The notes below the pieces were generated by a model that was not told the DNA's origin, made no database searches, and was given only the letters and a program-made list of their open reading frames with translations. DNA of 64,000 bases, taken from Novosphingobium profundi. GTDB lineage: Bacteria; Pseudomonadota; Alphaproteobacteria; Sphingomonadales; Sphingomonadaceae. Below, piece by piece: positions 1 to 64,000 of this stretch. The first letter of the stretch is position 1. The number at the start of each line of letters is the position of its first letter. The stretch lies in NCBI RefSeq assembly GCF_020524485.1, contig NZ_JAIVLF010000004.1:62001-126000 (forward strand), written 5' to 3'. Position numbers and translations under genes: made by a program.

Positions 1-47
1 ATGGTGAGGCGAAGGACATTGCCTTCGATTTCGCGAAGGAGGCTCAT
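1..47 (-). CDS. Start of a gene running off the window, possibly enoyl-CoA hydratase
   Basis: An ATG on the minus strand is preceded by a GGGGAG ribosome binding site about seven bases upstream. The frame is open to the window edge and gives 15 residues (MSLLREIEGNVLRLT). The ending resembles the first beta strand of crotonase-fold enzymes, where a NVLRLTLNRP-like stretch is usual. The gene starts 16 bp after the stop of the beta-keto acid cleavage enzyme, so it is probably the third gene of that leftward operon. An enoyl-CoA hydratase fits the acyl-CoA theme of the neighbours, but 15 residues cannot settle the family. Confidence 0.35.
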   Translation of the reverse strand, partial: MSLLREIEGNVLRLT

Positions 48-62
48 CGTGCGGCTCCCCGA

Positions 63-1031
63 TCAGAAATTGACATTGTCGCCGCCCTTCAGTTGCAGCA
101 TGGCGCGCGCTTCGTCGGGTGTCGCGATCTCGAGGCCGAGGTTTTCGAGGAGGCCGCGCACCATGCGCACCTGCTCGGCGTTGCTGGTGGCCATGCGGCC
201 CTTGCCGCCCCACAGCGAATCCTCCAGCCCCACGCGCACGTTGCCGCCATTGACCACCGCCTGCGTCGCAATCGGCATCTGGTTGCGCCCGGCACCCAGC
301 GCCGACCAGCGGTAGTCCTCGCCGAACAGGCGATCCGCGGTGCGCTTCATGTGCAGCACGTCCTCGGGGTGGCCGCCAATGCCGCCCAGGATCCCGAACA
401 CGCTCTGGATGAAGAAGGGCGGCTTGATCAGGCCGCGCTCGGCAAAGTGGGCGCAAGTGTAGAGGTGGCCGATATCGTAGCACTCGACCTCGAAGCGGGT
501 GCCGTTCTCAGCGCAGCTGGTCAGGATCGTCTCGATGTCGTCGAAGGTGTTGCGGAAGATCCGCCCGCTCGACCCTTCGAGGTAGGGGCGCTCCCAGTCG
601 TGCTGGAAATCCTTGAAGCGGCCCAGCATCGGGAACAGGCCGAAGTTCATCGAGCCCATGTTGAGCGAGGCGACCTCGGGCTTGTAGTGCATCGCGGGCG
701 CAAGACGTTCCTGCGTCGTCATCAGGGTGGAGCCGCCGGTCGTCACGTTGATGACGACGTTGCTCGCCTGCTTGATGACAGGGAGGATGTGTTCATAGGC
801 CGCGACCGACTGGTCGGGCTCGCCGGTTTGCGGGTTGCGCGCGTGGAGGTGGACAATCGAGGCCCCGGCCTCGGCCGCCTCGATTGCCGAATGCGCGATC
901 TCGGAGGGTGTCACCGGCAGGTGCGGCGACATCGAGGGGGTATGGATCGAGCCGGTGATGGCGCAGGTCACGATCACCTTGCGCGACGTCTTGGCCGGAT
1001 GGGGTTTCGCCGGGCTGGCTGTGGTGGTCAT
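63..1031 (-). CDS. Beta-keto acid cleavage enzyme (BKACE, DUF849 family)
   Basis: The 322-residue product has the normal length for the BKACE family. Kce, the founding member, converts 3-keto-5-aminohexanoate plus acetyl-CoA to acetoacetate and a CoA ester. The N-terminal strand (VIVTCAITGSIHTP), the metal-binding HLHAR motif near residue 62 and the late GLEDSLW motif with its conserved Glu are all present, so a Zn-dependent TIM-barrel enzyme looks intact. The substrate cannot be read from sequence because family members act on many beta-keto acids. It lies 10 bp downstream of a CoA-transferase gene in the same direction and is probably co-transcribed with it, which suggests the CoA ester or acetoacetate product is passed on by CoA transfer. 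Confidence 0.9.
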   Translation of the reverse strand: MTTTASPAKPHPAKTSRKVIVTCAITGSIHTPSMSPHLPVTPSEIAHSAIEAAEAGASIVHLHARNPQTGEPDQSVAAYEHILPVIKQASNVVINVTTGGSTLMTTQERLAPAMHYKPEVASLNMGSMNFGLFPMLGRFKDFQHDWERPYLEGSSGRIFRNTFDDIETILTSCAENGTRFEVECYDIGHLYTCAHFAERGLIKPPFFIQSVFGILGGIGGHPEDVLHMKRTADRLFGEDYRWSALGAGRNQMPIATQAVVNGGNVRVGLEDSLWGGKGRMATSNAEQVRMVRGLLENLGLEIATPDEARAMLQLKGGDNVNF

Positions 1032-1041
1032 GTTCGGGTCC

Positions 1042-2283
1042 TCATCCCAGCTCGATGGCCTGTGCCATCAGCTCTTCACGATGGTCAGGGTGGGCGATCT
1101 GCGCCAGCGCAATGGCCCGCTCGCGCACCGACAGATTGCGCAGGTCCGCAACGCCATGTTCGGTCACCACGCGCTGCACGAACGTGCGCGAGATCGTCAC
1201 GATCTCGGAATCGAGGCGCCTGACGATGCGCGAGGCGCCCTTGTTGGTGGTGGAGCGCAGGCCGATCACGCTGGTCGTGCCTGCAACCTGACCGGCTATG
1301 GCGAAATCGACGCTGCCGCCGATGGCGCCCGCCTGCTTGCCGCCCAACGTCTCGCAGTTGACCTGGCCAAAGAGGTCGATCTCCAGCGCCGAGTTGATCG
1401 AGAAGATGTTGCCGCGCTGCACGAAACTCTCGGGCGTGTGCGTGGAGGAGGCATCGGCCAGCGCGATGGCGGGATTGCCGTCCACCCAGTCATAGAAGGC
1501 CCGCGTACCTAGGATGTCGCCGACGAAGGCCTTGGGATCGGCCTTGCGGCAACATCCCGCCTCGATCAGCTGCATGGCGCTGTCGGTGACCATGGAGATG
1601 ATCGAAAGGTCGCGGCAGCCCCGTTCGATCATCGCCTCCACCGCGGCGCCCGGAATGCCGCCGATGCCGAACTGGAGCGTGGCCCCGTCCTCGACGAAGC
1701 CAGCGATGGTACGGCCGATCTCCTGATCAATGGCATCAACAGGGCGGAACGGGAACTCGATCAGCGGGACTTCTTCCTCGACGATGATGTCGAAGGCATC
1801 GCCCGTCACGAGGCTGTCGCCCAGGGTTCGCGGCATCGCGGAATTGATCTGCGCGATCACGGTCTTGGCATTATTGATCAGCGCGCGCGCGACAGTGGCG
1901 TTGACGCCAAGGCTGTAGCGCCCCTCTTCATCGGGCGCGCTCACCTGGATGAGCCCGACGTCGATCGGCACCTCGTTGAGGAAGCGCCCGGTCTGCGCCC
2001 AGGTCAGCGGAAGATACTCCGCCTTCACGTCGGCGGCCGTCTTGCGCAGCAAGGTCCCGGGCATGAACCAGGTCTTGAAGCGGATCTTGCCCGCGGCGGG
2101 CCCTTTCAGGAAGTCGTAACCCGACAAGAGCATGCCCGAATAGACGGTGATCTCGTCCAGCGCCTCGGCGCGCTCCCACAGCGCGCAGGTCAGCGCCTGC
2201 GGCTCGGCCGAAAGATGGGGGAAGGCCACCGTCATGCCGCTCTCGACGTGCGCGAGCGCTTCACGGGCCGTCATCGTCTTCAT
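1042..2283 (-). CDS. Acetyl-CoA hydrolase/transferase-family CoA-transferase
   Basis: This 413-residue protein belongs to the acetyl-CoA hydrolase/4-hydroxybutyrate CoA-transferase family. Visible markers are the glycine-rich FGIGGIPGAAVEAM loop in the middle, the DGSVLG-like region that here reads SIISMVTDSAMQL, and the C-terminal GAIGGSVDF stretch followed by a GVADLRNLSVRERA motif typical of this family. It would move CoA between acetyl-CoA and a carboxylic acid in the cytoplasm. The ATG has an AGAGGAA ribosome binding site. It leads the leftward arm of the catabolic cluster, 10 bp ahead of the BKACE gene, and faces the thiolase-like gene across a 308-bp gap. The donor and acceptor acids are unknown. 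Confidence 0.87.
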   Translation of the reverse strand: MKTMTAREALAHVESGMTVAFPHLSAEPQALTCALWERAEALDEITVYSGMLLSGYDFLKGPAAGKIRFKTWFMPGTLLRKTAADVKAEYLPLTWAQTGRFLNEVPIDVGLIQVSAPDEEGRYSLGVNATVARALINNAKTVIAQINSAMPRTLGDSLVTGDAFDIIVEEEVPLIEFPFRPVDAIDQEIGRTIAGFVEDGATLQFGIGGIPGAAVEAMIERGCRDLSIISMVTDSAMQLIEAGCCRKADPKAFVGDILGTRAFYDWVDGNPAIALADASSTHTPESFVQRGNIFSINSALEIDLFGQVNCETLGGKQAGAIGGSVDFAIAGQVAGTTSVIGLRSTTNKGASRIVRRLDSEIVTISRTFVQRVVTEHGVADLRNLSVRERAIALAQIAHPDHREELMAQAIELG

Positions 2284-2506
2284 CGCGTTCCTCTCCGGGA
2301 CCGGTCGTGCTGCGCCGGTCGCGCTGTTCTTGCTCCTTCGTGGTTAGCGCGATTTGCAGGTCCCGCCACAGCCCTCCTGAACGGAAAGGAGTATTCCGGC
2401 AGGCGCAAAGACACGCTTGCCACCAAGCCACGGGGATACCCTGTGAAACGCCGCCGCGCGGGAAAGTCATTCGCGGCCAGTGCAACGGCCCGGCGCTTTA
2501 TCGACC

Positions 2507-2566
2507 GCACAAGCTGGGGCACAACGAGGGCACAAACCGGACCTGCGCCCCAGCTCTGGGGCACAA
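2507..2566. repeat. Four direct GCACAA repeats in the divergent promoter region
   Basis: The 308-bp gap between the leftward CoA-transferase and the rightward thiolase-like gene (2284-2591) has no gene. Its right end carries GCACAA at 2507, 2519, 2530 and 2561. The last three sit in a longer [A/G]GGGCACAA word starting at 2516, 2527 and 2558. Spacings of 12, 11 and 31 bp are close to one, one and three helical turns, as in binding sites for a cooperatively bound activator or repressor. No regulator gene is adjacent. The rest of the gap shows no clear promoter hexamers. Confidence 0.45.
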
Positions 2567-2591
2567 GTCCTTAAAAGATGGATTGGCGAGA

Positions 2592-3761
2592 GTGACGACA
2601 AGTATCGCAGGGATCGGTCAAACCGAATTCTCGGTCCGGTCGGGGCGCAGCGAACTGCAGCTCGCGATCGAGGCGATCAAGGCCGCCGTGGCCGACGCAG
2701 GGATCGACATCGACGAGATCGACGGCCTGGTGCGCTACACCTGGGACAACACGACCGAGGCCGCGATCCTCAACGCGCTGGGCCTGCCCCGCCTCACCTA
2801 CTATGGCGAGACCGAATTTGGCGGGGTCAACTGCTGCGGTGCGATCGCGCAGGCCTGCGCCGCGATCGAGGCGGGGCTCGCCTCGTGCATTGTCTTCTAC
2901 CGCGCGCTGAACGCCCGTTCGGGCACTCGCTATGGCCGGGGCGACCGCATTCTTTCCGAAGAGAACGGCCAGCTCGTCAACCGCCAGATGGAGCCGCCGG
3001 GCGATGTCTACTCGGCGCCGTTCGGCCTCCTCGTGCCCGGGCAGCACCATGCGCTCTACGCGCGCGCCTACCTCGACCACTATGGCCTGAGCGATGATCA
3101 GTGCGCCGAGATGCTGGGCTCCATCGCCGTAACCCAGCGCGCCTATGCCAACGCCAATCCGCGCGCCCTCCTGCGCGAGCGAGAGCTGACCATGGAGCAG
3201 TACCTCGCCGGACGCATCATTTCCGAACCCTTGCGTCTCTACGACTACTGCCTCGAAACGGACGGGGCCATGGCCATCGTCATCACCTCGAAGGAAAAGG
3301 CGAAAAGCCTGCGTTCGCGTACCGTCGATGTGCTGGCCGCGCAGCAGTACGTCCACCCCGGCTCGGTCCCGATGTTCCTCTATGCCGAGGACACCCACCG
3401 CCTCGTGCCACCCGAAGCCGGGGAGATCCTGTTCCGGCGCGCAGGTGTCAGCGCGCAGGAGATCGACGTCGCCATGTTCTACGATGCCACCTCGATCATG
3501 GTGCCCATGGCGCTGGAGGATTTCGGCTTCGTCGAGCGCGGCGGGGCGCATGATTTCCTGACCTCGGGCGGCAATGGCCCGGGCGGACGCCTGCCCATCA
3601 ACACCCATGGCGGGCTCCTGTCCGAGGGCTACTTCCACGGGCTCAACTCGATTGCCGAAGCCGTGCGCCAGCTGCGCGGTGAATCCCCCAACCAGGTCGA
3701 TTGCGAGACTGCCTTCATGACACTTCGCGGTGCCAGCTCGATGATCCTGGGGCGCGCATGA
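2592..3761 (+). CDS. Thiolase-like protein (lipid-transfer/aldolase type) paired with DUF35
   Basis: The 389-residue product is a thiolase-superfamily protein of the lipid-transfer or acetyl-CoA acetyltransferase-like branch. The GTG at 2592 is chosen because the sequence before VTTSIAGIGQTEFSV does not look like thiolase and an upstream ATG in another frame stops after five codons. A GVNCCGAIAQACAAIEAGL segment carries the likely reactive-Cys region, and the C-terminal GGLLSEGYFHGLN loop replaces the usual GHPLGATG loop. Its stop overlaps the DUF35 start as ATGA. Thiolase/DUF35 pairs such as Ltp2 with ChsH2 act as retro-aldolases in steroid side-chain breakdown. A retro-aldol role here would supply the aldehyde dehydrogenase two genes on, but that is inference. 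Confidence 0.8.
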   Translation: MTTSIAGIGQTEFSVRSGRSELQLAIEAIKAAVADAGIDIDEIDGLVRYTWDNTTEAAILNALGLPRLTYYGETEFGGVNCCGAIAQACAAIEAGLASCIVFYRALNARSGTRYGRGDRILSEENGQLVNRQMEPPGDVYSAPFGLLVPGQHHALYARAYLDHYGLSDDQCAEMLGSIAVTQRAYANANPRALLRERELTMEQYLAGRIISEPLRLYDYCLETDGAMAIVITSKEKAKSLRSRTVDVLAAQQYVHPGSVPMFLYAEDTHRLVPPEAGEILFRRAGVSAQEIDVAMFYDATSIMVPMALEDFGFVERGGAHDFLTSGGNGPGGRLPINTHGGLLSEGYFHGLNSIAEAVRQLRGESPNQVDCETAFMTLRGASSMILGRA

Positions 3762-4171
3762 ACATCGTACGCCCTGCCGACGAGCTTCTCGATCAGCCGT
3801 TCTGGCGCCACCTGGCCGCAGGACAGCTCCACCTCAACGCCTGCGAGGCCTGTGGCGCGTTTCGCCATCCGCCTGGCCCCTGCTGTCCCAAGTGCCGCCA
3901 CATCGGTGAGCACTGGGCCCCGGTTTCGGGCCGCGCGACGCTCCAGTCCTACACCACCGTGCGCCATCCCGTGCACGACCGGCTGACCAGCGCGGTGCCC
4001 TATGTCGTCACGCTCGTGCGCCTTGCCGAAGGGCCGCGCATGATCAGCGGCATCCCGCCCGGTGAACACTACGACCTCAAGGTCGGCCTGGAACTGGAGT
4101 GCAAGGTGATTTCCTACGACGCGCGCTTCGCCCTTCCCTTCTTCGTTCCCGTCGCACAGGTGCAGCCATGA
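3758..4171 (+). CDS. DUF35 OB-fold zinc-ribbon protein, partner of the thiolase-like protein
   Basis: This 137-residue protein has the two parts expected of the family: an N-terminal rubredoxin-like zinc ribbon with CEAC and CPKC pairs in residues 25-45, and a C-terminal OB fold (from about TLQSYTTVRHP to the end). Members bind acyl-CoA and act as obligate partners of thiolase-like enzymes. It overlaps the preceding thiolase-like gene by four bases (ATGA) and the following CoA-transferase gene in the same way, so the three should be translationally coupled and made in matched amounts. Length and cysteines are intact. Confidence 0.85.
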   Translation: MNIVRPADELLDQPFWRHLAAGQLHLNACEACGAFRHPPGPCCPKCRHIGEHWAPVSGRATLQSYTTVRHPVHDRLTSAVPYVVTLVRLAEGPRMISGIPPGEHYDLKVGLELECKVISYDARFALPFFVPVAQVQP

Positions 4172-5409
4172 TCTCCTCGATGATCCCGTGCGATCCCGAT
4201 GCCGCCCCGGCGCTGGAAGGTATCCGCGTCCTCAGCCTCGAATGCTTCATCGCTGGCCCCACCACCTCGATGTGGCTCGCCGACATGGGCGCGGAAGTCA
4301 TCAAGATCGAGCAGCCCGGCCATGGCGAGCCCTGCCGCACGATCGCGCCCAAGAAGAACGACGCGCACGGGCAGCCCCGCAGCCTGGGTCTCCTGCGCGC
4401 CAACCGCAACAAGAAGAGCCTGACCCTCGATCTCAAGAGCGAGGAAGGCAAGGCGGTGTTCGAGAAGCTCCTGGCCGAGGCCGACGTCCTGCTCGACAAC
4501 CTCAGCCCTGAGGCCGTCGCGCGTATGGGCTTCACCTGGGAGCGGCTGCAGGCGATCAACCCCAGGCTGATCTACACCACGATTTCGGGCTTTGGCCGCT
4601 CGGACATGTCGCAAGGGCCCTACCAGCACTGGCCCGCCTTCGACATCGTCGGGCAGGCCATGGCGGGCCTCATGCAGCGGCCCGAGCGTACCGGCACCGA
4701 CCCGGCCTATCTCGGCTTCCCGCTGGCCGACATCCAGGTTGGTATCGTCGCGGTCACCGGCACGCTCCAGGCCCTGTTCCAGCGCACGCGCACCGGCAAG
4801 GGACAGCGTGTGGACGTGGCCATGTACGATGCCGCCCTTGCCATGAACGAGCTGGCCATGATCCTCAACACGGCGATGGGCATCGTGCCCGAGCCCGGCC
4901 TCCATGCGCTGAGCTATCCCTTCGGCACTTTCCGCGCGCGCGACGGCTCGGTCGTCATCGCGGTGCTGGGCGAAAAGATCTGGGCCCGCTTCTGCGAGGC
5001 AATCGGACGCCCCGAACTCGGCAGCGATGAACGCCTGCAAAGCGGGGTCGAGCGCAACGCCCATGCCCACTGGCTGACCCCCCTCATCAACGAATGGCTG
5101 GCCGAGCGCGACCGCGACGAGGTCGTGCCCTACCTCATCGCCAAGGGCGTTCCGGCGGCTCCCATCCAGGACGTGGATGACATCGCCAAGTGCCCGCAGG
5201 TGGCCGCGCGCGAGATGCTGATGGAAATCGAGGACCCGGCCTGGGGCCCGGTCCGGGTCACCGGACAACCGATCAAGACCAGCGGCTCGCCCCCGCCCCG
5301 CCGCGATCCGCCTCCCAGTCTGGGGCAGCACTCCGAGGAAATCCTGCGCGAAATCCTGGGCATGGATGCTGGCCAGATCGATGGCTTGCGCGCCGCCGGT
5401 ATCGTGTAA
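4168..5409 (+). CDS. Family III CoA-transferase (CaiB/BaiF type)
   Basis: The 413-residue product has the family III signature: an N-terminal LEGIRVLSLE strand, the ADMGAEVIKIEQPGHGEP segment, LRANRNKKSLTLDLKSEEGK, and the GRSDMSQGPYQHWPAFD segment with the expected catalytic Asp. These enzymes transfer CoA between organic acids by a ping-pong mechanism in the cytosol. The start is the ATG overlapping the DUF35 stop, which gives a normal N-terminus. It sits between the thiolase/DUF35 pair and an aldehyde dehydrogenase, so it may activate the acid that the dehydrogenase makes. The identity of that acid is not shown by the sequence. Confidence 0.9.
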   Translation: MISSMIPCDPDAAPALEGIRVLSLECFIAGPTTSMWLADMGAEVIKIEQPGHGEPCRTIAPKKNDAHGQPRSLGLLRANRNKKSLTLDLKSEEGKAVFEKLLAEADVLLDNLSPEAVARMGFTWERLQAINPRLIYTTISGFGRSDMSQGPYQHWPAFDIVGQAMAGLMQRPERTGTDPAYLGFPLADIQVGIVAVTGTLQALFQRTRTGKGQRVDVAMYDAALAMNELAMILNTAMGIVPEPGLHALSYPFGTFRARDGSVVIAVLGEKIWARFCEAIGRPELGSDERLQSGVERNAHAHWLTPLINEWLAERDRDEVVPYLIAKGVPAAPIQDVDDIAKCPQVAAREMLMEIEDPAWGPVRVTGQPIKTSGSPPPRRDPPPSLGQHSEEILREILGMDAGQIDGLRAAGIV

Positions 5410-5420
5410 GAGATCAGGAC

Positions 5421-6893
5421 ATGAGCGAACACACCCTCACCTTGCGCCATCCCGATCGCCTCTTCATCGGCGGCGAATGGATGGCCCCTTCGACCGGGCG
5501 GACCATTCCCGTCATCGCCTCGCACAACGAGAGCACCGTATATACGGTGGCCGAAGGCGTGGAGGCGGACATCGAACGTGCGGTCGCCGCCGCGCGCACC
5601 GCGTTCGACGAAGGGCCCTGGCCGCGCCTCTCCCATGCCGAGCGGGCCGACTGGATGCGCCGCATCGCCGACGCCTTCGAAGCCCGTTCGCGCGAATTCG
5701 CGCTCACCTGGACGCTGGAATCAGGCGTGCTCTTCTCGGCCGCGTGCGAGCGCATCGGCGGAGCCATGGCGCGTCCTTTCCGGATCTACGCGGACTACGC
5801 CGAGAGTTTTGCCTGGCGTGAGCGGCACCGGCATATTTCGGGCATGGAGGCGCAGCTGGTGCGCGAACCGGTCGGCACGGTCGCGGCCATCGTGCCGTGG
5901 AACGGTCCCGGTCCCCTCATGGCCCAGAAGTGCGCGCCCGCGCTGATCGCGGGCTGCACCGTCGTCGTCAAACCCTCGCCCGAGGCGCCGGGCGCAGCCT
6001 ATCTCTTCGCCGAGATCTGCGAGGACATCGGCCTTCCCGCAGGCGTCATCAACGTCGTCATGGCCGACCGCGCCGCCTCCGAGGCGCTGGTGCGCCATCC
6101 AGGCATCGACAAGATCACCTTCACCGGCTCCACCGGCGCAGGCCGCGCCATCGCCTCGGCAAGTGGCGAGCGCATTGCCCGTTTCACGCTGGAACTTGGC
6201 GGTAAGTCGCCCGCCGTGATGCTCGACGACTACGACCTTGATGCCGCCGCTCAGACCATTGCCGCGGGCTGCAGCTTCCTGACCGGACAGGTCTGCCACA
6301 GCCTCACGCGGGTGATCGTCCACAAGGACCGCCACGACGCCATGGTCGCAGCGCTCGCGAAGGCGGTCGGCGCGCTCAAGGTCGGCGATCCCTTCGATCC
6401 GGCAAGCACCGTGGGGCCCCTCGCCACACAGCGCCAGCGCGAGGCAGTCGAGGGCTTCATCGCCAAGGCCGTGGAGGAAGGCGCCCAGCTTGCCGTGGGC
6501 GGAACGCGTCCCGAAGGGCTGGACACCGGCTTCTACGTAACCCCCACCGTGTTCGGCAACGTGCGCAACGATTCCACGCTGGGGCGCCAGGAGGTCTTCG
6601 GCCCCGTTCTCGCCGTGATCCCCGCCGAAAGCGAGGCGCACGCGATCCAGCTCGCCAACGACACGATCTACGGCCTCAACGCCTCGGTCTTCACGCGCGA
6701 CCCTGAGGCATTCGGACGCGTGGCCGCGCAGATCCGTGCCGGGACCGTCGGCCACAACGCCTCGCGCACCGACGCCACGATCAGCTTTGGCGGCTTCAAG
6801 CAGTCAGGCCTTGGCCGCGAGGGCGGGATCGAGGGGCTGATGTCGTTCATCGAATCCAAGCTGATCGTACTGGATAGGCCCTATGTCGACTGA
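5421..6893 (+). CDS. NAD(P)-dependent aldehyde dehydrogenase
   Basis: This 490-residue enzyme of the ALDH superfamily would oxidise an aldehyde to its acid. The Rossmann NAD-binding region (ITFTGSTGAGRAIA), the general-base Glu in FTLELGGKSP, the nucleophilic Cys in FLTGQVCHSL, and the C-terminal FGGFKQSGLGREGG motif are all visible, so the active site is complete. The ATG lies 11 bp after the CoA-transferase stop. Its last 11 bases overlap the next gene. The operon position suggests it clears an aldehyde produced within this pathway, possibly by the thiolase/DUF35 pair. Close relatives annotated as betaine or phenylacetaldehyde dehydrogenases share these motifs, so substrate calls from homology would be unsafe. 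Confidence 0.9.
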   Translation: MSEHTLTLRHPDRLFIGGEWMAPSTGRTIPVIASHNESTVYTVAEGVEADIERAVAAARTAFDEGPWPRLSHAERADWMRRIADAFEARSREFALTWTLESGVLFSAACERIGGAMARPFRIYADYAESFAWRERHRHISGMEAQLVREPVGTVAAIVPWNGPGPLMAQKCAPALIAGCTVVVKPSPEAPGAAYLFAEICEDIGLPAGVINVVMADRAASEALVRHPGIDKITFTGSTGAGRAIASASGERIARFTLELGGKSPAVMLDDYDLDAAAQTIAAGCSFLTGQVCHSLTRVIVHKDRHDAMVAALAKAVGALKVGDPFDPASTVGPLATQRQREAVEGFIAKAVEEGAQLAVGGTRPEGLDTGFYVTPTVFGNVRNDSTLGRQEVFGPVLAVIPAESEAHAIQLANDTIYGLNASVFTRDPEAFGRVAAQIRAGTVGHNASRTDATISFGGFKQSGLGREGGIEGLMSFIESKLIVLDRPYVD

Positions 6894-7233
6894 GCCCGAA
6901 CAGAGCCCCGCCATCGCCGAGATCATGCGCGTCTACGAGGCCGTGCCCGAGTTCGAGCGGATCCGGCGCACCGTCCTCATGGGCGACCTGTGGGAGCAGG
7001 GCGAACTGCCCGCGCGCGAGCGTAGCCTTGTCACTTGCGCGCTGCTCGCCGCCTCCAACCGGCGCGATGAGTTGGAATCGCACGTGGCCAAGGCTATCGG
7101 GAACGGCGTGACACCCGATGAGTTACGCGGGTTGATCGTGCACCTTGCGTTCTACGCCGGTTGGCCTTCGGGCCTGCTGCTGGGACGCGCGGCCCTGCCC
7201 TATCTCGAAGCCTCCCCGCAGCAGCAGGGCTGA
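6883..7233 (+). CDS. Carboxymuconolactone decarboxylase-family protein
   Basis: The 116-residue product matches the small helical CMD/AhpD-like fold: LPARERSLVTCALLAASN followed by ELESHVAKAIGNGVTPDEL and HLAFYAGWPSG. The CxxC pair of peroxidase-active AhpD is absent, so an AhpD reductase role is unlikely and a lactone decarboxylase or isomerase-like role fits better. It overlaps the aldehyde dehydrogenase by 11 bases, so it belongs to the same operon. The true reaction is unknown. Confidence 0.8.
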   Translation: MSTEPEQSPAIAEIMRVYEAVPEFERIRRTVLMGDLWEQGELPARERSLVTCALLAASNRRDELESHVAKAIGNGVTPDELRGLIVHLAFYAGWPSGLLLGRAALPYLEASPQQQG

Positions 7234-7276
7234 CCCCCGCCGGTGTGCGGCCGGCCAAACAAGGATCCGAACCGTT

Positions 7277-8893
7277 ATGCGACCCACCCGGGCATTCGCC
7301 GCCCGCCTGATCGGTACTCTTGTGGGAATGGGCGCGCTCGGCGCCCCGGCAGCCCAGGCGCAGGAACGCCCGCTCCCGCAGGTCCGCGTCGAACAGGGCG
7401 CGCTTTCGGGCGTGTCGCAAGGCAAGGTCGAGGCCTTCCTCGGCATCCCCTATGCCGCGGCGCCAGTTGGCGAGCGTCGCTGGAAGGCCCCTGCCCGCGC
7501 ATCGGCCTGGGACGGCGTACGCGCCGCCGATACCTTTGGCGCCAGCTGTATCCAGCCCGAAGGCCAGGGCGACTACGGCCCCTGGACCCGCGAATATGTG
7601 GTCACGCAAAATTTCAGCGAGGATTGCCTCACCCTCAACGTCTGGCGTCCGTCTGCGCAGGCCACCGGGTCGTCGGACGAGACGCCGGCAAAGGCTCTTC
7701 CAGTCATGGTCTGGATCCACGGGGGCGCCTTCACCTCGGGCTCCTCCGCCGTGCCGATCTACGATGGCCACAACCTCGCCACGCGCGGGATGCTGGTGGT
7801 GACCCTGAATTACCGCCTCGGCGCCCTCGGGTTCCTTGCGAGCGAGGGCCGGAACGGCCTTTCGGGCAACTTCGGCGTGCTCGACCAGATCGCTGCGCTC
7901 GCATGGGTGAAGCGCAACATCGCGGCCTTTGGTGGCGATCCGGACAAAGTGACGATCGTGGGCCAGTCCGCGGGCGGGATGAGCGTCCACACGCTCCTGT
8001 CCGCACCCGCAGCCCGCCGCCTTTTCCGCCAGGCCATCGTTGAATCGGGCCTGCCCGCTCCCGGCATGGCCCGCTCCATCGCGGATGCCCGCGCAAACGG
8101 CAGCGCGTTCCTTGCCGGACTTGGTGTCTCCAGCGTGGCGCAGGCGCGCCAGCTTCCCGCCCAGAAGCTCGTCCCCGCCCCCGGCGGCGCACCTTTGCGT
8201 TTTGGCCCAGTCGTGGACGGCAAGGTGCTGCCCCGCGACCCCGGAACGAGCGAAGGCATCGCCGCGCTGGCCGACGTGCCGATGATCGTGGGCATGAACC
8301 GGGACGAGAACGTGACCCGGCGTCCCGTCGCCCCCGCGCTCTCCCAGGACGAATGGCACGAAGAGCTCAAAACCAACTTCCCCGATGCCAGTGCGGATCT
8401 TGCCGCACTTTATGCCGCCACCAGCGACACGGGCCGCGCTGCAGCGGCGCACCGGATGCGCTGGCAACGCGGGCTCGGCGCGCATCTCGTGTGGGCACGC
8501 GAACGCCACGCGCACGCGCGGTCTCCCTTCTACACCTATTTCTTCACGCATGCCGAACCGCCGGCCCGGGACGCCCGTGAAGCGGCGCGTTGGGGGGCCT
8601 TCCACTCCTCCGAGATCCCCTACCTGTTCGGCACGCTCGGCACGTCTCCGGCCCGGGATTTCGGTTTCGACGACTGGCGCGTGGCTCTGACCATGTCGGA
8701 CCTGTGGTCCAGCTTCATCACGAGCGGCATGCCCACGTCCACGCTCACTCCGCACTGGCCCACCTTCGATCCGGCCAATCCGCGCGTTCTCGTAATCGAG
8801 GCACAGTCTCACACCGAACCTTTCCTCGACGAGAAGACGCGTCAGGTGCTCCTCGACTATGCGCAAGGAACCGGCACGCTCAGCATGTTCTGA
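7277..8893 (+). CDS. Secreted type B carboxylesterase
   Basis: This 538-residue alpha/beta-hydrolase has a Sec signal peptide (hydrophobic residues about 8-28, ending AAQAQ). The type B family marks are EDCLTLNVWRP, the oxyanion-hole WIHGGAF, the nucleophile elbow GQSAGGMS (Ser231), an acidic residue in NRDEN (about Glu344) and His443 in FHSSEIPYL. The triad is therefore complete and the enzyme should cleave esters in the periplasm or outside. It follows the CMD gene by 43 bp in the same direction and is likely the last gene of the catabolic operon, supplying its substrate by ester hydrolysis. A second esterase of the same family lies at 12277-13968. Confidence 0.9.
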   Translation: MRPTRAFAARLIGTLVGMGALGAPAAQAQERPLPQVRVEQGALSGVSQGKVEAFLGIPYAAAPVGERRWKAPARASAWDGVRAADTFGASCIQPEGQGDYGPWTREYVVTQNFSEDCLTLNVWRPSAQATGSSDETPAKALPVMVWIHGGAFTSGSSAVPIYDGHNLATRGMLVVTLNYRLGALGFLASEGRNGLSGNFGVLDQIAALAWVKRNIAAFGGDPDKVTIVGQSAGGMSVHTLLSAPAARRLFRQAIVESGLPAPGMARSIADARANGSAFLAGLGVSSVAQARQLPAQKLVPAPGGAPLRFGPVVDGKVLPRDPGTSEGIAALADVPMIVGMNRDENVTRRPVAPALSQDEWHEELKTNFPDASADLAALYAATSDTGRAAAAHRMRWQRGLGAHLVWARERHAHARSPFYTYFFTHAEPPARDAREAARWGAFHSSEIPYLFGTLGTSPARDFGFDDWRVALTMSDLWSSFITSGMPTSTLTPHWPTFDPANPRVLVIEAQSHTEPFLDEKTRQVLLDYAQGTGTLSMF

Positions 8894-8913
8894 GGGGCGA
8901 GCCGTACCCCGCT

Positions 8914-9701
8914 TCAGTACGCCGCGTTGAGCCCGGCGAAGAAGCTGCGCGCGCGTCCCGGGAAGCCATCGGTCAGGACGTGGTGGTGGTCGAACAGGTT
9001 GCGGGCACCTGCGATATTCGTGGGATCGTCGAGATCGCGGTGGGTCCAGGTGTAGTTGCCCCCAGCGAGAACACGGGCGACAGGCGCGCCGCGGCCGAGG
9101 CTTCCGCACCATAGTATTCACCGCTTCCCAGGTTTCGGCTCTGGCTGACCGCCTCGCCTTCGTAGATCATCGGGAAGGCGACGATCGCGTTACTGACGTG
9201 CGAATAGAACACCGCGCCGGCCAGTTCGACAGGTCAGAACCGGCGCCTTGCGCCCACTTCGTAGTGGGTGGCCCGCTCGGCCTTGAGGTCGGGATTGGAG
9301 ACCGCCCCTCCGAACCGCGACCTGAAGCGCTCGGCCAGCGTCGGGGTCTGCTGGAGCTGGTTCTCCGCCGCCAGACTGTAGGTTTCCTCGCGGCTTGTCT
9401 GGTGCGGCTCGGTCACGCCCGTGGCATAGCTCAACTGCCACTCGGTGTTCGTGTCGCCGCCGGTCGAAACCGTGACACCGGGCATCAGGCGCACAGCATC
9501 ATCGAGCGTCTGGAGCTGGAAGGTGCGCATCGCTTCAGCATCGAGCGTGTCGAGCGAAATGCCCAGTTCGTCCTCTTGCGTCCCTTCGACCAGGATCTGG
9601 CCCAGGCCGAAGGTGCCCGATGCATCCCCGCCTTCCTCGGCGCTAGCGGGAACGGACATGGCGCAGGCCAGCACGGCCGCAATTGCGGTGGACTGTCGCA
9701 T
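8914..9701 (-). pseudogene. TonB-dependent receptor, broken by deletions, nonsense and frameshift
   Basis: The minus strand starts with an ATG (9701, behind AGGTGGGG), a signal peptide ending PASAEE, and a plug start (LDDAVRLMPGVTVSTGG). It then jumps to what looks like mid-barrel (HQTSREETYSLAAEN) and to late barrel (TLAERFRSRFGGAVSNPDLK), so most of the roughly 650-residue receptor is missing. An in-frame TGA at 9234-9236 follows YEVGARRRF. Homology resumes in the same frame with PVELAGAVFYSHVSN. A one-base loss in the five-C run at 9059-9063 then shifts the frame to the true C-terminus (NLFDHHHVLTDG ... FFAGLNAAY), ending at 8914. No functional receptor can be made. Confidence 0.85.
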
Positions 9702-9767
9702 ACGAAGTGGCCCCACCTGTTGGAAATCGTCCGGTGCGATTCCGCGCTTGAGGCGGGGGAGGCAAAT

Positions 9768-9804
9768 CTATATTACGGTGAATATTATATTCGTCAGAAT
9801 ATAG
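9768..9804. promoter_or_regulatory. Nested AT-rich palindrome between the broken receptor and a rightward gene
   Basis: Two perfect inverted repeats share one centre at 9786: an outer CTATATT (9768-9774) with AATATAG (9798-9804), and an inner GAATA (9780-9784) with TATTC (9788-9792). The surrounding 60 bp are strikingly AT-rich for this genome. The site lies between the divergent TonB-receptor remnant and the gene at 9843, where a metal-responsive repressor site would be expected. The inner part has a loose likeness to Zur or Fur boxes, but no regulator can be named. Confidence 0.5.
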
Positions 9805-9842
9805 CTAGTTTTCGTATCAGGAGACCGAAGGATGGCCACGGA

Positions 9843-10367
9843 ATGAGGAAGAACATAACAATTTCTTGGCTTTACCTCGCTGCAGGAGGCGCCCTTGCGC
9901 TTCATCTGACCACTCCGGCCGCCGCGCAGGACTGCGCAGATCCCGCGCTTCCGGCGGAATTTTCCAACTGGGCCAGCCCCGCCGCACAGGAGGCTGCCCC
10001 CGATGAAGGCCATCTGGACGACGCCGCGATCACCGTTGGCCAGGCCGTCGAGGTGACGCTCCGGCAAACTCAGCTGGTCACCTATCCGGTCCGCCCCGCC
10101 AAGCCGGTAGGCTCGGTCAGCCATGGCGGGCTCCTCCGCTTCCATGTCCCCAAAGCGGGGACCTACCGCATTGCGCTGGGCACACCGGCCTGGATCGATG
10201 TCCTGAAGGGCACAGAGCCCCTCGTCTCCTCGGCCCACGGCCATGGCCCCGAATGCTCGGGCATCCGCAAGATCGTCGATTTCGACCTCACGCCGGGGAC
10301 CTACACGCTCCAGGTCTCGGCCAGCGCCAGCGCGCAGGTGTCCGTCCTCCTCGTCCCGGCCGCGTGA
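9843..10367 (+). CDS. Small exported protein of unknown function, beta-sandwich-like
   Basis: The 174-residue product has a clear Sec signal peptide (MRKNITISWLYLAAGGALAL, cleavage near AAAQD). The mature part looks all-beta, with LLRFHVPKAGTYRIALG and DFDLTPGTYTLQVSASA recalling bacterial pre-peptidase C-terminal (PPC-like) sandwich domains. Two cysteines (after the signal peptide and in GPECSG) could form a disulfide. It sits between a broken TonB receptor and a broken di-haem peroxidase and probably belonged to that uptake set. I do not recognise the family, and the PPC resemblance is only a pattern. Confidence 0.6.
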   Translation: MRKNITISWLYLAAGGALALHLTTPAAAQDCADPALPAEFSNWASPAAQEAAPDEGHLDDAAITVGQAVEVTLRQTQLVTYPVRPAKPVGSVSHGGLLRFHVPKAGTYRIALGTPAWIDVLKGTEPLVSSAHGHGPECSGIRKIVDFDLTPGTYTLQVSASASAQVSVLLVPAA

Positions 10368-10797
10368 GGCGCGCACGTCGAACTTGGCCGACGCCTGTTC
10401 TACGAGGCCGATCTTTCCATCAACGGCACGATGTCCTGCGCGACCTGCCATGAACAGCACCACGCCTTTGCCGATGGCAACGCCACCCATCCCTGCGCGC
10501 TCGATGATCCGGGCCGACACAACGTGCCCGGGCATGCAGGAAATCATCGGCAGAATGCAGGTTGCGGGCCGCTTTCGCACCGGGCCGCTGAGCGACCTCG
10601 CCGTGACCACGCCCTATCTGCAAGACGGATCGGCCCCTGATCTCGCCTCCGCGATCGTGCAGCATCGGCAGGTGCCGACCTATTCCGCGCAGGGCATGGC
10701 CCGCCTGACCGCCTTTCTCGCCAGCCTTACCAACGAGGGGTTCCTCACAGATGCGCGCTTCGCGCTTCCCCAGACGGCGTGCGGCGTCCCGCTGTAA
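10368..10797 (+). pseudogene. Di-haem cytochrome c peroxidase (MauG/MbnH-like) remnant
   Basis: Directly after the stop of the previous gene, one frame encodes the start of a bacterial di-haem peroxidase: ELGRRLFYEADLSINGT, the first haem site CATCH, and the HAFADGNATHP segment. Near 10529 homology moves to another frame that encodes the C-terminal end (GRFRTGPLSDLAVTTPYLQDG, then LTAFLASLTNEGFL). The middle, including the second CxxCH haem site, and the signal peptide are missing. A normal member is about 350-450 residues and this one keeps roughly 140. It lies beside a TonB receptor remnant, as in copper or metallophore uptake clusters. Confidence 0.8.
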
Positions 10798-10821
10798 GGC
10801 CGGGCCCCTTGCGGGGAGCCC

Positions 10822-12207
10822 TCATAGAATCCGCCCGAGACGATAGGTGAGCGAGAAGAAGCCGGTCGGCTGGGTGCGGTGCTCGACCAGCGGGCTGCGG
10901 TGCACATCGCCCAAGAGCCGCGTAACCCCGAGGCTCCCGCTTGCGGAAAGCCGGTCGGTCAGGCGGTAGGAGGCCGTCAGCGAGGCCGAGGCGTCGATGA
11001 AGCCTGCCCCCGGCTCGAAGCGATCTAGGCCCGAGTTGATCGCTTCAAGCCGGTCGATCCCGAAATAGCGGTCGTTGTTCTTCGCATTGCCCCAGGTCGT
11101 GGCGAGCGCCGGGATCAAAGTCAGGCGCTCGGACATGGCAACCGGATAGGCCAGGCTTCCGTCCACCGTGGTGCCACGCGTGCCCCCGGCAAAGCCCTGG
11201 GTGCCGCCCAGATTGGCGATCACGCCGCCCAGTCGCGCCGTTGCGAAGATACGCGCGCCCGCACCGTAACTGACGTGGTCGACGCCCTCGGGGACATCCC
11301 GGCGGCGGTAACCCGGGGTCAGCGTAACGCTCGCGCCCAGCGTGACGTCGCGGGTCTTGATCGCCTTGGCGCCGAGCGTGGCGGCATCAGCCAGCTTGCC
11401 CTGCGAGGTGGTGAACATGGTAACGTCCGCGCCCTCTGCGGCAGCCAGCTTCACGGCGAGGTGGCCAAGCCCGCCGATCCCGACAACACCCACGCGCATG
11501 CCCCTGGCGATGTTCCAGTGGTGGAGCGGGGAGAAGGTGGTGACGCCCGCGCACAGAAGTGGCGCCATCGCCGCAAGATTGCCGGTCTGGGGCATGCGGA
11601 TCGCAAAGTGCTCGGTGACGGTGATGCCCTGCGACCAGCCCCCTTGCGTCACACCGCCGGGCACGTCCGCCTTGGAGCCGTACGTCCAGGTCGCGCCGTT
11701 GAGGCAGTACTGTTCAAGGTCTGCGGTGCAGTTCGCGCAGCTCCCGCAGCTGTCGACCATGCAGCCCACGCCCGCCATGTCGCCCACGCGAAAGCGGGTG
11801 ACCTGCGCGCCCACGCCCACGACCCGGCCGACAATCTCGTGCCCGGGCACGGTCGTCCCGCGCACCGGGCCCCACTCGCCGCGAATGGTGTGGATGTCGG
11901 AGTGGCACACGCCGCAGTACATCGTCTCGATGGCGACGTCGCGTGGACCGAGCGCGCGACGTTCGAGCGGGATCGCGCGGACCGCGCCGCCGCCTGCGGG
12001 GACGCCGTAGCCGGTCAGTGTACGCGCAGCCGTCAAATTTCCCGGGACGGCCTTCGCCGCAGCGCTGGCATTCGCGGCAAGCCCGACAGCCGCCGCGCCA
12101 GCCCCCAGCCCTGCCGCACCTTTCAGAAAGCCCCGCCGCCCCGCATCATGGCTGGCTTCGGGAGAGAGGAGATCGCCGGGCGCCGTGGCATCGCAGATCT
12201 TGCACAC
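10822..12207 (-). CDS. Chimeric ORF: truncated zinc alcohol dehydrogenase fused to a MipA/OmpV-like barrel
   Basis: One 461-codon frame joins two unrelated proteins. Residues 1-50 hold a twin-arginine leader (GRRGFLKG). Residues 50 to about 285 are a zinc-dependent alcohol dehydrogenase with catalytic-zinc ligands in MYCGVCHSD and PGHEIVG, structural-zinc cysteines (CGSCANC and a fourth) and the Rossmann GIGGLGHLAV. After LGAKAIKT (about base 11355) it becomes the C-terminal part of a MipA/OmpV outer-membrane protein (DVTLGASVTLTPGY ... FFSLTYRL). The dehydrogenase lacks about 120 C-terminal residues and the barrel its N-terminal half. GTG 12207 is chosen for its AAGGA site and VCKICDA start. 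This looks like a deletion fusion, probably non-functional as either parent. Confidence 0.8.
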   Translation of the reverse strand: MCKICDATAPGDLLSPEASHDAGRRGFLKGAAGLGAGAAAVGLAANASAAAKAVPGNLTAARTLTGYGVPAGGGAVRAIPLERRALGPRDVAIETMYCGVCHSDIHTIRGEWGPVRGTTVPGHEIVGRVVGVGAQVTRFRVGDMAGVGCMVDSCGSCANCTADLEQYCLNGATWTYGSKADVPGGVTQGGWSQGITVTEHFAIRMPQTGNLAAMAPLLCAGVTTFSPLHHWNIARGMRVGVVGIGGLGHLAVKLAAAEGADVTMFTTSQGKLADAATLGAKAIKTRDVTLGASVTLTPGYRRRDVPEGVDHVSYGAGARIFATARLGGVIANLGGTQGFAGGTRGTTVDGSLAYPVAMSERLTLIPALATTWGNAKNNDRYFGIDRLEAINSGLDRFEPGAGFIDASASLTASYRLTDRLSASGSLGVTRLLGDVHRSPLVEHRTQPTGFFSLTYRLGRIL

Positions 12208-12276
12208 CGAACGTGTCCTTGCAGGCGGGCGCGCCACCGGGGTGCGCCGCGCGATTTCAGAGGAAAAGGTAAGGGG

Positions 12277-13968
12277 TCAGGCGAGACCCGCCGCGCTCCA
12301 CAGCTTGTCATGGAACAGGGGCACCATCTCGGACGGCATATAGGGGCCAACTGTGCTGTTCGGTGCCAGATGCATCGCCTCGCGGCCTTCGCGGGTGTAG
12401 ACCGGCCACTCGGGCAGGCCGGAGGCTGCTGGCGCGCCGGTCTTCGCGAACGTGACCCAGGCCTCGGACACCACCTTGGCCAGGGCGGCGGCTTCCTCGC
12501 CGCCGCCGGTCATGGTGCGGCCCGCCTTGGTCTCCACGTTGGCGAAGACGAAGGGGATTTCCATTGTGTGCGGCGAGAACAGCTTGCCATCCGCGATCGG
12601 GCTCATCCAGTCGAAGCGGTAGGCATGGACGGGCGCGCCGCCCTCCACGGCCGCGCGCGCATCGAGCACCGCGCTGCTGAGCGCACCCATCATGTAATCC
12701 GAGACAATCCGGAACCACAGCGCGGAAGGCGCGTAGTCCTGGAAAGCGGCCCTGTAGGTGGACAGCACCTTCGGAGCGTCGCTATCGAACATTCCGCCCA
12801 CGCGCGCCTCGAGCCCTGCCGGATCGAGCGTGTAGGCGGCCTTGTCGCCGAGCATGAACAGCGACATCTCGGTACCCGTCTGGCCGACCATCAGCGGCAC
12901 ATCGTGGCTGCTCCGCGCGGCGACGGGATCGTAAACGTGCGCGGGCAGGACATCGTCTTCGAGTACCGGCCAGAAGCCGCTGGGAAAGCCCGGCGCGCGC
13001 ATCGACATCGGTGTCTTCGCCATGACCGCGGACTCTGCCTCAAGCAGTTGCTCGAAGGTGATCTCGTGGAGTTTGTCGGCGGTCTCGGGCGTAACCTGGA
13101 GCGCTTCGAGAACCCCGCGTGCGACCTCGTCGGCCTCCGCATGGCTGGCAAAGCGCGTGAGCGGGCCGCTCTCGACCACGGCGCGATGGAACAGGCCCTT
13201 GGCCATCGGACTTCCCAGCAGGGTGTTGACCTTCCAGCCTCCACCCGATTCCCCAAAGATGGTAACGAGATCGGGGTTGCCGCCAAAGGCCGCGATATTC
13301 GCCTTCACCCATTCGAGCGCGGCGATCATGTCCTTGATGGAAAGGTTCGCGCTGTCGGCAAAGTCCCCGCCGAGCACGCGCGAGAAGTCGGTCAAGCCCG
13401 AGGCGCCGAGGCGATGGTTGATGGTGACGACCACCACGTCGCCGCGCGCGGCAAGGTTCTTCCCGTCGTAGATCGCGCAGGAGCCGCTGCCGCTCGTCCA
13501 GCCCCCGCCATGAAGCCAGACCATGACCGGCAGTGAGCCATCCGCGCCTTCGGGCGTCCACACATTTAGCGCGAGGCATTCGTCGCCCGACTGGACGTAG
13601 GCGGGCGGATCGAAGGCGGGCGTGACCGGCGAGCCGCCGGTCGGGTCCGAAGCCTGCTGCGGCGAGGACGGGGCGTAGCGCAGCGCTTCGCGCATCCCGT
13701 CCCAGGGCGCGACTGGCTGGGGCGGCGCAAATCGGTTGCGACCCGAAATGGCTTGCGCATAGGGAATGCCGAGGAAGCGGTAGACGTTCTCGACCCGCTC
13801 GCCGCGCACGGTGCCCGCCTTGGTCGCCACTTCGGGGGACGCGGATGCGGAAATCAGCGGCTTGGCCTGCGAGCAGGCAGCAAGCACCACGGCGGCCCCG
13901 GCTGCGCCCGTGGCAAGGGCGCCGCGGCGGCTCATGGCACCGAAAGGACGAAGCGAGCGATTGGACAT
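12277..13968 (-). CDS. Type B carboxylesterase, Tat-exported lipoprotein
   Basis: The 563-residue product starts with a twin-arginine motif and lipobox (MSRRGALATG ... VVLAACS, lipid Cys at 32), so it is probably exported folded and anchored in a membrane. Type B esterase marks follow: DECLALNVWTPEG, oxyanion-hole WLHGGGW, nucleophile elbow FGESGGGW (Ser241), and SPHTMEIPFVF for the histidine. It is divergent from the TetR gene at 14202, and the 233-bp gap between them carries two TetR-type operators. It is therefore a likely TetR target. Substrate unknown. The second Met (residue 12) is an alternative start. Confidence 0.9.
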   Translation of the reverse strand: MSNRSLRPFGAMSRRGALATGAAGAAVVLAACSQAKPLISASASPEVATKAGTVRGERVENVYRFLGIPYAQAISGRNRFAPPQPVAPWDGMREALRYAPSSPQQASDPTGGSPVTPAFDPPAYVQSGDECLALNVWTPEGADGSLPVMVWLHGGGWTSGSGSCAIYDGKNLAARGDVVVVTINHRLGASGLTDFSRVLGGDFADSANLSIKDMIAALEWVKANIAAFGGNPDLVTIFGESGGGWKVNTLLGSPMAKGLFHRAVVESGPLTRFASHAEADEVARGVLEALQVTPETADKLHEITFEQLLEAESAVMAKTPMSMRAPGFPSGFWPVLEDDVLPAHVYDPVAARSSHDVPLMVGQTGTEMSLFMLGDKAAYTLDPAGLEARVGGMFDSDAPKVLSTYRAAFQDYAPSALWFRIVSDYMMGALSSAVLDARAAVEGGAPVHAYRFDWMSPIADGKLFSPHTMEIPFVFANVETKAGRTMTGGGEEAAALAKVVSEAWVTFAKTGAPAASGLPEWPVYTREGREAMHLAPNSTVGPYMPSEMVPLFHDKLWSAAGLA

Positions 13969-14120
13969 GTCAGGCTCCAGGCATTGGCAAGGGATGCGGA
14001 CAGGGGTTTGCGGCGTTGGCTTTGCAGAAATGCGAACCTATGACGGCCATGGCGCCCGCATCTGCCACTTGGTTGTGTCGGCAGCTCCCGGCCTCCCGCC
14101 AAGGGTGGCGCCGAGAGTAA

Positions 14121-14163
14121 TGGATAAATGACCTTGGGTCGGATATAATGTGACCCTTGGTCA
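14121..14163 (+). promoter_or_regulatory. Promoter with paired TetR-type operators ahead of the tetR gene
   Basis: Two TGACC-based palindromes lie at 14129-14140 (TGACC TTG GGTCg) and 14151-14163 (TGACC CTT GGTCA, perfect arms). They start 22 bp apart, two helical turns. A perfect -10 hexamer TATAAT (14144-14149) sits between them, with TGGATA 17 bp upstream as a weak -35. A repressor bound here would cover the promoter, so the TetR protein at 14202 is likely to repress itself and perhaps the divergent esterase. Confidence 0.7.
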
Positions 14164-14201
14164 GTTATCAAGTTTAAAAGTGTTTCCGGGGAAGAAGTTG
14201 C

Positions 14202-14852
14202 ATGCCGCTGGCTGAAAACAGGAAAAGGGCGCGTTCGGACGCAGAGAAGAAGGCGCGCAAAGCCGCGATCCTCGCTGCGGCGCGGGCGATGATCGGCAAG
14301 GACGGCTTTGAAGGCGTGACCATGAACGAGCTGGCGCGCCGGGCGGATCTTTCGAAGGGGACGCTCTATCTCTACGTCCGCAGCAAGGAAGAGCTGTTCC
14401 TGGCCCTGTTCGAGAACGCCCTGGAGGACCTTGTCGTGCGGATCGAGAGCGAGGCAGACGCTGCCAACCTGCTCGAGGTGATGGCCCGGGCCCCCCAGGA
14501 GGTACCGCTTTTCCTGCCGCTGCTGGCCCGGCTGATGTCCGTTATCGACATCAACGTCGCGGACGAGCCCCTGTTTGCCGCCAAGCGGCGCATGTTCGCG
14601 CTGGGGGCGCGGGTCGGCGAGGTGATCGCAAACCTGACCGGGGCCCCGCACGAAGAGGCACGCGATGCCGCTTCGGTGCTGATGCTGGCGATGCAGGGCG
14701 CGGCCCAGTCGGACCTTTCCGCGCAGCGCGATCCCGCCACGATCCCCGACGACCTCAAACCCGCCTACGCCGCCCACGCCTTCGCCCGGCGCTTCCCGGC
14801 TGCCGTGCGCCTTATCCTCGGCCCGCTGTTCCAGAACGCTACGGCGGCCTAG
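14202..14852 (+). CDS. TetR-family transcriptional regulator
   Basis: This 216-residue regulator has a basic N-terminus and a TetR helix-turn-helix (ILAAARAMIGKDGFEGVTMN ... ADLSKGTLYLYVRSKEEL) in residues about 25-70. The remainder is a helical ligand-binding domain. The start ATG has a GGGGAAGAAG ribosome binding site. It faces the lipoprotein esterase gene, and the shared region carries two matched operators (14129 and 14151), so autoregulation and control of the esterase are likely. The inducer cannot be inferred, though an ester or its acid product would be logical. Confidence 0.92.
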   Translation: MPLAENRKRARSDAEKKARKAAILAAARAMIGKDGFEGVTMNELARRADLSKGTLYLYVRSKEELFLALFENALEDLVVRIESEADAANLLEVMARAPQEVPLFLPLLARLMSVIDINVADEPLFAAKRRMFALGARVGEVIANLTGAPHEEARDAASVLMLAMQGAAQSDLSAQRDPATIPDDLKPAYAAHAFARRFPAAVRLILGPLFQNATAA

Positions 14853-15036
14853 AACAGGCCAAAGGCGCGGCCGTGGCTGCATTTACATGCTGCGCTTCGC
14901 CGAACGGGCGATCTTGTCCTTGACGTAGATGGCCGCCGTTGGAGAAACCGAGTTGGGATCAACCTTGCGCACTTTCATCGCGTAGATTGCGACGCCAAGA
15001 CTTGCACGGGGCGAGCGCATCGCGCACACCAAAGGC

Positions 15037-16044
15037 ATGAGCACCCAAACCAGCTGTCCAACGCCCGAAGTGCCCGCCACCGCCGCGACGACCGACCTGA
15101 CCTCAGGAATGGTGCGCATCGAAGGGGGCACCTTCACCATGGGCTCCGAGGATTTCTACCCGGAGGAAGCACCCAGGCGACAGGTGCGGGTGGACAGCTT
15201 CTGGATCGACGAGATACCGGTCACGAACCGTGAATTTGCGCGCTTCGTGGAGGCGACCGGTCACGTGACCTTTGCCGAAATCGCGCCTGACCCCAAGGAC
15301 TATCCGGACATGCTTCCGGGCATGGACAGGCCCGGATCTCTGGTCTTTCGCAAGACCAGTGGGCCAGTCGACATGGGCAATCCCGGCAACTGGTGGCATT
15401 TCGAGTTCGGGGCGGACTGGCGCCATCCCCTTGGTCCCGGCGCCGACATCGAGGAGCTCGGGCTCTGGGATCATCCGGTCGTCCAGGTCGCCTACAGCGA
15501 TGCCGAGGCCTATGCGAAGTGGGCTGGAAAGGAATTGCCGACCGAAGCCGAATTCGAATACGCGGCACGCGGCGGGCTGGACGATGCCGCCTATGCCTGG
15601 GGTGATGAGCTCGCGCCGGATGGACAGATGATGGCCAATTACTGGCAGGGCCTGTTCCCCTTCGCCAACACCATGGCCGATGGCTGGGAGCGGACCTCGC
15701 CCGTGCGCAGCTTTGCGCCCAACGGGTATGGGCTCTACGACATGATTGCCAATACCTGGGAGTGGACCTGCGACTGGTGGTCGCAGAACCCGGGCGCGGC
15801 GGCGCTGGCGAAGAAGAGCAAGGGCAGCTGCTGCACCATTGCAAATCCGCGCGGCGGCAAGCTCAAGGAGAGCTTCGACCCGGCGCAACCCAGGATCAGG
15901 ATCGGACGCAAGGTGCTGAAAGGCGGCTCGCACCTATGTGCGGCAAACTACTGCCAGCGCTACCGCCCGGCCGCGCGCCATCCCGAGGCGATCGACAGTT
16001 CGACCACGCACATCGGCTTTCGCTGCGTCCTGCGCGGGGCCTGA
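15037..16044 (+). CDS. Formylglycine-generating enzyme (SUMF1) homologue
   Basis: The 335-residue product matches the FGE/sulfatase-modifying-factor domain over nearly its whole length: MVRIEGGTFTMGSEDF, VTNREFARFV, LPTEAEFEYAARGG, YDMIANTWEWTCDWW, and the C-terminal KGGSHLCAANYCQRYRPAAR. Both copper-binding active-site cysteines appear to be present (Cys301 and Cys306, spaced five apart as Cys336/Cys341 in human FGE), so it may truly convert sulfatase Cys to formylglycine rather than being a structural paralogue. It has no signal peptide. No sulfatase is encoded nearby, so its client lies elsewhere. The 184 bp before it contain nothing I can support. Confidence 0.88.
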   Translation: MSTQTSCPTPEVPATAATTDLTSGMVRIEGGTFTMGSEDFYPEEAPRRQVRVDSFWIDEIPVTNREFARFVEATGHVTFAEIAPDPKDYPDMLPGMDRPGSLVFRKTSGPVDMGNPGNWWHFEFGADWRHPLGPGADIEELGLWDHPVVQVAYSDAEAYAKWAGKELPTEAEFEYAARGGLDDAAYAWGDELAPDGQMMANYWQGLFPFANTMADGWERTSPVRSFAPNGYGLYDMIANTWEWTCDWWSQNPGAAALAKKSKGSCCTIANPRGGKLKESFDPAQPRIRIGRKVLKGGSHLCAANYCQRYRPAARHPEAIDSSTTHIGFRCVLRGA

Positions 16045-16061
16045 ACCCCAAAGTAGCCGAC

Positions 16062-16090
16062 CGGGCCGACAGGAGCGACCTGCCAGCCCG
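16062..16090. terminator. Hairpin between two convergent genes
   Basis: An imperfect 12-bp stem (10 of 12 pairs) with an AGCGA loop lies between the FGE stop and the S9 peptidase stop. There is no clear T-run on either side, so it is a weak candidate for a bidirectional terminator. Confidence 0.35.
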
Positions 16091-16109
16091 GCTCACATGA
16101 TTACCCCGC

Positions 16110-18182
16110 TCAGGGCTTCAGATGCGTCTCGAAGAAATCGAGCGTGCGCTCCTGCACGTCGATCTGGTGTGCGCGCTGCTGGATGGAGTGCCCCTCGCCC
16201 GGATAGTAGACGAGCTCCACCGGCTTGTTCAGCCGCGTGAGGCCGGTGTAGTACTGCAACGACATATCGGGCGGCACGCGGGTGTCCGCCTTGCCATGCA
16301 GCAGCAGGACCGGCGTTTCCACCTTGTCGAGCAGACGTACCGAGGACACCGCATCAAGATCGTCAAGATGCTCCTGCGCCTCTCCGAAGTAGGCGGCCGA
16401 GAAATCGGGAATGTCGGTCGTGCGGGCGAGAACCGCCATGTCGACCGGAGCCGCGCCGATCACCGCCGCCTTGAAACGATCCGTCTGCGTCACGCTCCAG
16501 GCCGACATGAAACCGCCATAGCTCCAGCCGCCAATGCCCAGATGCTCCGGATCGGACGTGCCATCGGCCACCAGCTTGTCGATGCCGTCCATCATGTCCT
16601 GGTAATCCGCTCCGCCCCAGTCGCTACCTACCGCGCGGGCGAACTCGGTGCCCTGCCCGTCCGAGCCGCGGATGTTGGGAAGCAGCACGGCGTAGCCATG
16701 GGTCGCAAGCATCTGCGCCCATTCATGCCAGCTTCCCAGCCAGCCGGACCACCAGGCCCATTCCGGGCCGCCGTGGATCTGCACCACCGTGGGGAGCGCT
16801 GTCTTGCCGTCGTATCCCGGCGGCGTGACGAGAACGCCGTAGATGGTGCGGTCATCGACCGTGCTGGTCCAGGAGACCTCGCGCACGTCGCCAATCGTCC
16901 AGTCGGCAACCTGCGGGTTGATCCGGGTAATGGCCGTGGCCTCGCCGTTGGGCGTCAGCGTCCAGATGTCGGAGGGACGCTCCGGGCTGCTCAGCGCGAC
17001 GGCAATGCGCTGGCTGCTGGCGTCGAGAGCAAGGTCGTGCGCTTCCCCATCCAGCTGGGCCAGTGTTTCGATCCTGCCATCAAGCTTGATCCGGACGATC
17101 TTGGAGCGCGTCGCCTCGAAGGTTGTCGCGAGGATCGAGCGGCTGTCGGGCGCCCAGGTGAAATGGGTGAAGAGACCGGGATACTGATCGCCGAGATTCA
17201 GCGTCTCGCCACGGGTGAGGTCATGCACGCGCACGGCCGAACCGATGGGGTTGTCGCCGTGAACGACCGAGGAAAGCAGCTTGCTTCCGTCGGGCGACCA
17301 ACTGATCGGACCGCGCGAATGGGCAATCAGGGTTTCGCCCAGCTTGCCGGTTTGCGGATCGAGCAGCGCGACACCAGTGCCGTAGAAGAAAGTGTTGATG
17401 TCGGTGTTGTCCGCCGTGCTTACCGCGATGTACGAACCATCGGGCGACCAGGCCAACTCCGAGATGTTGAGGCCATCGGGCGAGACCCGGCGCGCCTCGC
17501 CTGTCTCCAGATCGAGGATCCAAAGGCGTGTGAAGTGGCCCGGCTCTCCATAGACGACTTCGTCGCGGCCCGCCTCGGCATCGGCCTGCTCTTCGGGCGT
17601 TTCGGGATCGGCCGCGAGGAAGGCAAGACGGCGGCCATCGGGCGCAAACGCCAGCTTGGTGACCGAGCTGCGCAGGGCCGTGAGCGGGATGGCTTCACCG
17701 CCATCGACGGACATCATCCAGGCCTGCGTCGTGCCCTTTGCCTCGCCCTTCCCGGCGCGGGCGCCTTCGACCTCGGTGGTGAAACGGAACTCGGTGTTCT
17801 CGTCCTCGATGAGGGGATTGGCGCGGTCGGAGAGGAAGGCGATGCGCTGGCCACGCGGGCCCCACTGCGGCGACGTGCTGACGCCCTTGGCTCCGGCGAG
17901 GAGCCTGGCAGGCCTGCGGCCATCGGTCGGGACGAGCCAGATGGACTGGCGCTGTGAGCCTGCCGTCGCGATCTGGTTGGTCACGGTATAGAGGATGCTC
18001 TGGCCATCGGGCGACATGGCGATTTCCCGCATGTCCTTGAGGCCCACGATATCCTCGGGCGAAATCGGGCCGCCCTGTTCGGCCTTCGAGGTCTGTTCGG
18101 ATGGCTCGGAAGGAGCGGCGAAGGCGACGGCCGGCCCCATCGCCAGCACGGCGGCGAGGACGGAACGGATCATGTAGTGCAT
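16110..18182 (-). CDS. Secreted S9-family prolyl oligopeptidase-like peptidase
   Basis: The 690-residue product has a Sec signal peptide (MHYMIRSVLAAVLA ... AVAFAAP), then a beta-propeller with repeated WSPDGS and APDGRR blades, then an alpha/beta-hydrolase domain. The catalytic triad is visible: Ser in GGWSYGGFMSAW, Asp in HGKADTRVPP and His in PGEGHSIQQ. It should cleave dipeptides or acyl-peptides from short peptides in the periplasm. The start is the ATG at 18182 behind AAGGGT. The longer open frame upstream has no signal-like sequence. It converges on the FGE gene and has no operon partner. Confidence 0.9.
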   Translation of the reverse strand: MHYMIRSVLAAVLAMGPAVAFAAPSEPSEQTSKAEQGGPISPEDIVGLKDMREIAMSPDGQSILYTVTNQIATAGSQRQSIWLVPTDGRRPARLLAGAKGVSTSPQWGPRGQRIAFLSDRANPLIEDENTEFRFTTEVEGARAGKGEAKGTTQAWMMSVDGGEAIPLTALRSSVTKLAFAPDGRRLAFLAADPETPEEQADAEAGRDEVVYGEPGHFTRLWILDLETGEARRVSPDGLNISELAWSPDGSYIAVSTADNTDINTFFYGTGVALLDPQTGKLGETLIAHSRGPISWSPDGSKLLSSVVHGDNPIGSAVRVHDLTRGETLNLGDQYPGLFTHFTWAPDSRSILATTFEATRSKIVRIKLDGRIETLAQLDGEAHDLALDASSQRIAVALSSPERPSDIWTLTPNGEATAITRINPQVADWTIGDVREVSWTSTVDDRTIYGVLVTPPGYDGKTALPTVVQIHGGPEWAWWSGWLGSWHEWAQMLATHGYAVLLPNIRGSDGQGTEFARAVGSDWGGADYQDMMDGIDKLVADGTSDPEHLGIGGWSYGGFMSAWSVTQTDRFKAAVIGAAPVDMAVLARTTDIPDFSAAYFGEAQEHLDDLDAVSSVRLLDKVETPVLLLHGKADTRVPPDMSLQYYTGLTRLNKPVELVYYPGEGHSIQQRAHQIDVQERTLDFFETHLKP

Positions 18183-18427
18183 TGGCGTACCCTTGTGGCG
18201 CCCCGGCTTCGTTGCGCAGGCTTGGCTGCGACGGGGCGCCCCGCGCATAAGACCGGAACTTGCGCGATGGGAAGGGTAAGTTGGCGTTTTCAAACAGATC
18301 GCGCGTCTTGTTCACAAGCTTGCGCCGATCCTTCTCCTGACGAGATCGAAACGCGCATGCCCAATTGCGCACATGACATCTGGCTCTGTGTGCACTAGAA
18401 ATTTGCCGAAAGGGGGGAGTGTCGCAG
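18183..18427. other. Divergent intergenic region before the kinase leader peptide
   Basis: These 245 bp separate the S9 peptidase from the kinase leader peptide. A GGGGCGCCCC palindrome lies at 18233-18242. The AAGGGGGGAG at 18410-18419 is the ribosome binding site of the leader peptide. No confident promoter hexamers were found. Confidence 0.4.
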
Positions 18428-18505
18428 GTGAACAATTCGAGCCAAGTCGCGCCAGGCGTCGGCCCAGCACCCGCCCCCCTCCAAGCCCCGCGGACACCGC
18501 AATGA
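18428..18505 (+). CDS. Proline-rich 25-residue leader peptide coupled to the kinase gene
   Basis: A GTG eight bases after a strong GGGGGGAG site opens a 25-codon frame ending in TGA at 18503-18505. That stop overlaps the kinase ATG at 18502 as ATGA. The peptide has six prolines, including PAPAPLQAP and RTPQ at its end. The kinase ATG itself has no ribosome binding site, so its translation probably depends on ribosomes finishing this frame. A proline-dense peptide near a start can slow ribosomes, which offers a possible EF-P-sensitive control. It is too short for any homology test, and the evidence is positional. Confidence 0.5.
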   Translation: MNNSSQVAPGVGPAPAPLQAPRTPQ

Positions 18506-21500
18506 GCTTGTCCAGCGCCATATTTGCCTCCCTAGGCTTGGTCCTGATCCTGTTTGCCGTCGCAGCAACGGTGGAGCGCATGGCGCGCCACGGACGCCTG
18601 CAGCGCCGTTCCCGGCGCGGGGCCTACACCCTCGCGCTCGGCGTCTACTGCACCAGCTGGACGTTCTACGGATCGACCGGCACCGCGGTGCAGTCGGGCT
18701 GGGCCTTCCTTCCCATCTATGCCGGACCGATCCTGCTGCTGCTGCTCGCACCAGGCTTCCTGCACCGCCTGGGACGCGCGGTGCTGCAGGAGCGCGCGAC
18801 GACCGTCTCGGACTTCATTGCCGCGCGCTTCGGCCACGACATCGTGGTCGCCCGGCTCGTTACGCTGATCGCGCTCCTGGGGAGCATTCCTTACCTCGCC
18901 TTGCAGCTACGCTCCATCGGCAACGCGCTCTCTCTGGTCTCGGGTTCCGCGATTGCCGTTCCGGTCATGGTTGCAGCCAGCGTCCTCCTGACCCTGTTCG
19001 CTCTCCTCTTTGGCGCACGACGTTTCGAACTGGCGGGACGCAGCGAGGGACTGCTCTTTGCAATCGGGCTGGATTCCGCGTTCAAGATCGTCGCGCTAGG
19101 TGTCGTGGCCGTTCTGGCGCTCGTCCTGCTCGCAGGTGCGGAGCCGGCGCGTATTGCCAGTGGGGCCGCCCAGATGCGCGCCAATTTCGGTCCCGGCAAC
19201 ATCAGTCTCGACGTAATGACCGTTCTCCTCGTGTCGGTCTTCGCTATCGTGGCGCTGCCTCGCCAGTTCTACATGAGCTTTGTCGAGGCGCGCGCAGAGG
19301 ACGACATGCTGCGCGCCCGTCATGGGCTGGCGGCCTATCTTGCCGCCATGGCGATTCTGATCGTCCCCATCGCTCTTGCCGGTCACGCCCTGCTGCCGGA
19401 AGGGACCTCGCCCGATCTCTACGTGCTGCGGCTGCCCGATTGGGTCGGATCCGAACTGGCCCTCGCCGCCGCACTCCTTGGCGGCGTGGGAGCCGCGGCC
19501 TCGATGGCCATCGTGGATACCACAGCGCTTGCGACCATGGTCTCGAACGACCTGCTCGCACGGGCCGTCTTTGCCGCCCCCGGAGCCGAGACACGGCGTC
19601 AGTCGGCCGGGGGTATCGGGCGGCGGATGCTGGCGCTGCGACGGCTCTCTATTGCAGCCATCATGGCCCTTGCGCTGGCCTTCGCCCTTCTCGTGAACCG
19701 TGACCAGTCGCTGGCCTCGATGGGGCTTGTCGCCTTTGCCGCCATGGCACAGTTCACGCCGCACCTGATCCTTGCCACTAACGGCCGGGACCGCGATCCC
19801 GTAGCCGCACGGGCAAGCCTGGCCGTCGGCCTCGTCGTCTGGGCCTACACGCTGGCCCTGCCCCCGATCCTTCCCGCAAGCTGGACCCTGTTTCTGGAGA
19901 GCGGCCCGTTGGCGCCGGAACATCTCTTCGGCATCGCGGCGACAAGCGCCTTTGTCCACGGTGTACTCTGGAGCCTGGGTCTCAATCTAGCCGTCTATGC
20001 CCTCATCGCCGCGCGCAAGATGCCGGCGCCCGCCCTGCCCAGCCTCTTTGCCCCCTCGCACCGGGTTACGAACCTGGGCGAACTGGAGCAGTTCGTCGCT
20101 AGTTTCATCGGCGAGGAACGGGCGCTTCGCGAATTTCCCTCCGGCGAACACGGCCAACCTGTCGATCGCCGTACGGCCCATCGCGCCCAGGCCTTGATCG
20201 GCGAAGTCGTGGGGGCGGCCTCGGCCCGCACACTGGTCGCCTCGGCGCTTGCCAGTGGGCAGATGTCGATTGCCGATGTGACCCGATTGCTCGACGAAGG
20301 CGGCCAGTCGCTGCGCTTCTCGCGCCAGCTTCTGGCTGCGACGTTCGAGAACATCGATGCAGGGATCAGCGTGGTCGATGCCGAACTCAATCTCATCGCG
20401 TGGAATTCACGCTACGAGGAAATCCTGAAATACCCGGCCGGGCTGGTGCGCGCGGGCATGCCCATCGAGATCCTCATCCGCCACAACGCCGAGCGCGGCG
20501 ATTTCGGTTCGGACGACGTGGAGGCGGCCATTGCGCGGCGGCTCGACCATCTGCGTGCGCGGCAGAGCCACAGCTTCGAGCGGCGGCGTGACGATGGTCG
20601 CGTGGTCAAGACCGTGGGCGGCCCGATGCCGGGCGGAGGCTACGTCATGTCCTTCACCGACGTGACCGAGGAAGTGCGGGTACGCGATGAATTGGAACGC
20701 ACGCTCGCCGAACTTGAACACCGGGTCGAGGAGCGCACCCACGAAGTCCGCGAGGCCAACCGCCTGCTCGCCCGCGCGACACAGGACAAGACGCGCTTCC
20801 TCGCCGCCGCCAGCCACGATCTTCTCCAGCCGCTCCATGCAGCCCGTCTGTTCACCGCGGCGCTGGGGCGCAAGGCACAGGCCGAAGTGGAGCCCCTCGT
20901 CGGGCGGGTCGACAGCGCCATCGTCGCCGCCGAGGAACTCCTGCGCGCGCTGCTCGACATCTCGCGCATCGATGCAGGCGGCGTCATTCCCGACCCCGAA
21001 CCTGTCGCCCTCAAGCCCTTTCTCACCGATCTTGCCGAGAGCTTCCGGCCCAGTGCGGAGGCGAAGGGCCTGCGTCTGAAGATCGGCTCGCTCTTCGGGC
21101 AGGTCGAGACCGACCCCGGCCTGCTGCGCTCGGTCATGCAGAACTTCCTCTCCAACGCCATCCGCTATACGCAGCATGGCGGGGTCGTCCTGGGCGTGCG
21201 GACACGCGGTGACTGGCTGCGTATCGACGTCGTCGATACCGGGGTCGGCTTTCCCGAAGAGGCCGCCGAGACGATCTTTGGCGAGTTCACGCGGCTCGGC
21301 ACAGTCGAGGCCGAGGGCCTGGGGCTGGGCCTGGCCCTGGTCGAGCGGATCGTGCGTCTGCTGGGCGGGCGTATGGAGGTTTCATCCAACGAGGGGCGGG
21401 GGAGTCGTTTCAGCCTGCTTCTCCCGATGGCGGAAACCGTGGCCTCTCCCATGCCTGAAACATCCTTGCCGCGCGAGATCACGGGCCCTGTTGCACGCCT

Positions 21501-21864
21501 GGCCGTGCTGGTGGTGGACAACGATACCCGGATCGTTGAGGCGACGGTCGCCCTGGTCGAGGAACTGGGCCACCGCGCCGTAGGCGTCACGGGCGTAAAC
21601 CAGGCCCTGCCCTATGCAGGCGAGATCGACGCGGTCCTTGCCGACTATCGCCTGGACGGGGACGAAACCGGCATTGCCCTGATCGAAGCGCTGCGTGCCA
21701 TTCGCCCCACCCTGCCCGCCGCCATCCTGACGGCCGAGCCGCAAGGGCCGGTTCGAGCTGCCGCCGAAGCGCTGGGCGTCCGGGTTCTCGCCAAGCCGGT
21801 GGAACCCGGTCGTATCGAGACCTTCCTGGCCAGTGTTTCAATGGTTGAGGTGCAGGCCCAGTGA
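18502..21864 (+). CDS. crbS: Hybrid sensor histidine kinase with sodium/solute symporter domain (CrbS/MxtR-like)
   Basis: The 1120-residue protein starts with a symporter-like membrane region of roughly 12 helices (about residues 1-560; GVYCTSWTFYGSTG, TTVSDFIAARFG). Then come a PAS domain (about 610-720), a short coiled coil, a HisKA domain with the phospho-accepting His772 (FLAAASHDLLQP), an ATPase domain (NFLSNAIRY, VVDTGVGF, GLGLGLALV) and a C-terminal receiver with Asp1048 (VLADYRLDGDE). This is the architecture of CrbS/MxtR, which control acetate use. The neighbouring LuxR-type regulator and acetyl-CoA synthetase support that role. ATG 18502 matches the first helix (MSLSSAIFASLG). The 3' end overlaps the convergent regulator gene by 27 bp. 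Confidence 0.88.
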   Translation: MSLSSAIFASLGLVLILFAVAATVERMARHGRLQRRSRRGAYTLALGVYCTSWTFYGSTGTAVQSGWAFLPIYAGPILLLLLAPGFLHRLGRAVLQERATTVSDFIAARFGHDIVVARLVTLIALLGSIPYLALQLRSIGNALSLVSGSAIAVPVMVAASVLLTLFALLFGARRFELAGRSEGLLFAIGLDSAFKIVALGVVAVLALVLLAGAEPARIASGAAQMRANFGPGNISLDVMTVLLVSVFAIVALPRQFYMSFVEARAEDDMLRARHGLAAYLAAMAILIVPIALAGHALLPEGTSPDLYVLRLPDWVGSELALAAALLGGVGAAASMAIVDTTALATMVSNDLLARAVFAAPGAETRRQSAGGIGRRMLALRRLSIAAIMALALAFALLVNRDQSLASMGLVAFAAMAQFTPHLILATNGRDRDPVAARASLAVGLVVWAYTLALPPILPASWTLFLESGPLAPEHLFGIAATSAFVHGVLWSLGLNLAVYALIAARKMPAPALPSLFAPSHRVTNLGELEQFVASFIGEERALREFPSGEHGQPVDRRTAHRAQALIGEVVGAASARTLVASALASGQMSIADVTRLLDEGGQSLRFSRQLLAATFENIDAGISVVDAELNLIAWNSRYEEILKYPAGLVRAGMPIEILIRHNAERGDFGSDDVEAAIARRLDHLRARQSHSFERRRDDGRVVKTVGGPMPGGGYVMSFTDVTEEVRVRDELERTLAELEHRVEERTHEVREANRLLARATQDKTRFLAAASHDLLQPLHAARLFTAALGRKAQAEVEPLVGRVDSAIVAAEELLRALLDISRIDAGGVIPDPEPVALKPFLTDLAESFRPSAEAKGLRLKIGSLFGQVETDPGLLRSVMQNFLSNAIRYTQHGGVVLGVRTRGDWLRIDVVDTGVGFPEEAAETIFGEFTRLGTVEAEGLGLGLALVERIVRLLGGRMEVSSNEGRGSRFSLLLPMAETVASPMPETSLPREITGPVARLAVLVVDNDTRIVEATVALVEELGHRAVGVTGVNQALPYAGEIDAVLADYRLDGDETGIALIEALRAIRPTLPAAILTAEPQGPVRAAAEALGVRVLAKPVEPGRIETFLASVSMVEVQAQ

Positions 21865-22470
21865 GCGCGCAACCAGTGCAGCCTGGGTGCGGTTGCTGAC
21901 ATCGAGCTTGCGCATGATCGCGGTCATGTGCGCTTTCACGGTCGCCTCGCTGACGCCCAGGTTGTGCGCGATCTGCTTGTTGAGCTGACCGTCGAGAACG
22001 GCCAGAAGCACCTTGAGCTGGGTCGGCGTGAGCCCTGCAACGCGCTCACGGATCGGGTCGAGATCGCTGGGTTCGGCCTGTTTGCGCGGGGCCGGGGCCG
22101 CTCCTGAGAGCGCGGCTGCAATCGCGGCTTCGATCTCGGAAAGGTCGGCGTCCTTATGGAGGAAGCCCTTGGCCCCGAAGGCGCGTGCCTCTTCGGCGGC
22201 TGTCGCGCCTTCCGCGCTCGACACGACCAGAATCGGGACATCGGGCCGCTCGGCATGGAGCAGCGCGATCCCTGAGAAGCCGACAGCGCCAGGCATCTTG
22301 AGGTCCAGCAGGATCAGGGAGAGATCGGGGTGAGCCGCAACAGCACTCGAGGCGGCCACCAGGGTGCCCGCCTCGACGATCTGCGCATCAGGAGCGACCT
22401 GCCCTACCGCGAGGGCAAGGGCCTGGCGGAAAAGCGGGTGATCATCGGCAATAAGGATGCTGCGAGTCAT
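21838..22470 (-). CDS. crbR: LuxR/NarL-type response regulator (CrbR/ErdR-like)
   Basis: This 210-residue regulator has a receiver domain (acidic pair DD in ILIADDHPLFRQ, phospho-acceptor Asp56 in LILLDLKMPG, conserved Lys in FLHKDA) and a C-terminal LuxR helix-turn-helix (LTPTQLKVLLAVLDGQLNKQ ... ATVKAHMTAIMRKL). It lies 66 bp downstream of the acetyl-CoA synthetase gene in the same direction, so the two are probably co-transcribed. It converges with, and overlaps by 27 bp, the symporter-kinase gene. In Vibrio and Pseudomonas, CrbR/ErdR activates acs. If it does so here, it would sit in a positive feedback loop with its own target. Confidence 0.88.
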   Translation of the reverse strand: MTRSILIADDHPLFRQALALAVGQVAPDAQIVEAGTLVAASSAVAAHPDLSLILLDLKMPGAVGFSGIALLHAERPDVPILVVSSAEGATAAEEARAFGAKGFLHKDADLSEIEAAIAAALSGAAPAPRKQAEPSDLDPIRERVAGLTPTQLKVLLAVLDGQLNKQIAHNLGVSEATVKAHMTAIMRKLDVSNRTQAALVARSLGLHLNH

Positions 22471-22536
22471 CCCCCGTGCCTAGCACCAGCCTCTTCGCGC
22501 TGCATCCCTCTTGTGGTCCTCTCGTGGCTAGGTCGA

Positions 22537-24486
22537 TCAGGCTGTGGCTGGCTGCGGGCGGTTCTCGATCAGGTTGTCGACCACCGAAGGATCGGCCAGC
22601 GTCGAGGTGTCGCCCAGGCTCGAGACATCGTTCTCGCCTATCTTGCGCAGAATGCGGCGCATGATCTTGCCCGAACGGGTCTTGGGGAGCCCCGGAGCGA
22701 ACTGGATCACATCGGGCGTCGCGATGGGGCCGATCTCGTGGCGCACCCACTTGATGAGTTCGCGGCGCAGGTCCTCGTCCGCTTCGACCCCGCTGTTCGT
22801 GGTCACGAAGGCATAGATGCCCTGCCCCTTGATCTCGTGCGGCATGCCCACGACCGCAGCTTCGGCGACCTTGTGGTGCGCCACCAGCGCGGACTCGATC
22901 TCGGCTGTACCCATACGGTGGCCCGAGACGTTGATGACGTCATCGATGCGGCCCGTGATCCAGTAGTAGCCGTCCTCGTCGCGGCGGCAGCCGTCGCCGG
23001 TGAAATAGAAGCCCTTGAACGTGCTGAAATAGGTCTGGAAGAAGCGCTCATGATCGCCCCACACGGTGCGCATCTGGCCCGGCCAGCTGTCGGCGACGAC
23101 AAGGCAACCCTCGCCCGCGCCGGTCATCTCCTTGCCGTCGTTGTCGAGCAGCAAGGGGCGCACACCAAACATGGGCTTGGAGGCCGAGCCCGGCTTGAGG
23201 TCGGTCGCGCCGGGAAGCGGGGTGATCATCACGCCGCCCGTCTCGGTCTGCCACCAGGTGTCGACGATGGGACAACGCCCTTCACCCACGACGTTGTAGT
23301 ACCAGGACCAGGCCTCGGGGTTGATCGGTTCGCCCACCGAACCCAGCACCTTGAGGCTCTTGCGGCTGGTGGCCTTCACGTACTCGTCGCCCTCGCGCAT
23401 CAGCGCGCGCAGAGCAGTCGGGGCTCCGTAGAAGATTTCGACCTCGTACTTGTCGACGATCTGCCAGAAGCGGCTTGCGTCCGGGAAGCTGGGCACGCCC
23501 TCGAACATCACCGTGGTCGCGCCGTTCATCAGCGGACCGTAGACGACGTAAGAGTGGCCCGTGACCCACCCGATATCGGCCGCGCACCAGTAGATCTGGC
23601 CGGGCCGGTAGTCGAAGACGTACTCGTGTGTCATCGAGGCCCAGACCGAATAGCCACCGGTGGTGTGGAGCACGCCCTTGGGCTTGCCGGTCGAACCCGA
23701 GGTGTAGAGGATGAAGAGCGGGTCTTCCGCGTTCATTTCCTCCGGTGTGCAGTCGACCGACTGCTCGGCAACGCTCGTTGCCCAATCGATGTCGCGGCCT
23801 TCGACCATGGGCACGTCCGCACCGGTATGGGCAAGCACGATGACAGTCTCGACGCCGGGGCAGTCCTCCAGCGCCTCGTCGACATTGGCCTTGAGCGCCA
23901 CGCGCTTGCCGCCGCGCAGGCCCTGGTCGGCGGTGAGGACAATGGAGCTGTCGCAATCGATGATGCGCCCCGCAAGGGCGTCGGGCGAAAAGCCAGCAAA
24001 GACGATGGAGTGGATCGCACCGATGCGCGCGCAGGCCAGCATCGCGACGGCCGCTTCGGGCACCATCGGCAGGTAGATCGTGACGCGATCCCCCTTCTTC
24101 ACGCCGCGCGCCTTCAAAAGGTTGGCAAAGCGGCACACGTCTTCGTGCAACTGGCGGTAGGTGATGCGGCGTTCCGGGTCGCTGGGATCGTCGGGCTCCC
24201 ACAGGATCGCGATCTGGTCGCCGCGTTCGGCAAGATGCCGGTCCAGTGCATTGGCCGAGAGGTTGAGCGTGCCGTCGGGGAACCAGGAGATGCCGAAATC
24301 GGCCTCGTGGAAGCTCGTCTGCTTGACCACGCTGAAGGGCTTGATCCAGTCGATCCGCTGCGCCTCGTCGCGCCAGAAACCTTCCGGATCGTCGAGAGAG
24401 CGCTGGTACTTTTCCATGTAGGTATCTTGGTTGATGAGCGCATTCTTTGCCCAGTCCTCAGGGACGGGATAAAGGGCCTCGACCAT
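22537..24486 (-). CDS. acs: Acetyl-CoA synthetase (AMP-forming)
   Basis: The 649-residue enzyme converts acetate, ATP and CoA to acetyl-CoA, AMP and pyrophosphate. It has the normal length, the phosphate-binding loop [12 protein letters not shown], the [10 protein letters not shown] motif that shapes the acetyl pocket, and the C-terminal [13 protein letters not shown] with the catalytic Lys607, the residue acetylated by Pat-type enzymes. It shares a 210-bp divergent region with the porin gene at 24697. The response regulator gene follows in the same direction. A Pat-like acetyltransferase gene lies 3.5 kb away, so both transcriptional and acetylation control are plausible. Confidence 0.97.
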
Positions 24487-24696
24487 GGGTATCTCCTCTC
24501 CGGTATGTTGCGCGCCGGTTAATCCGGGTTTGAGTGTTCTCTAGCACATTCCACGTTCTCCACCGACATTAGACAATGGTCGTAGTACTGCGCCAAAGGT
24601 CGGGATGGTGCCCGTCTCTCTTCTTCCAGAACATATCAGGGCCCGGGCACGTTCCCAAGAGAATGGACACGGCCAGGGCACTGGAGGAGAGGAGAG

Positions 24697-26103
24697 ATGT
24701 CCATGAACAGGCGCTGGACCTGTGCCCTGCTCGCGGCGACGAGCCTGGCGGCCCCGCATGTGGCCCAGGCCGCGATCACCGAGCGTGAAGCGGCCCTGGA
24801 AGCCCGGCTTGAGCGGCTCGAGGCCGAGATGCAGCAATTGCGGGCGGACCTGGCCGCCGCGCGCGAGGATCAGGCTGCCGCGGACACCCGCACGCAGGAG
24901 GCGCTCGCAAGCGTTACCGCCCAGAACGCCGAAGTGGCGACCCGCGTCGCGGCTGCCGAAACGGCCCGCCCCAAGACCGAAAATGGCTTCACCGTGGGTG
25001 CCACCCGCTTCACGCTGGGCGGCTACGTTCGCGTCAACGCGATTGCCTCACGCTGGAGCGAGGGCGATGTAGGTGTCGGTGCACTGGGTAAGGAATTCTA
25101 CCTCCCCCAGCACATTCCCGTGGGCGATGCGCCGTCGAGTACCGACATGACCATGATGGCCCGCCAGACCCGCTTCTCGCTGGGCGCGGCAACGCCCGTC
25201 GGCGACAAGGAGATCAAGGGCTACCTGGAATTCGACTTTGCGCTCGCCACTGCACCTGCGGGTGCGCAGCGCGCGACGAACCCCTACACGCCAACCTTAC
25301 GCCGCGCGTTCCTCCAGTACGACCACTGGCTGATCGGGCAGGAATGGTCGACCTTCCAGAACACCGCCGTCCTGCCGGAATCGACCGACTTTGCAGGACC
25401 TATCGAAGGCACCGTGTTCAACCGCCAGACGCAGATCCGCTACACCACGCGGCTGAGCCCCGGACTGGAGCTGGCGGTCGCACTTGAGAACCCGCAGACC
25501 GAGATCCTGTCCAGTGGTTCGCCCGGCTATCTCGACCTCGACGAGGACCGCCTGCCTGATCTGGTCGGACGGCTCAACTGGTCCAATTCGCTGGGAAGTT
25601 TCGTTCTTGCCGGGGTCGTGCGCGAGCTGCGCTCCGAACTGGGTGGCGACAAGCACACTGCCGCAGGCTGGGGCATCTCGGGCTCGGGCAAGATCCCCTT
25701 CGGCCCCGACAACCGTCACGATCTGCGCTTCATGGCAACCTATGGGCAGGGCATCGGGCGCTACCTCGGGCTCGGCTTTGTGGGCGACGTGATGCAGCCC
25801 CAGGCGGGCGACGAGCTGGCCGTCATCGACAACTTCGCCGCGCTTGCCGCGCTCAAGTTGGGATGGGGTGGAACCCTGCGCTCGACGTTCATGGGCGGCT
25901 ACCAGAGCGCCGACTACCCCAGCGGACTGCTCGTCCACGACATGGCTAACAAGCGGGCCTGGAGTGCGGCAGCTAACCTGTTCTGGACGCCGATCGAGCA
26001 TTTCGACGTCGGTGTCGAATACCGCCACGCCCTGCGCGAGACGGTGTCGGGCGCGGACGGCGCGCTCGATCGCATGGAGTTCGCCGCCAAGTACAGTTTC
26101 TAA
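24697..26103 (+). CDS. DcaP-like outer-membrane porin
   Basis: The 468-residue product has a Sec signal peptide (cleavage near HVAQAA), then an N-terminal coiled coil (REAALEARLERLEAEMQQ ..., residues about 28-80), then a beta barrel that ends in a typical C-terminal Phe (MEFAAKYSF). This order matches the DcaP family of trimeric porins, which carry small dicarboxylates and other organic anions across the outer membrane. The ATG follows a strong GGAGGAGAGGAG ribosome binding site; a second ATG two codons later is also possible. It is divergent from acs and 67 bp ahead of an organic-acid transporter, so the two probably form one uptake route. Confidence 0.82.
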   Translation: MSMNRRWTCALLAATSLAAPHVAQAAITEREAALEARLERLEAEMQQLRADLAAAREDQAAADTRTQEALASVTAQNAEVATRVAAAETARPKTENGFTVGATRFTLGGYVRVNAIASRWSEGDVGVGALGKEFYLPQHIPVGDAPSSTDMTMMARQTRFSLGAATPVGDKEIKGYLEFDFALATAPAGAQRATNPYTPTLRRAFLQYDHWLIGQEWSTFQNTAVLPESTDFAGPIEGTVFNRQTQIRYTTRLSPGLELAVALENPQTEILSSGSPGYLDLDEDRLPDLVGRLNWSNSLGSFVLAGVVRELRSELGGDKHTAAGWGISGSGKIPFGPDNRHDLRFMATYGQGIGRYLGLGFVGDVMQPQAGDELAVIDNFAALAALKLGWGGTLRSTFMGGYQSADYPSGLLVHDMANKRAWSAAANLFWTPIEHFDVGVEYRHALRETVSGADGALDRMEFAAKYSF

Positions 26104-26170
26104 GAGGGACAACACGCGGCTGCCCGGCCCATCCTTATGCGGACCGGCGGCCATCACGGGAGAGTTTGCA

Positions 26171-27847
26171 ATGGCCACGACATACAAAGAATACGATGGC
26201 TTGCCCAAGCACCACAAGGCCACGGGCAAGGAGAAGCTGGTCATCACCGCGTCCTCGCTGGGCACGGTGTTCGAGTGGTACGATTTCTATCTCTACGGAC
26301 TTCTCGCCAGTTTCATCTCGCGCACGTTCTTTTCGGGCGTGAACGAGACCACCGGCTTCATCCTCGCGCTGGGCGCATTCGCGGCCGGTTTCGCGGTCCG
26401 CCCCTTCGGCGCGCTCGTGTTCGGGCGCGTGGGCGACCTTGTCGGGCGCAAGTACACCTTCCTTGTCACGATGGGCCTGATGGGCGTCTCGACATTCGCG
26501 GTCGGCCTCCTGCCCGGCTACGACACGCTGGGCATTGCCTCGCCGATTATCCTTGTCGCGCTGCGCGTGATCCAGGGCCTGGCGCTGGGCGGTGAATATG
26601 GCGGCGCGGCAACCTACGTGGCCGAGCACGCCCCTGCCAACAAGCGCGGCCTCTACACCAGCTTCATCCAGATCACCGCGACCTTCGGCCTGTTCGCCGC
26701 ACTTCTCATCGTGCTGGGCGTGCGCACCGGCATGGGCGAGGATACGTTCGCAGGCTGGGGCTGGCGCGTGCCGTTCCTGCTCTCGGCGATCCTGCTGGCG
26801 GTCTCCATGTGGATCCGCCTGCAGCTCAACGAGAGCCCCGTCTACCAGAAGATGAAGGAGGAAGGGACGACCTCGAAGGCCCCCATCACCGAGGCCTTCG
26901 GCCAGTGGGGCAACCTCAAGTTCGTGCTGATCGCCCTTTTCGGCGCGGTCGCGGGCCAGGCGGTCGTCTGGTACACCGGCCAGTTCTACGCGATGTTCTA
27001 CCTTGAAAAGATCCTCAAGGTGGACGGCGCGACGACCAACTACCTGATTGCCATTGCGCTGGCGCTGGGCACCCCGCTCTTCGTCTTCTTTGGCTGGCTC
27101 TCGGACCGTATCGGGCGCAAGTATATCATCCTTGGCGGCTGCCTGCTCGGCGCGGTGAGCTATTTCCCCGCGTTCCACGCGCTGTCCGAAGCGGCCAACC
27201 CGGCCCTTGCCCGCGCGACCGCCTCGGCCCCTGTCGTGGTGACCGCGCATGAAGGCGAGTGCTCGTTCCAGTTCGACCCCATCGGCAAGAACAAGTTCGA
27301 CGCCAGCAGCTGCGACATCGCCAAGGCATTCCTGGCCAAGAACGGCATCAACTACACCAATGTCGAGGCTCCCGCAGGGACCACCGCCTCGGTCTCGGTG
27401 GGAGGCACCTCACTCGTCGCACCCGATCCCGCCCGGATCCAGGGTGAGGCACGCGCGGCCGCCATCACCGCCTACCAGAGCCAGGTCGACACGGCGCTTG
27501 CCAACGCGGGCTATCCGGCCGCGGCCAATCCGGATGAGATCGACACGGTTAAGGTCGTCGCGATCCTGTTCTACCTCGTGGTGCTCGTCACCATGGTCTA
27601 CGGGCCCATCGCCGCGATGCTGGTCGAACTGTTCCCGACCAAGATCCGCTACACCTCGATGTCGCTTCCCTACCATCTGGGCAACGGCTGGTTCGGCGGC
27701 TTCCTCCCCACCACGGCCTTCGCGATGGTCGCTGCGACCGGCGATATCTACTACGGCCTGTGGTACCCTGTCGTCGTCGCGATCATGACGGTCGTCATCG
27801 GTGTCATCTTCCTGCCCGAAACGTTCCGTCGCAATATCGACGACTGA
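26171..27847 (+). CDS. MHS-family metabolite:H+ symporter with a periplasmic insert
   Basis: This 558-residue major facilitator protein belongs to the metabolite:proton symporter group: SLGTVFEWYDFYLYG in the first helix, the RPFGALVFGRVGDLVGRK loop motif, and EYGGAATYVAEHAP. Relatives carry organic acids, shikimate or proline. Between helices 9 and 10 (about residues 340-458) there is a soluble insert of roughly 115 residues, on the periplasmic side by topology, with two cysteines (GECSFQFDP and SSCDIAK). It follows the DcaP-like porin by 67 bp and precedes prpE, so acetate or propionate uptake is likely. The transporter at 42420-44045 has a comparable insert. Confidence 0.88.
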   Translation: MATTYKEYDGLPKHHKATGKEKLVITASSLGTVFEWYDFYLYGLLASFISRTFFSGVNETTGFILALGAFAAGFAVRPFGALVFGRVGDLVGRKYTFLVTMGLMGVSTFAVGLLPGYDTLGIASPIILVALRVIQGLALGGEYGGAATYVAEHAPANKRGLYTSFIQITATFGLFAALLIVLGVRTGMGEDTFAGWGWRVPFLLSAILLAVSMWIRLQLNESPVYQKMKEEGTTSKAPITEAFGQWGNLKFVLIALFGAVAGQAVVWYTGQFYAMFYLEKILKVDGATTNYLIAIALALGTPLFVFFGWLSDRIGRKYIILGGCLLGAVSYFPAFHALSEAANPALARATASAPVVVTAHEGECSFQFDPIGKNKFDASSCDIAKAFLAKNGINYTNVEAPAGTTASVSVGGTSLVAPDPARIQGEARAAAITAYQSQVDTALANAGYPAAANPDEIDTVKVVAILFYLVVLVTMVYGPIAAMLVELFPTKIRYTSMSLPYHLGNGWFGGFLPTTAFAMVAATGDIYYGLWYPVVVAIMTVVIGVIFLPETFRRNIDD

Positions 27848-27849
27848 TT

Positions 27850-27922
27850 GATCACGAAGTGAGAGCGTGATCCACTTCTCGCCGCCCCCGCAACCTGATT
27901 TCAATCAAGGTGCGGGGGCGGC
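27850..27922. repeat. Two inverted repeats, one a 42-nt long-stem hairpin
   Basis: GATCACG (27850-27856) pairs perfectly with CGTGATC (27866-27872). Next to it, 27881-27922 folds into a hairpin with 20-base arms (18 of 20 pairs, outer 11 perfect, GCCGCCCCCGC against GCGGGGGCGGC) and a two-base loop. There is no T-run after it, so it is not a textbook terminator. It lies between the transporter and the acetyltransferase gene and may stabilise the upstream mRNA or separate expression of the two. Confidence 0.6.
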
Positions 27923-27970
27923 GCCGCGCCTAAAGATATCGGTACACCCTCTCCAAACGGAGTATTCCAG

Positions 27971-28486
27971 ATGTCCACTATTACAGCCGTCACCCTCCCC
28001 ACCCGCTCAGGCCTCGATCTCGACGTACGGCCCGCAACCGAGGCCGATGCCGGGATCCTCTCGGAATTCTTCGACCGGGTGAGCGATGAAGACCGCCGCT
28101 TCCGCTTCTTTGCAGCGGCCGAACACGTCAGCGAAGCGCAGCTTGCGCCGATGGTCCACGCCGACCACTTCCGCACCGAATCCTGGCTGGGCTTCAACAC
28201 CGCAACCGGCGAACTCATCGCTTCGGGCCTCCTCGCCTGCGACGGCCCGCTCGACACCGGTGAGATCGCGATCTCGGTAGCCAATGCCTACAAGGGCCAG
28301 GGCGTGGGCTGGGCCATGCTCGATTTCCTCGCCAATCAGGCCAAGGAGCGGGGGTGCCGCCGCGCCATCGCGATCGAAAGCCGCGACAACCACGCCGCCA
28401 TCGAACTCGAACGCGAGAAGGGCTTTGTTCCCGAACCCTTCGATGGAGACCCTACCATGGTCGTACTGTCCAAGTCGTTTCGATAG
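27971..28486 (+). CDS. GNAT acetyltransferase resembling the Pat catalytic domain
   Basis: The 171-residue product is a single GNAT domain. The N-terminal strand LDVRPATEADAGILSEFFDR followed by VSDEDRRFRFF and EAQLAPMVHADHF matches the catalytic domain of Pat-type protein lysine acetyltransferases, and the acetyl-CoA loop is NAYKGQGVGWAMLD. Pat enzymes acetylate the catalytic lysine of AMP-forming acyl-CoA synthetases and switch them off. Here the NDP-forming acyl-CoA-synthetase-like domain of classic Pat is absent, so it is a stand-alone form. It sits 72 bp ahead of prpE and close to acs, whose Lys607 and PrpE Lys587 are likely clients. No CobB deacetylase is seen in the window. Confidence 0.75.
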   Translation: MSTITAVTLPTRSGLDLDVRPATEADAGILSEFFDRVSDEDRRFRFFAAAEHVSEAQLAPMVHADHFRTESWLGFNTATGELIASGLLACDGPLDTGEIAISVANAYKGQGVGWAMLDFLANQAKERGCRRAIAIESRDNHAAIELEREKGFVPEPFDGDPTMVVLSKSFR

Positions 28487-28557
28487 GGGCACAACAAGAG
28501 AGGCCGACACCCCCTAGAAGAGGAGATCGGGGTGTCGGATGAGGAGGAGAGGACAAC

Positions 28558-30441
28558 ATGAGTGATGCCTATCGGCAGACCTGGGATCTGAGCATCAAGC
28601 ATCCCGAGGCGTTCTGGAGCCAGGCCGCGCGCGCAATCGACTGGATTACGCCGCCCGACACCACCTACGATCCCGACCGGGGCTGGTTCGCCGGAGGCAC
28701 GCTCAACACCGCCTGGAACGCAGTGGATCGCCACGTCGCCAACGGGCGCGGCGAGGATTGCGCCCTCATCTACGACAGCCCCGTTACCGACACCGTCGAG
28801 CGCTGGACCTATGCCGGGCTGCAGGACGAGGTCGGCCGGGTGGCAGCCATGCTTGACGCTCGGGGCGTCGGACGGGGCGACCGCGTCGTCATCTACATGC
28901 CCATGATCCCGCAGACCGTGTTTGCCATGCTGGCCTGCGCGCGTCTGGGCGCGATCCACTCGGTTGTCTTCGGAGGCTTCGCCGCGCACGAACTGGCCAA
29001 GCGCATCGACGATGCAACGCCGCGTGCGCTCCTTACCGCCTCGTGCGGGATCGAAGGCAGTCGCACCATCGCCTACAAGCCTCTCGTCGACGAGGCTCTT
29101 TCCAGCGCACGTCACGAGGTTGAAAGCGTCGTCGTGTTTCAGCGCCCGCAGGTGGCCGCCGAACTGCGCGCCCCGCGCGACCACGATTGGGCGGCTCTGC
29201 GCGAAGAAACCGCGCATCTCCCTGTTCCGCCCTGTGCGGAAATGGCGGCGAACGATCCGCTTTACATCCTCTACACCTCCGGCACGACCGGCACCCCCAA
29301 GGGGGTCGTGCGCGAGAATGGAGGGCACGCCGTCAACCTCGCCTGGTCGATGCCCGCGATCTACGACATAGGACCGGGCGATGTGTTCTGGGCCGCCTCT
29401 GACGTGGGCTGGGTCGTGGGCCATAGCTACATCGTCTATGCGCCGCTGCTGGCAGGCGCGACGACGGTCCTGTTTGAGGGCAAGCCGGTCGGCACGCCTG
29501 ATGCAGGGACGTTCTGGCGCGTTATCCGGCGCCACAAGGTCAAGACCTTCTTCACCGCCCCCACCGCAATCCGCGCCATCCGCAAGGAAGACCCGGAGGC
29601 AAGTTTCCTCCAGGAAATCGGCACCGGCGATCTCAAGGTGATCTTCCTCGCTGGCGAACGCGCTGATCCCGAGACCATCTCCTGGGCCGAAGAGCACACC
29701 CGCCTGCCCGTGATCGACCACTGGTGGCAGACCGAACTGGGCGCGCCTGCCATCGCCACCTGCTTCGGCCTTGGCGACACGCGCCGCAAGCGCGGCAGTG
29801 CAGGCTTTCCGGTGCCGGGCAACGCCTTCGCGATCCTCGGTGAGGACGGCCAGCTCGTTCCCGATGGCCAGAGCGGCGCCGTCGTTATGCGTGAGCCCCT
29901 GGCCCCATGTGCCTTCCGCACGCTCTGGAACAACCCGGCAGGCTACGCGAAGAACTTCACGTCCTTCCCTGGCTTCTACGAGACCGGCGACGCGGGCCAT
30001 TTCGACGCGGAGGGTTTCCTCCACATCATGGGCCGCACCGACGACATCATCAATGTTGCCGGGCACCGTCTCTCGACCGGGCAGATGGAGCAGATCGTCG
30101 CCACCGTCGAGGGCGTGGCCGAATGCGCGGTGATCGGTGCGGACGATGCGCTCAAGGGTCAGATCCCGATTGCCTTCGTGATCCCACGCGCAGGGGCAAG
30201 CGATCTGGAGAGCCTGGCGCCTCGCGTGATCGCCGAGGTGCGCAGCGAACTGGGCGCCGTGGCCGCACTAAAGACCGCTTTTGTCGTGCCCCAGCTGCCC
30301 AAGACCCGCTCGGGCAAGATCCTGCGCAACGTCCTTCGCAAGATCATGAACGGCGAAGACTTCCCGCCTCCCCCGACCATCGAGGATCCGGGCGCGCTCG
30401 ACGCGATCCGTTCGGTCGTCTTCCCCAAGGCGGCGGCCTGA
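28558..30441 (+). CDS. prpE: Propionyl-CoA synthetase
   Basis: This 627-residue AMP-forming synthetase activates propionate. It differs from acs in the PrpE-like N-terminus (YRQTWDLSIKHPEAFW) and in the acyl pocket region DHWWQTELGAPA. The phosphate loop YTSGTTGTPKGV and the catalytic Lys587 in [11 protein letters not shown] are intact. The ATG has a GAGGAGAGG ribosome binding site. It follows the GNAT gene by 71 bp and ends before a clear bidirectional terminator. The methylcitrate genes prpB and prpC are not in this window, so propionyl-CoA is handled elsewhere. Confidence 0.92.
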   Translation: MSDAYRQTWDLSIKHPEAFWSQAARAIDWITPPDTTYDPDRGWFAGGTLNTAWNAVDRHVANGRGEDCALIYDSPVTDTVERWTYAGLQDEVGRVAAMLDARGVGRGDRVVIYMPMIPQTVFAMLACARLGAIHSVVFGGFAAHELAKRIDDATPRALLTASCGIEGSRTIAYKPLVDEALSSARHEVESVVVFQRPQVAAELRAPRDHDWAALREETAHLPVPPCAEMAANDPLYILYTSGTTGTPKGVVRENGGHAVNLAWSMPAIYDIGPGDVFWAASDVGWVVGHSYIVYAPLLAGATTVLFEGKPVGTPDAGTFWRVIRRHKVKTFFTAPTAIRAIRKEDPEASFLQEIGTGDLKVIFLAGERADPETISWAEEHTRLPVIDHWWQTELGAPAIATCFGLGDTRRKRGSAGFPVPGNAFAILGEDGQLVPDGQSGAVVMREPLAPCAFRTLWNNPAGYAKNFTSFPGFYETGDAGHFDAEGFLHIMGRTDDIINVAGHRLSTGQMEQIVATVEGVAECAVIGADDALKGQIPIAFVIPRAGASDLESLAPRVIAEVRSELGAVAALKTAFVVPQLPKTRSGKILRNVLRKIMNGEDFPPPPTIEDPGALDAIRSVVFPKAAA

Positions 30442-30466
30442 GACCGCAAATGAAGCCGAAATGAGA

Positions 30467-30492
30467 AAGGGCGGACCGCAAGGCCCGCCCTT
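30467..30492. terminator. Bidirectional intrinsic terminator between prpE and lpdA
   Basis: An 8-bp perfect stem (AAGGGCGG with CCGCCCTT) encloses a 10-base loop and is followed by CTTCGTTT on the plus strand. It lies between two convergent genes and can serve both. Confidence 0.75.
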
Positions 30493-30524
30493 CTTCGTTT
30501 GCCAACCCCTTGGGGACGCGGCGA

Positions 30525-31937
30525 TCAGATGTGGATCGCGCGGCCGAAGGCGGCGAGCACGGATTCGTGCATCGATTCCGAGATCGTGGGGTGCGGGAAG
30601 ACCGTCTGCATCAGTTCGGCTTCGGTCGTCTCGAGCGTCTTGCCCACGACATAGCCCTGGATCATCTCGGTGACTTCCGCACCCACCATGTGCGCGCCCA
30701 GCAGTTCGCCGGTCTTCGCGTCGAACACGGTCTTCACGAAGCCTTCCGGCTCGCCGAGCGCAATGGCCTTGCCGTTGCCGATGAAGGGGAACGTGCCCGC
30801 CTTCACGGTGTAGCCCGCTTCCTTCGCCTTGGCTTCGGTCATGCCGACCGAGGCGACCTGCGGGTGGCAGTAGGTGCAGCCCGGGATGTTGTTGCGGTCA
30901 AGACCGTGCGGGTGGACGTCCTTGTCGCCCAGCTCCTGCGCAATGGCTTCGGCGGCCGTGACACCCTCGTGGCTGGCCTTGTGGGCAAGCCAGGGGCCGG
31001 GGGTGCAGTCGCCGATAGCCCAAAGGCCCTTCACGCCGGTGCGGCCATAGTCGTCGATCTGGATGAAGCCGCGGTCGAGCTTGGCGCCGACCTTTTCCAG
31101 GCCCACGTTCTCGGTGTTGGGCACGATGCCCACGGCCGAAATCACGTGGCTGTAGGTTTCCTCGGTGACCTTGCCGTCCTTGGCCTTGATCTTGACCTTC
31201 ACGTCCTTGGCGCCCGCCTTGACGTCCTGCACGGCGGTTTCGGTGAGGATCTTCATGCCCTGCTTGGTCAGCGCATTGTGCATGAAGGCCGAGACGTCCT
31301 TGTCTTCCACCGGCATGATGCGGTCGACCATCTCCACGATGGTCACATCGACACCCATGTCGTTGTAGAAGCTTGCGAACTCGACGCCAATCGCGCCCGA
31401 GCCCATGACCAGGAGCTTGGTCGGCATCTCGGTCGGGGTCATCGCGTGGCGGTAGGTCCACACGCGCTTGCCGTCGACGGGCGCATTGGGGAGTTCGCGC
31501 GCCCGCGCGCCGGTCGCCACGATGATGTGCTTGGCCGAGATGGTTTCCTTGCCCTTCTCGCCCGCGACTTCGATCTTGCCGTCGCCCAGCAGCGTGCCGG
31601 TGCCCATGTGGACGGTGATCTTGTTCTTCTTCATCAGGTGCGTGACGCCCTGGTTCAGCTGCTTGGCCACGCCGCGCGAGCGCTTGACCACGGCCTCGAG
31701 ATCGGCGCGGATGTTGTCCGCCGCCAAGCCGTAGTTCTTGGCATGCTGCATCTGGTGGAACACCTCGGCCGAGCGCAGCAGCGCCTTGGTCGGGATGCAG
31801 CCCCAGTTGAGGCAGATGCCGCCGAGCAGTTCGCGCTCCACAATGGCGGTCTTCAGGCCAAGCTGCGCCGCGCGGATGGCCGAAACGTAGCCGCCGGGGC
31901 CGGAACCGAGGACGATGACGTCGTAGGTGTCTGCCAC
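30525..31937 (-). CDS. lpdA: Dihydrolipoyl dehydrogenase (E3)
   Basis: The 470-residue flavoenzyme reoxidises dihydrolipoamide in 2-oxoacid dehydrogenase complexes. The FAD motif IVLGSGPGGYVSA, the redox pair in GGICLNWGCIPTKA (Cys42, Cys47), the NAD motif VMGSGAIGVEFAS, and the C-terminal HPTISESMHE with its catalytic His-Glu are all present. The GTG at 31937 is chosen because AGGAG lies 10 bases upstream and the coding starts VADTYDVIVLG. It is the last gene of a leftward operon with pdhC and two thioesterase genes. The E1 genes are not adjacent. Confidence 0.96.
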   Translation of the reverse strand: MADTYDVIVLGSGPGGYVSAIRAAQLGLKTAIVERELLGGICLNWGCIPTKALLRSAEVFHQMQHAKNYGLAADNIRADLEAVVKRSRGVAKQLNQGVTHLMKKNKITVHMGTGTLLGDGKIEVAGEKGKETISAKHIIVATGARARELPNAPVDGKRVWTYRHAMTPTEMPTKLLVMGSGAIGVEFASFYNDMGVDVTIVEMVDRIMPVEDKDVSAFMHNALTKQGMKILTETAVQDVKAGAKDVKVKIKAKDGKVTEETYSHVISAVGIVPNTENVGLEKVGAKLDRGFIQIDDYGRTGVKGLWAIGDCTPGPWLAHKASHEGVTAAEAIAQELGDKDVHPHGLDRNNIPGCTYCHPQVASVGMTEAKAKEAGYTVKAGTFPFIGNGKAIALGEPEGFVKTVFDAKTGELLGAHMVGAEVTEMIQGYVVGKTLETTEAELMQTVFPHPTISESMHESVLAAFGRAIHI

Positions 31938-31941
31938 TGTC

Positions 31942-32331
31942 TTATTTCTCCTGTTCGATCTCGCGGGGCCTGCCCGCCTCGTCGATCGCGACAAAGGTGA
32001 ACACCGCCTGGGTCACCTTCACGCGCTCTTCTTCATAGCGATGGCGGCGCCAGGCCTCGATGGCGATGGTCATCGAGGTGCGGCCCACCTTCTGGATGTC
32101 GCCGTAGACGGAGACTTCGTCCCCGATGCTCACCGGCTTGTGGAACTGCATCGAATCCATGGCGATGGTGACAGCACGCCCGCGCGAGAAGCGCGCGGCG
32201 ATGAGGCCTGCGGCCATGTCCATCTGGCTCACCAGCCAGCCACCGAAGATGTCGCCATAGGCATTCGTGTCAGCGGGACGCGCGGAGACACGGATTACCG
32301 CCTCGCGCTTGTCTGCGATCATATCCTGCAT
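31942..32331 (-). CDS. Acyl-CoA thioesterase, hotdog fold (YciA-like), downstream copy
   Basis: This 129-residue protein has the acyl-CoA thioesterase core: VSARPADTNAYGDIFGGWLVSQMD, with the catalytic Asp/Asn region, and a VGRTSMTIAIEAW strand. It would hydrolyse acyl-CoA to free acid and CoA. The ATG lies one base after the stop of a related thioesterase gene, and its stop is four bases before lpdA, so it is tightly coupled in the pdhC-lpdA operon. The substrate may be a short acyl-CoA, but length preference cannot be read from sequence. Confidence 0.87.
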   Translation of the reverse strand: MQDMIADKREAVIRVSARPADTNAYGDIFGGWLVSQMDMAAGLIAARFSRGRAVTIAMDSMQFHKPVSIGDEVSVYGDIQKVGRTSMTIAIEAWRRHRYEEERVKVTQAVFTFVAIDEAGRPREIEQEK

Positions 32332-32332
32332 G

Positions 32333-32737
32333 TCATGCTTCCTTGCGCCTGTCGGCCAGGGGCTTGGGGCGGTCGTTCGTATCGAGCCCGACGAAGGTGA
32401 ACGTGCCGTTGGCCACTTCCACTTCCTCGTCACTGGCCCGGACCCGGCCGAAACCGCGCGTGCGCACCGTCATCGAGGTGCGGCCCACGCGCAGGACATC
32501 GGCGTAGACATTGAGTTCGTCGCCCACCTGCATCGCGCCCGGAAAGGCGAAATCGGTGGCGCCCACGACGACGGCCTTGAGGCCGGTGCGCCGGGTCACG
32601 AGGGAACTCGCGCCAAGGGCCAACTGGCACATCAGCCAGCCCCCGAAGACCCCGCCGTAGGGGTTGAGATCGGTGGGCATGGCGGTGACGCGGATGACCA
32701 GGTCACCCACCTCGCCATGCCCTGATCCCGTGTCCAT
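32333..32737 (-). CDS. Acyl-CoA thioesterase, hotdog fold, upstream copy
   Basis: The 134-residue product is a paralogue of the next gene, with matching MPTDLNPYGGVFGGWLMCQL and VGRTSMTVRTRGFG segments. The two probably came from a tandem duplication and may form a hetero-oligomer. The ATG at 32737 lies one base after the pdhC stop. A TTG nine bases earlier is less likely. It stands between the E2 and E3 genes of pyruvate dehydrogenase, which suggests a role in trimming the acetyl-CoA or acyl-CoA pool made by the complex. Confidence 0.85.
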   Translation of the reverse strand: MDTGSGHGEVGDLVIRVTAMPTDLNPYGGVFGGWLMCQLALGASSLVTRRTGLKAVVVGATDFAFPGAMQVGDELNVYADVLRVGRTSMTVRTRGFGRVRASDEEVEVANGTFTFVGLDTNDRPKPLADRRKEA

Positions 32738-32738
32738 C

Positions 32739-34037
32739 TCAGGCAATCATCCCGAGCGGGTTCTCGACGAAGTCCTTGAACGCGGCCATCAGGCGCGCAC
32801 CGTCGGCACCGTCGATGGCGCGGTGGTCGAAGCTGCCGGTCGCGCTCATCACGGTGGCAACACCGAGCGAACCGTCGTCCATGACCCAGGGCTGCTTCTG
32901 ACCGGCGCCAATCGCCATGATCATGCCCTGCGGCGGGTTCACCACCGCCGAGAAGGACTTGATGCCCATCATGCCCATGTTCGAGATCGAAGCCGTACCG
33001 CCCTGATATTCCTCGGGCTTGAGCTTGCCTTCCTTGGCGCGGGTGCCGAGGTCCTTGGTCATCTTCGCGATCTGCGAGAACGACTTGTTGTTGGCGTCGG
33101 GCACGATCGGAGTGATCAGGCCATTGGGGATCGAGACCGCGACCGAAATGTCGGCACGCTCGTACTTGATGAGCTCGGTCCCTGCGAAGGACACGTTGCA
33201 CTCGGGAACCTCGACCAGCGCCATGCCGAGCGCCTTGACCAGCATGTCGTTGACCGAGACCTTGAGGCCGCGGCTCGCGAGGGTCTCGTTGACCTGCGCG
33301 CGCAGCGCCATCAGCGCATCGAGCTTCACGTCCACCGACAGGTAGATGTGCGGCGCTTCCTGCTTGGACTGGGTGAGGCGCTTGGCGATCGTCTTGCGCA
33401 TGCCCGAGAGCGTCTCGATGGTGTGCGGCACGCGATCGTCCAGGATCGAGGCTGCGCTGGAGACGGCAGGTGCGGCAGCGGGCGCGGGAGCCGCGGCTGC
33501 GGCAGGCGCTTCGGCCTTGCCGGGCTCGGCGTTCTCGACGTCGGCCTTGACGATGCGACCGTTCGGGCCCGAACCCTTGATGGTGGCAAGGTCGAGGCCC
33601 TTGTCGGCCGCGATGCGGCGCGCAAGCGGTGAAGCCTTGATGCGGCTGTCGTCGGACTTGGCGGCGGCCGGAGCAGGGCTCGGCGAGGGAGCGGGCGCGC
33701 TGGCGGCAGGCGCCGGAGCGTCCTCTTCCTTGGCAGCGGGCGCCGGAGCGGGGGTTGCGGAGACGTCGGCGTCGGCCAGAGCGGAGGCATCCTCACCCTC
33801 CTCGGCCAGCAGCGCGATGACCGTGCCGACCTTCACGCCTTCGGTGCCCTCAGGCACGGCGATCTTGCCGATCACGCCTTCATCGACCGCCTCGAATTCC
33901 ATCGTGGCCTTGTCGGTTTCGATCTCGGCCATGATGTCGCCCGAGCTGACGGTGTCGCCTTCCTTGACCAGCCATTTGGCCAGCTTGCCCTCTTCCATCG
34001 TGGGGGAAAGGGCGGGCATCTTGATCTCGATGGGCAT
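32739..34037 (-). CDS. pdhC: Pyruvate dehydrogenase E2, dihydrolipoyl acetyltransferase
   Basis: The 432-residue E2 has one N-terminal lipoyl domain with lipoyl-Lys43 in [11 protein letters not shown], an Ala/Pro-rich linker, a peripheral-subunit-binding domain ([16 protein letters not shown]), a second Ala/Pro linker, and the catalytic domain ending in [16 protein letters not shown]. The Met-rich lipoyl start [13 protein letters not shown] is typical of the pyruvate rather than the 2-oxoglutarate complex. It leads the operon pdhC-thioesterase-thioesterase-lpdA. The E1 alpha and beta genes that often precede it are not here. Confidence 0.95.
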
Positions 34038-34201
34038 GGAAGCTTTTTTGTCCCTTATTTCCGTGGGGAGGCGTTTCAGGTTGCCCCTTCATTGAACAAG
34101 TTGCAGCTTGCGCACAAGCTCCCAACAGGTGCTTTTTTCGCATATGGGATGGGTTGCGCGCAGGCTCAATACCCCTGATAAAGCGCGGTGAGAGGATGAA
34201 T

Positions 34202-34663
34202 ATGCGCGTATATCTGGTCATTGTGGACGAAAGCGACGAGGCTCTGGTGGCGCTGCATTACGCCGCGCGCAGAGCTGCAAAAACGGAAGGTGCACTTCAC
34301 CTTCTTGCAATCGTACCCCCTCAGGAGTTCAACGCCTTCGCCGGCGTGCAGGCCACGATCGAGGAGGAAGCGCGCGCGCGGGCCGAGACTCTGGTGACGG
34401 CAGCAGCGGGCAACCTGCTCTCGCAAGGTGCGAAGATGCCGCTGATTTCCGTCGAGGTCGGTGAGGACATCAAGGTCGTGCGCAAATACCTTGAAGCCCA
34501 CCCCGAAGTGTCCGCGCTGGTGCTGGGTGCTGCGCGCGAGGGAGGCCCCGGGCCCCTCGTCTCGCACTTCACCGGTTCGGGCCTTGCCCGCATGGCCTGC
34601 CCGGTTTTCGTCGTCCCGGGCAACCTGGACGACGCGGCCATCGAGCGCCTCGCCGACAACTAA
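34202..34663 (+). CDS. Universal stress protein (UspA family)
   Basis: The 153-residue product has the UspA fold: MRVYLVIVDESDEALVAL at the start, a central VSALVLGAAREGGPG, and the late GSGLARMACPVFVVPG that replaces the ATP-binding G-2x-G-9x-G(S/T) motif in part. ATG 34202 is preferred over the one six bases upstream because the AGAGG site then has proper spacing. It is divergent from pdhC. A role in stress tolerance is generic to the family. Confidence 0.85.
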   Translation: MRVYLVIVDESDEALVALHYAARRAAKTEGALHLLAIVPPQEFNAFAGVQATIEEEARARAETLVTAAAGNLLSQGAKMPLISVEVGEDIKVVRKYLEAHPEVSALVLGAAREGGPGPLVSHFTGSGLARMACPVFVVPGNLDDAAIERLADN

Positions 34664-34731
34664 GTCGCTGGCTGTCACACCCGGCATCGCGCCGACCGAT
34701 TTCGTCGGGGCGATGCCAGTTGATGCTGGGA

Positions 34732-37002
34732 TCAGCGCTTCTTGCCGCGTCCCTGGTGGCGGATGTTCGCAGGGCGTCCCCGCTTTCCGACAAGGTGTTT
34801 GCCACGGTGCTTGAGCGGCGCGGGCTTTCCGCGCGGCTCGATCCGGCCACCGCCCTCTTCCAGCTCGAACTTGAGCGCGCCGGTCAGAGGGTTCGCTTCG
34901 GCGAGGCGCAGCGGCAGGATCTGGCCAATGGCGTACGTCGTGCCGCTCCGCTCGCCTTCCAGAACCTGCTTCTTCTCATCGTAATCGAAGCGCTCGTCGC
35001 CCAGCGTCGAGACCGGAACCAGCCCATCGCCGCCGAGCGAAATGATCGTTGCGAAGAAGCCGAACTTCTGGACACCCGTGATGCGGGTCTGGAAGACCTC
35101 GCCCACGCGCGAGGCGAGCCAGGCCGCAACATAGCGGTCGATGGTTTCGCGCTCGGCTTCCATCGCACGGCGCTCGGCCTTGCTGATGGCATCGGTCACC
35201 CGGCCCAGATCCTCACGGTCACGCTCGGAGAGGCCGCTGGTTGCCGGGATGTCGCCCTTTGGGGCCGGTTGCTCGAGTTGGTAGGCATCGACGAGTGCAC
35301 GGTGGACCAGAAGGTCGGCGTAGCGACGGATCGGCGAGGTGAAGTGGGCGTAGGAGCCCAGCGCAAGACCGAAGTGTCCGGCGTTGCGCGGACCGTAGTA
35401 GGCCTGGGTCTGGCTGCGCAGGACCGCTTCCATGATCAGCGCCTTCTCGGCCTCGTCGGAAATGTCCTTGAGCATGCGGTTGAACAGGCCCGGCGTGATG
35501 ACCTGCCCCATCGCCAGCTTCATGTCGAAAGTGGCGAGGTAGTCCTTCAGGGCCACCAGCTTCTCGCGGCTCGGCGCTTCGTGGACGCGGTAGACGACCG
35601 GCGCGACCTTGGCTTCCAGCGCCTTGGCCGCCGCGACGTTGGCCGAAATCATGAAGTCCTCGACCACGCGGTGCGCATCGAGACGCTCGCGCGTGGCGAT
35701 CTCGGTGATGCGCCCTTCCGCGTCAAGCTGGACGCGCCGTTCGGGCAGTTCCAGTTCGAGCGGGTCGCGCGCCTTGCGGGCCGCGGCAAGTGCCTTCCAG
35801 CAGGCCCACAGACCCTGGAGGTTGGCCCCGGCGCGGTCCTCATCGATACGGGCCTGCGCTTCCTCGTAGGCGATCACTTCGTCGATGCGCACGATGGCGC
35901 GGGTGAAGCGCCAGTCGATGACCTTGCCCTGCGCATCGATCGTCATGTGGCAGGCCATGGCCGCACGGTCCTCGCCCGAGCGCAGCGAACAGACGTCGGC
36001 ACTCAGGACCTCGGGCAGCATGGGCACGACACGGTCGGGGAAATAGACCGAGTTGCCGCGCTTGCGCGCTTCCCTGTCGATGCTGCCGCCCGGACGCACG
36101 TAGAATGAGACGTCGGCAATCGCGACGAGCGCGTCGAAGCCCCCGTCCTCGCGCGGCTGCGCCCAGATCGCGTCGTCGTGGTCGCGCGCATCCGAGGGGT
36201 CGATGGCCACGATCGGAAGATGGCGCAGGTCCTCGCGGTCCACGTGGCTGAGCGGCAGCTTCGCAGCGGCCTCGGCCTCGCCCAGCGTCTCTTCCTCGAA
36301 ATGGTTGGGAATGCCGTGCTTATGGATCGCGATCAGGCTGAAGGCCTTGGGCGCGAGCGGTTCGCCAAGCACTTCGGTGACCTTGACCGCCGCGCGCACC
36401 GACTTGCCGATGGGCTCTGCCAGCACGAGCTCGCCCGCTTCTGCGCCGCCCAGATCGCTGATCTTGGAGGACTGGCGAATGCGCTTGTCCACCGGCTGCA
36501 GCCAGCCCTGCCCCGACTTGTCGATCTCCACCACGCCCAGCATCTGCTCGGAGCGCAGGGCGAGCTTCTTCATCGGGTAGCCACGCCAGCCCGAACCTGT
36601 TTCCTCGGTCCGGGAAAGTACACGGTCACCTTTCTTGAGCGCCCCCATCGGGTTGCGCTTGCCCTTCGCTTCGACAAGGCGAATGCGCGGCGGAGGGCTC
36701 GCGTCCTCGGGGTGCCAGGTGTCGGGCACGGCGATCGCCTCGCCCTCGTCAATGTCGATCACCCGCAGCACAGTTACCTTGGGTAACCCGCCCATGCGGT
36801 GGTATGCGGTGCGCTTGCCGTCGATCAGGCCTTCCTCGGCCATGTCCTTGAGCAGTGCCTTGAGCTGGATCTTTTCCTGCCCTTTCAGCGCGAAGGCGCG
36901 CGCGATCTCACGCTTGCCGGCGGGGCCGTCAGCGTTCTGGATGAAGTCGAGGATCTGCTTGCGCGTCGGCAGCCCCGGTTCGGGCCGTTTCTTGAATGCC
37001 AT
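34732..37002 (-). CDS. rnr: Ribonuclease R
   Basis: The 756-residue 3'-5' exoribonuclease has an N-terminal helix-turn-helix-like region, cold-shock domains, a catalytic RNB domain with the metal-binding IDPSDARDHDDAIWA, the FTSPIRRYADLLVHR motif, an S1 domain (FQTRITGVQKFGFFATI) and a basic tail (KHRGKHLVGKRGRP ... GKKR). It degrades structured RNA. The start could be the ATG at 37002 or a GTG at 37020; neither has a good ribosome binding site. The gene stands alone between the stress protein and an M28 peptidase. Confidence 0.93.
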   Translation of the reverse strand: MAFKKRPEPGLPTRKQILDFIQNADGPAGKREIARAFALKGQEKIQLKALLKDMAEEGLIDGKRTAYHRMGGLPKVTVLRVIDIDEGEAIAVPDTWHPEDASPPPRIRLVEAKGKRNPMGALKKGDRVLSRTEETGSGWRGYPMKKLALRSEQMLGVVEIDKSGQGWLQPVDKRIRQSSKISDLGGAEAGELVLAEPIGKSVRAAVKVTEVLGEPLAPKAFSLIAIHKHGIPNHFEEETLGEAEAAAKLPLSHVDREDLRHLPIVAIDPSDARDHDDAIWAQPREDGGFDALVAIADVSFYVRPGGSIDREARKRGNSVYFPDRVVPMLPEVLSADVCSLRSGEDRAAMACHMTIDAQGKVIDWRFTRAIVRIDEVIAYEEAQARIDEDRAGANLQGLWACWKALAAARKARDPLELELPERRVQLDAEGRITEIATRERLDAHRVVEDFMISANVAAAKALEAKVAPVVYRVHEAPSREKLVALKDYLATFDMKLAMGQVITPGLFNRMLKDISDEAEKALIMEAVLRSQTQAYYGPRNAGHFGLALGSYAHFTSPIRRYADLLVHRALVDAYQLEQPAPKGDIPATSGLSERDREDLGRVTDAISKAERRAMEAERETIDRYVAAWLASRVGEVFQTRITGVQKFGFFATIISLGGDGLVPVSTLGDERFDYDEKKQVLEGERSGTTYAIGQILPLRLAEANPLTGALKFELEEGGGRIEPRGKPAPLKHRGKHLVGKRGRPANIRHQGRGKKR

Positions 37003-37062
37003 AGCCTTGCCATGGGACACACAGGGCCCGAATGCAATGGGGAGCGACGCGTTGGGACCGCG

Positions 37063-38394
37063 TCAGTCCTGCTGGAGCGGATGAAAGGCCCCGCCCGGCA
37101 CCGCCGCCGCAATCGGGCTTTGGGCACCGCTCGGCGAAATGGCACTGACGCCCAGGATCCAGTCGTCCCCGCGAAGACCTTCCAGTTTGACGGCGGTCTC
37201 GGAGGTTGCCTTGATGACGGGCTCAGCCTCCCAGTCCGCCGCGTTGGTCGCACGCTTCCAGACCGAATAGCTCGCCGCGCCCACGACCGGCTCCCAGTTC
37301 ACATCGGTCCAGGTCTTCACCGCCGCATCGGCATGGGGCGCGGGCGGCATCGGCGCCTTCGCCAGGGCGCCAAGCGCCGCGATGTTGAGATCGGTGACCT
37401 TGGCGAGATAGGGAAAATCCATGTACTCGACCGTGTCCCCGTAGAAGGTGCCGCCCTCGGTCCGCAGGTCCTGGTGCTGGTGATCGTAGTTCTCCACCGC
37501 CACGGTGAAGCGTACGGCCGGATAGCCCAGCTCCAGGAATGGCGTCTGGTCACCGCCACGCCCCATGCGGTCCGCGCGCCAGATCTCGCGCACGTCAAAG
37601 GCGGGGTCGAGATCGGGCGCAAGGCCGGTAATGAAACGCGAAAGATTGCGTCCCGGACTGTCATTCTCGCCGCCAAAACGCCGTCCGGCGCTGCGCGTCT
37701 CGTCGGTCGCATCGGCGCGGGGCCCCTCGGAGAAGAGGCGCACATGGGCATCGTCGCAATAGCCGTCCGAGCCGCACGAGCCGCCCACGATATCGTTGTT
37801 GAGAACCGCCTTCACCGTCCAGCCCTGCGCCTTGGCGTAGTCGGCCAGCACCTTGCCGCCCAGGAGCCCCTGCTCCTCTCCGGAGAGCGCGGCGTAGACG
37901 ATCGTTGTCGGAAACTTGAGCTGGGAGAGCGCGCGCGCGGCCTCGAGAACAAGCGCCACGCCCGAGGCATCGTCGTTGGCGCCGGGCGCATCGCTGGTTG
38001 CGTCCATGACATCGCTTACCCGGCTGTCGATGTGCCCTTGCACGATGACGACCTCATCGGGGCGCTCGGTCCCACGCTGGATCGCGACCACATCGACGAT
38101 GCGCGTCGGTTCGGGGACGCGGCGGCCGGTGACCGTCTGTTCCGGCTGAACGATGTCGAGGCAGTTCCCGCACGCCGACCCGATCTTTGCGAACTCGCGC
38201 GCGGCCCAGGCCCGGGCCGCACCGATCCCGCGCACCGGATCGCTCGCCGAGGACAGGGTGTGGCGGGTTCCGAACGAAACGAGCGTCTCGACATCGCCGC
38301 GCAGACGCGTCTGCGAAGCCGGCTCCGCGTGGGCGGTCATAGGGGAAAGGATAGCGCCAAGCGCGAATGCGGGCAGGAAGAAGCGAGCGTTCAT
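37063..38394 (-). CDS. Secreted M28-family zinc aminopeptidase with C-terminal Fn3-like domain
   Basis: This 443-residue protein has a Sec signal peptide (MNARFFLPAFALGA ... TAHAEP). The M28 di-zinc ligands are in GHIDSR, GANDDASG, LSGEEQGLLGG and, late, ENYDHQHQD. After about residue 345 a region around WEPVVGAASYSVWKRA looks like a fibronectin type III domain. It would cleave N-terminal residues from peptides in the periplasm or outside. It ends 60 bp after the rnr start, same strand, and may be an independent unit. Confidence 0.88.
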   Translation of the reverse strand: MNARFFLPAFALGAILSPMTAHAEPASQTRLRGDVETLVSFGTRHTLSSASDPVRGIGAARAWAAREFAKIGSACGNCLDIVQPEQTVTGRRVPEPTRIVDVVAIQRGTERPDEVVIVQGHIDSRVSDVMDATSDAPGANDDASGVALVLEAARALSQLKFPTTIVYAALSGEEQGLLGGKVLADYAKAQGWTVKAVLNNDIVGGSCGSDGYCDDAHVRLFSEGPRADATDETRSAGRRFGGENDSPGRNLSRFITGLAPDLDPAFDVREIWRADRMGRGGDQTPFLELGYPAVRFTVAVENYDHQHQDLRTEGGTFYGDTVEYMDFPYLAKVTDLNIAALGALAKAPMPPAPHADAAVKTWTDVNWEPVVGAASYSVWKRATNAADWEAEPVIKATSETAVKLEGLRGDDWILGVSAISPSGAQSPIAAAVPGGAFHPLQQD

Positions 38395-38455
38395 GGCGCG
38401 CACTGTTCCGCGCGCCAACGCAGAAAGCAAGCCTTGGCCGCAGCTGTCGCTCAGG

Positions 38456-39061
38456 TCAGTAGTCGTCGGGTTCCGGGCCGTAGCGGTTGTCGCCATCGCT
38501 CGAGCCCATGATGCCAAAGACCACGACAAGCAGCAGGGGTACCATGCCCAGGAGGACCGCGGGCGAACTGTTGAGGCCCTGAAGGTCCGCCTGCATGGTT
38601 TCGGGATGCGCGAAGTCGAGCTTTTCGAACGCTGCCCTAACAAGGGGGATGCTGGCGATGCCGCCCCCAATCCCAACGAGCTTGAGCGCAACGGCGAGGC
38701 CCGCGATCCAGCCCGGCTTGCCCGAATCGTGGAGGCGGCGAACGAACGCGGCCGCCAGCAATCCGGTCGCGACAAGCGACGCAATCGCGTTGACCCAGAT
38801 CGTGCCGACAAGGGTCGATGCCATGCGTGTCTTGAACGCATTAGCCATCGCGGCTTCATTTCCGCTGCCCGGATTCGACGAGATGGTGTTGATGCCGTCC
38901 AGCACCATCGCACCGCCCACGATCAGACCGTAGATCCACGATACGGCGAAATAGAGCACCACGAGAAACGCGGTGTAAATCCAGAAGGTCGTGCGCGAAT
39001 CCCGACCCGTGAACGTGACGAGGTTCGAAAGGCAATGCCGGATCGGCTCTATCACGTTCAT
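38456..39061 (-). CDS. DUF805 inner-membrane protein
   Basis: The 201-residue product has four predicted membrane helices and the DUF805 marks: FTGRDSRTTFWIYTAFLVVL at the start and FVRRLHDSGKPGW in the middle. The function of the family is unknown. The central loop (ISSNPGSGNEAAMANAF) is longer than in the smallest members. It lies 25 bp after proS on the same strand and may be co-transcribed with it. Confidence 0.8.
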   Translation of the reverse strand: MNVIEPIRHCLSNLVTFTGRDSRTTFWIYTAFLVVLYFAVSWIYGLIVGGAMVLDGINTISSNPGSGNEAAMANAFKTRMASTLVGTIWVNAIASLVATGLLAAAFVRRLHDSGKPGWIAGLAVALKLVGIGGGIASIPLVRAAFEKLDFAHPETMQADLQGLNSSPAVLLGMVPLLLVVVFGIMGSSDGDNRYGPEPDDY

Positions 39062-39086
39062 GGATCGGTCCCTGTTTGCGCTGGCT

Positions 39087-40625
39087 CTAGTAAGCGCGCG
39101 CGACGTAGATGCGTTCGGCCGCGGGCTCGCCGGTAAAGATGCACGCGCCGCTGACCGGCTCGGCGTCCATAGGCGTGTTGCGCATGGTGAGCTTGAGCGC
39201 CTTAAGGCGCTGCACGATCTCTTCCAGCTGCACACCGGTGGGGCGCGACCACTGCACTTCGGCCCAGCCCGGGTACTTCTTGCTGGGAGCGAAGAAGGCC
39301 TCGAGTTCCTCGAAGGTGGAAACGCGCGAGATATTCGCGTCGCGCTTGGCCTTGGCTTCGGCGAAGAGCGAAGCCTGGAGGTCTTCCAGTTCGCCCGCGG
39401 CGACGCCGAGGAAGGCCTCGCGCGCCATGGCCTTGAAATTGACCTTGCCCGCCTCGTTCCAGAGGTTGTCGCGACGAACGACAGTGATCTGGCCGTTCTC
39501 GGCATCGCGCCCACCGATCTCCAGGATCAGCGGCACACCCTTCTTGACCCAGCCCCAGCGCTTGAGTGCGGCCTTGCCCGGACGCTTGTCGAGCAGGACG
39601 CGAATCTTCTCGCCCATGGCCTGGCGTGCGCCAAGCGCCTTGCGCAGGTCCTCGCAGTAGGCAAGCAGCGCGGCATCTTCCGGCTTGTCACGCAGCATCG
39701 GGAGAATGACGATCTGGTGCGGCGCCACGGCAGGCGGCACACGCAGGCCATCGTCGTCGCCATGGGTCATGATGAGACCGCCGACCATGCGGGTCGAGGT
39801 GCCCCACGAGGTCGTGTGGCACAGCTGCTGCTGGCCTTCGCGATCCTGATAGCTGATGCCCGCCGCCTTGGCGAAGCCGGTGCCCAGGTAATGCGAAGTG
39901 CCCGCCTGGAGCGCCTTGCCGTCCTGCATCATGGCTTCGATCGAGTAGGTCGCATCCGCGCCCGGGAAACGCTCGTTCTCGGGCTTCTCGCCGGCGATCA
40001 CGGGCATGGCAAGAACGTCTTCGGCGAACTCGCGGTACATCTCGAGTGCGCGCAGCGTCTCTTCCATCGCGCCAACGCGGTCGGCGTGGGCGGTGTGTCC
40101 TTCCTGCCAGAGGAACTCGCTGGTGCGCAGGAACATGCGGGTGCGCATTTCCCAGCGCACGACATTGGCCCACTGGTTGGTCATCAGCGGCAGGTCGCGC
40201 CAGGACTGGATCCAGCGGCCCATGGCCTGGCCGATCACGGTTTCCGAGGTCGGGCGCACGATCAGCGGCTCTTCGAGCTTGGCCTCGGGATCGGGGACCA
40301 GGCCACCCTTCCCGTCCGATACCAGACGGTGGTGGGTCACCACGGCCATTTCCTTGGCGAAGCCATCGACGTGTTCGGCTTCCTTGGAGAAGTAGGACAG
40401 CGGGATGAACAGCGGGAAATAGCAATTGTCGACGCCGGCATCCTTGATGCGGTCGTCCATCAGGCGCTGCATGCGCTCCCAGATGCCGTAGCCCCAGGGT
40501 TTGATCACCATGCAACCACGGACACCGGATTCTTCGGCCAGTTCGGCCTCGGCGATCACTTCCTGGTACCACTGCGCGAAGTCGTTTTCACGCTTGGTGT
40601 TCAGGGCATGGCGGATAGCGGACAC
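39087..40625 (-). CDS. proS: Prolyl-tRNA synthetase, eukaryote/archaeal-like type
   Basis: The 512-residue class II synthetase charges tRNA-Pro. Motif 2 (NQWANVVRWEMRTRMFLRTS) and motif 3 (GTSTRMVGGLIMTHGD) are present. The insertion domain of the bacterial long form is missing, and the protein ends in a C-terminal Tyr (YVARAY), as in the short eukaryote/archaeal-like type 3 ProS found in many alphaproteobacteria. The GTG at 40625 is chosen over a TTG two codons earlier because AGAAAG is then correctly spaced. A hairpin terminator lies just upstream. Confidence 0.95.
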   Translation of the reverse strand: MSAIRHALNTKRENDFAQWYQEVIAEAELAEESGVRGCMVIKPWGYGIWERMQRLMDDRIKDAGVDNCYFPLFIPLSYFSKEAEHVDGFAKEMAVVTHHRLVSDGKGGLVPDPEAKLEEPLIVRPTSETVIGQAMGRWIQSWRDLPLMTNQWANVVRWEMRTRMFLRTSEFLWQEGHTAHADRVGAMEETLRALEMYREFAEDVLAMPVIAGEKPENERFPGADATYSIEAMMQDGKALQAGTSHYLGTGFAKAAGISYQDREGQQQLCHTTSWGTSTRMVGGLIMTHGDDDGLRVPPAVAPHQIVILPMLRDKPEDAALLAYCEDLRKALGARQAMGEKIRVLLDKRPGKAALKRWGWVKKGVPLILEIGGRDAENGQITVVRRDNLWNEAGKVNFKAMAREAFLGVAAGELEDLQASLFAEAKAKRDANISRVSTFEELEAFFAPSKKYPGWAEVQWSRPTGVQLEEIVQRLKALKLTMRNTPMDAEPVSGACIFTGEPAAERIYVARAY

Positions 40626-40649
40626 GGGCAATCTTTCTGTATCTGCATT

Positions 40650-40673
40650 AAAGGCGGCCGAATGGCCGCCCTT
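40650..40673 (-). terminator. Terminator downstream of phaR
   Basis: GGCGGCC and GGCCGCC form a perfect 7-bp stem with a GAAT loop, extended by near-matched flanks. On the minus strand a short T-run follows, so it fits a terminator of phaR before proS. Confidence 0.65.
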
Positions 40674-40726
40674 GGGTGAAAAATCAGTGTGCCGGAATCA
40701 CCGGCACCATGCCCATGCGCAGATAC

Positions 40727-41287
40727 TTATTTGCCGAGCGCGTCAAGCCTCTTCTGCATTTCGGCCATCTGATCTCGCAGCGCAGCAAGGTCCTTGTCCC
40801 CATCTTCCGACTTTGGAGCGGGGGTTTCGGGCTTCTCGGCACCGGGCATGAAGGCGGCCGATGCGGCGCGGAACATGGCCATGTTCTGCTCGGCAAGCTT
40901 GGCCAGCGGGTTGTTGCCGAGGCTGTCCTCGAAAGTCTTGGCGAGCTTGGACTGGTTGGCCCGGAAATTTTCCATCGAGGCTTCGAGGTAGTGCGGGATC
41001 AGCGACTGCATCGAGTTGCCGTACATGCCGATCAGCTCACGCAGGAAGTTGACCGGGAGCATCTGCTCGCCGTTCGATTCCTCTTCCATGATGATCTGCG
41101 TGAGGATGGTGTGGGTGATGTCGGTCCCCGACTTGGCGTCGAGCACCTTGTAGTCCACACCTTCGCGCGTCATCTTCGCGAGATGGTCGAGCGTGATGTA
41201 GCTCGACGAGCGGGTGTTGTAGAGACGCCGGTTCGCGTACTTCTTGATAATGACCGTGCCGTCGTCCTTGGATGCCTTGTCAGCCAT
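40727..41287 (-). CDS. phaR: Polyhydroxyalkanoate synthesis repressor PhaR
   Basis: The 186-residue product has the PHB/PHA accumulation regulator DNA-binding domain (VIIKKYANRRLYNTRSSSYI), then the PHB-binding region (LTQIIMEEESNG ... PVNFLRELIGMYGNSMQ), then a helical C-terminal tail. PhaR binds PHA granules and represses phasin genes and its own gene until polymer appears. ATG 41287 has a GAGGATTG site. The TTGCTGCGCAGCAA palindrome at 41351-41364 upstream fits the TGC...GCA sites known for PhaR. The gene suggests that the organism stores PHA, although no phaC is in the window. Confidence 0.92.
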   Translation of the reverse strand: MADKASKDDGTVIIKKYANRRLYNTRSSSYITLDHLAKMTREGVDYKVLDAKSGTDITHTILTQIIMEEESNGEQMLPVNFLRELIGMYGNSMQSLIPHYLEASMENFRANQSKLAKTFEDSLGNNPLAKLAEQNMAMFRAASAAFMPGAEKPETPAPKSEDGDKDLAALRDQMAEMQKRLDALGK

Positions 41288-41337
41288 GCGCAATCCTCAG
41301 TTATCTATGGATGAACCGTACCACCCGGATATATCGC

Positions 41338-41364
41338 GTTGCAACAGGATTTGCTGCGCAGCAA
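41338..41364. promoter_or_regulatory. Candidate PhaR operator upstream of phaR
   Basis: A 14-bp perfect palindrome TTGCTGCGCAGCAA (41351-41364) and an 8-bp palindrome GTTGCAAC (41338-41345) lie 51-77 bp upstream of the phaR ATG. PhaR of Paracoccus and Bradyrhizobium binds TGC/GCA-type sites, so these fit an autoregulatory operator. The 14-bp palindrome may instead act as a hairpin at the end of alr. Confidence 0.55.
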
Positions 41365-41383
41365 TAGACGGTATTAACCGCTT

Positions 41384-42430
41384 TTAACGCCCGAAACGAC
41401 GCCCCAGCGAGGTCAGCAATTCATATTGGCTGAGGCCAGAGACTTCGGCTGCCTCCGGCAGCGAATAGTCGAGCGTCAGCCAGTCGCCCTCACGGACATG
41501 GGGTGCCGCGCCCAGATCGACGACCGTTAGGTCCATGCTGACCCGCCCGAGGACCGGCAGAGCCGCGCCCTCGCCATCGCGAAACATGCCCTTGCCCGAC
41601 CAGCAGCGCAGGAAGCCATCGGCGTAGCCCAAAGCCAGCGTGCCCACCCGCATGGCGCGCGGCGCGGTAAAGGTCGCGTTGTAGCCCACGCTCTGCCCCG
41701 CTTCGAGGTCCCGGACCTGCAGCACAGCCGCCTGCGGGCGCACGACCTGGCGCAGGTGCGGTGCCATATCGGCACGCGGCAAGCCTCCGTAGAGCCCCAG
41801 GCCCGGCCGGGTCAGGTCGCCATGATAGGCCTTGCCAAGACCGATCCCGGCGCTGTTGGCAAGGCTGGCACGGCGATGCGTGAGGGCGCCTCGCGCCTCC
41901 ATCCAGCGCGTGCGCTGCATCTCGTTAAGCGGGGTCTCCTCTTCGGAGGCAACAAGGTGCGAGAGCAGGACATCGACATCGAGCCGGGCCACTGCCGGGT
42001 CGCCCAACTCGTCCATGGCGACACCGAGACGGTTCATGCCAGTATCGACCATGAGATCGCAGCGACCGCCGCCCGAGGCGAGCCAACGCCGCGCCTGGGC
42101 CAGGGAGTTGATTACCGGCTTCACACCGCACGCCTGCGCGAAGGCGGCGTCGGCCTGCGTCAACGGGCCATGCAGGACCGACACCATGCCGGGATCAACC
42201 GCCGGAACCGCATCGGCCACCTCGCCCCAGTGCGCCACGAAGAAATCACGGCACCCTGCCCGAAGCAATAGCGGCACGGCATGGCGCGCGCCGGTACCGT
42301 ACGCGTTCGCCTTTACCGCCGCGCCCGCCCGCGCTGCCCCGGAGAGCCTGTCGAGCGCCTTCCAGTTTGCAATCAGGGCATCGTCATCAAAATCGAGGCG
42401 CAAAGGCGCCTGGGGCCGTTCAGGGTGCAT
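41384..42430 (-). CDS. alr: Alanine racemase
   Basis: This 348-residue PLP enzyme makes D-alanine for peptidoglycan. The PLP lysine is in AAVKANAYGTG (Lys40), the catalytic tyrosine in SVGYNATF, and the C-terminal RVSMDLTVVDLG motif is present. The ATG at 42430 overlaps the transporter stop by 11 bases; a TTG three codons earlier is less likely. It is the last gene of a leftward run radA-cvpA-nifU-like-transporter-alr. Confidence 0.93.
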   Translation of the reverse strand: MHPERPQAPLRLDFDDDALIANWKALDRLSGAARAGAAVKANAYGTGARHAVPLLLRAGCRDFFVAHWGEVADAVPAVDPGMVSVLHGPLTQADAAFAQACGVKPVINSLAQARRWLASGGGRCDLMVDTGMNRLGVAMDELGDPAVARLDVDVLLSHLVASEEETPLNEMQRTRWMEARGALTHRRASLANSAGIGLGKAYHGDLTRPGLGLYGGLPRADMAPHLRQVVRPQAAVLQVRDLEAGQSVGYNATFTAPRAMRVGTLALGYADGFLRCWSGKGMFRDGEGAALPVLGRVSMDLTVVDLGAAPHVREGDWLTLDYSLPEAAEVSGLSQYELLTSLGRRFGR

Positions 42431-44045
42431 CGTGTCCAAAGTCGCGCGGAGGCCCGCCTCGCAGGCCCCAAAGGGAAATTAGCAGGGCAAACGCCACCAC
42501 GATCCAGGTATACCACAGACCCTGATACGGATTCCCGCTGCTGGCGACCATGTAGCTGGAAATGAGCGGCAGGAAACCTCCGAAATAGCCTGTCCCGATA
42601 TGATAGGGGATAGACATCGAACTGTAGCGGATCTGGGGCGGGAACATCTCGGCGAGCAGAGCCGCGACTGGCCCGTAGGTCGCCCCGGAGAGCGCCATCA
42701 GGAGAAGCAGCATAGCCCCGATCCGGATGGCGTCCCAGGCGCCCGGCCGCACCGTCTCGAAGTTGTAGCCGGCCTCTTCCAGCCAGCCTCTGAGGAGCGC
42801 CTTGCGCTCGGCAGCCGACGGGAACGTGTCGAGGGTGATGGCGCGCTCCCCGATGCGAAGTTTCAGCGCATCACCGGGGACGACCGAATAGGTGACGCCC
42901 AGCCCGGTGAGATCGCCCAGGAGGCTCGCGCAGGGCGTTGCCTGCTCCTCGGCAAAAGGGCTGTAGCGGCATCCCGCGCCCTCGACCTGCACGGGGACGG
43001 CGGCGTTGGTCCTGACGAGGTCGGGATTGGCACTCTGGCCCATGATCCAGAAGGCCGGGAACAGCAGCACGAGCGTCAGGGCATAGCCCCAGACAATCGG
43101 CTTCTTGCGCCCGATCCGGTCAGACAGCGCGCCGAAGATGACAAAGAAGGCCATGCCAAGCGCTGCACTCGCGCCGATGATGATTTCGGCCATGGTGCTC
43201 TCGACCCGCATGGCTCCTTTGAGAAAGCCAAGCGCCGAGAACATCGCGGTATACCAAATCACGGTCAGTCCGGCCGCGATCCCGAACAGCGCGATGAAGA
43301 TGCGCTTGCGGTTGCCGGGATAGGTGAAACTCTCCTTGAAAGGATTGCCTGCAATTTCGCCCTCGGCGCGCATGGCCTGGAAGACGGGGCTCTCCGAGAG
43401 CTTGAGGCGCATCCACAAGGAAATGCCCAGCAGCACGAGCGAAAGCAGGAAGGGCACCCGCCAGCCCCACTCCAGCCACAGCGCCTCGGGCATGAGCGCC
43501 TTGCAGCCGAGTACGACGACGAGGCTAAGGACGAAGCCGCCTACCACGCTCGCCTGGATGTAGCCGGTAAAGTAGCCACGGCGCTCCGGGGGCGAATGCT
43601 CCGAGACGTAGATTGCCGCTCCGCCGTACTCGCCGCCAAGCGCCAGCCCCTGCAAAACGCGCAGGCACAGCACGATCGCAGGCGCGGCAAGTCCGATCGA
43701 GGAGGCCGAGGGAATGAGCCCCACACCCGCCGTCGCGATGCCCATGAGGGTAACCGTGACGAGAAACGTGTATTTGCGCCCCAGCCTGTCACCCAGGAAG
43801 CCGAACAGGATTGCGCCCAGCGGCCGAAACCCGAAGCCAACCGCAAAGCCGGCCCAGACGAGCAGTGTCTCCAGCGTTTCATTGCCCGAAGGGAAGAACG
43901 TCTGGCCGATGATCGCGGCCAGCGTGCCGTAGATGAAGAAATCATACCATTCGAACACCGTCCCCATCGACGATGCGGCAATCACGAGCCGAATATCGGA
44001 AGCGCTTGGCTGTGTGTCTGCTGCGTGCAGATGCGTCCCTGCCAT
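42420..44045 (-). CDS. MHS-family metabolite:H+ symporter, second copy with insert
   Basis: The 541-residue protein is a paralogue of the transporter at 26171, with SSMGTVFEWYDFFIYG and RPLGAILFGFLGDRLGRK in matched places. It also carries a soluble insert of roughly 105 residues between helices 9 and 10, with two cysteines (GAGCRYSPF and ATPCASLL), on the periplasmic side by topology. It lies between the NifU-like and alr genes. The substrate is probably an organic acid or osmolyte, but the context (cell wall and repair genes) gives no hint. Confidence 0.87.
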   Translation of the reverse strand: MAGTHLHAADTQPSASDIRLVIAASSMGTVFEWYDFFIYGTLAAIIGQTFFPSGNETLETLLVWAGFAVGFGFRPLGAILFGFLGDRLGRKYTFLVTVTLMGIATAGVGLIPSASSIGLAAPAIVLCLRVLQGLALGGEYGGAAIYVSEHSPPERRGYFTGYIQASVVGGFVLSLVVVLGCKALMPEALWLEWGWRVPFLLSLVLLGISLWMRLKLSESPVFQAMRAEGEIAGNPFKESFTYPGNRKRIFIALFGIAAGLTVIWYTAMFSALGFLKGAMRVESTMAEIIIGASAALGMAFFVIFGALSDRIGRKKPIVWGYALTLVLLFPAFWIMGQSANPDLVRTNAAVPVQVEGAGCRYSPFAEEQATPCASLLGDLTGLGVTYSVVPGDALKLRIGERAITLDTFPSAAERKALLRGWLEEAGYNFETVRPGAWDAIRIGAMLLLLMALSGATYGPVAALLAEMFPPQIRYSSMSIPYHIGTGYFGGFLPLISSYMVASSGNPYQGLWYTWIVVAFALLISLWGLRGGPPRDFGHDAP

Positions 44046-44104
44046 GAACCGGACCTCTCCCCCCAGAGCCTGTTCTCAGGCCTCTCTCCGGGCAAAGAGT
44101 AGCG

Positions 44105-44530
44105 TTACTCGGCGAGAGAGGAAAGGGCCTCTTGCGCCGCATCCCAGGCGAGTAGCACCGCCCCGTGCCGCCCCGGGTAGTCCGGAACAGCCGCGAGCGT
44201 ATCGAAACCGGGCCAGCTGGGCATCGGCCCCTCACCCGAAAGCCAGCTTCGGATCTCGCTGCGGGCCCTGGTCAGTTCGGCCGCGCTCTGTCCCTGGGCT
44301 CCCTTGGCAAAGATCGCGGCCGAAGCCTGCCCGATGGCACAGGCCTGCGCGGATATGCCGACACGGGCAATGCGCTCATCCGGGCCACTGTCGAGGCCAA
44401 GCTTGAGCTGGCTGCCGCAGGTTGGGGAACGCGCCTCAGTCACGTACGGCAGGTCGCTTGCCAGAGGATAGGCCGCCAGGTCCATGGCAAGAGCGAGCAC
44501 ATCGGGTGTGTAGAGGACCGTTGCCGACAT
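44105..44530 (-). CDS. NifU/SufU-like iron-sulfur scaffold homologue lacking the third cysteine
   Basis: The 141-residue protein has the IscU/NifU N-terminal fold. Two of three cluster cysteines are seen (SPTCGSQLKL and QACAIGQASA). The third, expected near the C-terminal helix, is replaced in PGRHGAVLLAW. Proteins of this form occur in many alphaproteobacteria, often annotated as iron-sulfur scaffold proteins, and whether they carry clusters is unclear. The start codon shares one base with the cvpA stop, so translation is coupled. Confidence 0.78.
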   Translation of the reverse strand: MSATVLYTPDVLALAMDLAAYPLASDLPYVTEARSPTCGSQLKLGLDSGPDERIARVGISAQACAIGQASAAIFAKGAQGQSAAELTRARSEIRSWLSGEGPMPSWPGFDTLAAVPDYPGRHGAVLLAWDAAQEALSSLAE

Positions 44531-45048
44531 CAGGCGCCCTCCCCTTCATCCAGCATGGCTGCGCGACGCTCCGAGATCATCTGCACCATCGCTTCGCTGC
44601 TGGCGTTGATGAAGGGGTAGGTGCGCGACTGGGTGACCCAATCAGGTCGGCCGGCAACGCCCCAGACAGTGTCATAGCCCAGCATCAGAACCGAGAAGGC
44701 CAGGACGATGATGATGATGCCCTTCATCGCCCCGAAGCCGAAACCGAGCACCCGGTCGATGGGACCCAGCACCGACTTGCGGCTCTGCGATCCGGCCCAC
44801 TTCGCCACCATCTTGACCACGATGTAGGGCACCAGAAGCAGCAGGGCGAAGGCCAGGATGCTCACGCTCGAGCTATCGCCAAGGTAGCTCTCGAGCTGGT
44901 AGGTAAGCGGCGTGTGCAGCATGCGGATAGCAAAGATCGCAAAGATCCACGCCGAGAGAGCCAGGACTTCCTGGACAAAGCCGCGCACGAATCCCGTCGC
45001 CGCGCCAAGAGCAACGAAAAGCAGGGCGGCCATGTCGAAACCAGTCAT
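44530..45048 (-). CDS. cvpA: CvpA-family membrane protein
   Basis: This 172-residue protein has four predicted helices and the family marks: an N-terminal membrane start with GFVRGFVQEVLALSAWI, then RKSVLGPIDRVLGFGFGAMKG. Members are linked to envelope homeostasis and, in E. coli, colicin V production. It lies between radA and the NifU-like gene with a one-base stop/start overlap on the downstream side. The molecular role is not settled for the family. Confidence 0.88.
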   Translation of the reverse strand: MTGFDMAALLFVALGAATGFVRGFVQEVLALSAWIFAIFAIRMLHTPLTYQLESYLGDSSSVSILAFALLLLVPYIVVKMVAKWAGSQSRKSVLGPIDRVLGFGFGAMKGIIIIVLAFSVLMLGYDTVWGVAGRPDWVTQSRTYPFINASSEAMVQMISERRAAMLDEGEGA

Positions 45049-45060
45049 GGGATCAGTGTC

Positions 45061-46446
45061 CTAGGCATCGGTCAGGATGCGGTCAACGAGATTGGGCAAC
45101 ATGCCAAGCCCGGTAAAGGTCAGCCCCTTGCCGCCCTCTCCGCCCGCATCCTGCTCGGCCGCCGAGGACGGACCGAAGGCCTTGGCAAACCCCAACTTCG
45201 CCGATTCGCGCTGTCGGATCGCTGAATGGGCCACGGGCCGGATTTCACCGGCGAGCGAGACCTCACCAAACCACACCGCGTTGCTCGACAGGGGCTTGTC
45301 GCCCAGCGCGGAAACGAGCGCTGCGGCCACAGCCAGATCGGCCGCAGGGTCGGAAAGCCGGTAGCCACCTGCGACGTTGAGATAGACTTCAGCGCTAGAG
45401 AAATTGAGACCGCAGCGCGCCTCCAGTACCGCCAGCAACATGGCCATGCGCCCGTTGTCCCAGCCCACGACCGCGCGGCGCGGCGTTGCCCCGCTCTGGA
45501 GGCGCACGATGAGGGCCTGGATCTCGATCAGGACCGGTCGGGTTCCCTCCATCGCGGGGAATACGGCGCTGCCCGCCATCGGCTCTTCCCGGCCCGACAG
45601 GAACAGCATGGAAGGGTTGCCGACCTCGGCAAGTCCTGCACCTTCCATTGCGAAGACGCCGATCTCATCGACCGGACCAAAGCGGTTCTTGAGGCTGCGC
45701 AGGATGCGATACTGGTGGCTGCGTTCACCCTCGAAGCTCATCACGACATCGACCATGTGCTCAAGCACGCGGGGCCCCGCGATGTTGCCGTCCTTGGTGA
45801 CATGGCCAACCAGGATCAGGGTCACGCCGTTTTCCTTGGCGTAGCGGATCAACTCGAACGCGCAGCCACGGACCTGGCTGACCGTCCCCGGCGCACCCTC
45901 GATCTGGTCGGAGTGCATGGTCTGGATCGAATCGATAACGAGCAGCGAGGGCGTGTCCATGTTGCCCAGCGTTGTCAGGATATCGCGAACGGACGTCGCT
46001 GAGGCCATCAGGATCGGCGCCTTGGAGAGCCCCAGACGCTCGGCACGAAGCCGCACCTGACCTGCTGCCTCCTCGCCGCTGACATAGACCGCGCTGCCGC
46101 CCGAAGTTGCGATGTGCGCCGAGACCTGGAGCAGCAAGGTCGACTTGCCGATGCCCGGATCGCCGCCCATCAGGATCGCCGAGCCCGGGACGAGCCCTCC
46201 GCCCAGCGCACGGTCGAACTCGGCAAGACCACTGGCGCGGCGCACCGGCAGTTCGCCGGGAGCGTCGAGCGGGGTGAACACGATCGGCCGCCCGCCCGAA
46301 GACAGGTCGTGCTTCGAGGAGAAGACCGTCTGCGGCGCCTCCTCGACCAATGTGTTCCATTCGCCGCAGTCGGCGCACTGTCCCTGCCAGCGTGTCGCGA
46401 CGGCGCCACAGGCCTGGCAGGCATATCTACGTTTGGGCTTTGCCAT
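45061..46446 (-). CDS. radA: DNA repair protein RadA
   Basis: The 461-residue RecA-like ATPase promotes branch migration in recombination. It has the N-terminal C4 zinc finger (CQACGAVATRWQGQCADC), the Walker A loop GGDPGIGKSTLL, the RadA-specific KNRFG motif and a C-terminal Lon protease-like domain. ATG 46446 (MAKPKRRYAC) gives the normal start. It leads the leftward run with cvpA and is divergent from the patatin-like gene with a 71-bp gap. Confidence 0.96.
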   Translation of the reverse strand: MAKPKRRYACQACGAVATRWQGQCADCGEWNTLVEEAPQTVFSSKHDLSSGGRPIVFTPLDAPGELPVRRASGLAEFDRALGGGLVPGSAILMGGDPGIGKSTLLLQVSAHIATSGGSAVYVSGEEAAGQVRLRAERLGLSKAPILMASATSVRDILTTLGNMDTPSLLVIDSIQTMHSDQIEGAPGTVSQVRGCAFELIRYAKENGVTLILVGHVTKDGNIAGPRVLEHMVDVVMSFEGERSHQYRILRSLKNRFGPVDEIGVFAMEGAGLAEVGNPSMLFLSGREEPMAGSAVFPAMEGTRPVLIEIQALIVRLQSGATPRRAVVGWDNGRMAMLLAVLEARCGLNFSSAEVYLNVAGGYRLSDPAADLAVAAALVSALGDKPLSSNAVWFGEVSLAGEIRPVAHSAIRQRESAKLGFAKAFGPSSAAEQDAGGEGGKGLTFTGLGMLPNLVDRILTDA

Positions 46447-46517
46447 GGCACCGGGCGTAACCGGAACGGAGCAAGAACGCAATTGCCTTTCCCGCGCATC
46501 GGGTCCACGCTAAGTCC

Positions 46518-48836
46518 ATGCGCCAGAAAGAACTGCGAATTGCGCTCGTTTGCTATGGAGGGGTCAGCCTCGCCGTCTACATGCACGGGGTGACCAAGGA
46601 GCTCTGGCATGCCCTGCGGGCAAGCCGTTCGTTCTGGTCGGACGATCCGGCCGATCTGGGCACAGGCGCCGTCTACCGCCAGTTGCTCGAACGGATCGAG
46701 GATGCCAGCGGGCTGAAGCTGCGGGTCATGGCGGACGTGATCGCCGGGGCGAGCGCGGGCGGCATCAACAGCGTGTTCCTCGCCCAGGCAATCCATTCGG
46801 GCCAGTCGCTCGAACCGCTGACCAACCTGTGGTTGGAATGCGCGGACATCGACCGCCTGCTTCACCCCGACGCTCGCCCGCTTTCGGCCGCCACCAAGTT
46901 CTGGGCACAGCCACTTGTCGCCTTTCTCCTGAAGCGCCCGGACGGCGCCATCGCTTCCAGCGTCGCCCCGGAAACCCGCGCCGAGGTGCGCGAGAAGCTC
47001 TCGCGCCTGATCCGCTCGCGCTGGTTCGAGGCACCGTTCTCGGGCGAAGGGCTCTCCAATACGCTCGCCTCGGCATTGGAAGCCATGGCGCGCGCACCGG
47101 GCGGCGCTCCGCTTCTGCCCAACGGGCACCCGCTCGACCTCTTCGTGACGGCGACCGACTTCAAGGGCCACCTCGAAGCGCTCAAGCTGCATTCGCCCCC
47201 GCTCGTGCTGGAGAGCGAGCATCGCCTCACCATCGACTTTCACGCACGAACGCCTGTGCATCGCGGCATGCCGCTTGCCCCCATCCCCGAACTGGTTTTT
47301 GCCGCGCGCGCGACCTCGAGCTTTCCGGGCGCCTTTCCCCCTCTTCAGCTTGCCGAGATCGATGAACTCGCTCGAGAACGCGAGATCGAATGGGAAGAGC
47401 GCGAAACCTTCCTTGCCCGGATCATGCCCGAGCACACCCGGCGCGGCGATCTTGCCAATGTCGCGCTGATCGATGGCTCGGTGCTCGTCAACGCGCCCTT
47501 CCGAGATGCCATGAGCGTCCTTCGTACGCGCCCGGCTGCACGCGAAGTGGATCGCCGCGTTGTCTACATCGAGCCCACGCCCGATGCCTTCGGCGAAGCG
47601 GCACGGCGCGAGAACGAACCGCCCGGCTTCTTCCCCGTCATCTTCGGCTCGCTATCCTCGATCCCGCGCGAGCAGCCGATCCGGGACAACCTGGAGGCAA
47701 TCCAGCTCGATTCGCGCGAGACGGCTATGCTGCGCGAAATCATCGAGGCCCTGCGTCCCGAGATCGAGGAGACGGTGGAGCGCCTGTTCGGGCACACCCT
47801 CTTCCTTGACCGGCCGACCCCGGCGCGCCTCGCGAGCTGGCGTAGCAAGGCGCACAAGGCCGCGCAGGAGCAATCGGGATTTGCCTACCACAGCTACGCG
47901 CAGGTCAAGCTGACCGGCGTCCTCGAAAAGATGGCCGAGCGCATCGTCGAAAGCGCGCCCGGCGCCGAGCACGTCACGCTCCGGCGCGTGAGCAAGCACC
48001 TTGCGCGCTATCTTGCCGAAACCGGGCTCGACCGGCGTGAGGCGCTGCGCGATGGCAATTCGCCGCGCCTGATTGCTTTCTTCCGCAAGTTTGACCTCGC
48101 TTATCGCACCCGCCGCCTGCGTTTTCTGGCACGGAGAGTCACGCAGGAGAGCGAACAGGACGAGGGCGTGCGCGAGGTGGACCGCGATCAGGCCCGTGAT
48201 GCCATCTACACTGCCCTCAATCTCTACCAGGAGGCGAGCAGCTGCACCGCACAGGACGGCGACTTTGCGCAGAAGGCGCCGCAGATCCTCGCTGATCCGG
48301 AGGCTGTCCTGGCCGATCTTGAACGCTGTTGGTCGCTGCACGATATCGATGGGAAAGTGGACGCCATCCTGGCCGAGGCGCTCTCGCAAATGCCGCGCGT
48401 GCTGCGTCGGCGCATGCTTCTCGCGTACCTGGGCTTTCCCTTCTACGACGCCGCGACCCTGCCCATGCTGCGCGGCGAAGGACTGAACGAGTTCGACCCG
48501 GTCCAGGTCGATCGCATCTCGCCCGAGGACTGCACCGCGATCCGGCCCGACGGTTCGCCCTCGCCCTTGCGCGGGACCGAGTTCTACACATTCGGCGCTT
48601 TCTTCAGCCGTGCCTATCGCGAGAATGACTATCTGTGGGGACGACTTCACGGCGCGGAACGCATGATCGACCTCGTCGCCTCTGCCGTTCCGAAAGACCA
48701 TGCGCTTGGCCGCAGTGAGATCGACGCGATCCGGCGCGAGGCGTTTCTGGCCATCCTCGACGAAGAAAGGGACCGGCTTCAAGCCGATCCCTCCCTTGTC
48801 GATCAGATCCGCAACGAGGTCCTCGCGCGGCTGTAA
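46518..48836 (+). CDS. Patatin-like phospholipase with DUF3376-type C-terminal region
   Basis: The 772-residue protein starts with a patatin domain: the oxyanion-type CYGGVSLAVYMHGV, the nucleophile elbow IAGASAGGIN (Ser79) and the catalytic Asp in ALIDGSVLVNAPF. The long C-terminal half (about residues 400-772) is helical and matches the DUF3376 extension found in a branch of bacterial patatins. No signal peptide is seen. A lipid acyl hydrolase activity is likely; the physiological substrate is unknown. It lies alone between radA and dnaJ, with a 15-bp convergent gap to dnaJ. Confidence 0.87.
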   Translation: MRQKELRIALVCYGGVSLAVYMHGVTKELWHALRASRSFWSDDPADLGTGAVYRQLLERIEDASGLKLRVMADVIAGASAGGINSVFLAQAIHSGQSLEPLTNLWLECADIDRLLHPDARPLSAATKFWAQPLVAFLLKRPDGAIASSVAPETRAEVREKLSRLIRSRWFEAPFSGEGLSNTLASALEAMARAPGGAPLLPNGHPLDLFVTATDFKGHLEALKLHSPPLVLESEHRLTIDFHARTPVHRGMPLAPIPELVFAARATSSFPGAFPPLQLAEIDELAREREIEWEERETFLARIMPEHTRRGDLANVALIDGSVLVNAPFRDAMSVLRTRPAAREVDRRVVYIEPTPDAFGEAARRENEPPGFFPVIFGSLSSIPREQPIRDNLEAIQLDSRETAMLREIIEALRPEIEETVERLFGHTLFLDRPTPARLASWRSKAHKAAQEQSGFAYHSYAQVKLTGVLEKMAERIVESAPGAEHVTLRRVSKHLARYLAETGLDRREALRDGNSPRLIAFFRKFDLAYRTRRLRFLARRVTQESEQDEGVREVDRDQARDAIYTALNLYQEASSCTAQDGDFAQKAPQILADPEAVLADLERCWSLHDIDGKVDAILAEALSQMPRVLRRRMLLAYLGFPFYDAATLPMLRGEGLNEFDPVQVDRISPEDCTAIRPDGSPSPLRGTEFYTFGAFFSRAYRENDYLWGRLHGAERMIDLVASAVPKDHALGRSEIDAIRREAFLAILDEERDRLQADPSLVDQIRNEVLARL

Positions 48837-48851
48837 CACCTTGCGCCAACC

Positions 48852-50003
48852 TTAGTCGGTGAGGTCGCTCCAGGCGTCCTTTATGCGGTCGAAGAAGCCC
48901 TTGGACTGGGGGCATTCGTCCCCTGTCTCGGTTTCCTGAAGCTCGCGCAGGATTTCCTTCTGGCGCGCACTCAGCCGGGTCGGGGTCTCGACGGTAATCT
49001 CGATGACGAGATCGCCACGGCCACGGCCCTGCAGCACGGGCATGCCCGCACCGCGCTTGCGCAGCTGCTTGCCCGACTGGATCCCGGCGGGAATGTCGAG
49101 CGCGATCATCTCGCCGTCGATGCCCGGGATCTCGATCGAGCCGCCCAGCGCCGCCGTCGTGAAGGTGATCGGAACGCGCGTGAGCAGTGTCGTGCCCTCG
49201 CGCTCGAACACCTTGTGGCGCTTGACGTGCAGGAAGATATAGAGATCGCCCGGAGGCGCCCCGAACGGCCCGGCTTCACCCTTGCCGGCAAGGCGGATGC
49301 GTGTGCCGTTGTCGACGCCGGGCGGGATGTCCACCTCGATCGTCTGGGGCTTGTCGACGCGGCCTTCGCCGCCACACGCCCGGCACGGTTTCTCGATGAC
49401 TTCGCCGCGCCCATGGCAGGTCGGGCAGGTGCGCTCGACAATGAAGAAGCCCTGCTGCGCACGGACCTTGCCGTGCCCGTTGCACATCGAACAGCCACGC
49501 TTGCCGGTGCCCGGCTCCGCGCCCGAACCCTCGCAGGGTTCGCAAGGCTGCGACACTTCAATGGTGATCTCGGTCTTGCGGCCGTTGAACGCGTCCTCGA
49601 GCGAGATCTCCATGTCGAAAGGAAGATCCGCGCCCCGACGCGCCTGCTGACGCCCGCCTCCGGCACCGCCCCCAAAGGCACTGCCGAAAATGGATTCGAA
49701 GATATCGCCGATGTCGCCGAATTCGGCGCCCATGCCGCCGCCACCGTGGCCGCCGCCACCGCCCATGCCCTGCTGGAACGCAGCGTGGCCAAAGCGGTCG
49801 TAGGCCGCGCGCTTCTGCGGGTCCTTCAGGACGTCATAGGCTTCGCTGCACTGCTTGAAGCGGGCCTCGGCCTCGGCATCGCCCGGGTTCTTGTCCGGGT
49901 GAAAGCGCATCGCCATGCGGCGGTAGGCCGACTTGATCGTCTTGTCGTCGGCATCGCGCGAGACTTCGAGAAGTTCGTAATAGTCGATTTCGGTTGCTGA
50001 CAC
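48852..50003 (-). CDS. dnaJ: Chaperone DnaJ
   Basis: The 383-residue Hsp40 has a J domain with HPD (RFHPDKNPG), a Gly-rich linker (GMGGGGGHGGGGMG), four zinc-finger CxxCxGxG repeats (CEPCEGSG, CSMCNGHG, CPTCHGRG, CRACGGEG) and the substrate-binding C-terminal domain. The GTG at 50003 is chosen because a strong GGAGGTGAG site lies at the right distance. It follows dnaK on the same strand, with a hairpin in the 82-bp gap. Confidence 0.97.
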   Translation of the reverse strand: MSATEIDYYELLEVSRDADDKTIKSAYRRMAMRFHPDKNPGDAEAEARFKQCSEAYDVLKDPQKRAAYDRFGHAAFQQGMGGGGGHGGGGMGAEFGDIGDIFESIFGSAFGGGAGGGRQQARRGADLPFDMEISLEDAFNGRKTEITIEVSQPCEPCEGSGAEPGTGKRGCSMCNGHGKVRAQQGFFIVERTCPTCHGRGEVIEKPCRACGGEGRVDKPQTIEVDIPPGVDNGTRIRLAGKGEAGPFGAPPGDLYIFLHVKRHKVFEREGTTLLTRVPITFTTAALGGSIEIPGIDGEMIALDIPAGIQSGKQLRKRGAGMPVLQGRGRGDLVIEITVETPTRLSARQKEILRELQETETGDECPQSKGFFDRIKDAWSDLTD

Positions 50004-50039
50004 TGTGGTCTCACCTCCTTCGATGCTGCAAGGCGCCAC

Positions 50040-50056
50040 CGGTGTGGATCACACCG
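50040..50056. terminator. Short hairpin between dnaK and dnaJ
   Basis: CGGTGTG and CACACCG pair perfectly around a GAT triloop, flanked by GGCGCC-like sequence that can extend the stem. There is no T-run. It may cause partial termination or processing that lowers dnaJ relative to dnaK. Confidence 0.45.
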
Positions 50057-50085
50057 ATGACGCCTTCACAGTTTCATCCGGACTG

Positions 50086-51999
50086 TCAGCCCTTGTTGTT
50101 TTCGTCGACTTCCGAGAATTCGGCATCGACCACGTCATCGTCCGCCTTGGGGGCTTCGCCACCCTCGGCGCCGCCAGCGGCCTGTTCCTTCTCGTAGATC
50201 GCCTGGCCCATCTTCATGGCAACCTGGGTCAGCGCTTCGGTCTTGGCCGTGATCTCGGCCGCATCGTCGCTTTCCAGAGCGGTCTTGGCTTCGGCAATCG
50301 CGGCTTCGACCTCTTCCTTCAGACCGGCGTCGATCTTGTCGCCGTTCTCGGAGAGCTGCTGCTCGGTCGCGTGAACGAGGCTTTCGCCGTTGTTCTTGGC
50401 TTCGGCCGATTCACGACGCTTCTTGTCCTCGTCCGCGAACTTCTCGGCGTCCTTGACCATCTGGTCGATGTCGGCGTCCGAAAGACCGCCCGAGGCCTGG
50501 ATGCGGATCTGCTGTTCCTTGCCCGTGCCCTTGTCCTTGGCGGACACGTTCACGATGCCGTTGGCGTCGATGTCGAAGGTCACCTCGATCTGCGGGACGC
50601 CGCGACGTGCCGGGGGAATGCCGACGAGGTCGAACTGGCCGAGCAGCTTGTTGTCCTGCGCCATCTCGCGCTCGCCCTGGAACACGCGGATCGTCACCGC
50701 CTGCTGGTTGTCCTCGGCGGTCGAGTAGACCTGGCTCTTCTTGGTCGGGATCGTCGTGTTGCGGTCGATCATCTTGGTCATGATGCCGCCCAGCGTTTCG
50801 ATGCCCAGCGACAGCGGGGTCACGTCGAGCAGGAGCACGTCCTTGACGTCGCCCTGAAGCACGCCGGCCTGGATCGCGGCGCCCATGGCAACCACTTCGT
50901 CCGGGTTCACGCCGGTGTGCGGGTCCTTGCCGAAGAAGTCCTTCACGACTTCACGGACCTTGGGCATGCGGGTCATGCCGCCCACGAGAACGACGTCATC
51001 GATTTCCGAAGCCGAGACGCCGGCATCGGCGAGCGCCTTCTTGCAGGGATCAAGCGTACGCTTGATGAGGTCGGCGACCATCTTTTCCAGGTCCGAACGG
51101 GTGACCGTCTCGACCAGGTGAAGCGGGGTCGTCGCGCCGCCTTCCATCCGCGCGGTGATGAAGGGCAGGTTGACTTCGGTCGAGGCCGTGGAGGACAGCT
51201 CGATCTTGGCCTTCTCGGCCGCTTCCTTCAGGCGCTGCAGGGCCAGCTTGTCGGTGCGGAGATCCATGTTCTCCTTGGCCTTGAACTTGTCGGCCAGCCA
51301 CTCGACGAGCTTGGTGTCGAAGTCTTCACCGCCCAGGAACGTGTCGCCGTTGGTCGACTTCACCTCGAACACGCCGTCGCCGATCTCGAGGATCGAGACG
51401 TCGAAGGTGCCGCCGCCAAGGTCATAGACGGCGATGGTCTTGCCGTCGTTCTTGTCGAGGCCATAGGCAAGCGCGGCCGCGGTCGGCTCGTTGATGATGC
51501 GCAGCACTTCAAGACCTGCAATCTGACCGGCGTCCTTGGTCGCCTGGCGCTGCGCGTCGTTGAAGTAGGCGGGCACGGTGATCACGGCCTGCGTCACGGT
51601 CTCGCCAAGATAGCTCTCGGCGGTTTCCTTCATCTTCTGCAGCGTGAAGGCGGAAACCTGCGACGGGCTGTAGTCTTCGCCGCCAGCCTGGACCCAAGCA
51701 TCGCCGTTCTTGCCCTTGACGATGGTGTACGGGACGAGCTCGGTGTCCTTCTTGGTCACCGGGTCGTCGAAGCGGCGGCCGATGAGGCGCTTCACCGCGA
51801 AAATCGTGTTGTCGCCGTTCGTGACGGCCTGGCGCTTGGCCGGCTGTCCGATCAGGCGTTCGCCGTCCTTGGTGAAGGCGACGATGGACGGCGTCGTGCG
51901 CGCGCCCTCGGAGTTCTCAATTACCTTCGGCTTGCCACCGTCCATGACCGCAACGCAGCTGTTGGTGGTGCCAAGGTCGATACCAATTACTTTACCCAT
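50086..51999 (-). CDS. dnaK: Chaperone DnaK (Hsp70)
   Basis: This 637-residue Hsp70 has the ATPase start [17 protein letters not shown], the phosphate motif [14 protein letters not shown], the linker region [15 protein letters not shown], a substrate-binding domain and a helical lid with an acidic tail. The ATG at 51999 has GAGG at proper distance; an ATG nine bases earlier is too close to it. An RpoH-like promoter lies 104-131 bp upstream. No CIRCE element was found, so RpoH rather than HrcA is the likely regulator. Confidence 0.98.
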
Positions 52000-52102
52000 T
52001 ATCCCCATTCCTCACGTCAGTGGTTGACACCGCACGGATCGCCTCCCTGGCTTGAGGCAAGGCGGCTTGTGCAGCTCGGTGACGTTCAATCGTCGAAGCG
52101 GG

Positions 52103-52130
52103 ATATAGGTGCGGTTTTTCTTGGAACAAG
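52103..52130 (-). promoter_or_regulatory. RpoH (sigma-32)-like promoter of dnaK
   Basis: On the minus strand CTTG is followed by a 17-bp spacer and CCTATAT, close to the alphaproteobacterial heat-shock promoter pattern. The predicted transcript start gives a leader of roughly 95 nt before the dnaK ATG. Confidence 0.75.
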
Positions 52131-52192
52131 ACCATTGCGATGGCATTAGCGCAATCCACGCCATCAGAGCTTCCCGCGAGGACCGGTTTCGC

Positions 52193-52756
52193 ATGTTCAC
52201 CCACAAAAACGCCGCCTTTTCCGCCCTGTCGCTGGGCCTTCTCGCACTTGCGGGATGCCAGCAATCGGCAGAGCCCGACGCGCAAGGCTCCGCCTCTGCA
52301 CCCGCCGAGGCTCTTGGACCTGACGCCAAGCCCGGCACCAGCGCCAAGGCGGGTCGGATGATCCTGCCCGTCGTCGCGGATCGTCCCGCAGCGGTCTATT
52401 TCACGTTCACCAACGCAAGCGATGCGCCTGTCGAACTAGCCGCCATCCATATCGCCGGGGCCGACAGCGCCGAGATGCACAAGACCGAAGGTGGTCAGAT
52501 GCGCGCGGTCGAGCGCGTGGCGGTTGATGCAGGCAAGAGCGTCGCGTTTGCACCGGGCGGCCTGCACGTCATGGCCTTCGATCTCGACGACAGCCTCAAG
52601 AGTGGCGGTACGACCGAAATGACGATTACATTCGAGGGCGGCGACAAGCTTTCCATGCCGCTGGCCATCGAGAAGATGGGCGCAGGCATGCACGCCGATG
52701 CGAGCATGGATCACGGCGCGATGGACCATGAGGCCATGGACGGGATGGAGCACTGA
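52193..52756 (+). CDS. pcuC: Periplasmic copper chaperone PCu(A)C, lipoprotein form
   Basis: The 187-residue product has a lipobox (LLALAGC, lipid Cys22) and a PCu(A)C domain with copper ligands in EMHKTEGGQM and GGLHVMAF. The C-terminal tail is rich in Met and His (MHADASMDHGAMDHEAMDG), which adds possible copper sites. Such proteins deliver copper to cytochrome oxidase. It is divergent from dnaK, and its stop overlaps the apparent start of the next gene. Confidence 0.87.
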   Translation: MFTHKNAAFSALSLGLLALAGCQQSAEPDAQGSASAPAEALGPDAKPGTSAKAGRMILPVVADRPAAVYFTFTNASDAPVELAAIHIAGADSAEMHKTEGGQMRAVERVAVDAGKSVAFAPGGLHVMAFDLDDSLKSGGTTEMTITFEGGDKLSMPLAIEKMGAGMHADASMDHGAMDHEAMDGMEH

Positions 52757-53250
52757 GCCCACCCCCGGCCCCGACGTGCCCTGCGGGCGGGGCGCGCGCG
52801 CTGACCCGCGGAGAAATCGCGCTTGCCCGGAGCATCTTCGGCGAGGCGATTTCCTATGATGAGGTGCGGATCAAGCGCACCAAATGGTTTCCGCTGCAGC
52901 CCCGCGCAACGGTCATGGCGCCGTGCGGGCATATCCACTTCCATCCGGCCTGCGATATCTACCGCGATGATTTCGCCTGCGGAGACCTCAGTCTGGAAGG
53001 CCTGTTCATCCACGAGATGACCCATGTCTGGCAGGCGCAAACGCGGGGGCGTCTGTTCCTGCCGACGCGGCGCCACCCCTTCTGCCGCTATCACTATGCC
53101 TTGAAGCCAGGCTGGACGCTCGAACGCTATGGCCTCGAGCAGCAGGCCGAGATCGTACGGCATGCGTTCCTGCTTCAACGCGGCGTGGTGCTGGCCGGGG
53201 CTCCGCCTCTCGCCTCCTACCGAGCGATCCTGCCGTTCGGCCCGGGCTGA
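52753..53250 (+). CDS. Small HExxH metalloprotease-like protein (Vgr-related), possible CTG start
   Basis: The 165-residue frame carries a zinc motif in FIHEMTHVWQAQ, after a conserved-looking N-terminus (LTRGEIALARSIFGEAISYD ... RIKRTKWFPLQP). Proteins of this type are annotated as Vgr-related in sphingomonads, and their function is unknown. No ATG, GTG or TTG exists in this frame between an upstream stop at 52729 and a GTG at 52864, which would cut off the N-terminus. The CTG at 52753 has a GGATGGAG site and forms CTGA with the pcuC stop, in the arrangement that ATGA takes elsewhere here. Confidence 0.65.
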   Translation: MSPPPAPTCPAGGARALTRGEIALARSIFGEAISYDEVRIKRTKWFPLQPRATVMAPCGHIHFHPACDIYRDDFACGDLSLEGLFIHEMTHVWQAQTRGRLFLPTRRHPFCRYHYALKPGWTLERYGLEQQAEIVRHAFLLQRGVVLAGAPPLASYRAILPFGPG

Positions 53251-53256
53251 TACGAT

Positions 53257-53293
53257 AAAGGGCGCGGTGACCACCTTGTCACCACGCCCCTTT
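53257..53293. terminator. Bidirectional hairpin terminator
   Basis: A long stem (AAAGGGCG-GGTGAC paired with GTCACC-CGCCCCTTT, one mismatch and one bulge) encloses CACCTT and ends in TTT. It lies between two convergent genes. Confidence 0.75.
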
Positions 53294-53318
53294 CATCCCC
53301 CTGCCGAAATAGGGTCGA

Positions 53319-53585
53319 TCAGCAATCGTCGTCCCAGTAGCGGTCGCCCGAACGGTCACGGCGATAGCAGCCACGGTCCTTGTCGACCTGCGAGCCTGCC
53401 GCTGCGCCCGCGGCCGCACCAATGGCTGCGCCCGTGCCGACATCGCCGCCCGCAAGAGCGCCAATGCCCGCGCCGACGGCACCACCTGCTGCGGCGCCCT
53501 CGCCGGTGTAATTGCTGGCGCAGCCCGCCATCGTGAATGCGCCCGCTGCCATTACCGGCAAAATGAGCTTGCTGTACGCCCGCAT
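53319..53585 (-). CDS. Glycine-zipper lipoprotein
   Basis: This 88-residue protein has a lipobox (AFTMAGC, lipid Cys22) and a glycine-zipper membrane segment (GAAAGGAVGAGIGALAGGD ... GAAIGAAAGAAAG), then a charged tail with two cysteines (RGCYRRDRSGD and the final Cys). The ATG has an AAGGAG site. Proteins of this kind (YmgG/osmotically inducible type) sit in the outer membrane. The role is unknown. Confidence 0.8.
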   Translation of the reverse strand: MRAYSKLILPVMAAGAFTMAGCASNYTGEGAAAGGAVGAGIGALAGGDVGTGAAIGAAAGAAAGSQVDKDRGCYRRDRSGDRYWDDDC

Positions 53586-53763
53586 ACTGAGATCTCCTTG
53601 AAATTGCCTGTTTCCATTTTCAACGAGACCTATCCGCAAGAGTTCCTGACTTTTTCTCCCCGGCCCCCGCCGCCCGCAAACAGCAAAGGCGCAAACGAGC
53701 CTGTGCCCATCTGCGCCTTTGCGTGTTTCGAGCCGCCGAAACGGCCTGCGAGGATGCTCTCGA

Positions 53764-54342
53764 TCAGTCCGGCTTCTTGGCCACGGCCACCATGGCCGGA
53801 CGCAGGAGACGGTCCTTGATCATGTACCCGGCCTGGAGTTCCTGCACGACCGTGCCCGGCTCGGCATCGGCCGAGGGAACCTCGATCATCGCCTGGTGCT
53901 GGTTGGGATCGAGCGGGAGGCCCATCGCCGCAATGCGGGTGATGCCGTGGTTGGTGAACACCTTGTCGATCTCGCGGTTGGTGGCCTCGATACCGGTGAC
54001 GATGTTCTTCATCTTCTCGTCCTCGCGCTGGTCGGCGGGAATGGCCGAAAGCGCACGGGCGAGGTTGTCGGAGACCGAAAGGATCTCACGCGCGAAGCTG
54101 GTGGCGGAGTAGTTGCGGGCGTCCGCGATGTCCTTCTCCAGACGGCGACGCACGTTCTGCGTCTCGGCACGCGCATAGAGCGCTTCCTGCTTGGCCGTCT
54201 CCAGCTCTTCACGCAATCTGGCAAGTTCGTCTTCCACGCCGTCACCGTCCGCTTCGCTGTTGTCGAGCATCTCTTCGGGCACGCCGTCCAGTTCCTTGGC
54301 CACTTCCTGGTCAACCGGCGGCTGAGTCTTGTCGTCAGTCAT
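53764..54342 (-). CDS. grpE: Nucleotide exchange factor GrpE
   Basis: The 192-residue protein releases ADP from DnaK. It has an acidic N-terminus, a long helix (LARLREELETAKQEALYARA), and the C-terminal beta domain with HQAMIEVPSADAEPGTVVQE, which fits the family. It follows hrcA by 17 bp on the same strand, so the two are co-transcribed, probably from the RpoH-like promoter at 55415. Confidence 0.96.
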   Translation of the reverse strand: MTDDKTQPPVDQEVAKELDGVPEEMLDNSEADGDGVEDELARLREELETAKQEALYARAETQNVRRRLEKDIADARNYSATSFAREILSVSDNLARALSAIPADQREDEKMKNIVTGIEATNREIDKVFTNHGITRIAAMGLPLDPNQHQAMIEVPSADAEPGTVVQELQAGYMIKDRLLRPAMVAVAKKPD

Positions 54343-54359
54343 GTCTTCTATGGTTCCAG

Positions 54360-55403
54360 CTATCCGATAAGCTTGCCCAGACTTCGGGCAGTGAAGTCCA
54401 CCATGGGGACGACCCGCGCGTAATTCAACCGCGTCGGACCGATAACCCCCACCACGCCGACCACCTTGCCATCGCGATCACGATAGGGCGAGGCGATCAC
54501 CGAGGACCCGGAAAGCGCGAAGAGGCGATTTTCCGAGCCGATGAAGATGCGGGTCGAGCGCGCTTCACGCGCACTCTCCAGCAGTTCGGCAACCGACTGC
54601 TTGTTTTCAAGGTCATCGAGCAGCGAGCGGACACGCTCCAGGTCCGAAAGCGTGCTTTCATCGAGCAGGTTCGCCTGCCCGCGCACGATCAGGACCGGGC
54701 GCTCCAGCGCGTCCTCGCTCCACACCGCAATGCCGCGTTCGACCAGTTCGCGGCTCGCCGCATCCAGTTCCGCTTTGCCCGAGGTGATCTCGGCCTGCAT
54801 CAGCCGGGTCGCCTCTCCGAAGGTGCGGCCCTTGAGATGTGCGCTGATGAAGTTGGAGGCCTGCTCCAGGCTTCCCTGTGTCAGGTCGTCGGGAAGGTCC
54901 ACCACGCGGTTCTCGACCGCACCATCGTCCCCCACGACGACCGCCAGCGCCCGCCCCGGCGCCAGCGGCACAAGCTGGAGATGGCTGAGGCGCGGCTCGC
55001 GGCGCGGAACCATCACCAGACCTGCACTCGAGGTCAGGTTGGAAAGGAGCGAGCTTGTCGCCTCCAGTGCCGCCTCGATGGGGCCGGGCGCGGAAAGCCC
55101 GCGCTCGATCGCCTGGCGCTCCTCGATGCTGGGCTCGGCCATCTGCATGATGCCATCGACGAAGAGACGCAAGCCCGCCTCGGTCGGCAGGCGTCCCGCA
55201 CTGGTATGCGGCGCGGCCAGCAGCCCCAGCGATTCAAGGTCCGCGAGGACCGACCGGATCGAGGCGGGCGAGAGGTTGACGCCCCCTGCCCCGGCCAGGG
55301 CCTTGGAGCCGACCGGGGTTCCGGTGTCGAGATAGCCCTCCACGACAAGGCGGAAGATTTCGCGGGCGCGGGTGGTCAGTTCGGTGATGGGCGGTGTGGG
55401 CAT
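54360..55403 (-). CDS. hrcA: Heat-inducible transcription repressor HrcA
   Basis: The 347-residue repressor has the winged-helix N-terminus (LTTRAREIFRLVVEGYLDTG ... LSPASIRSVLADLESLGLL) and the C-terminal GAF-like domain ending TRLNYARVVPMVDFTARSL. HrcA binds CIRCE elements, commonly upstream of groESL. Neither groESL nor a CIRCE is in this window. The open frame continues far upstream on this strand, but homologues start at MPTPPITELT. The ATG has no ribosome binding site, and the predicted RpoH start point is only about five bases upstream, so the mRNA may be nearly leaderless. Confidence 0.95.
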   Translation of the reverse strand: MPTPPITELTTRAREIFRLVVEGYLDTGTPVGSKALAGAGGVNLSPASIRSVLADLESLGLLAAPHTSAGRLPTEAGLRLFVDGIMQMAEPSIEERQAIERGLSAPGPIEAALEATSSLLSNLTSSAGLVMVPRREPRLSHLQLVPLAPGRALAVVVGDDGAVENRVVDLPDDLTQGSLEQASNFISAHLKGRTFGEATRLMQAEITSGKAELDAASRELVERGIAVWSEDALERPVLIVRGQANLLDESTLSDLERVRSLLDDLENKQSVAELLESAREARSTRIFIGSENRLFALSGSSVIASPYRDRDGKVVGVVGVIGPTRLNYARVVPMVDFTARSLGKLIG

Positions 55404-55414
55404 GATGCGTGACA

Positions 55415-55442
55415 ATTTAGGCTCTGCTCTTGCAGCCTCAAG
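55415..55442 (-). promoter_or_regulatory. RpoH-like promoter of hrcA-grpE
   Basis: On the minus strand CTTG, a 17-bp spacer and CCTAAAT match the dnaK promoter layout with one change in the -10 region. The predicted start point lies about five bases before the hrcA ATG. Confidence 0.6.
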
Positions 55443-55487
55443 CCCAATGCGCGTAGGGGCGGCTCGAAAATAGAGAAAGGCAAATCC

Positions 55488-56204
55488 ATGCGTCCTTCCG
55501 GCCGTGCATCCGACGAGATGCGCACCATCGACATCCAGACCGGTTTCACCAAGCACGCCGAGGGCTCCGTGCTGATTTCGTTCGGCGACACGCGCGTGCT
55601 GGTCACCGCCTCGGTCGAGGAAAAGGTCCCACCGTTCCTGCGCGGCAAGGGTGAAGGCTGGGTCACGGGCGAATACTCGATGCTCCCGCGCGCCACGCAC
55701 ACCCGTGGCAGCCGCGAAGCCGCCAAGGGCAAGCAGTCGGGCCGCACGCAGGAAATCCAGCGCCTGATCGGCCGCTCCTTGCGCGCTGTCGTCGACATGA
55801 AGAAGCTGGGCGAGCGCCAGATCGTCCTCGACTGCGACGTGCTGCAGGCCGATGGCGGAACCCGCACCGCCTCGATCTCGGGTGCCTGGGTGGCGCTGCG
55901 CCTCGCCGTCGACAAGCTGATGGAAGAGGGCAAGATCAAGGAAGATCCCATCAAGGGCCGCGTCGCCGCGATTTCCTGCGGCATCTGCGAGGGCACCCCG
56001 GTGCTGGACCTCGACTACATCGAGGACAGCTCGGCTGATGCCGATGCCAACTTCGTCCTGATCGAAGGCGGCAAGATCGCCGAAGTCCAGGCCACCGCCG
56101 AGGGCGCGACATACGACGAGGAAGGCCTCCTGCGCCTGCTGCGCCTCGCCAAGATCGGTTGCGACCAGATCTTCGCCGCGCAGGCCAAGGCTGTCGGCAA
56201 GTAA
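55488..56204 (+). CDS. rph: Ribonuclease PH
   Basis: This 238-residue phosphorolytic 3' exonuclease trims tRNA. It starts [20 protein letters not shown] and carries [13 protein letters not shown] and the phosphate-binding [16 protein letters not shown], with [20 protein letters not shown] in the second half. Length is typical. It is divergent from hrcA, which is a common alphaproteobacterial arrangement, and is 24 bp ahead of rdgB. Confidence 0.97.
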
Positions 56205-56228
56205 GCTAAAGACACGAGGAGGGATCCC

Positions 56229-56858
56229 ATGACCCGCAAGCTCCAGGGCGGAAAGCTCGTCATTGCCACGCACAATGCGGGCAAGCTGAAGGAAATCGGC
56301 GCCCTCCTCGCCCCCTATGGCCTTGAATGCGTCTCGGCGGGCCAGCTTGGCCTGCCCGAGCCGGAAGAGACCGGCACGACCTTTGCCCAGAACGCTCTCA
56401 TCAAGGCGCACGCGGCGGCCAAGGCCGCGCAGCTGCCCGCACTTTCGGATGACAGCGGCCTCTCGGTCGCCGCGCTCGATGGCCGTCCCGGCGTCTATAC
56501 CGCCGACTGGGCCGAGCGGCAGTGGTTTGAAGGCGAACCGGGCCGCGACTGGTTCATGGCGATGGGCAAGGTCGAGGGTCTGCTCGCCGAAAAGGGCCCC
56601 GATGCCGACCGCTCCTGCTGGTTCTCCTGCACGCTGGCGATTGCCTGGCCCGATGGCGAGGAAGTGGTCTACGAGGGCCGGGTCAATGGCACCTTTTCCT
56701 GGCCTCCGCGCGGCCGCGTCGGCTTCGGCTATGACCCGGTGTTCGTGCCCGAGGGCAAGACCATGACCTTCGCCGAGATGGAACCCGCCGACAAGCAGGC
56801 GATGAGCCACCGCGCCGATGCCTTCGCCAAGCTGGTCGCGGAGCAGTTCGGCAGCTAA
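56229..56858 (+). CDS. rdgB: XTP/dITP pyrophosphatase (RdgB/HAM1)
   Basis: The 209-residue house-cleaning NTPase removes inosine and xanthosine triphosphates. The motif [11 protein letters not shown] at the start, [17 protein letters not shown] in the middle and [19 protein letters not shown] near the end are typical. It lies between rph and hemW on the same strand with short gaps. Confidence 0.96.
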
Positions 56859-56870
56859 GCTGGGCCGATC

Positions 56871-58022
56871 ATGGCGCGCGCACTCTACATCCACTGGCCG
56901 TTCTGCCTCGCAAAGTGCCCCTATTGCGACTTCAACAGCCATGTCCGCGACCGCGTGGACAATGGCGCAATGGAGGCCGCGATGCTGGCCGACATGCGCC
57001 ATGAACATGCCCTTGCCGGGAGCGAGCCGCTCCATTCGATCTTCTTTGGCGGCGGCACGCCCTCGCTGATGCCCCCTGCCCTAGTCGAGCGGCTGCTGCG
57101 CGAGGCGCAGGACCTGTGGGGCTTTGCACCGGGCATCGAGATCACGCTGGAAGGCAACCCCTCCTCGATCGAGGCAGCGAATTACGCCGCGCTCGCGAGT
57201 TGCGGGATCAACCGGGTGTCGCTCGGCCTCCAGGCCCTCGACAACGAGACCTTGCGCTTCCTGGGGCGCCTGCACGATGTTTCGGAGGGTCTGAAGGCGC
57301 TCGAAGTCGCGCAGGCCCAGTTCGCGCGGGTGAGTTTCGACCTCATCTACGCACGCCCCGGCCAGACACTGGAGCAGTGGGACGCCGAACTGGAGCGTGC
57401 GCTTGGCTTTGGCACCGGACACCTCTCGCTCTACCAGCTCACCATCGAGCCGGGCACGAAGTTCGAGACGATGGTCCGCAAGGGCGATTTCACGCCGCTG
57501 GACGAAGACGCCTGCGCCGACATGTTCGCCCTCACGCGGGAGCGTACGGCAGCGGCAGGCCTTCCCGCTTACGAGATCAGCAACCACGCCCGCCCGGGCG
57601 AGGAAAGCCGCCACAACCTCACCTATTGGCGGTATGAGGATTATTGCGGGATCGGCCCCGGCGCGCACGGCCGGCGCGCGAACGCCGCGACGGTCCGCCA
57701 TCGCAAGCCGGAAAACTGGCTCAACGCCTTTGCAAGCGCGGACCATGGCATCGTCGAGGAACGCGCACTTGCGGTGCCCGAACAGACCTCCGAAGCCATG
57801 CTCATGGGCCTGCGCCTGCGCGAAGGGATCGACCTTGCCCATCTCGCCCAGCGTTTCGGCCTTCCGGCCAGCGCCTTGTGCCATGCCGACAAGGCCACGT
57901 TCTACGAACGGCAGGGGCTCGTGTGGCAGGACGGCAGCCGGATGGGCGTGACAGAGGCGGGCATGCCGCTCCTCGACGGGCTCCTCGCCGAGATCGTTCC
58001 CGAAGACCTGGTGGCGGTGTGA
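56871..58022 (+). CDS. hemW: Haem chaperone HemW (radical SAM)
   Basis: This 383-residue radical SAM protein has the cluster motif Cys12-xxx-Cys16-xx-Cys19 (CLAKCPYC), FFGGGTPSL, and the HemW C-terminal domain. It resembles HemN, but the CPYC form of the motif and the rph-rdgB neighbours fit HemW, which hands haem to respiratory proteins. Its stop overlaps the xerC start as GTGA. Confidence 0.93.
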   Translation: MARALYIHWPFCLAKCPYCDFNSHVRDRVDNGAMEAAMLADMRHEHALAGSEPLHSIFFGGGTPSLMPPALVERLLREAQDLWGFAPGIEITLEGNPSSIEAANYAALASCGINRVSLGLQALDNETLRFLGRLHDVSEGLKALEVAQAQFARVSFDLIYARPGQTLEQWDAELERALGFGTGHLSLYQLTIEPGTKFETMVRKGDFTPLDEDACADMFALTRERTAAAGLPAYEISNHARPGEESRHNLTYWRYEDYCGIGPGAHGRRANAATVRHRKPENWLNAFASADHGIVEERALAVPEQTSEAMLMGLRLREGIDLAHLAQRFGLPASALCHADKATFYERQGLVWQDGSRMGVTEAGMPLLDGLLAEIVPEDLVAV

Positions 58023-58933
58023 CCCGCGCCGACGTGCTTGAGGCCTGGGGAAACCACCTCGCCCAGGCCCGTCGCCGCAGCGCCCACACGACCCGCGCCT
58101 ATCTTGCGACTGCCGCGCGGCTGCTCGACTTCCTGGGCAAGGACATCGCCGCGAGCGTGACCTGGGCCGAGCTTGCCCGGTGCACCAGCGAGGACCTGCG
58201 CCGTCATCTTGCCGCGCGCCGCGCCGGGGGCATCGGCAACGCCTCGGCCGCGCGCGAGCTTTCCGCGCTCAAGGCTTTCCTGACTTTCGCGCGCCAGCAG
58301 ACAGGTGACGCCATGGCTGCCCCGCCCCGGGTACGCGGCCCGCGCGTGAAGAAAGGTATCCCCCGCCCGGTCACGCCCGACGAGGCCGTGAACCTTGCCA
58401 GCATGGCGGACGAACTGGCCACAGACGACTGGATCGGCGCGCGCGACCGCGCGGTCCTGGTCCTGCTCTATGGTTCGGGCCTGCGCATCTCCGAGGCGCT
58501 TTCGCTGACGGGCAAGGTGATGCCGCTCGGCGACCGCCTTGTCGTGCTGGGCAAGGGCAGCAAGGAGCGGGTCGTGCCCATCCTTCCCATCGTGCGCGCA
58601 GCCATCGAGGACTATCTTGCCAAATGTCCCTGGCCGATTTCAGCCGACACCGCGCTGTTTCGCGGCGCCAAGGGCGGAGCGCTTTCGCAGGGCATGGTGC
58701 AAAAGGCGATGGCGCGGGCGCGCACGGTCCTGGGTCTACCGCAGACGGCCACGCCCCACGCCCTGCGCCACAGCTTTGCGACGCATCTGCTGGGCGCCGG
58801 TGCGGACCTTCGCTCGCTGCAGGAATTGCTGGGTCACGCCTCGTTGGGGTCGACGCAGATCTACACGCAGGTCGATGCCGCGACCCTGCTCGACGTATAC
58901 CGCAACGCCCACCCGCGTGAGAGCGAGAGCTAG
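58019..58933 (+). CDS. xerC: Tyrosine recombinase XerC
   Basis: The 304-residue recombinase resolves chromosome dimers at dif with XerD. The catalytic set is complete: Arg156 (GSGLRISEA), Lys182 (GKGSKERVVP), His247 and Arg250 (HALRHSFAT), His273 (LLGHASLG) and Tyr282 (TQIYTQV). The GTG at 58019 overlaps the hemW stop. It fits chromosomal XerC rather than a phage integrase because no att site, phage genes or direct repeats are near. Confidence 0.92.
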   Translation: MTRADVLEAWGNHLAQARRRSAHTTRAYLATAARLLDFLGKDIAASVTWAELARCTSEDLRRHLAARRAGGIGNASAARELSALKAFLTFARQQTGDAMAAPPRVRGPRVKKGIPRPVTPDEAVNLASMADELATDDWIGARDRAVLVLLYGSGLRISEALSLTGKVMPLGDRLVVLGKGSKERVVPILPIVRAAIEDYLAKCPWPISADTALFRGAKGGALSQGMVQKAMARARTVLGLPQTATPHALRHSFATHLLGAGADLRSLQELLGHASLGSTQIYTQVDAATLLDVYRNAHPRESES

Positions 58934-59532
58934 GAGCGCCCTCGCCGCCAGGTCACGATCCGCCAGACGTACCACACCAGCGCCACTGCGATCAGCGCGA
59001 GCGCGCTCCCGCTCAGCCAGTCCTCGGCGTGCTGGAGAGTGCGGCCAAGCCAGGCTCCCCCGATGATGAGGACCACGTTCCAGGCTCCGGTACCAATGGC
59101 GGTAAAAGCCAGGAAGCGCACATGGCCCATATGCGCAAGGCCCGCCGGGATCGAGACAACGGTGCGGAACATGGGCAGGAGCCGCAGTCCAAGTACGACC
59201 CAGTGCCCATGCCGCTTGAGGAAGCGGCTCGAGCGCTCGATATCGTTCCAGTCCAGCGTCAGCCAGCGGCCCCAGCGGTCGATGAAGGGGTGGAGCCGCT
59301 CATAACCCATGCGGTGCGCGCCCAGAAAGAGGACGTAGTTGCCGAGCGTTGCCCCTGCCGTCGCCCAGCAGAGCAGCGGCAGAAAGCTCATGTCTTCGCG
59401 CGCGACCGCCAGGCCGCCAAGCCCCATGATCAGCTCGGAAGGGATGGGTGGGAAGATATTCTCCAGCGCCATCAACACGAAGACGCCGAAATAGCCACCC
59501 TCGCGGATGACGTCGTAGATGAGGTCGCTCAC
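58930..59532 (-). CDS. DedA-family membrane protein
   Basis: The 200-residue product has about five membrane helices and the DedA marks: FVLMALENIFPPIPSELIMG with acidic residues in the first helix, GNYVLFLGAHRMG, and RLLPMFRTVVSIPAGLAHM. Members are lipid scramblases that need a membrane proton gradient. The GTG start has GGAG nine bases upstream. Its stop and the xerC stop share the palindrome CTAG. Confidence 0.88.
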   Translation of the reverse strand: MSDLIYDVIREGGYFGVFVLMALENIFPPIPSELIMGLGGLAVAREDMSFLPLLCWATAGATLGNYVLFLGAHRMGYERLHPFIDRWGRWLTLDWNDIERSSRFLKRHGHWVVLGLRLLPMFRTVVSIPAGLAHMGHVRFLAFTAIGTGAWNVVLIIGGAWLGRTLQHAEDWLSGSALALIAVALVWYVWRIVTWRRGRS

Positions 59533-59571
59533 GAAGCGGTCTCCGTCCTGCCCCTCCCCCGAGAAGCGGGT

Positions 59572-60558
59572 TTACATCGCCGCGTGGCGGGCCTCGATGG
59601 CATCCCAGATCCTGGCGCCGGTATCGGTGCCGTTGAACTTGTCGATAGCCACGATGCCCGTGGGCGATGTCACATTGATCTCGGTGAGCCATTTGCCCCC
59701 GATCACGTCGATACCCACAAAAACGAGGCCGCGCGCCTTGAGTTCCGGCCCCATCGCCGCGCAGATCTCTTCTTCGGTCGAACTGAGCGTACAGGCTTCA
59801 GCGGAACCGCCGACGGCCAGGTTGGAGCGGAACTCGCCCTCGCCCGGCTTGCGGTTGATCGCACCCGCCACCTCGCCATCGACGAGCACGATGCGCTTGT
59901 CACCCTCGGCAACGCCGGGAAGGAAAGGCTGGACCATGAACGGCTCAACCCAGGCGTTCTGGAACATCTCGACCAGTGCGCCAAGGTTGCTGCCGTCTTC
60001 AGGCACGCGGAAGATCGCCTTGCCGCCATTGCCGTGGAGCGGCTTGACGACGAGGTCGCCGGGAAGGCCCTTGTCGACCATCTGAGCCTGGAAGCGCTTC
60101 ACGTCCTCGATACGGCGCGCGATGAAGGTCGGCGGCATGAAGCGCGCATAGTCGAGGACGAAGACCTTCTCGGGCGCGTTGCGCACCGAAGCCGGATCAT
60201 TGACGACGAGGGTCTGGCCCTCGAGCCGTTCGAGAAGGTGCGTGGCCGTGATGTAGCCAAGGTCAAAGGGCGGATCCTGGCGCATGAGCACCACGTCGAT
60301 GTCCTTGACGAGGTCGATCAGGCGGTACTCGCCGCGCACGTAGTGGGCCCCCTCCACGGGCTGAACGGTAATCGGCGCCCCCCAGCAGGTGAGCTTTCCG
60401 GCCGCACCTTCATTGGTGTCGTAGGCGAGCGTGCGCACGTCGTAGTGGAAGAGCTCATGCCCGCGCGCCTGCGCGCTCAACATCAGTGCGAACGAGGAAT
60501 CGCCCGCGATGTTGACGCTTTCGATCGGGTCCATCTGTACGGCAATGCGCAAGGTCAT
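59572..60558 (-). CDS. gshB: Glutathione synthetase
   Basis: This 328-residue ATP-grasp enzyme joins gamma-glutamylcysteine and glycine. The N-terminal IAVQMDPIESVNIAGDSSF, the VLMRQDPPFDLGY strand, the VVKPLHGNGGKAIFRV loop and the LTEINVTSPTGI end are typical. It is followed on the opposite strand by a His-rich peptide gene. The run rsmI-yraN-gshB is a frequent alphaproteobacterial order, here interrupted by that small gene. Confidence 0.96.
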   Translation of the reverse strand: MTLRIAVQMDPIESVNIAGDSSFALMLSAQARGHELFHYDVRTLAYDTNEGAAGKLTCWGAPITVQPVEGAHYVRGEYRLIDLVKDIDVVLMRQDPPFDLGYITATHLLERLEGQTLVVNDPASVRNAPEKVFVLDYARFMPPTFIARRIEDVKRFQAQMVDKGLPGDLVVKPLHGNGGKAIFRVPEDGSNLGALVEMFQNAWVEPFMVQPFLPGVAEGDKRIVLVDGEVAGAINRKPGEGEFRSNLAVGGSAEACTLSSTEEEICAAMGPELKARGLVFVGIDVIGGKWLTEINVTSPTGIVAIDKFNGTDTGARIWDAIEARHAAM

Positions 60559-60667
60559 ATTATCGAGTCCTGAGGGTTCCTACCGGGAGGCCGCTTAAAG
60601 CGAATCATGGGGCAACGCGAGTAGTTATCGCTGCGAAGCAACACACTTCTTGGGAGTTTCGGACCAC

Positions 60668-60877
60668 ATGAACAAGACCACCCTGACCCTTCTCGCCAGC
60701 CTTTTCGCGGTTTCGGGCCTCGCGCCTCTCGCTGTGGCCGCCGAGCCGGATCACCATGAGGAAGGCCACAAGGACGAGGGCCACCACGAGGACGCCGACA
60801 AGGGCGACCACCACGAGGACGGTCATCACGAAGGTGAAAAGGGCGAGCATCACGACGAGCCCAAGCCGCACGCCTGA
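60668..60877 (+). CDS. Small secreted histidine- and acid-rich protein
   Basis: The 69-residue product has a Sec signal peptide (MNKTTLTLLASLFAVSGL ... AVAAEP). The mature 43 or so residues hold 12 histidines, mostly as HH pairs, among Glu, Asp and Lys, with no hydrophobic core. It is likely a disordered metal-binding peptide that buffers Zn, Ni or Cu in the periplasm. It is inserted between gshB and yraN on the opposite strand. It has no recognised family, and the low-complexity content makes homology searches weak. Confidence 0.7.
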   Translation: MNKTTLTLLASLFAVSGLAPLAVAAEPDHHEEGHKDEGHHEDADKGDHHEDGHHEGEKGEHHDEPKPHA

Positions 60878-60912
60878 CACGAGCCCCCCGCCGGCCCGCG
60901 TGACCGGTGCCT

Positions 60913-61275
60913 TCAGGATCCCGGCATCCAGGCATTCTCGATCACGCGCGGCCAGCATCCCGGCGACAGTAACAGGACATCGATCCGCACGCTGTCGCCG
61001 GTTTTTTCATATCGACTTGCCACCAGATTCGCCGCGTCGGCCACGCGCCGTAGCCGCCAGGCGTCAATCGCATGATCGAGATCGGCCCTGTTCCGGCGCC
61101 ATTTGACCTCGACGAAGCACAAGGTCCGCCCGCGCCGCACCACCAGATCGATTTCACCGCGCCGGGTCTTCACCCGGCGGGCGACCACGCGCCATCCCTT
61201 CAGGCGCAGATACCATGCCGCCCAGGCTTCGCCGCGCCGTCCATCGCGTTCCGCCTGTTCGCGGCGGGCGCTCAC
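60913..61275 (-). CDS. yraN: YraN family protein (UPF0102, endonuclease-like)
   Basis: The 120-residue product has the UPF0102 fold: GEAWAAWYLRLKGWRVVARR followed by TRRGEIDLVVRR and LCFVEVKWRRN, whose E-x-K motif looks like a PD-(D/E)XK nuclease active site. The GTG overlaps the rsmI stop by three bases (GTGA). The partner gene rsmI directly upstream is a standard neighbour. No activity has been established for most members. Confidence 0.87.
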   Translation of the reverse strand: MSARREQAERDGRRGEAWAAWYLRLKGWRVVARRVKTRRGEIDLVVRRGRTLCFVEVKWRRNRADLDHAIDAWRLRRVADAANLVASRYEKTGDSVRIDVLLLSPGCWPRVIENAWMPGS

Positions 61276-62111
61276 CGCAGTTCCAGAGCCCGCGCGTAAA
61301 GCGTCTTGCGGTCGAGCCCCGTTGCCTTGGCCACTTTGGCTGCGGCCTGCGAGGCCTTCGACACCTCGAGCTCGGAGCGCAGCAGCGCATCGACATCGAG
61401 CGCCTCGTCCGGCGCGTCCGAAGGCGGTGCGATCATCAGCACGATCTCGCCCTTGGGCGGATGGGCCGCATAGTGCGCGGCGATATCTTCCGGCAGACCG
61501 GTCCGGCATTCCTCGAACTTCTTGGTCAACTCGCGCGCGACCGACACCTCGCGTCCGGGCAGATGTGTCGCAATCGCCGTCAGCGCCGCCTCGAGGCGTG
61601 GTGCCGTTTCATAGAAAATGAGTGTCGCGCGCACGGAACGCAGTTCGGCAAGGACATCTTCGCGCGCCTTGGCCTTGTTGGGAAAGAACCCTGCGAACAG
61701 AAAACGGTCGTTCGGCAGGCCCGATAGCGTCATCCCGACCACTGCGGCACTCGGTCCCGGCAGGCTGGTGACAGCGATGCCGCGCTCGCGCGCCTCGCGC
61801 ACGAGGCGATAGCCGGGATCGGAAATGAGCGGAGTTCCTGCATCGCTGACAAGCGCCACGGGGTGCTCGGCCATCAGCGCGAGCAACCGTTCGCGGTCGC
61901 CCTCGCCCGCGTGGTCGTCGTAGCGGATGAGCCGGGTCTTGAAGCCCAGGTGGTGCATCAATTTGCCCGTAATGCGCGTATCCTCGCACGCGACCGCCTC
62001 CACACCCCGCAGCACGTCGACAGCACGCATCGTGATATCGCCAAGGTTGCCAATCGGGGTTGCCACTATATAGAGGCCGGGATCTAAAGAATGTTCCATC
62101 GCGGGACTCAT
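61272..62111 (-). CDS. rsmI: 16S rRNA 2'-O-ribose C1402 methyltransferase RsmI
   Basis: This 279-residue tetrapyrrole-methylase-fold enzyme methylates C1402 of 16S rRNA. The motifs YIVATPIGNLGDIT, CEDTRITGKL, ALVSDAGTPLISDPG and SLPGPSAAVVG are intact. The start could be the ATG at 62111 or 62099. It is divergent from lppC and overlaps yraN. Confidence 0.95.
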   Translation of the reverse strand: MSPAMEHSLDPGLYIVATPIGNLGDITMRAVDVLRGVEAVACEDTRITGKLMHHLGFKTRLIRYDDHAGEGDRERLLALMAEHPVALVSDAGTPLISDPGYRLVREARERGIAVTSLPGPSAAVVGMTLSGLPNDRFLFAGFFPNKAKAREDVLAELRSVRATLIFYETAPRLEAALTAIATHLPGREVSVARELTKKFEECRTGLPEDIAAHYAAHPPKGEIVLMIAPPSDAPDEALDVDALLRSELEVSKASQAAAKVAKATGLDRKTLYARALELR

Positions 62112-62138
62112 GCCCAAGCACTACGGGAGCGGCAAGCA

Positions 62139-63308
62139 ATGTTCGACATGCGCCTGAAAAGTTTCACCAATCGGCGCAACTTGCTCGCCGCGGCGGCAAT
62201 GACCCTCGTCGCTGGCTGTACCGTCGTTCCCAAGACCACGGCGCCCGATCTTCCGCCCGAACCCGAGCCGACGCAAAGCACGCTCCCGACCGACACCGCG
62301 CACCACCGCGTGGCTCTCCTGGTCCCCACCAGCGGCAACAATGCCGAAGTCGGCCAGTCGATTGCGAACGCAGCCACGATGGCCCTTCTCGACACCAACG
62401 CCTCGAACCTGCGCATCACGACCTACGACACCGCGAGCGATCCCTCGGGTGCTACGCGCCGCGCCCTGTCCGATGGCAACCAGCTGATCCTGGGCCCCCT
62501 CCTCTCGGACAACATCGTCTCGGTCAACAACGTCGCACGGCCAGCGGGCGTGCCGCTCATCTCGTTCTCGAACGATGAAAAGATGGCCTCGGACAATGTC
62601 TTCGTCATGGGCAACCTGCCCGGCCAGTCTGTCACCCGCACTGTCGAGTACGCCCACTCCAAGGGCATCTCGGCCTTCGCCGCGCTGATCCCGCGCGGCG
62701 ACTATGGCGAGCGCACCAGTTCGGCGCTCATGTCGGCGGTGCGCGCCAACGGCGGCGCCGTCATCGCCATGGAATCCTACGAACGCTCGCCCACCTCGAT
62801 CCGGGCTGCAGCGGAGCGCATCCAGTCCAAGAAGGGCTATGGCGCGCTCCTCATCGCCGACAGCGGCAGTCTCTCGGCGCAGGCCGCCACAACTTTCAAG
62901 TCCGGTGAAGACACCGGTTCGGTCCGCCTTCTGGGCACTGAACTGTGGGGCGGCGAAAAGCGCCTCGCCACGACCCCTGCGCTGCAGGGCGCCTGGTTCG
63001 CGACCGTTTCCGACCAGCGCTTCTCGCAGTTTGCCTCCAGCTACAAGAGCCGCTTCGGCGCACAGCCCTATCGCATCGCGACGCTGGGCTACGACGCGGT
63101 GCTCCTGACGCTGCGTGTCGCCCGCGACTGGAAGCAGGGTTCGAAGTTCCCCACCGCCAGCCTCGTTTCGGCCGACGGCTTCCTCGGCCTCGACGGACCG
63201 TTCCGCTTCAGCAAGGGCGGTGTCGTCGAACGCGCTCTGGAAGTGCGCGAAGTCAGTTCCGGTTCGGTCCGTGTCGTGAGCCCTGCCCCGACCCGCTTCG
63301 ACAAGTAA
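62139..63308 (+). CDS. LppC/LpoA-like penicillin-binding protein activator, lipoprotein
   Basis: The 389-residue lipoprotein has a lipobox (TLVAGC, Cys27) and a periplasmic-binding-protein fold (VALLVPTSGNNAEVGQSIAN, then LILGPLLSDNIVSVNNVAR). In E. coli the related LpoA activates PBP1A; the alphaproteobacterial form is shorter and its partner is not settled. It is divergent from rsmI, as is common. ATG 62139 gives a clear signal peptide start. Confidence 0.88.
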   Translation: MFDMRLKSFTNRRNLLAAAAMTLVAGCTVVPKTTAPDLPPEPEPTQSTLPTDTAHHRVALLVPTSGNNAEVGQSIANAATMALLDTNASNLRITTYDTASDPSGATRRALSDGNQLILGPLLSDNIVSVNNVARPAGVPLISFSNDEKMASDNVFVMGNLPGQSVTRTVEYAHSKGISAFAALIPRGDYGERTSSALMSAVRANGGAVIAMESYERSPTSIRAAAERIQSKKGYGALLIADSGSLSAQAATTFKSGEDTGSVRLLGTELWGGEKRLATTPALQGAWFATVSDQRFSQFASSYKSRFGAQPYRIATLGYDAVLLTLRVARDWKQGSKFPTASLVSADGFLGLDGPFRFSKGGVVERALEVREVSSGSVRVVSPAPTRFDK

Positions 63309-63365
63309 ACCGGCCGGTTTCGCCGCATTGCGCCACAATGGCGGAAAAAGCGGCGATGGCCGCTT
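63307..63365. repeat. Palindrome and hairpin between lppC and parE
   Basis: AAACCGGCCGGTTT is a perfect 14-bp palindrome at 63307-63320, overlapping the lppC stop. AAGCGGC and GCCGCTT form a 7-bp stem with a GATG loop at 63348-63365. Neither has a T-run. One of them probably ends the lppC transcript before parE. Confidence 0.5.
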
Positions 63366-63399
63366 GATTGCGGAACAAAACGGGCCCTATACACCGGGC

Positions 63400-64000
63400 A
63401 TGTCCGATAACCTGTTCGAGAACATGCCCGGCGCGGGCAGCGGTGAAACCTACGATGGCTCGGCGATCGAGGTCCTGGAGGGGCTCGAGCCGGTCCGCCG
63501 GCGCCCCGGCATGTACATCGGCGGCACCGACGAACGTGCCTTGCATCACCTCGCGGCCGAAGTCCTCGACAACGCGATGGACGAAGCCGTCGCTGGCCAC
63601 GCCAACCGCATCGAGGTCACTCTCGAAGAGGAACCCGGCACCGCCGGACGGATCACCATCACCGACAACGGGCGCGGTATCCCCGTCGATGAACATCCCA
63701 AGTATCCCGGCAAGTCGGCGCTCGAGGTAATCCTTTCGACGCTGCACTCGGGCGGCAAGTTCTCGGGCAAGGCCTACGCCACCTCGGGCGGTCTGCATGG
63801 TGTGGGCATCTCGGTCGTCAACGCCCTGTCGACCAAGACCCGGGTGGAGGTCGCGCGCAACAAGGAACTCTACGCGCAAGAGTTTTCCAGGGGCCAGACG
63901 CTCGGGCCCATCCAGAAGATCGGCGCGGCGCCCAACCGGCGCGGAACCGCGGTCACCTTCACGCCTGACACCGAGATCTTCGGCGAACTGAAATTCAAGC
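63400..64000 (+). CDS. parE: DNA topoisomerase IV subunit B, N-terminal part
   Basis: The first 200 residues are in the window and the gene runs off the end. The GHKL ATPase motifs are EVLDNAMDEA, DNGRGIP and GGLHGVGISVVNALS. The segment IEVLEGLEPVRRRPGMYIGG and the TDERALHHLAAEVLDN form fit ParE better than GyrB, which usually has VRKRPGMYIGD and a different loop. The protein would decatenate daughter chromosomes with ParC. Confidence 0.9.
   Translation, partial: MSDNLFENMPGAGSGETYDGSAIEVLEGLEPVRRRPGMYIGGTDERALHHLAAEVLDNAMDEAVAGHANRIEVTLEEEPGTAGRITITDNGRGIPVDEHPKYPGKSALEVILSTLHSGGKFSGKAYATSGGLHGVGISVVNALSTKTRVEVARNKELYAQEFSRGQTLGPIQKIGAAPNRRGTAVTFTPDTEIFGELKFK

Follow-up and report, generated by a model that had tools for sequence, protein, structure and literature searches.

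A short frame ending on the start of a CrbS-like kinase gene is most likely a translationally coupled leader in one Novosphingobium clade

Introduction

Does a 25-codon reading frame that ends on the start codon of a sensor kinase gene serve that gene and, if so, through its translation or through its peptide? The question arises in a 64,000-nucleotide stretch of Novosphingobium profundi DNA (hereafter the window). A previous, sequence-only reading had proposed that this frame encodes a proline-rich leader peptide coupled to the kinase, and that ribosome pausing on it could tune kinase output with translation capacity or EF-P activity. We compared the locus with its orthologues across the genus, and with shuffled sequences.

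Results

The kinase and its neighbours

The kinase gene (18502..21864, + strand) encodes a CrbS-like hybrid histidine kinase with an SLC5-type membrane part and PAS, HisKA, HATPase and receiver domains. Domain matches were obtained for PAS_7, HisKA, HATPase_c and Response_reg; the membrane part was not recognised by Pfam. Residues 2–456 align with residues 6–450 of CbrA in Protein Data Bank (PDB) entry 10ED (10ed_A, E = 1.3e-48), the nearest solved relative of this membrane part. Two genes on the minus strand follow, one for a LuxR-type response regulator resembling ErdR/CrbR (21838..22470; NF041830 ErdR, 190.4 bits, under the cut-off of 390) and one for an acetate–CoA ligase, acs (22537..24486; TIGR02188, 1015.8 bits, cut-off 724.95). 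Scores for both the ErdR and NahK models lay under their cut-offs. The combination of an SLC5-type part, PAS, histidine kinase and receiver close to acs and a LuxR-type regulator is the CrbS/CrbR architecture. As read from sequence, the three genes are a CrbS/CrbR/acs set, and the putative label of 'acetate-sensing' kinase is reasonable in this context.

The leader frame and the kinase start

The leader frame (18428..18505, + strand) starts with GTG at 18428, runs for 25 codons and stops at TGA (18503–18505); its peptide is MNNSSQVAPGVGPAPAPLQAPRTPQ. The Shine–Dalgarno (SD) sequence of the leader, AAGGGGGGAG (18410..18419, + strand), is separated from the GTG by 8 bases. The TGA and the kinase ATG (18502–18504) share a 4-base ATGA overlap (18502..18505, + strand). 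The leader has an anti-SD duplex energy of −10.3. The kinase value, −3.2, does not change when 28 upstream bases are allowed. In G133 and G167, the two other genomes of this sub-lineage, the leader SD reaches −10.8 and −8.6, respectively. The strong ribosome binding site, the 25 codons and the end on the kinase ATGA thus lie where the sequence-only reading had placed them, and its claim that the kinase start has no site of its own is borne out. A stop that overlaps the downstream start, and a strong leader SD beside a weak or missing downstream one, are the marks of a translationally coupled short leader ORF; both are found here.

A candidate promoter upstream (18373..18400, + strand) was picked out by eye, with ATGACA at 18373–18378, a spacer of 16 bases and CTAGAA at 18395–18400. 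The call leans on what we take to be the alphaproteobacterial −10 type, and a similar stretch is present in G133 and G167. This putative promoter would imply a transcript start near 18406–18408. A strict sigma-70 scan of the window locus found no promoter, and no terminator-like site was found between 18190 and 18620. Two other candidates were rejected: a leader–kinase fusion by frameshifting, for which no slippery site was seen by eye, and an RNA family match to mir-485, which at 19.4 bits against a cut-off of 70 is a chance match.

How often chance gives the layout

The 4-base overlap alone is cheap: wherever a gene begins with ATGA, each same-phase frame must end there. As the overlap is automatic, the informative part is a well-spaced strong SD, an open frame up to that stop and a poor kinase site. 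We shuffled the 110 upstream bases and counted frames of 8–60 codons with an SD of −8.5 or stronger. Such a frame appeared in 1.3% of shuffles of the window's upstream region, and in 0.9% when the kinase site had to be weak as well; under the latter rule, the range over eleven sequences was 0.3–4.6%. Across 464 kb of the same genome, the layout was present at 4 of 269 coding-like ORFs (at least 150 amino acids, any candidate start in the first 60 codons), the window's kinase included. The three other genes at which a strong-SD frame ends on a weak-SD start are L196:3164(+), L196:1033(-) and L203:359(+), with frames of 17, 22 and 12 codons.

Distribution among orthologues

Judged by its first 200 residues, the kinase is present in 86 of 195 Novosphingobium genomes. 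The upstream regions of all 86 orthologues were scanned for frames ending on the kinase start; where contigs end close upstream (69 bases in G114, 122 in G111), longer frames may be missed. A frame of 8–60 codons with an SD of −8.5 or stronger ends on the kinase start in 11 orthologues. Ten of these, all from one clade, share a narrower form, with 21–25 codons, an SD of −8.6 or stronger and an end exactly on the kinase start. They represent four sub-lineages: G000 (the window's sequence), G133 and G167; G159; G108, G105 and G097; and G166, G005 and G048. The start codon is GTG in eight of the leaders and TTG in the other two, and the overlap, which the scan itself sought, reads ATGA in all but one, where it is GTGA. 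The kinase SD is weaker than −4 in nine of the ten, the exception being G133 (−5.8). The eleventh orthologue, G182, lies outside the clade and has a 15-codon TTG frame with an SD of −9.3, but also a strong kinase SD of −11.5.

In a kinase tree of 40 rows, nine of the ten leader bearers form a clade with G002 and G150 (support 100/99); the window row was too short for this tree, and G133 and G167 stand in for it. The strict form is missing from G002 and G150. In G002 the frame has 10 codons and an SD of −6.2, and the kinase SD is −6.4; in G150 the frame has 24 codons and an SD of −6.5, and the kinase SD is −8.6. Both are among the 12 of 86 orthologues with weaker same-phase frames (SD −5.0 to −6.5). 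The simplest reading of this pattern would be one gain and two partial losses, in G002 and G150. Within 80 bases 5′ of its kinase, G002 (L074) also carries two staggered frames that might form a relay: one of 9 codons, with a GTG start, an SD of −7.8 and a stop beginning 21 bases 5′ of the kinase, and the 10-codon ATG frame that ends on ATGA.

Beyond the clade, the layout appears no more often than in shuffled sequence. Under relaxed rules, one of 72 Novosphingobium orthologues had it, where shuffled sequences gave 2.9 on average (2 of the 74 non-clade orthologues were dropped for short upstream sequence). A strict scan of 80 named loci returned only L100, from Novosphingobium sp. BW1, which has the coordinates and leader of G167 and was taken as the same genome. 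Relaxing the rules brought the named loci with the layout to 2 of 78, one of them the clade member BW1, against a shuffled mean of 2.1 (2 of the 80 were dropped for short upstream sequence or because no start was found). Of the 74 non-clade orthologues, 18 combine a kinase SD weaker than −4 with the absence of such a leader, and 9 of these 18 have no kinase SD within 28 bases; a missing kinase SD therefore does not demand a leader. SD-free initiation in the genus is possible, and some kinase starts may be misassigned.

Retention of the layout through upstream turnover

We compared the anchored identity over the last 66 bases before the kinase with that expected from composition. The window's sequence matched G159 at 16 of 66 positions (expected 18.5), G105 at 23 of 66 (expected 18.6) and G005 at 14 of 66 (expected 17.5). 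Across the four sub-lineages, upstream DNA similarity is mostly at chance level, and the layout persists. Only one cross-sub-lineage pair, G133 and G159, has a local match stronger than in any of 300 shuffles, confined to the SD and the GTG AAC start; for G005 with G002 the match is borderline (p 0.03). A one-base indel separates G105 from G097 and falls exactly at the start codon, changing TTG to GTG with the frame intact. The kinase frame is likewise open over the leader stretch in G000, G133, G167, G166, G005, G048 and G150, so openness of the leader frame alone says little.

Because base composition nearly accounts for the upstream identity between sub-lineages, selection would be needed to retain the layout. 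Presence in at least four of six lineages by chance has P ~1e-5 at 3% per lineage, assuming an independence that is only approximately true. Persistence despite turnover, together with the chance frequency outside the clade, argues that the leader is most likely selected, clade-specific and translationally coupled. The coupling proposed by the sequence-only reading thus gains support from comparison. Conservation of the frame, which that reading had set as a test, holds for the layout within the clade but not for the sequence, and the frame is absent beyond the clade.

The leader peptide

The description 'proline-rich' is true of the window's leader, with 6 prolines in 25 residues, but uninformative, as the C-rich composition of the stretch accounts for them: shuffles of the same bases contain 5.2 prolines on average, and 41.5% contain at least six. 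Prolines number 6 in G000, 5 in G167, 3 each in G133 and G159, 1 each in G005 and G166, and 0 in G108, G105, G097 and G048, which leaves four of the ten leaders without any. No PP pair occurs in the ten leaders or in G150.

Leader peptides are unrelated between sub-lineages and have no common stretch beyond the first residues. Within the window's own sub-lineage, a third of the leader bases differ between G133 and the window, while the first 200 codons of the kinase are 92% identical in DNA; pN/pS for this pair is 0.29/0.51 in the leader and 0.014/0.24 in the kinase. The leader of G167 is 95% identical to that of the window (pN/pS 0.04/0.10), and leader values are 0.18/0.23 for G108–G105 and 0.11/0.18 for G005–G048. 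In all four pairs examined, pN is under pS in the leader frame, which is mostly not so in the other two frames. As 13 of the 25 leader changes between the window and G133 also fall at third positions, slight constraint on the peptide is possible. Overall, little constraint on the peptide is visible, and it is probably a by-product. The highest 15-residue hydropathy value of each leader ranges from −1.16 to 0.97, which predicts no membrane helix.

RNA structure upstream of the kinase

No common RNA fold was found among the 12 clade members, for which folding z-scores range from −0.68 to 1.56. In G048 (L082), G005 (L079) and G166 (L078), a long helix is predicted between the leader SD and the bases before the kinase ATG. 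G005 and G048 differ on both sides of some of its pairs, as judged by eye, and a switch is possible there.

A separate hairpin, conserved 136–286 bases 5′ of the kinase start, was detected in 13 of the 86 orthologues with the pattern used. Its stem, GCCCGGCGCGG/CCGCGCCGGG, encloses TTGGGAGAGGATGCGA, and paired changes occur in G011 (GCACGG/CCGTGC). The hairpin loci are L033:694, L040:654, L041:335(-), L043:296(-), L047:707, L048:301(-), L049:282(-), L050:271(-), L051:310(-), L053:716, L057:648, L059:371 and L180:326(-); in the seven loci examined, no Rfam match was found at the element. It also occurs in G018 and G020 on contigs without a kinase match, the G020 copy lying just downstream of acs.

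Alternative explanations

Two alternatives give the peptide itself a role. The leader could be a regulatory stalling sequence, in which pausing on prolines (through EF-P) or on another sensed residue tunes kinase output, and the six prolines of the window's leader and the low pN relative to pS in the leader frame are what such a reading would build on. EF-P relieves stalling at consecutive prolines, according to the accessible parts of PMC5811046 and PMC4176338, and runs of at least two consecutive conserved prolines are absent from the ten leaders and from G150. With prolines varying from 0 to 6, no PP pair and numbers that base composition predicts, the tuning suggested by the sequence-only reading finds no support. 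Amino acid changes between the window and G133 have also accumulated in the leader (pN/pS 0.29/0.51) far beyond those in the kinase (0.014/0.24), and peptides from different sub-lineages have nothing in common past their first residues. We consider stalling very improbable. The same grade applies to the leader peptide as a small subunit of the kinase. Such a role has a precedent in CbrX, which is bound to the SLC5 domain of CbrA in PDB 10ED, as described in the accessible part of PMC13022988, but CbrX-family proteins have about 58 amino acids and two membrane helices. The leaders, of 21–25 amino acids, reach a hydropathy of at most 0.97, too low for a membrane helix, and their sequences are unrelated between sub-lineages.

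The remaining alternatives concern the kinase start and its surroundings. The kinase could instead begin upstream in its own frame, which in the window runs open from a stop at 18277 and contains TTG (18403), GTG (18388) and ATG (18373) codons in phase. These starts sit in or near the putative promoter, however, and stops interrupt the kinase frame between the leader's start codon and the kinase's own in G159, G108, G097, G105 and G002. Most of the full-length orthologues listed align from residues 1–9, and 10ED aligns from residue 2. These alignments, and the upstream stops in G002 and four of the ten leader bearers, make 18502 the likely start and an upstream one hardly credible. A less improbable but still unlikely explanation is that coupling acts chiefly through unfolding, with RNA structure hiding the kinase start until translation of the leader melts it. 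When leader and kinase start are folded together, the start is predicted to be largely paired (mean unpaired 0.13 in G133, 0.08 in G005 and G166, 0.19 in G048), and in G005 and G048 a predicted helix joins the leader SD to bases just 5′ of the kinase ATG. Over equal stretches of 100 bases, the mean unpaired value is 0.32 in the ten leader bearers against 0.39 outside the clade (s.d. 0.12, n = 74). The cost of opening the kinase site, in contrast, hardly differs (10.5 in the ten against 10.1 outside; s.d. 3.8, n = 73), no structure is common to the clade, and the kinase starts of G000 (0.45) and G159 (0.51) are open. By these fold predictions, unfolding may contribute in G133 and in G005, G166 and G048. 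Slightly less likely again, in our view, is a chance frame, with the kinase starting unaided (leaderless or SD-independent) and the leader without a role. The overlap is automatic for genes that start with ATGA, such frames appear in 0.4–8.1% of shuffled upstream regions, 3 of 268 other ORFs of the same genome have the layout, and 9 of 74 non-clade orthologues manage with neither a kinase SD within 28 bases nor a leader. Against chance stands the retention of the layout in ten clade members from four sub-lineages, although their upstream DNA is otherwise near saturation.

Discussion

Our comparisons indicate that the leader is real and most likely selected and functional as a coupled leader. 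We give a probability of roughly three in four to the reading that it is a ribosome-delivery frame, on which ribosomes would load, translate, terminate and reinitiate, so that kinase output would be set by initiation on the leader. We infer that both frames lie on one transcript and that ribosomes translate the leader, on which translation of the kinase would depend. Ribosomes would bind the strong SD at 18410–18419 and initiate at GTG 18428, translate the 25 leader codons and terminate at TGA 18503. The terminating ribosomes would stay on the message and reinitiate at the ATG that overlaps the stop; initiation on the leader would then set kinase output, and the act of translation would count where the peptide does not. 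The general lack of a kinase SD and the −4 overlap fit termination and reinitiation. In the accessible part of a review that describes both coupling models (PMC12548453), −4 to +3 is the best spacing in most studies, which puts a −4 overlap within the most efficient range.

The locus would be a natural case in which a layout (SD, start, length class and −4 overlap) seems to be selected and the peptide is largely free, and the claim that translation rather than peptide matters can be tested by comparing living variants. With this kinase, the transporter-kinase family would also have a second member that seems to need an upstream mini-ORF for its synthesis. A more speculative idea, which we hold to be improbable, is that SLC5/STAC sensor kinases repeatedly come under coupled leader ORFs, with a sequence-free loader, conserved in architecture alone, in Novosphingobium and, in Pseudomonas, an ORF that became the kinase-bound membrane micropeptide CbrX; if true, coupled leaders would be a nursery of new small subunits. 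A caution also follows for similar loci, in that the proline content of leaders in C-rich DNA is a poor guide to pausing.

Attenuation and arrest leader peptides, such as trpL and the polyproline stallers, are likewise encoded by short ORFs in 5′ leaders. The frame described here differs from them: neither its peptide nor any stall motif is conserved, and the stretch from 18190 to 18620 contains no terminator-like site. It is closer to the short ORFs whose sole proposed role is to deliver ribosomes to a coupled gene, which are named in the accessible part of PMC12548453, and to bicistronic expression designs, with which it shares a short first ORF and a close stop/start spacing. That part of the review takes its natural examples from mycobacteria, while here the layout can be seen to persist through sequence turnover across a clade. 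The short ORFs in 5′ untranslated regions that the accessible text of PMC10117765 reports from Sinorhizobium meliloti do not concern this kinase. Judged by title, no relevant literature was found on leader peptides in Novosphingobium, and a search for coupled leaders of histidine kinases gave only the cbrX paper as relevant. In the searched text of the CrbS paper PMC5715377, the terms used returned no mention of a leader.

The closest precedent is cbrX–cbrA of Pseudomonas putida, which serves a related transporter-kinase, so the kind is already known. The accessible part of PMC6591292 describes cbrX as 58 codons long with a 17-base overlap with cbrA, which has no recognisable SD. Mutation of the cbrX start lowered CbrA to about the empty-vector level, and a frame-restored, different CbrX peptide gave almost wild-type function; low CbrA levels were still sufficient for crcZ activation. 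CbrX is bound to the transporter domain of CbrA and dispensable for growth on histidine, according to the accessible part of a 2026 preprint (PMC13022988). In both loci, a short ORF precedes and overlaps the gene for an SLC5-type histidine kinase, and the kinase start is without a recognisable SD. That normal kinase levels need upstream translation rather than a given upstream sequence was shown by mutation in Pseudomonas and would hold here by analogy. CbrX is a kinase-binding protein of 58 amino acids with two membrane helices, conserved across Pseudomonas and Azotobacter and encoded with a 17-base overlap, whereas the leaders here have 21–25 amino acids, a 4-base overlap, no helix and no conserved sequence. 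By this analogy, the Novosphingobium leader may act as cbrX does on cbrA in translation while its peptide is not a CbrX, a likeness for which we claim no common ancestry.
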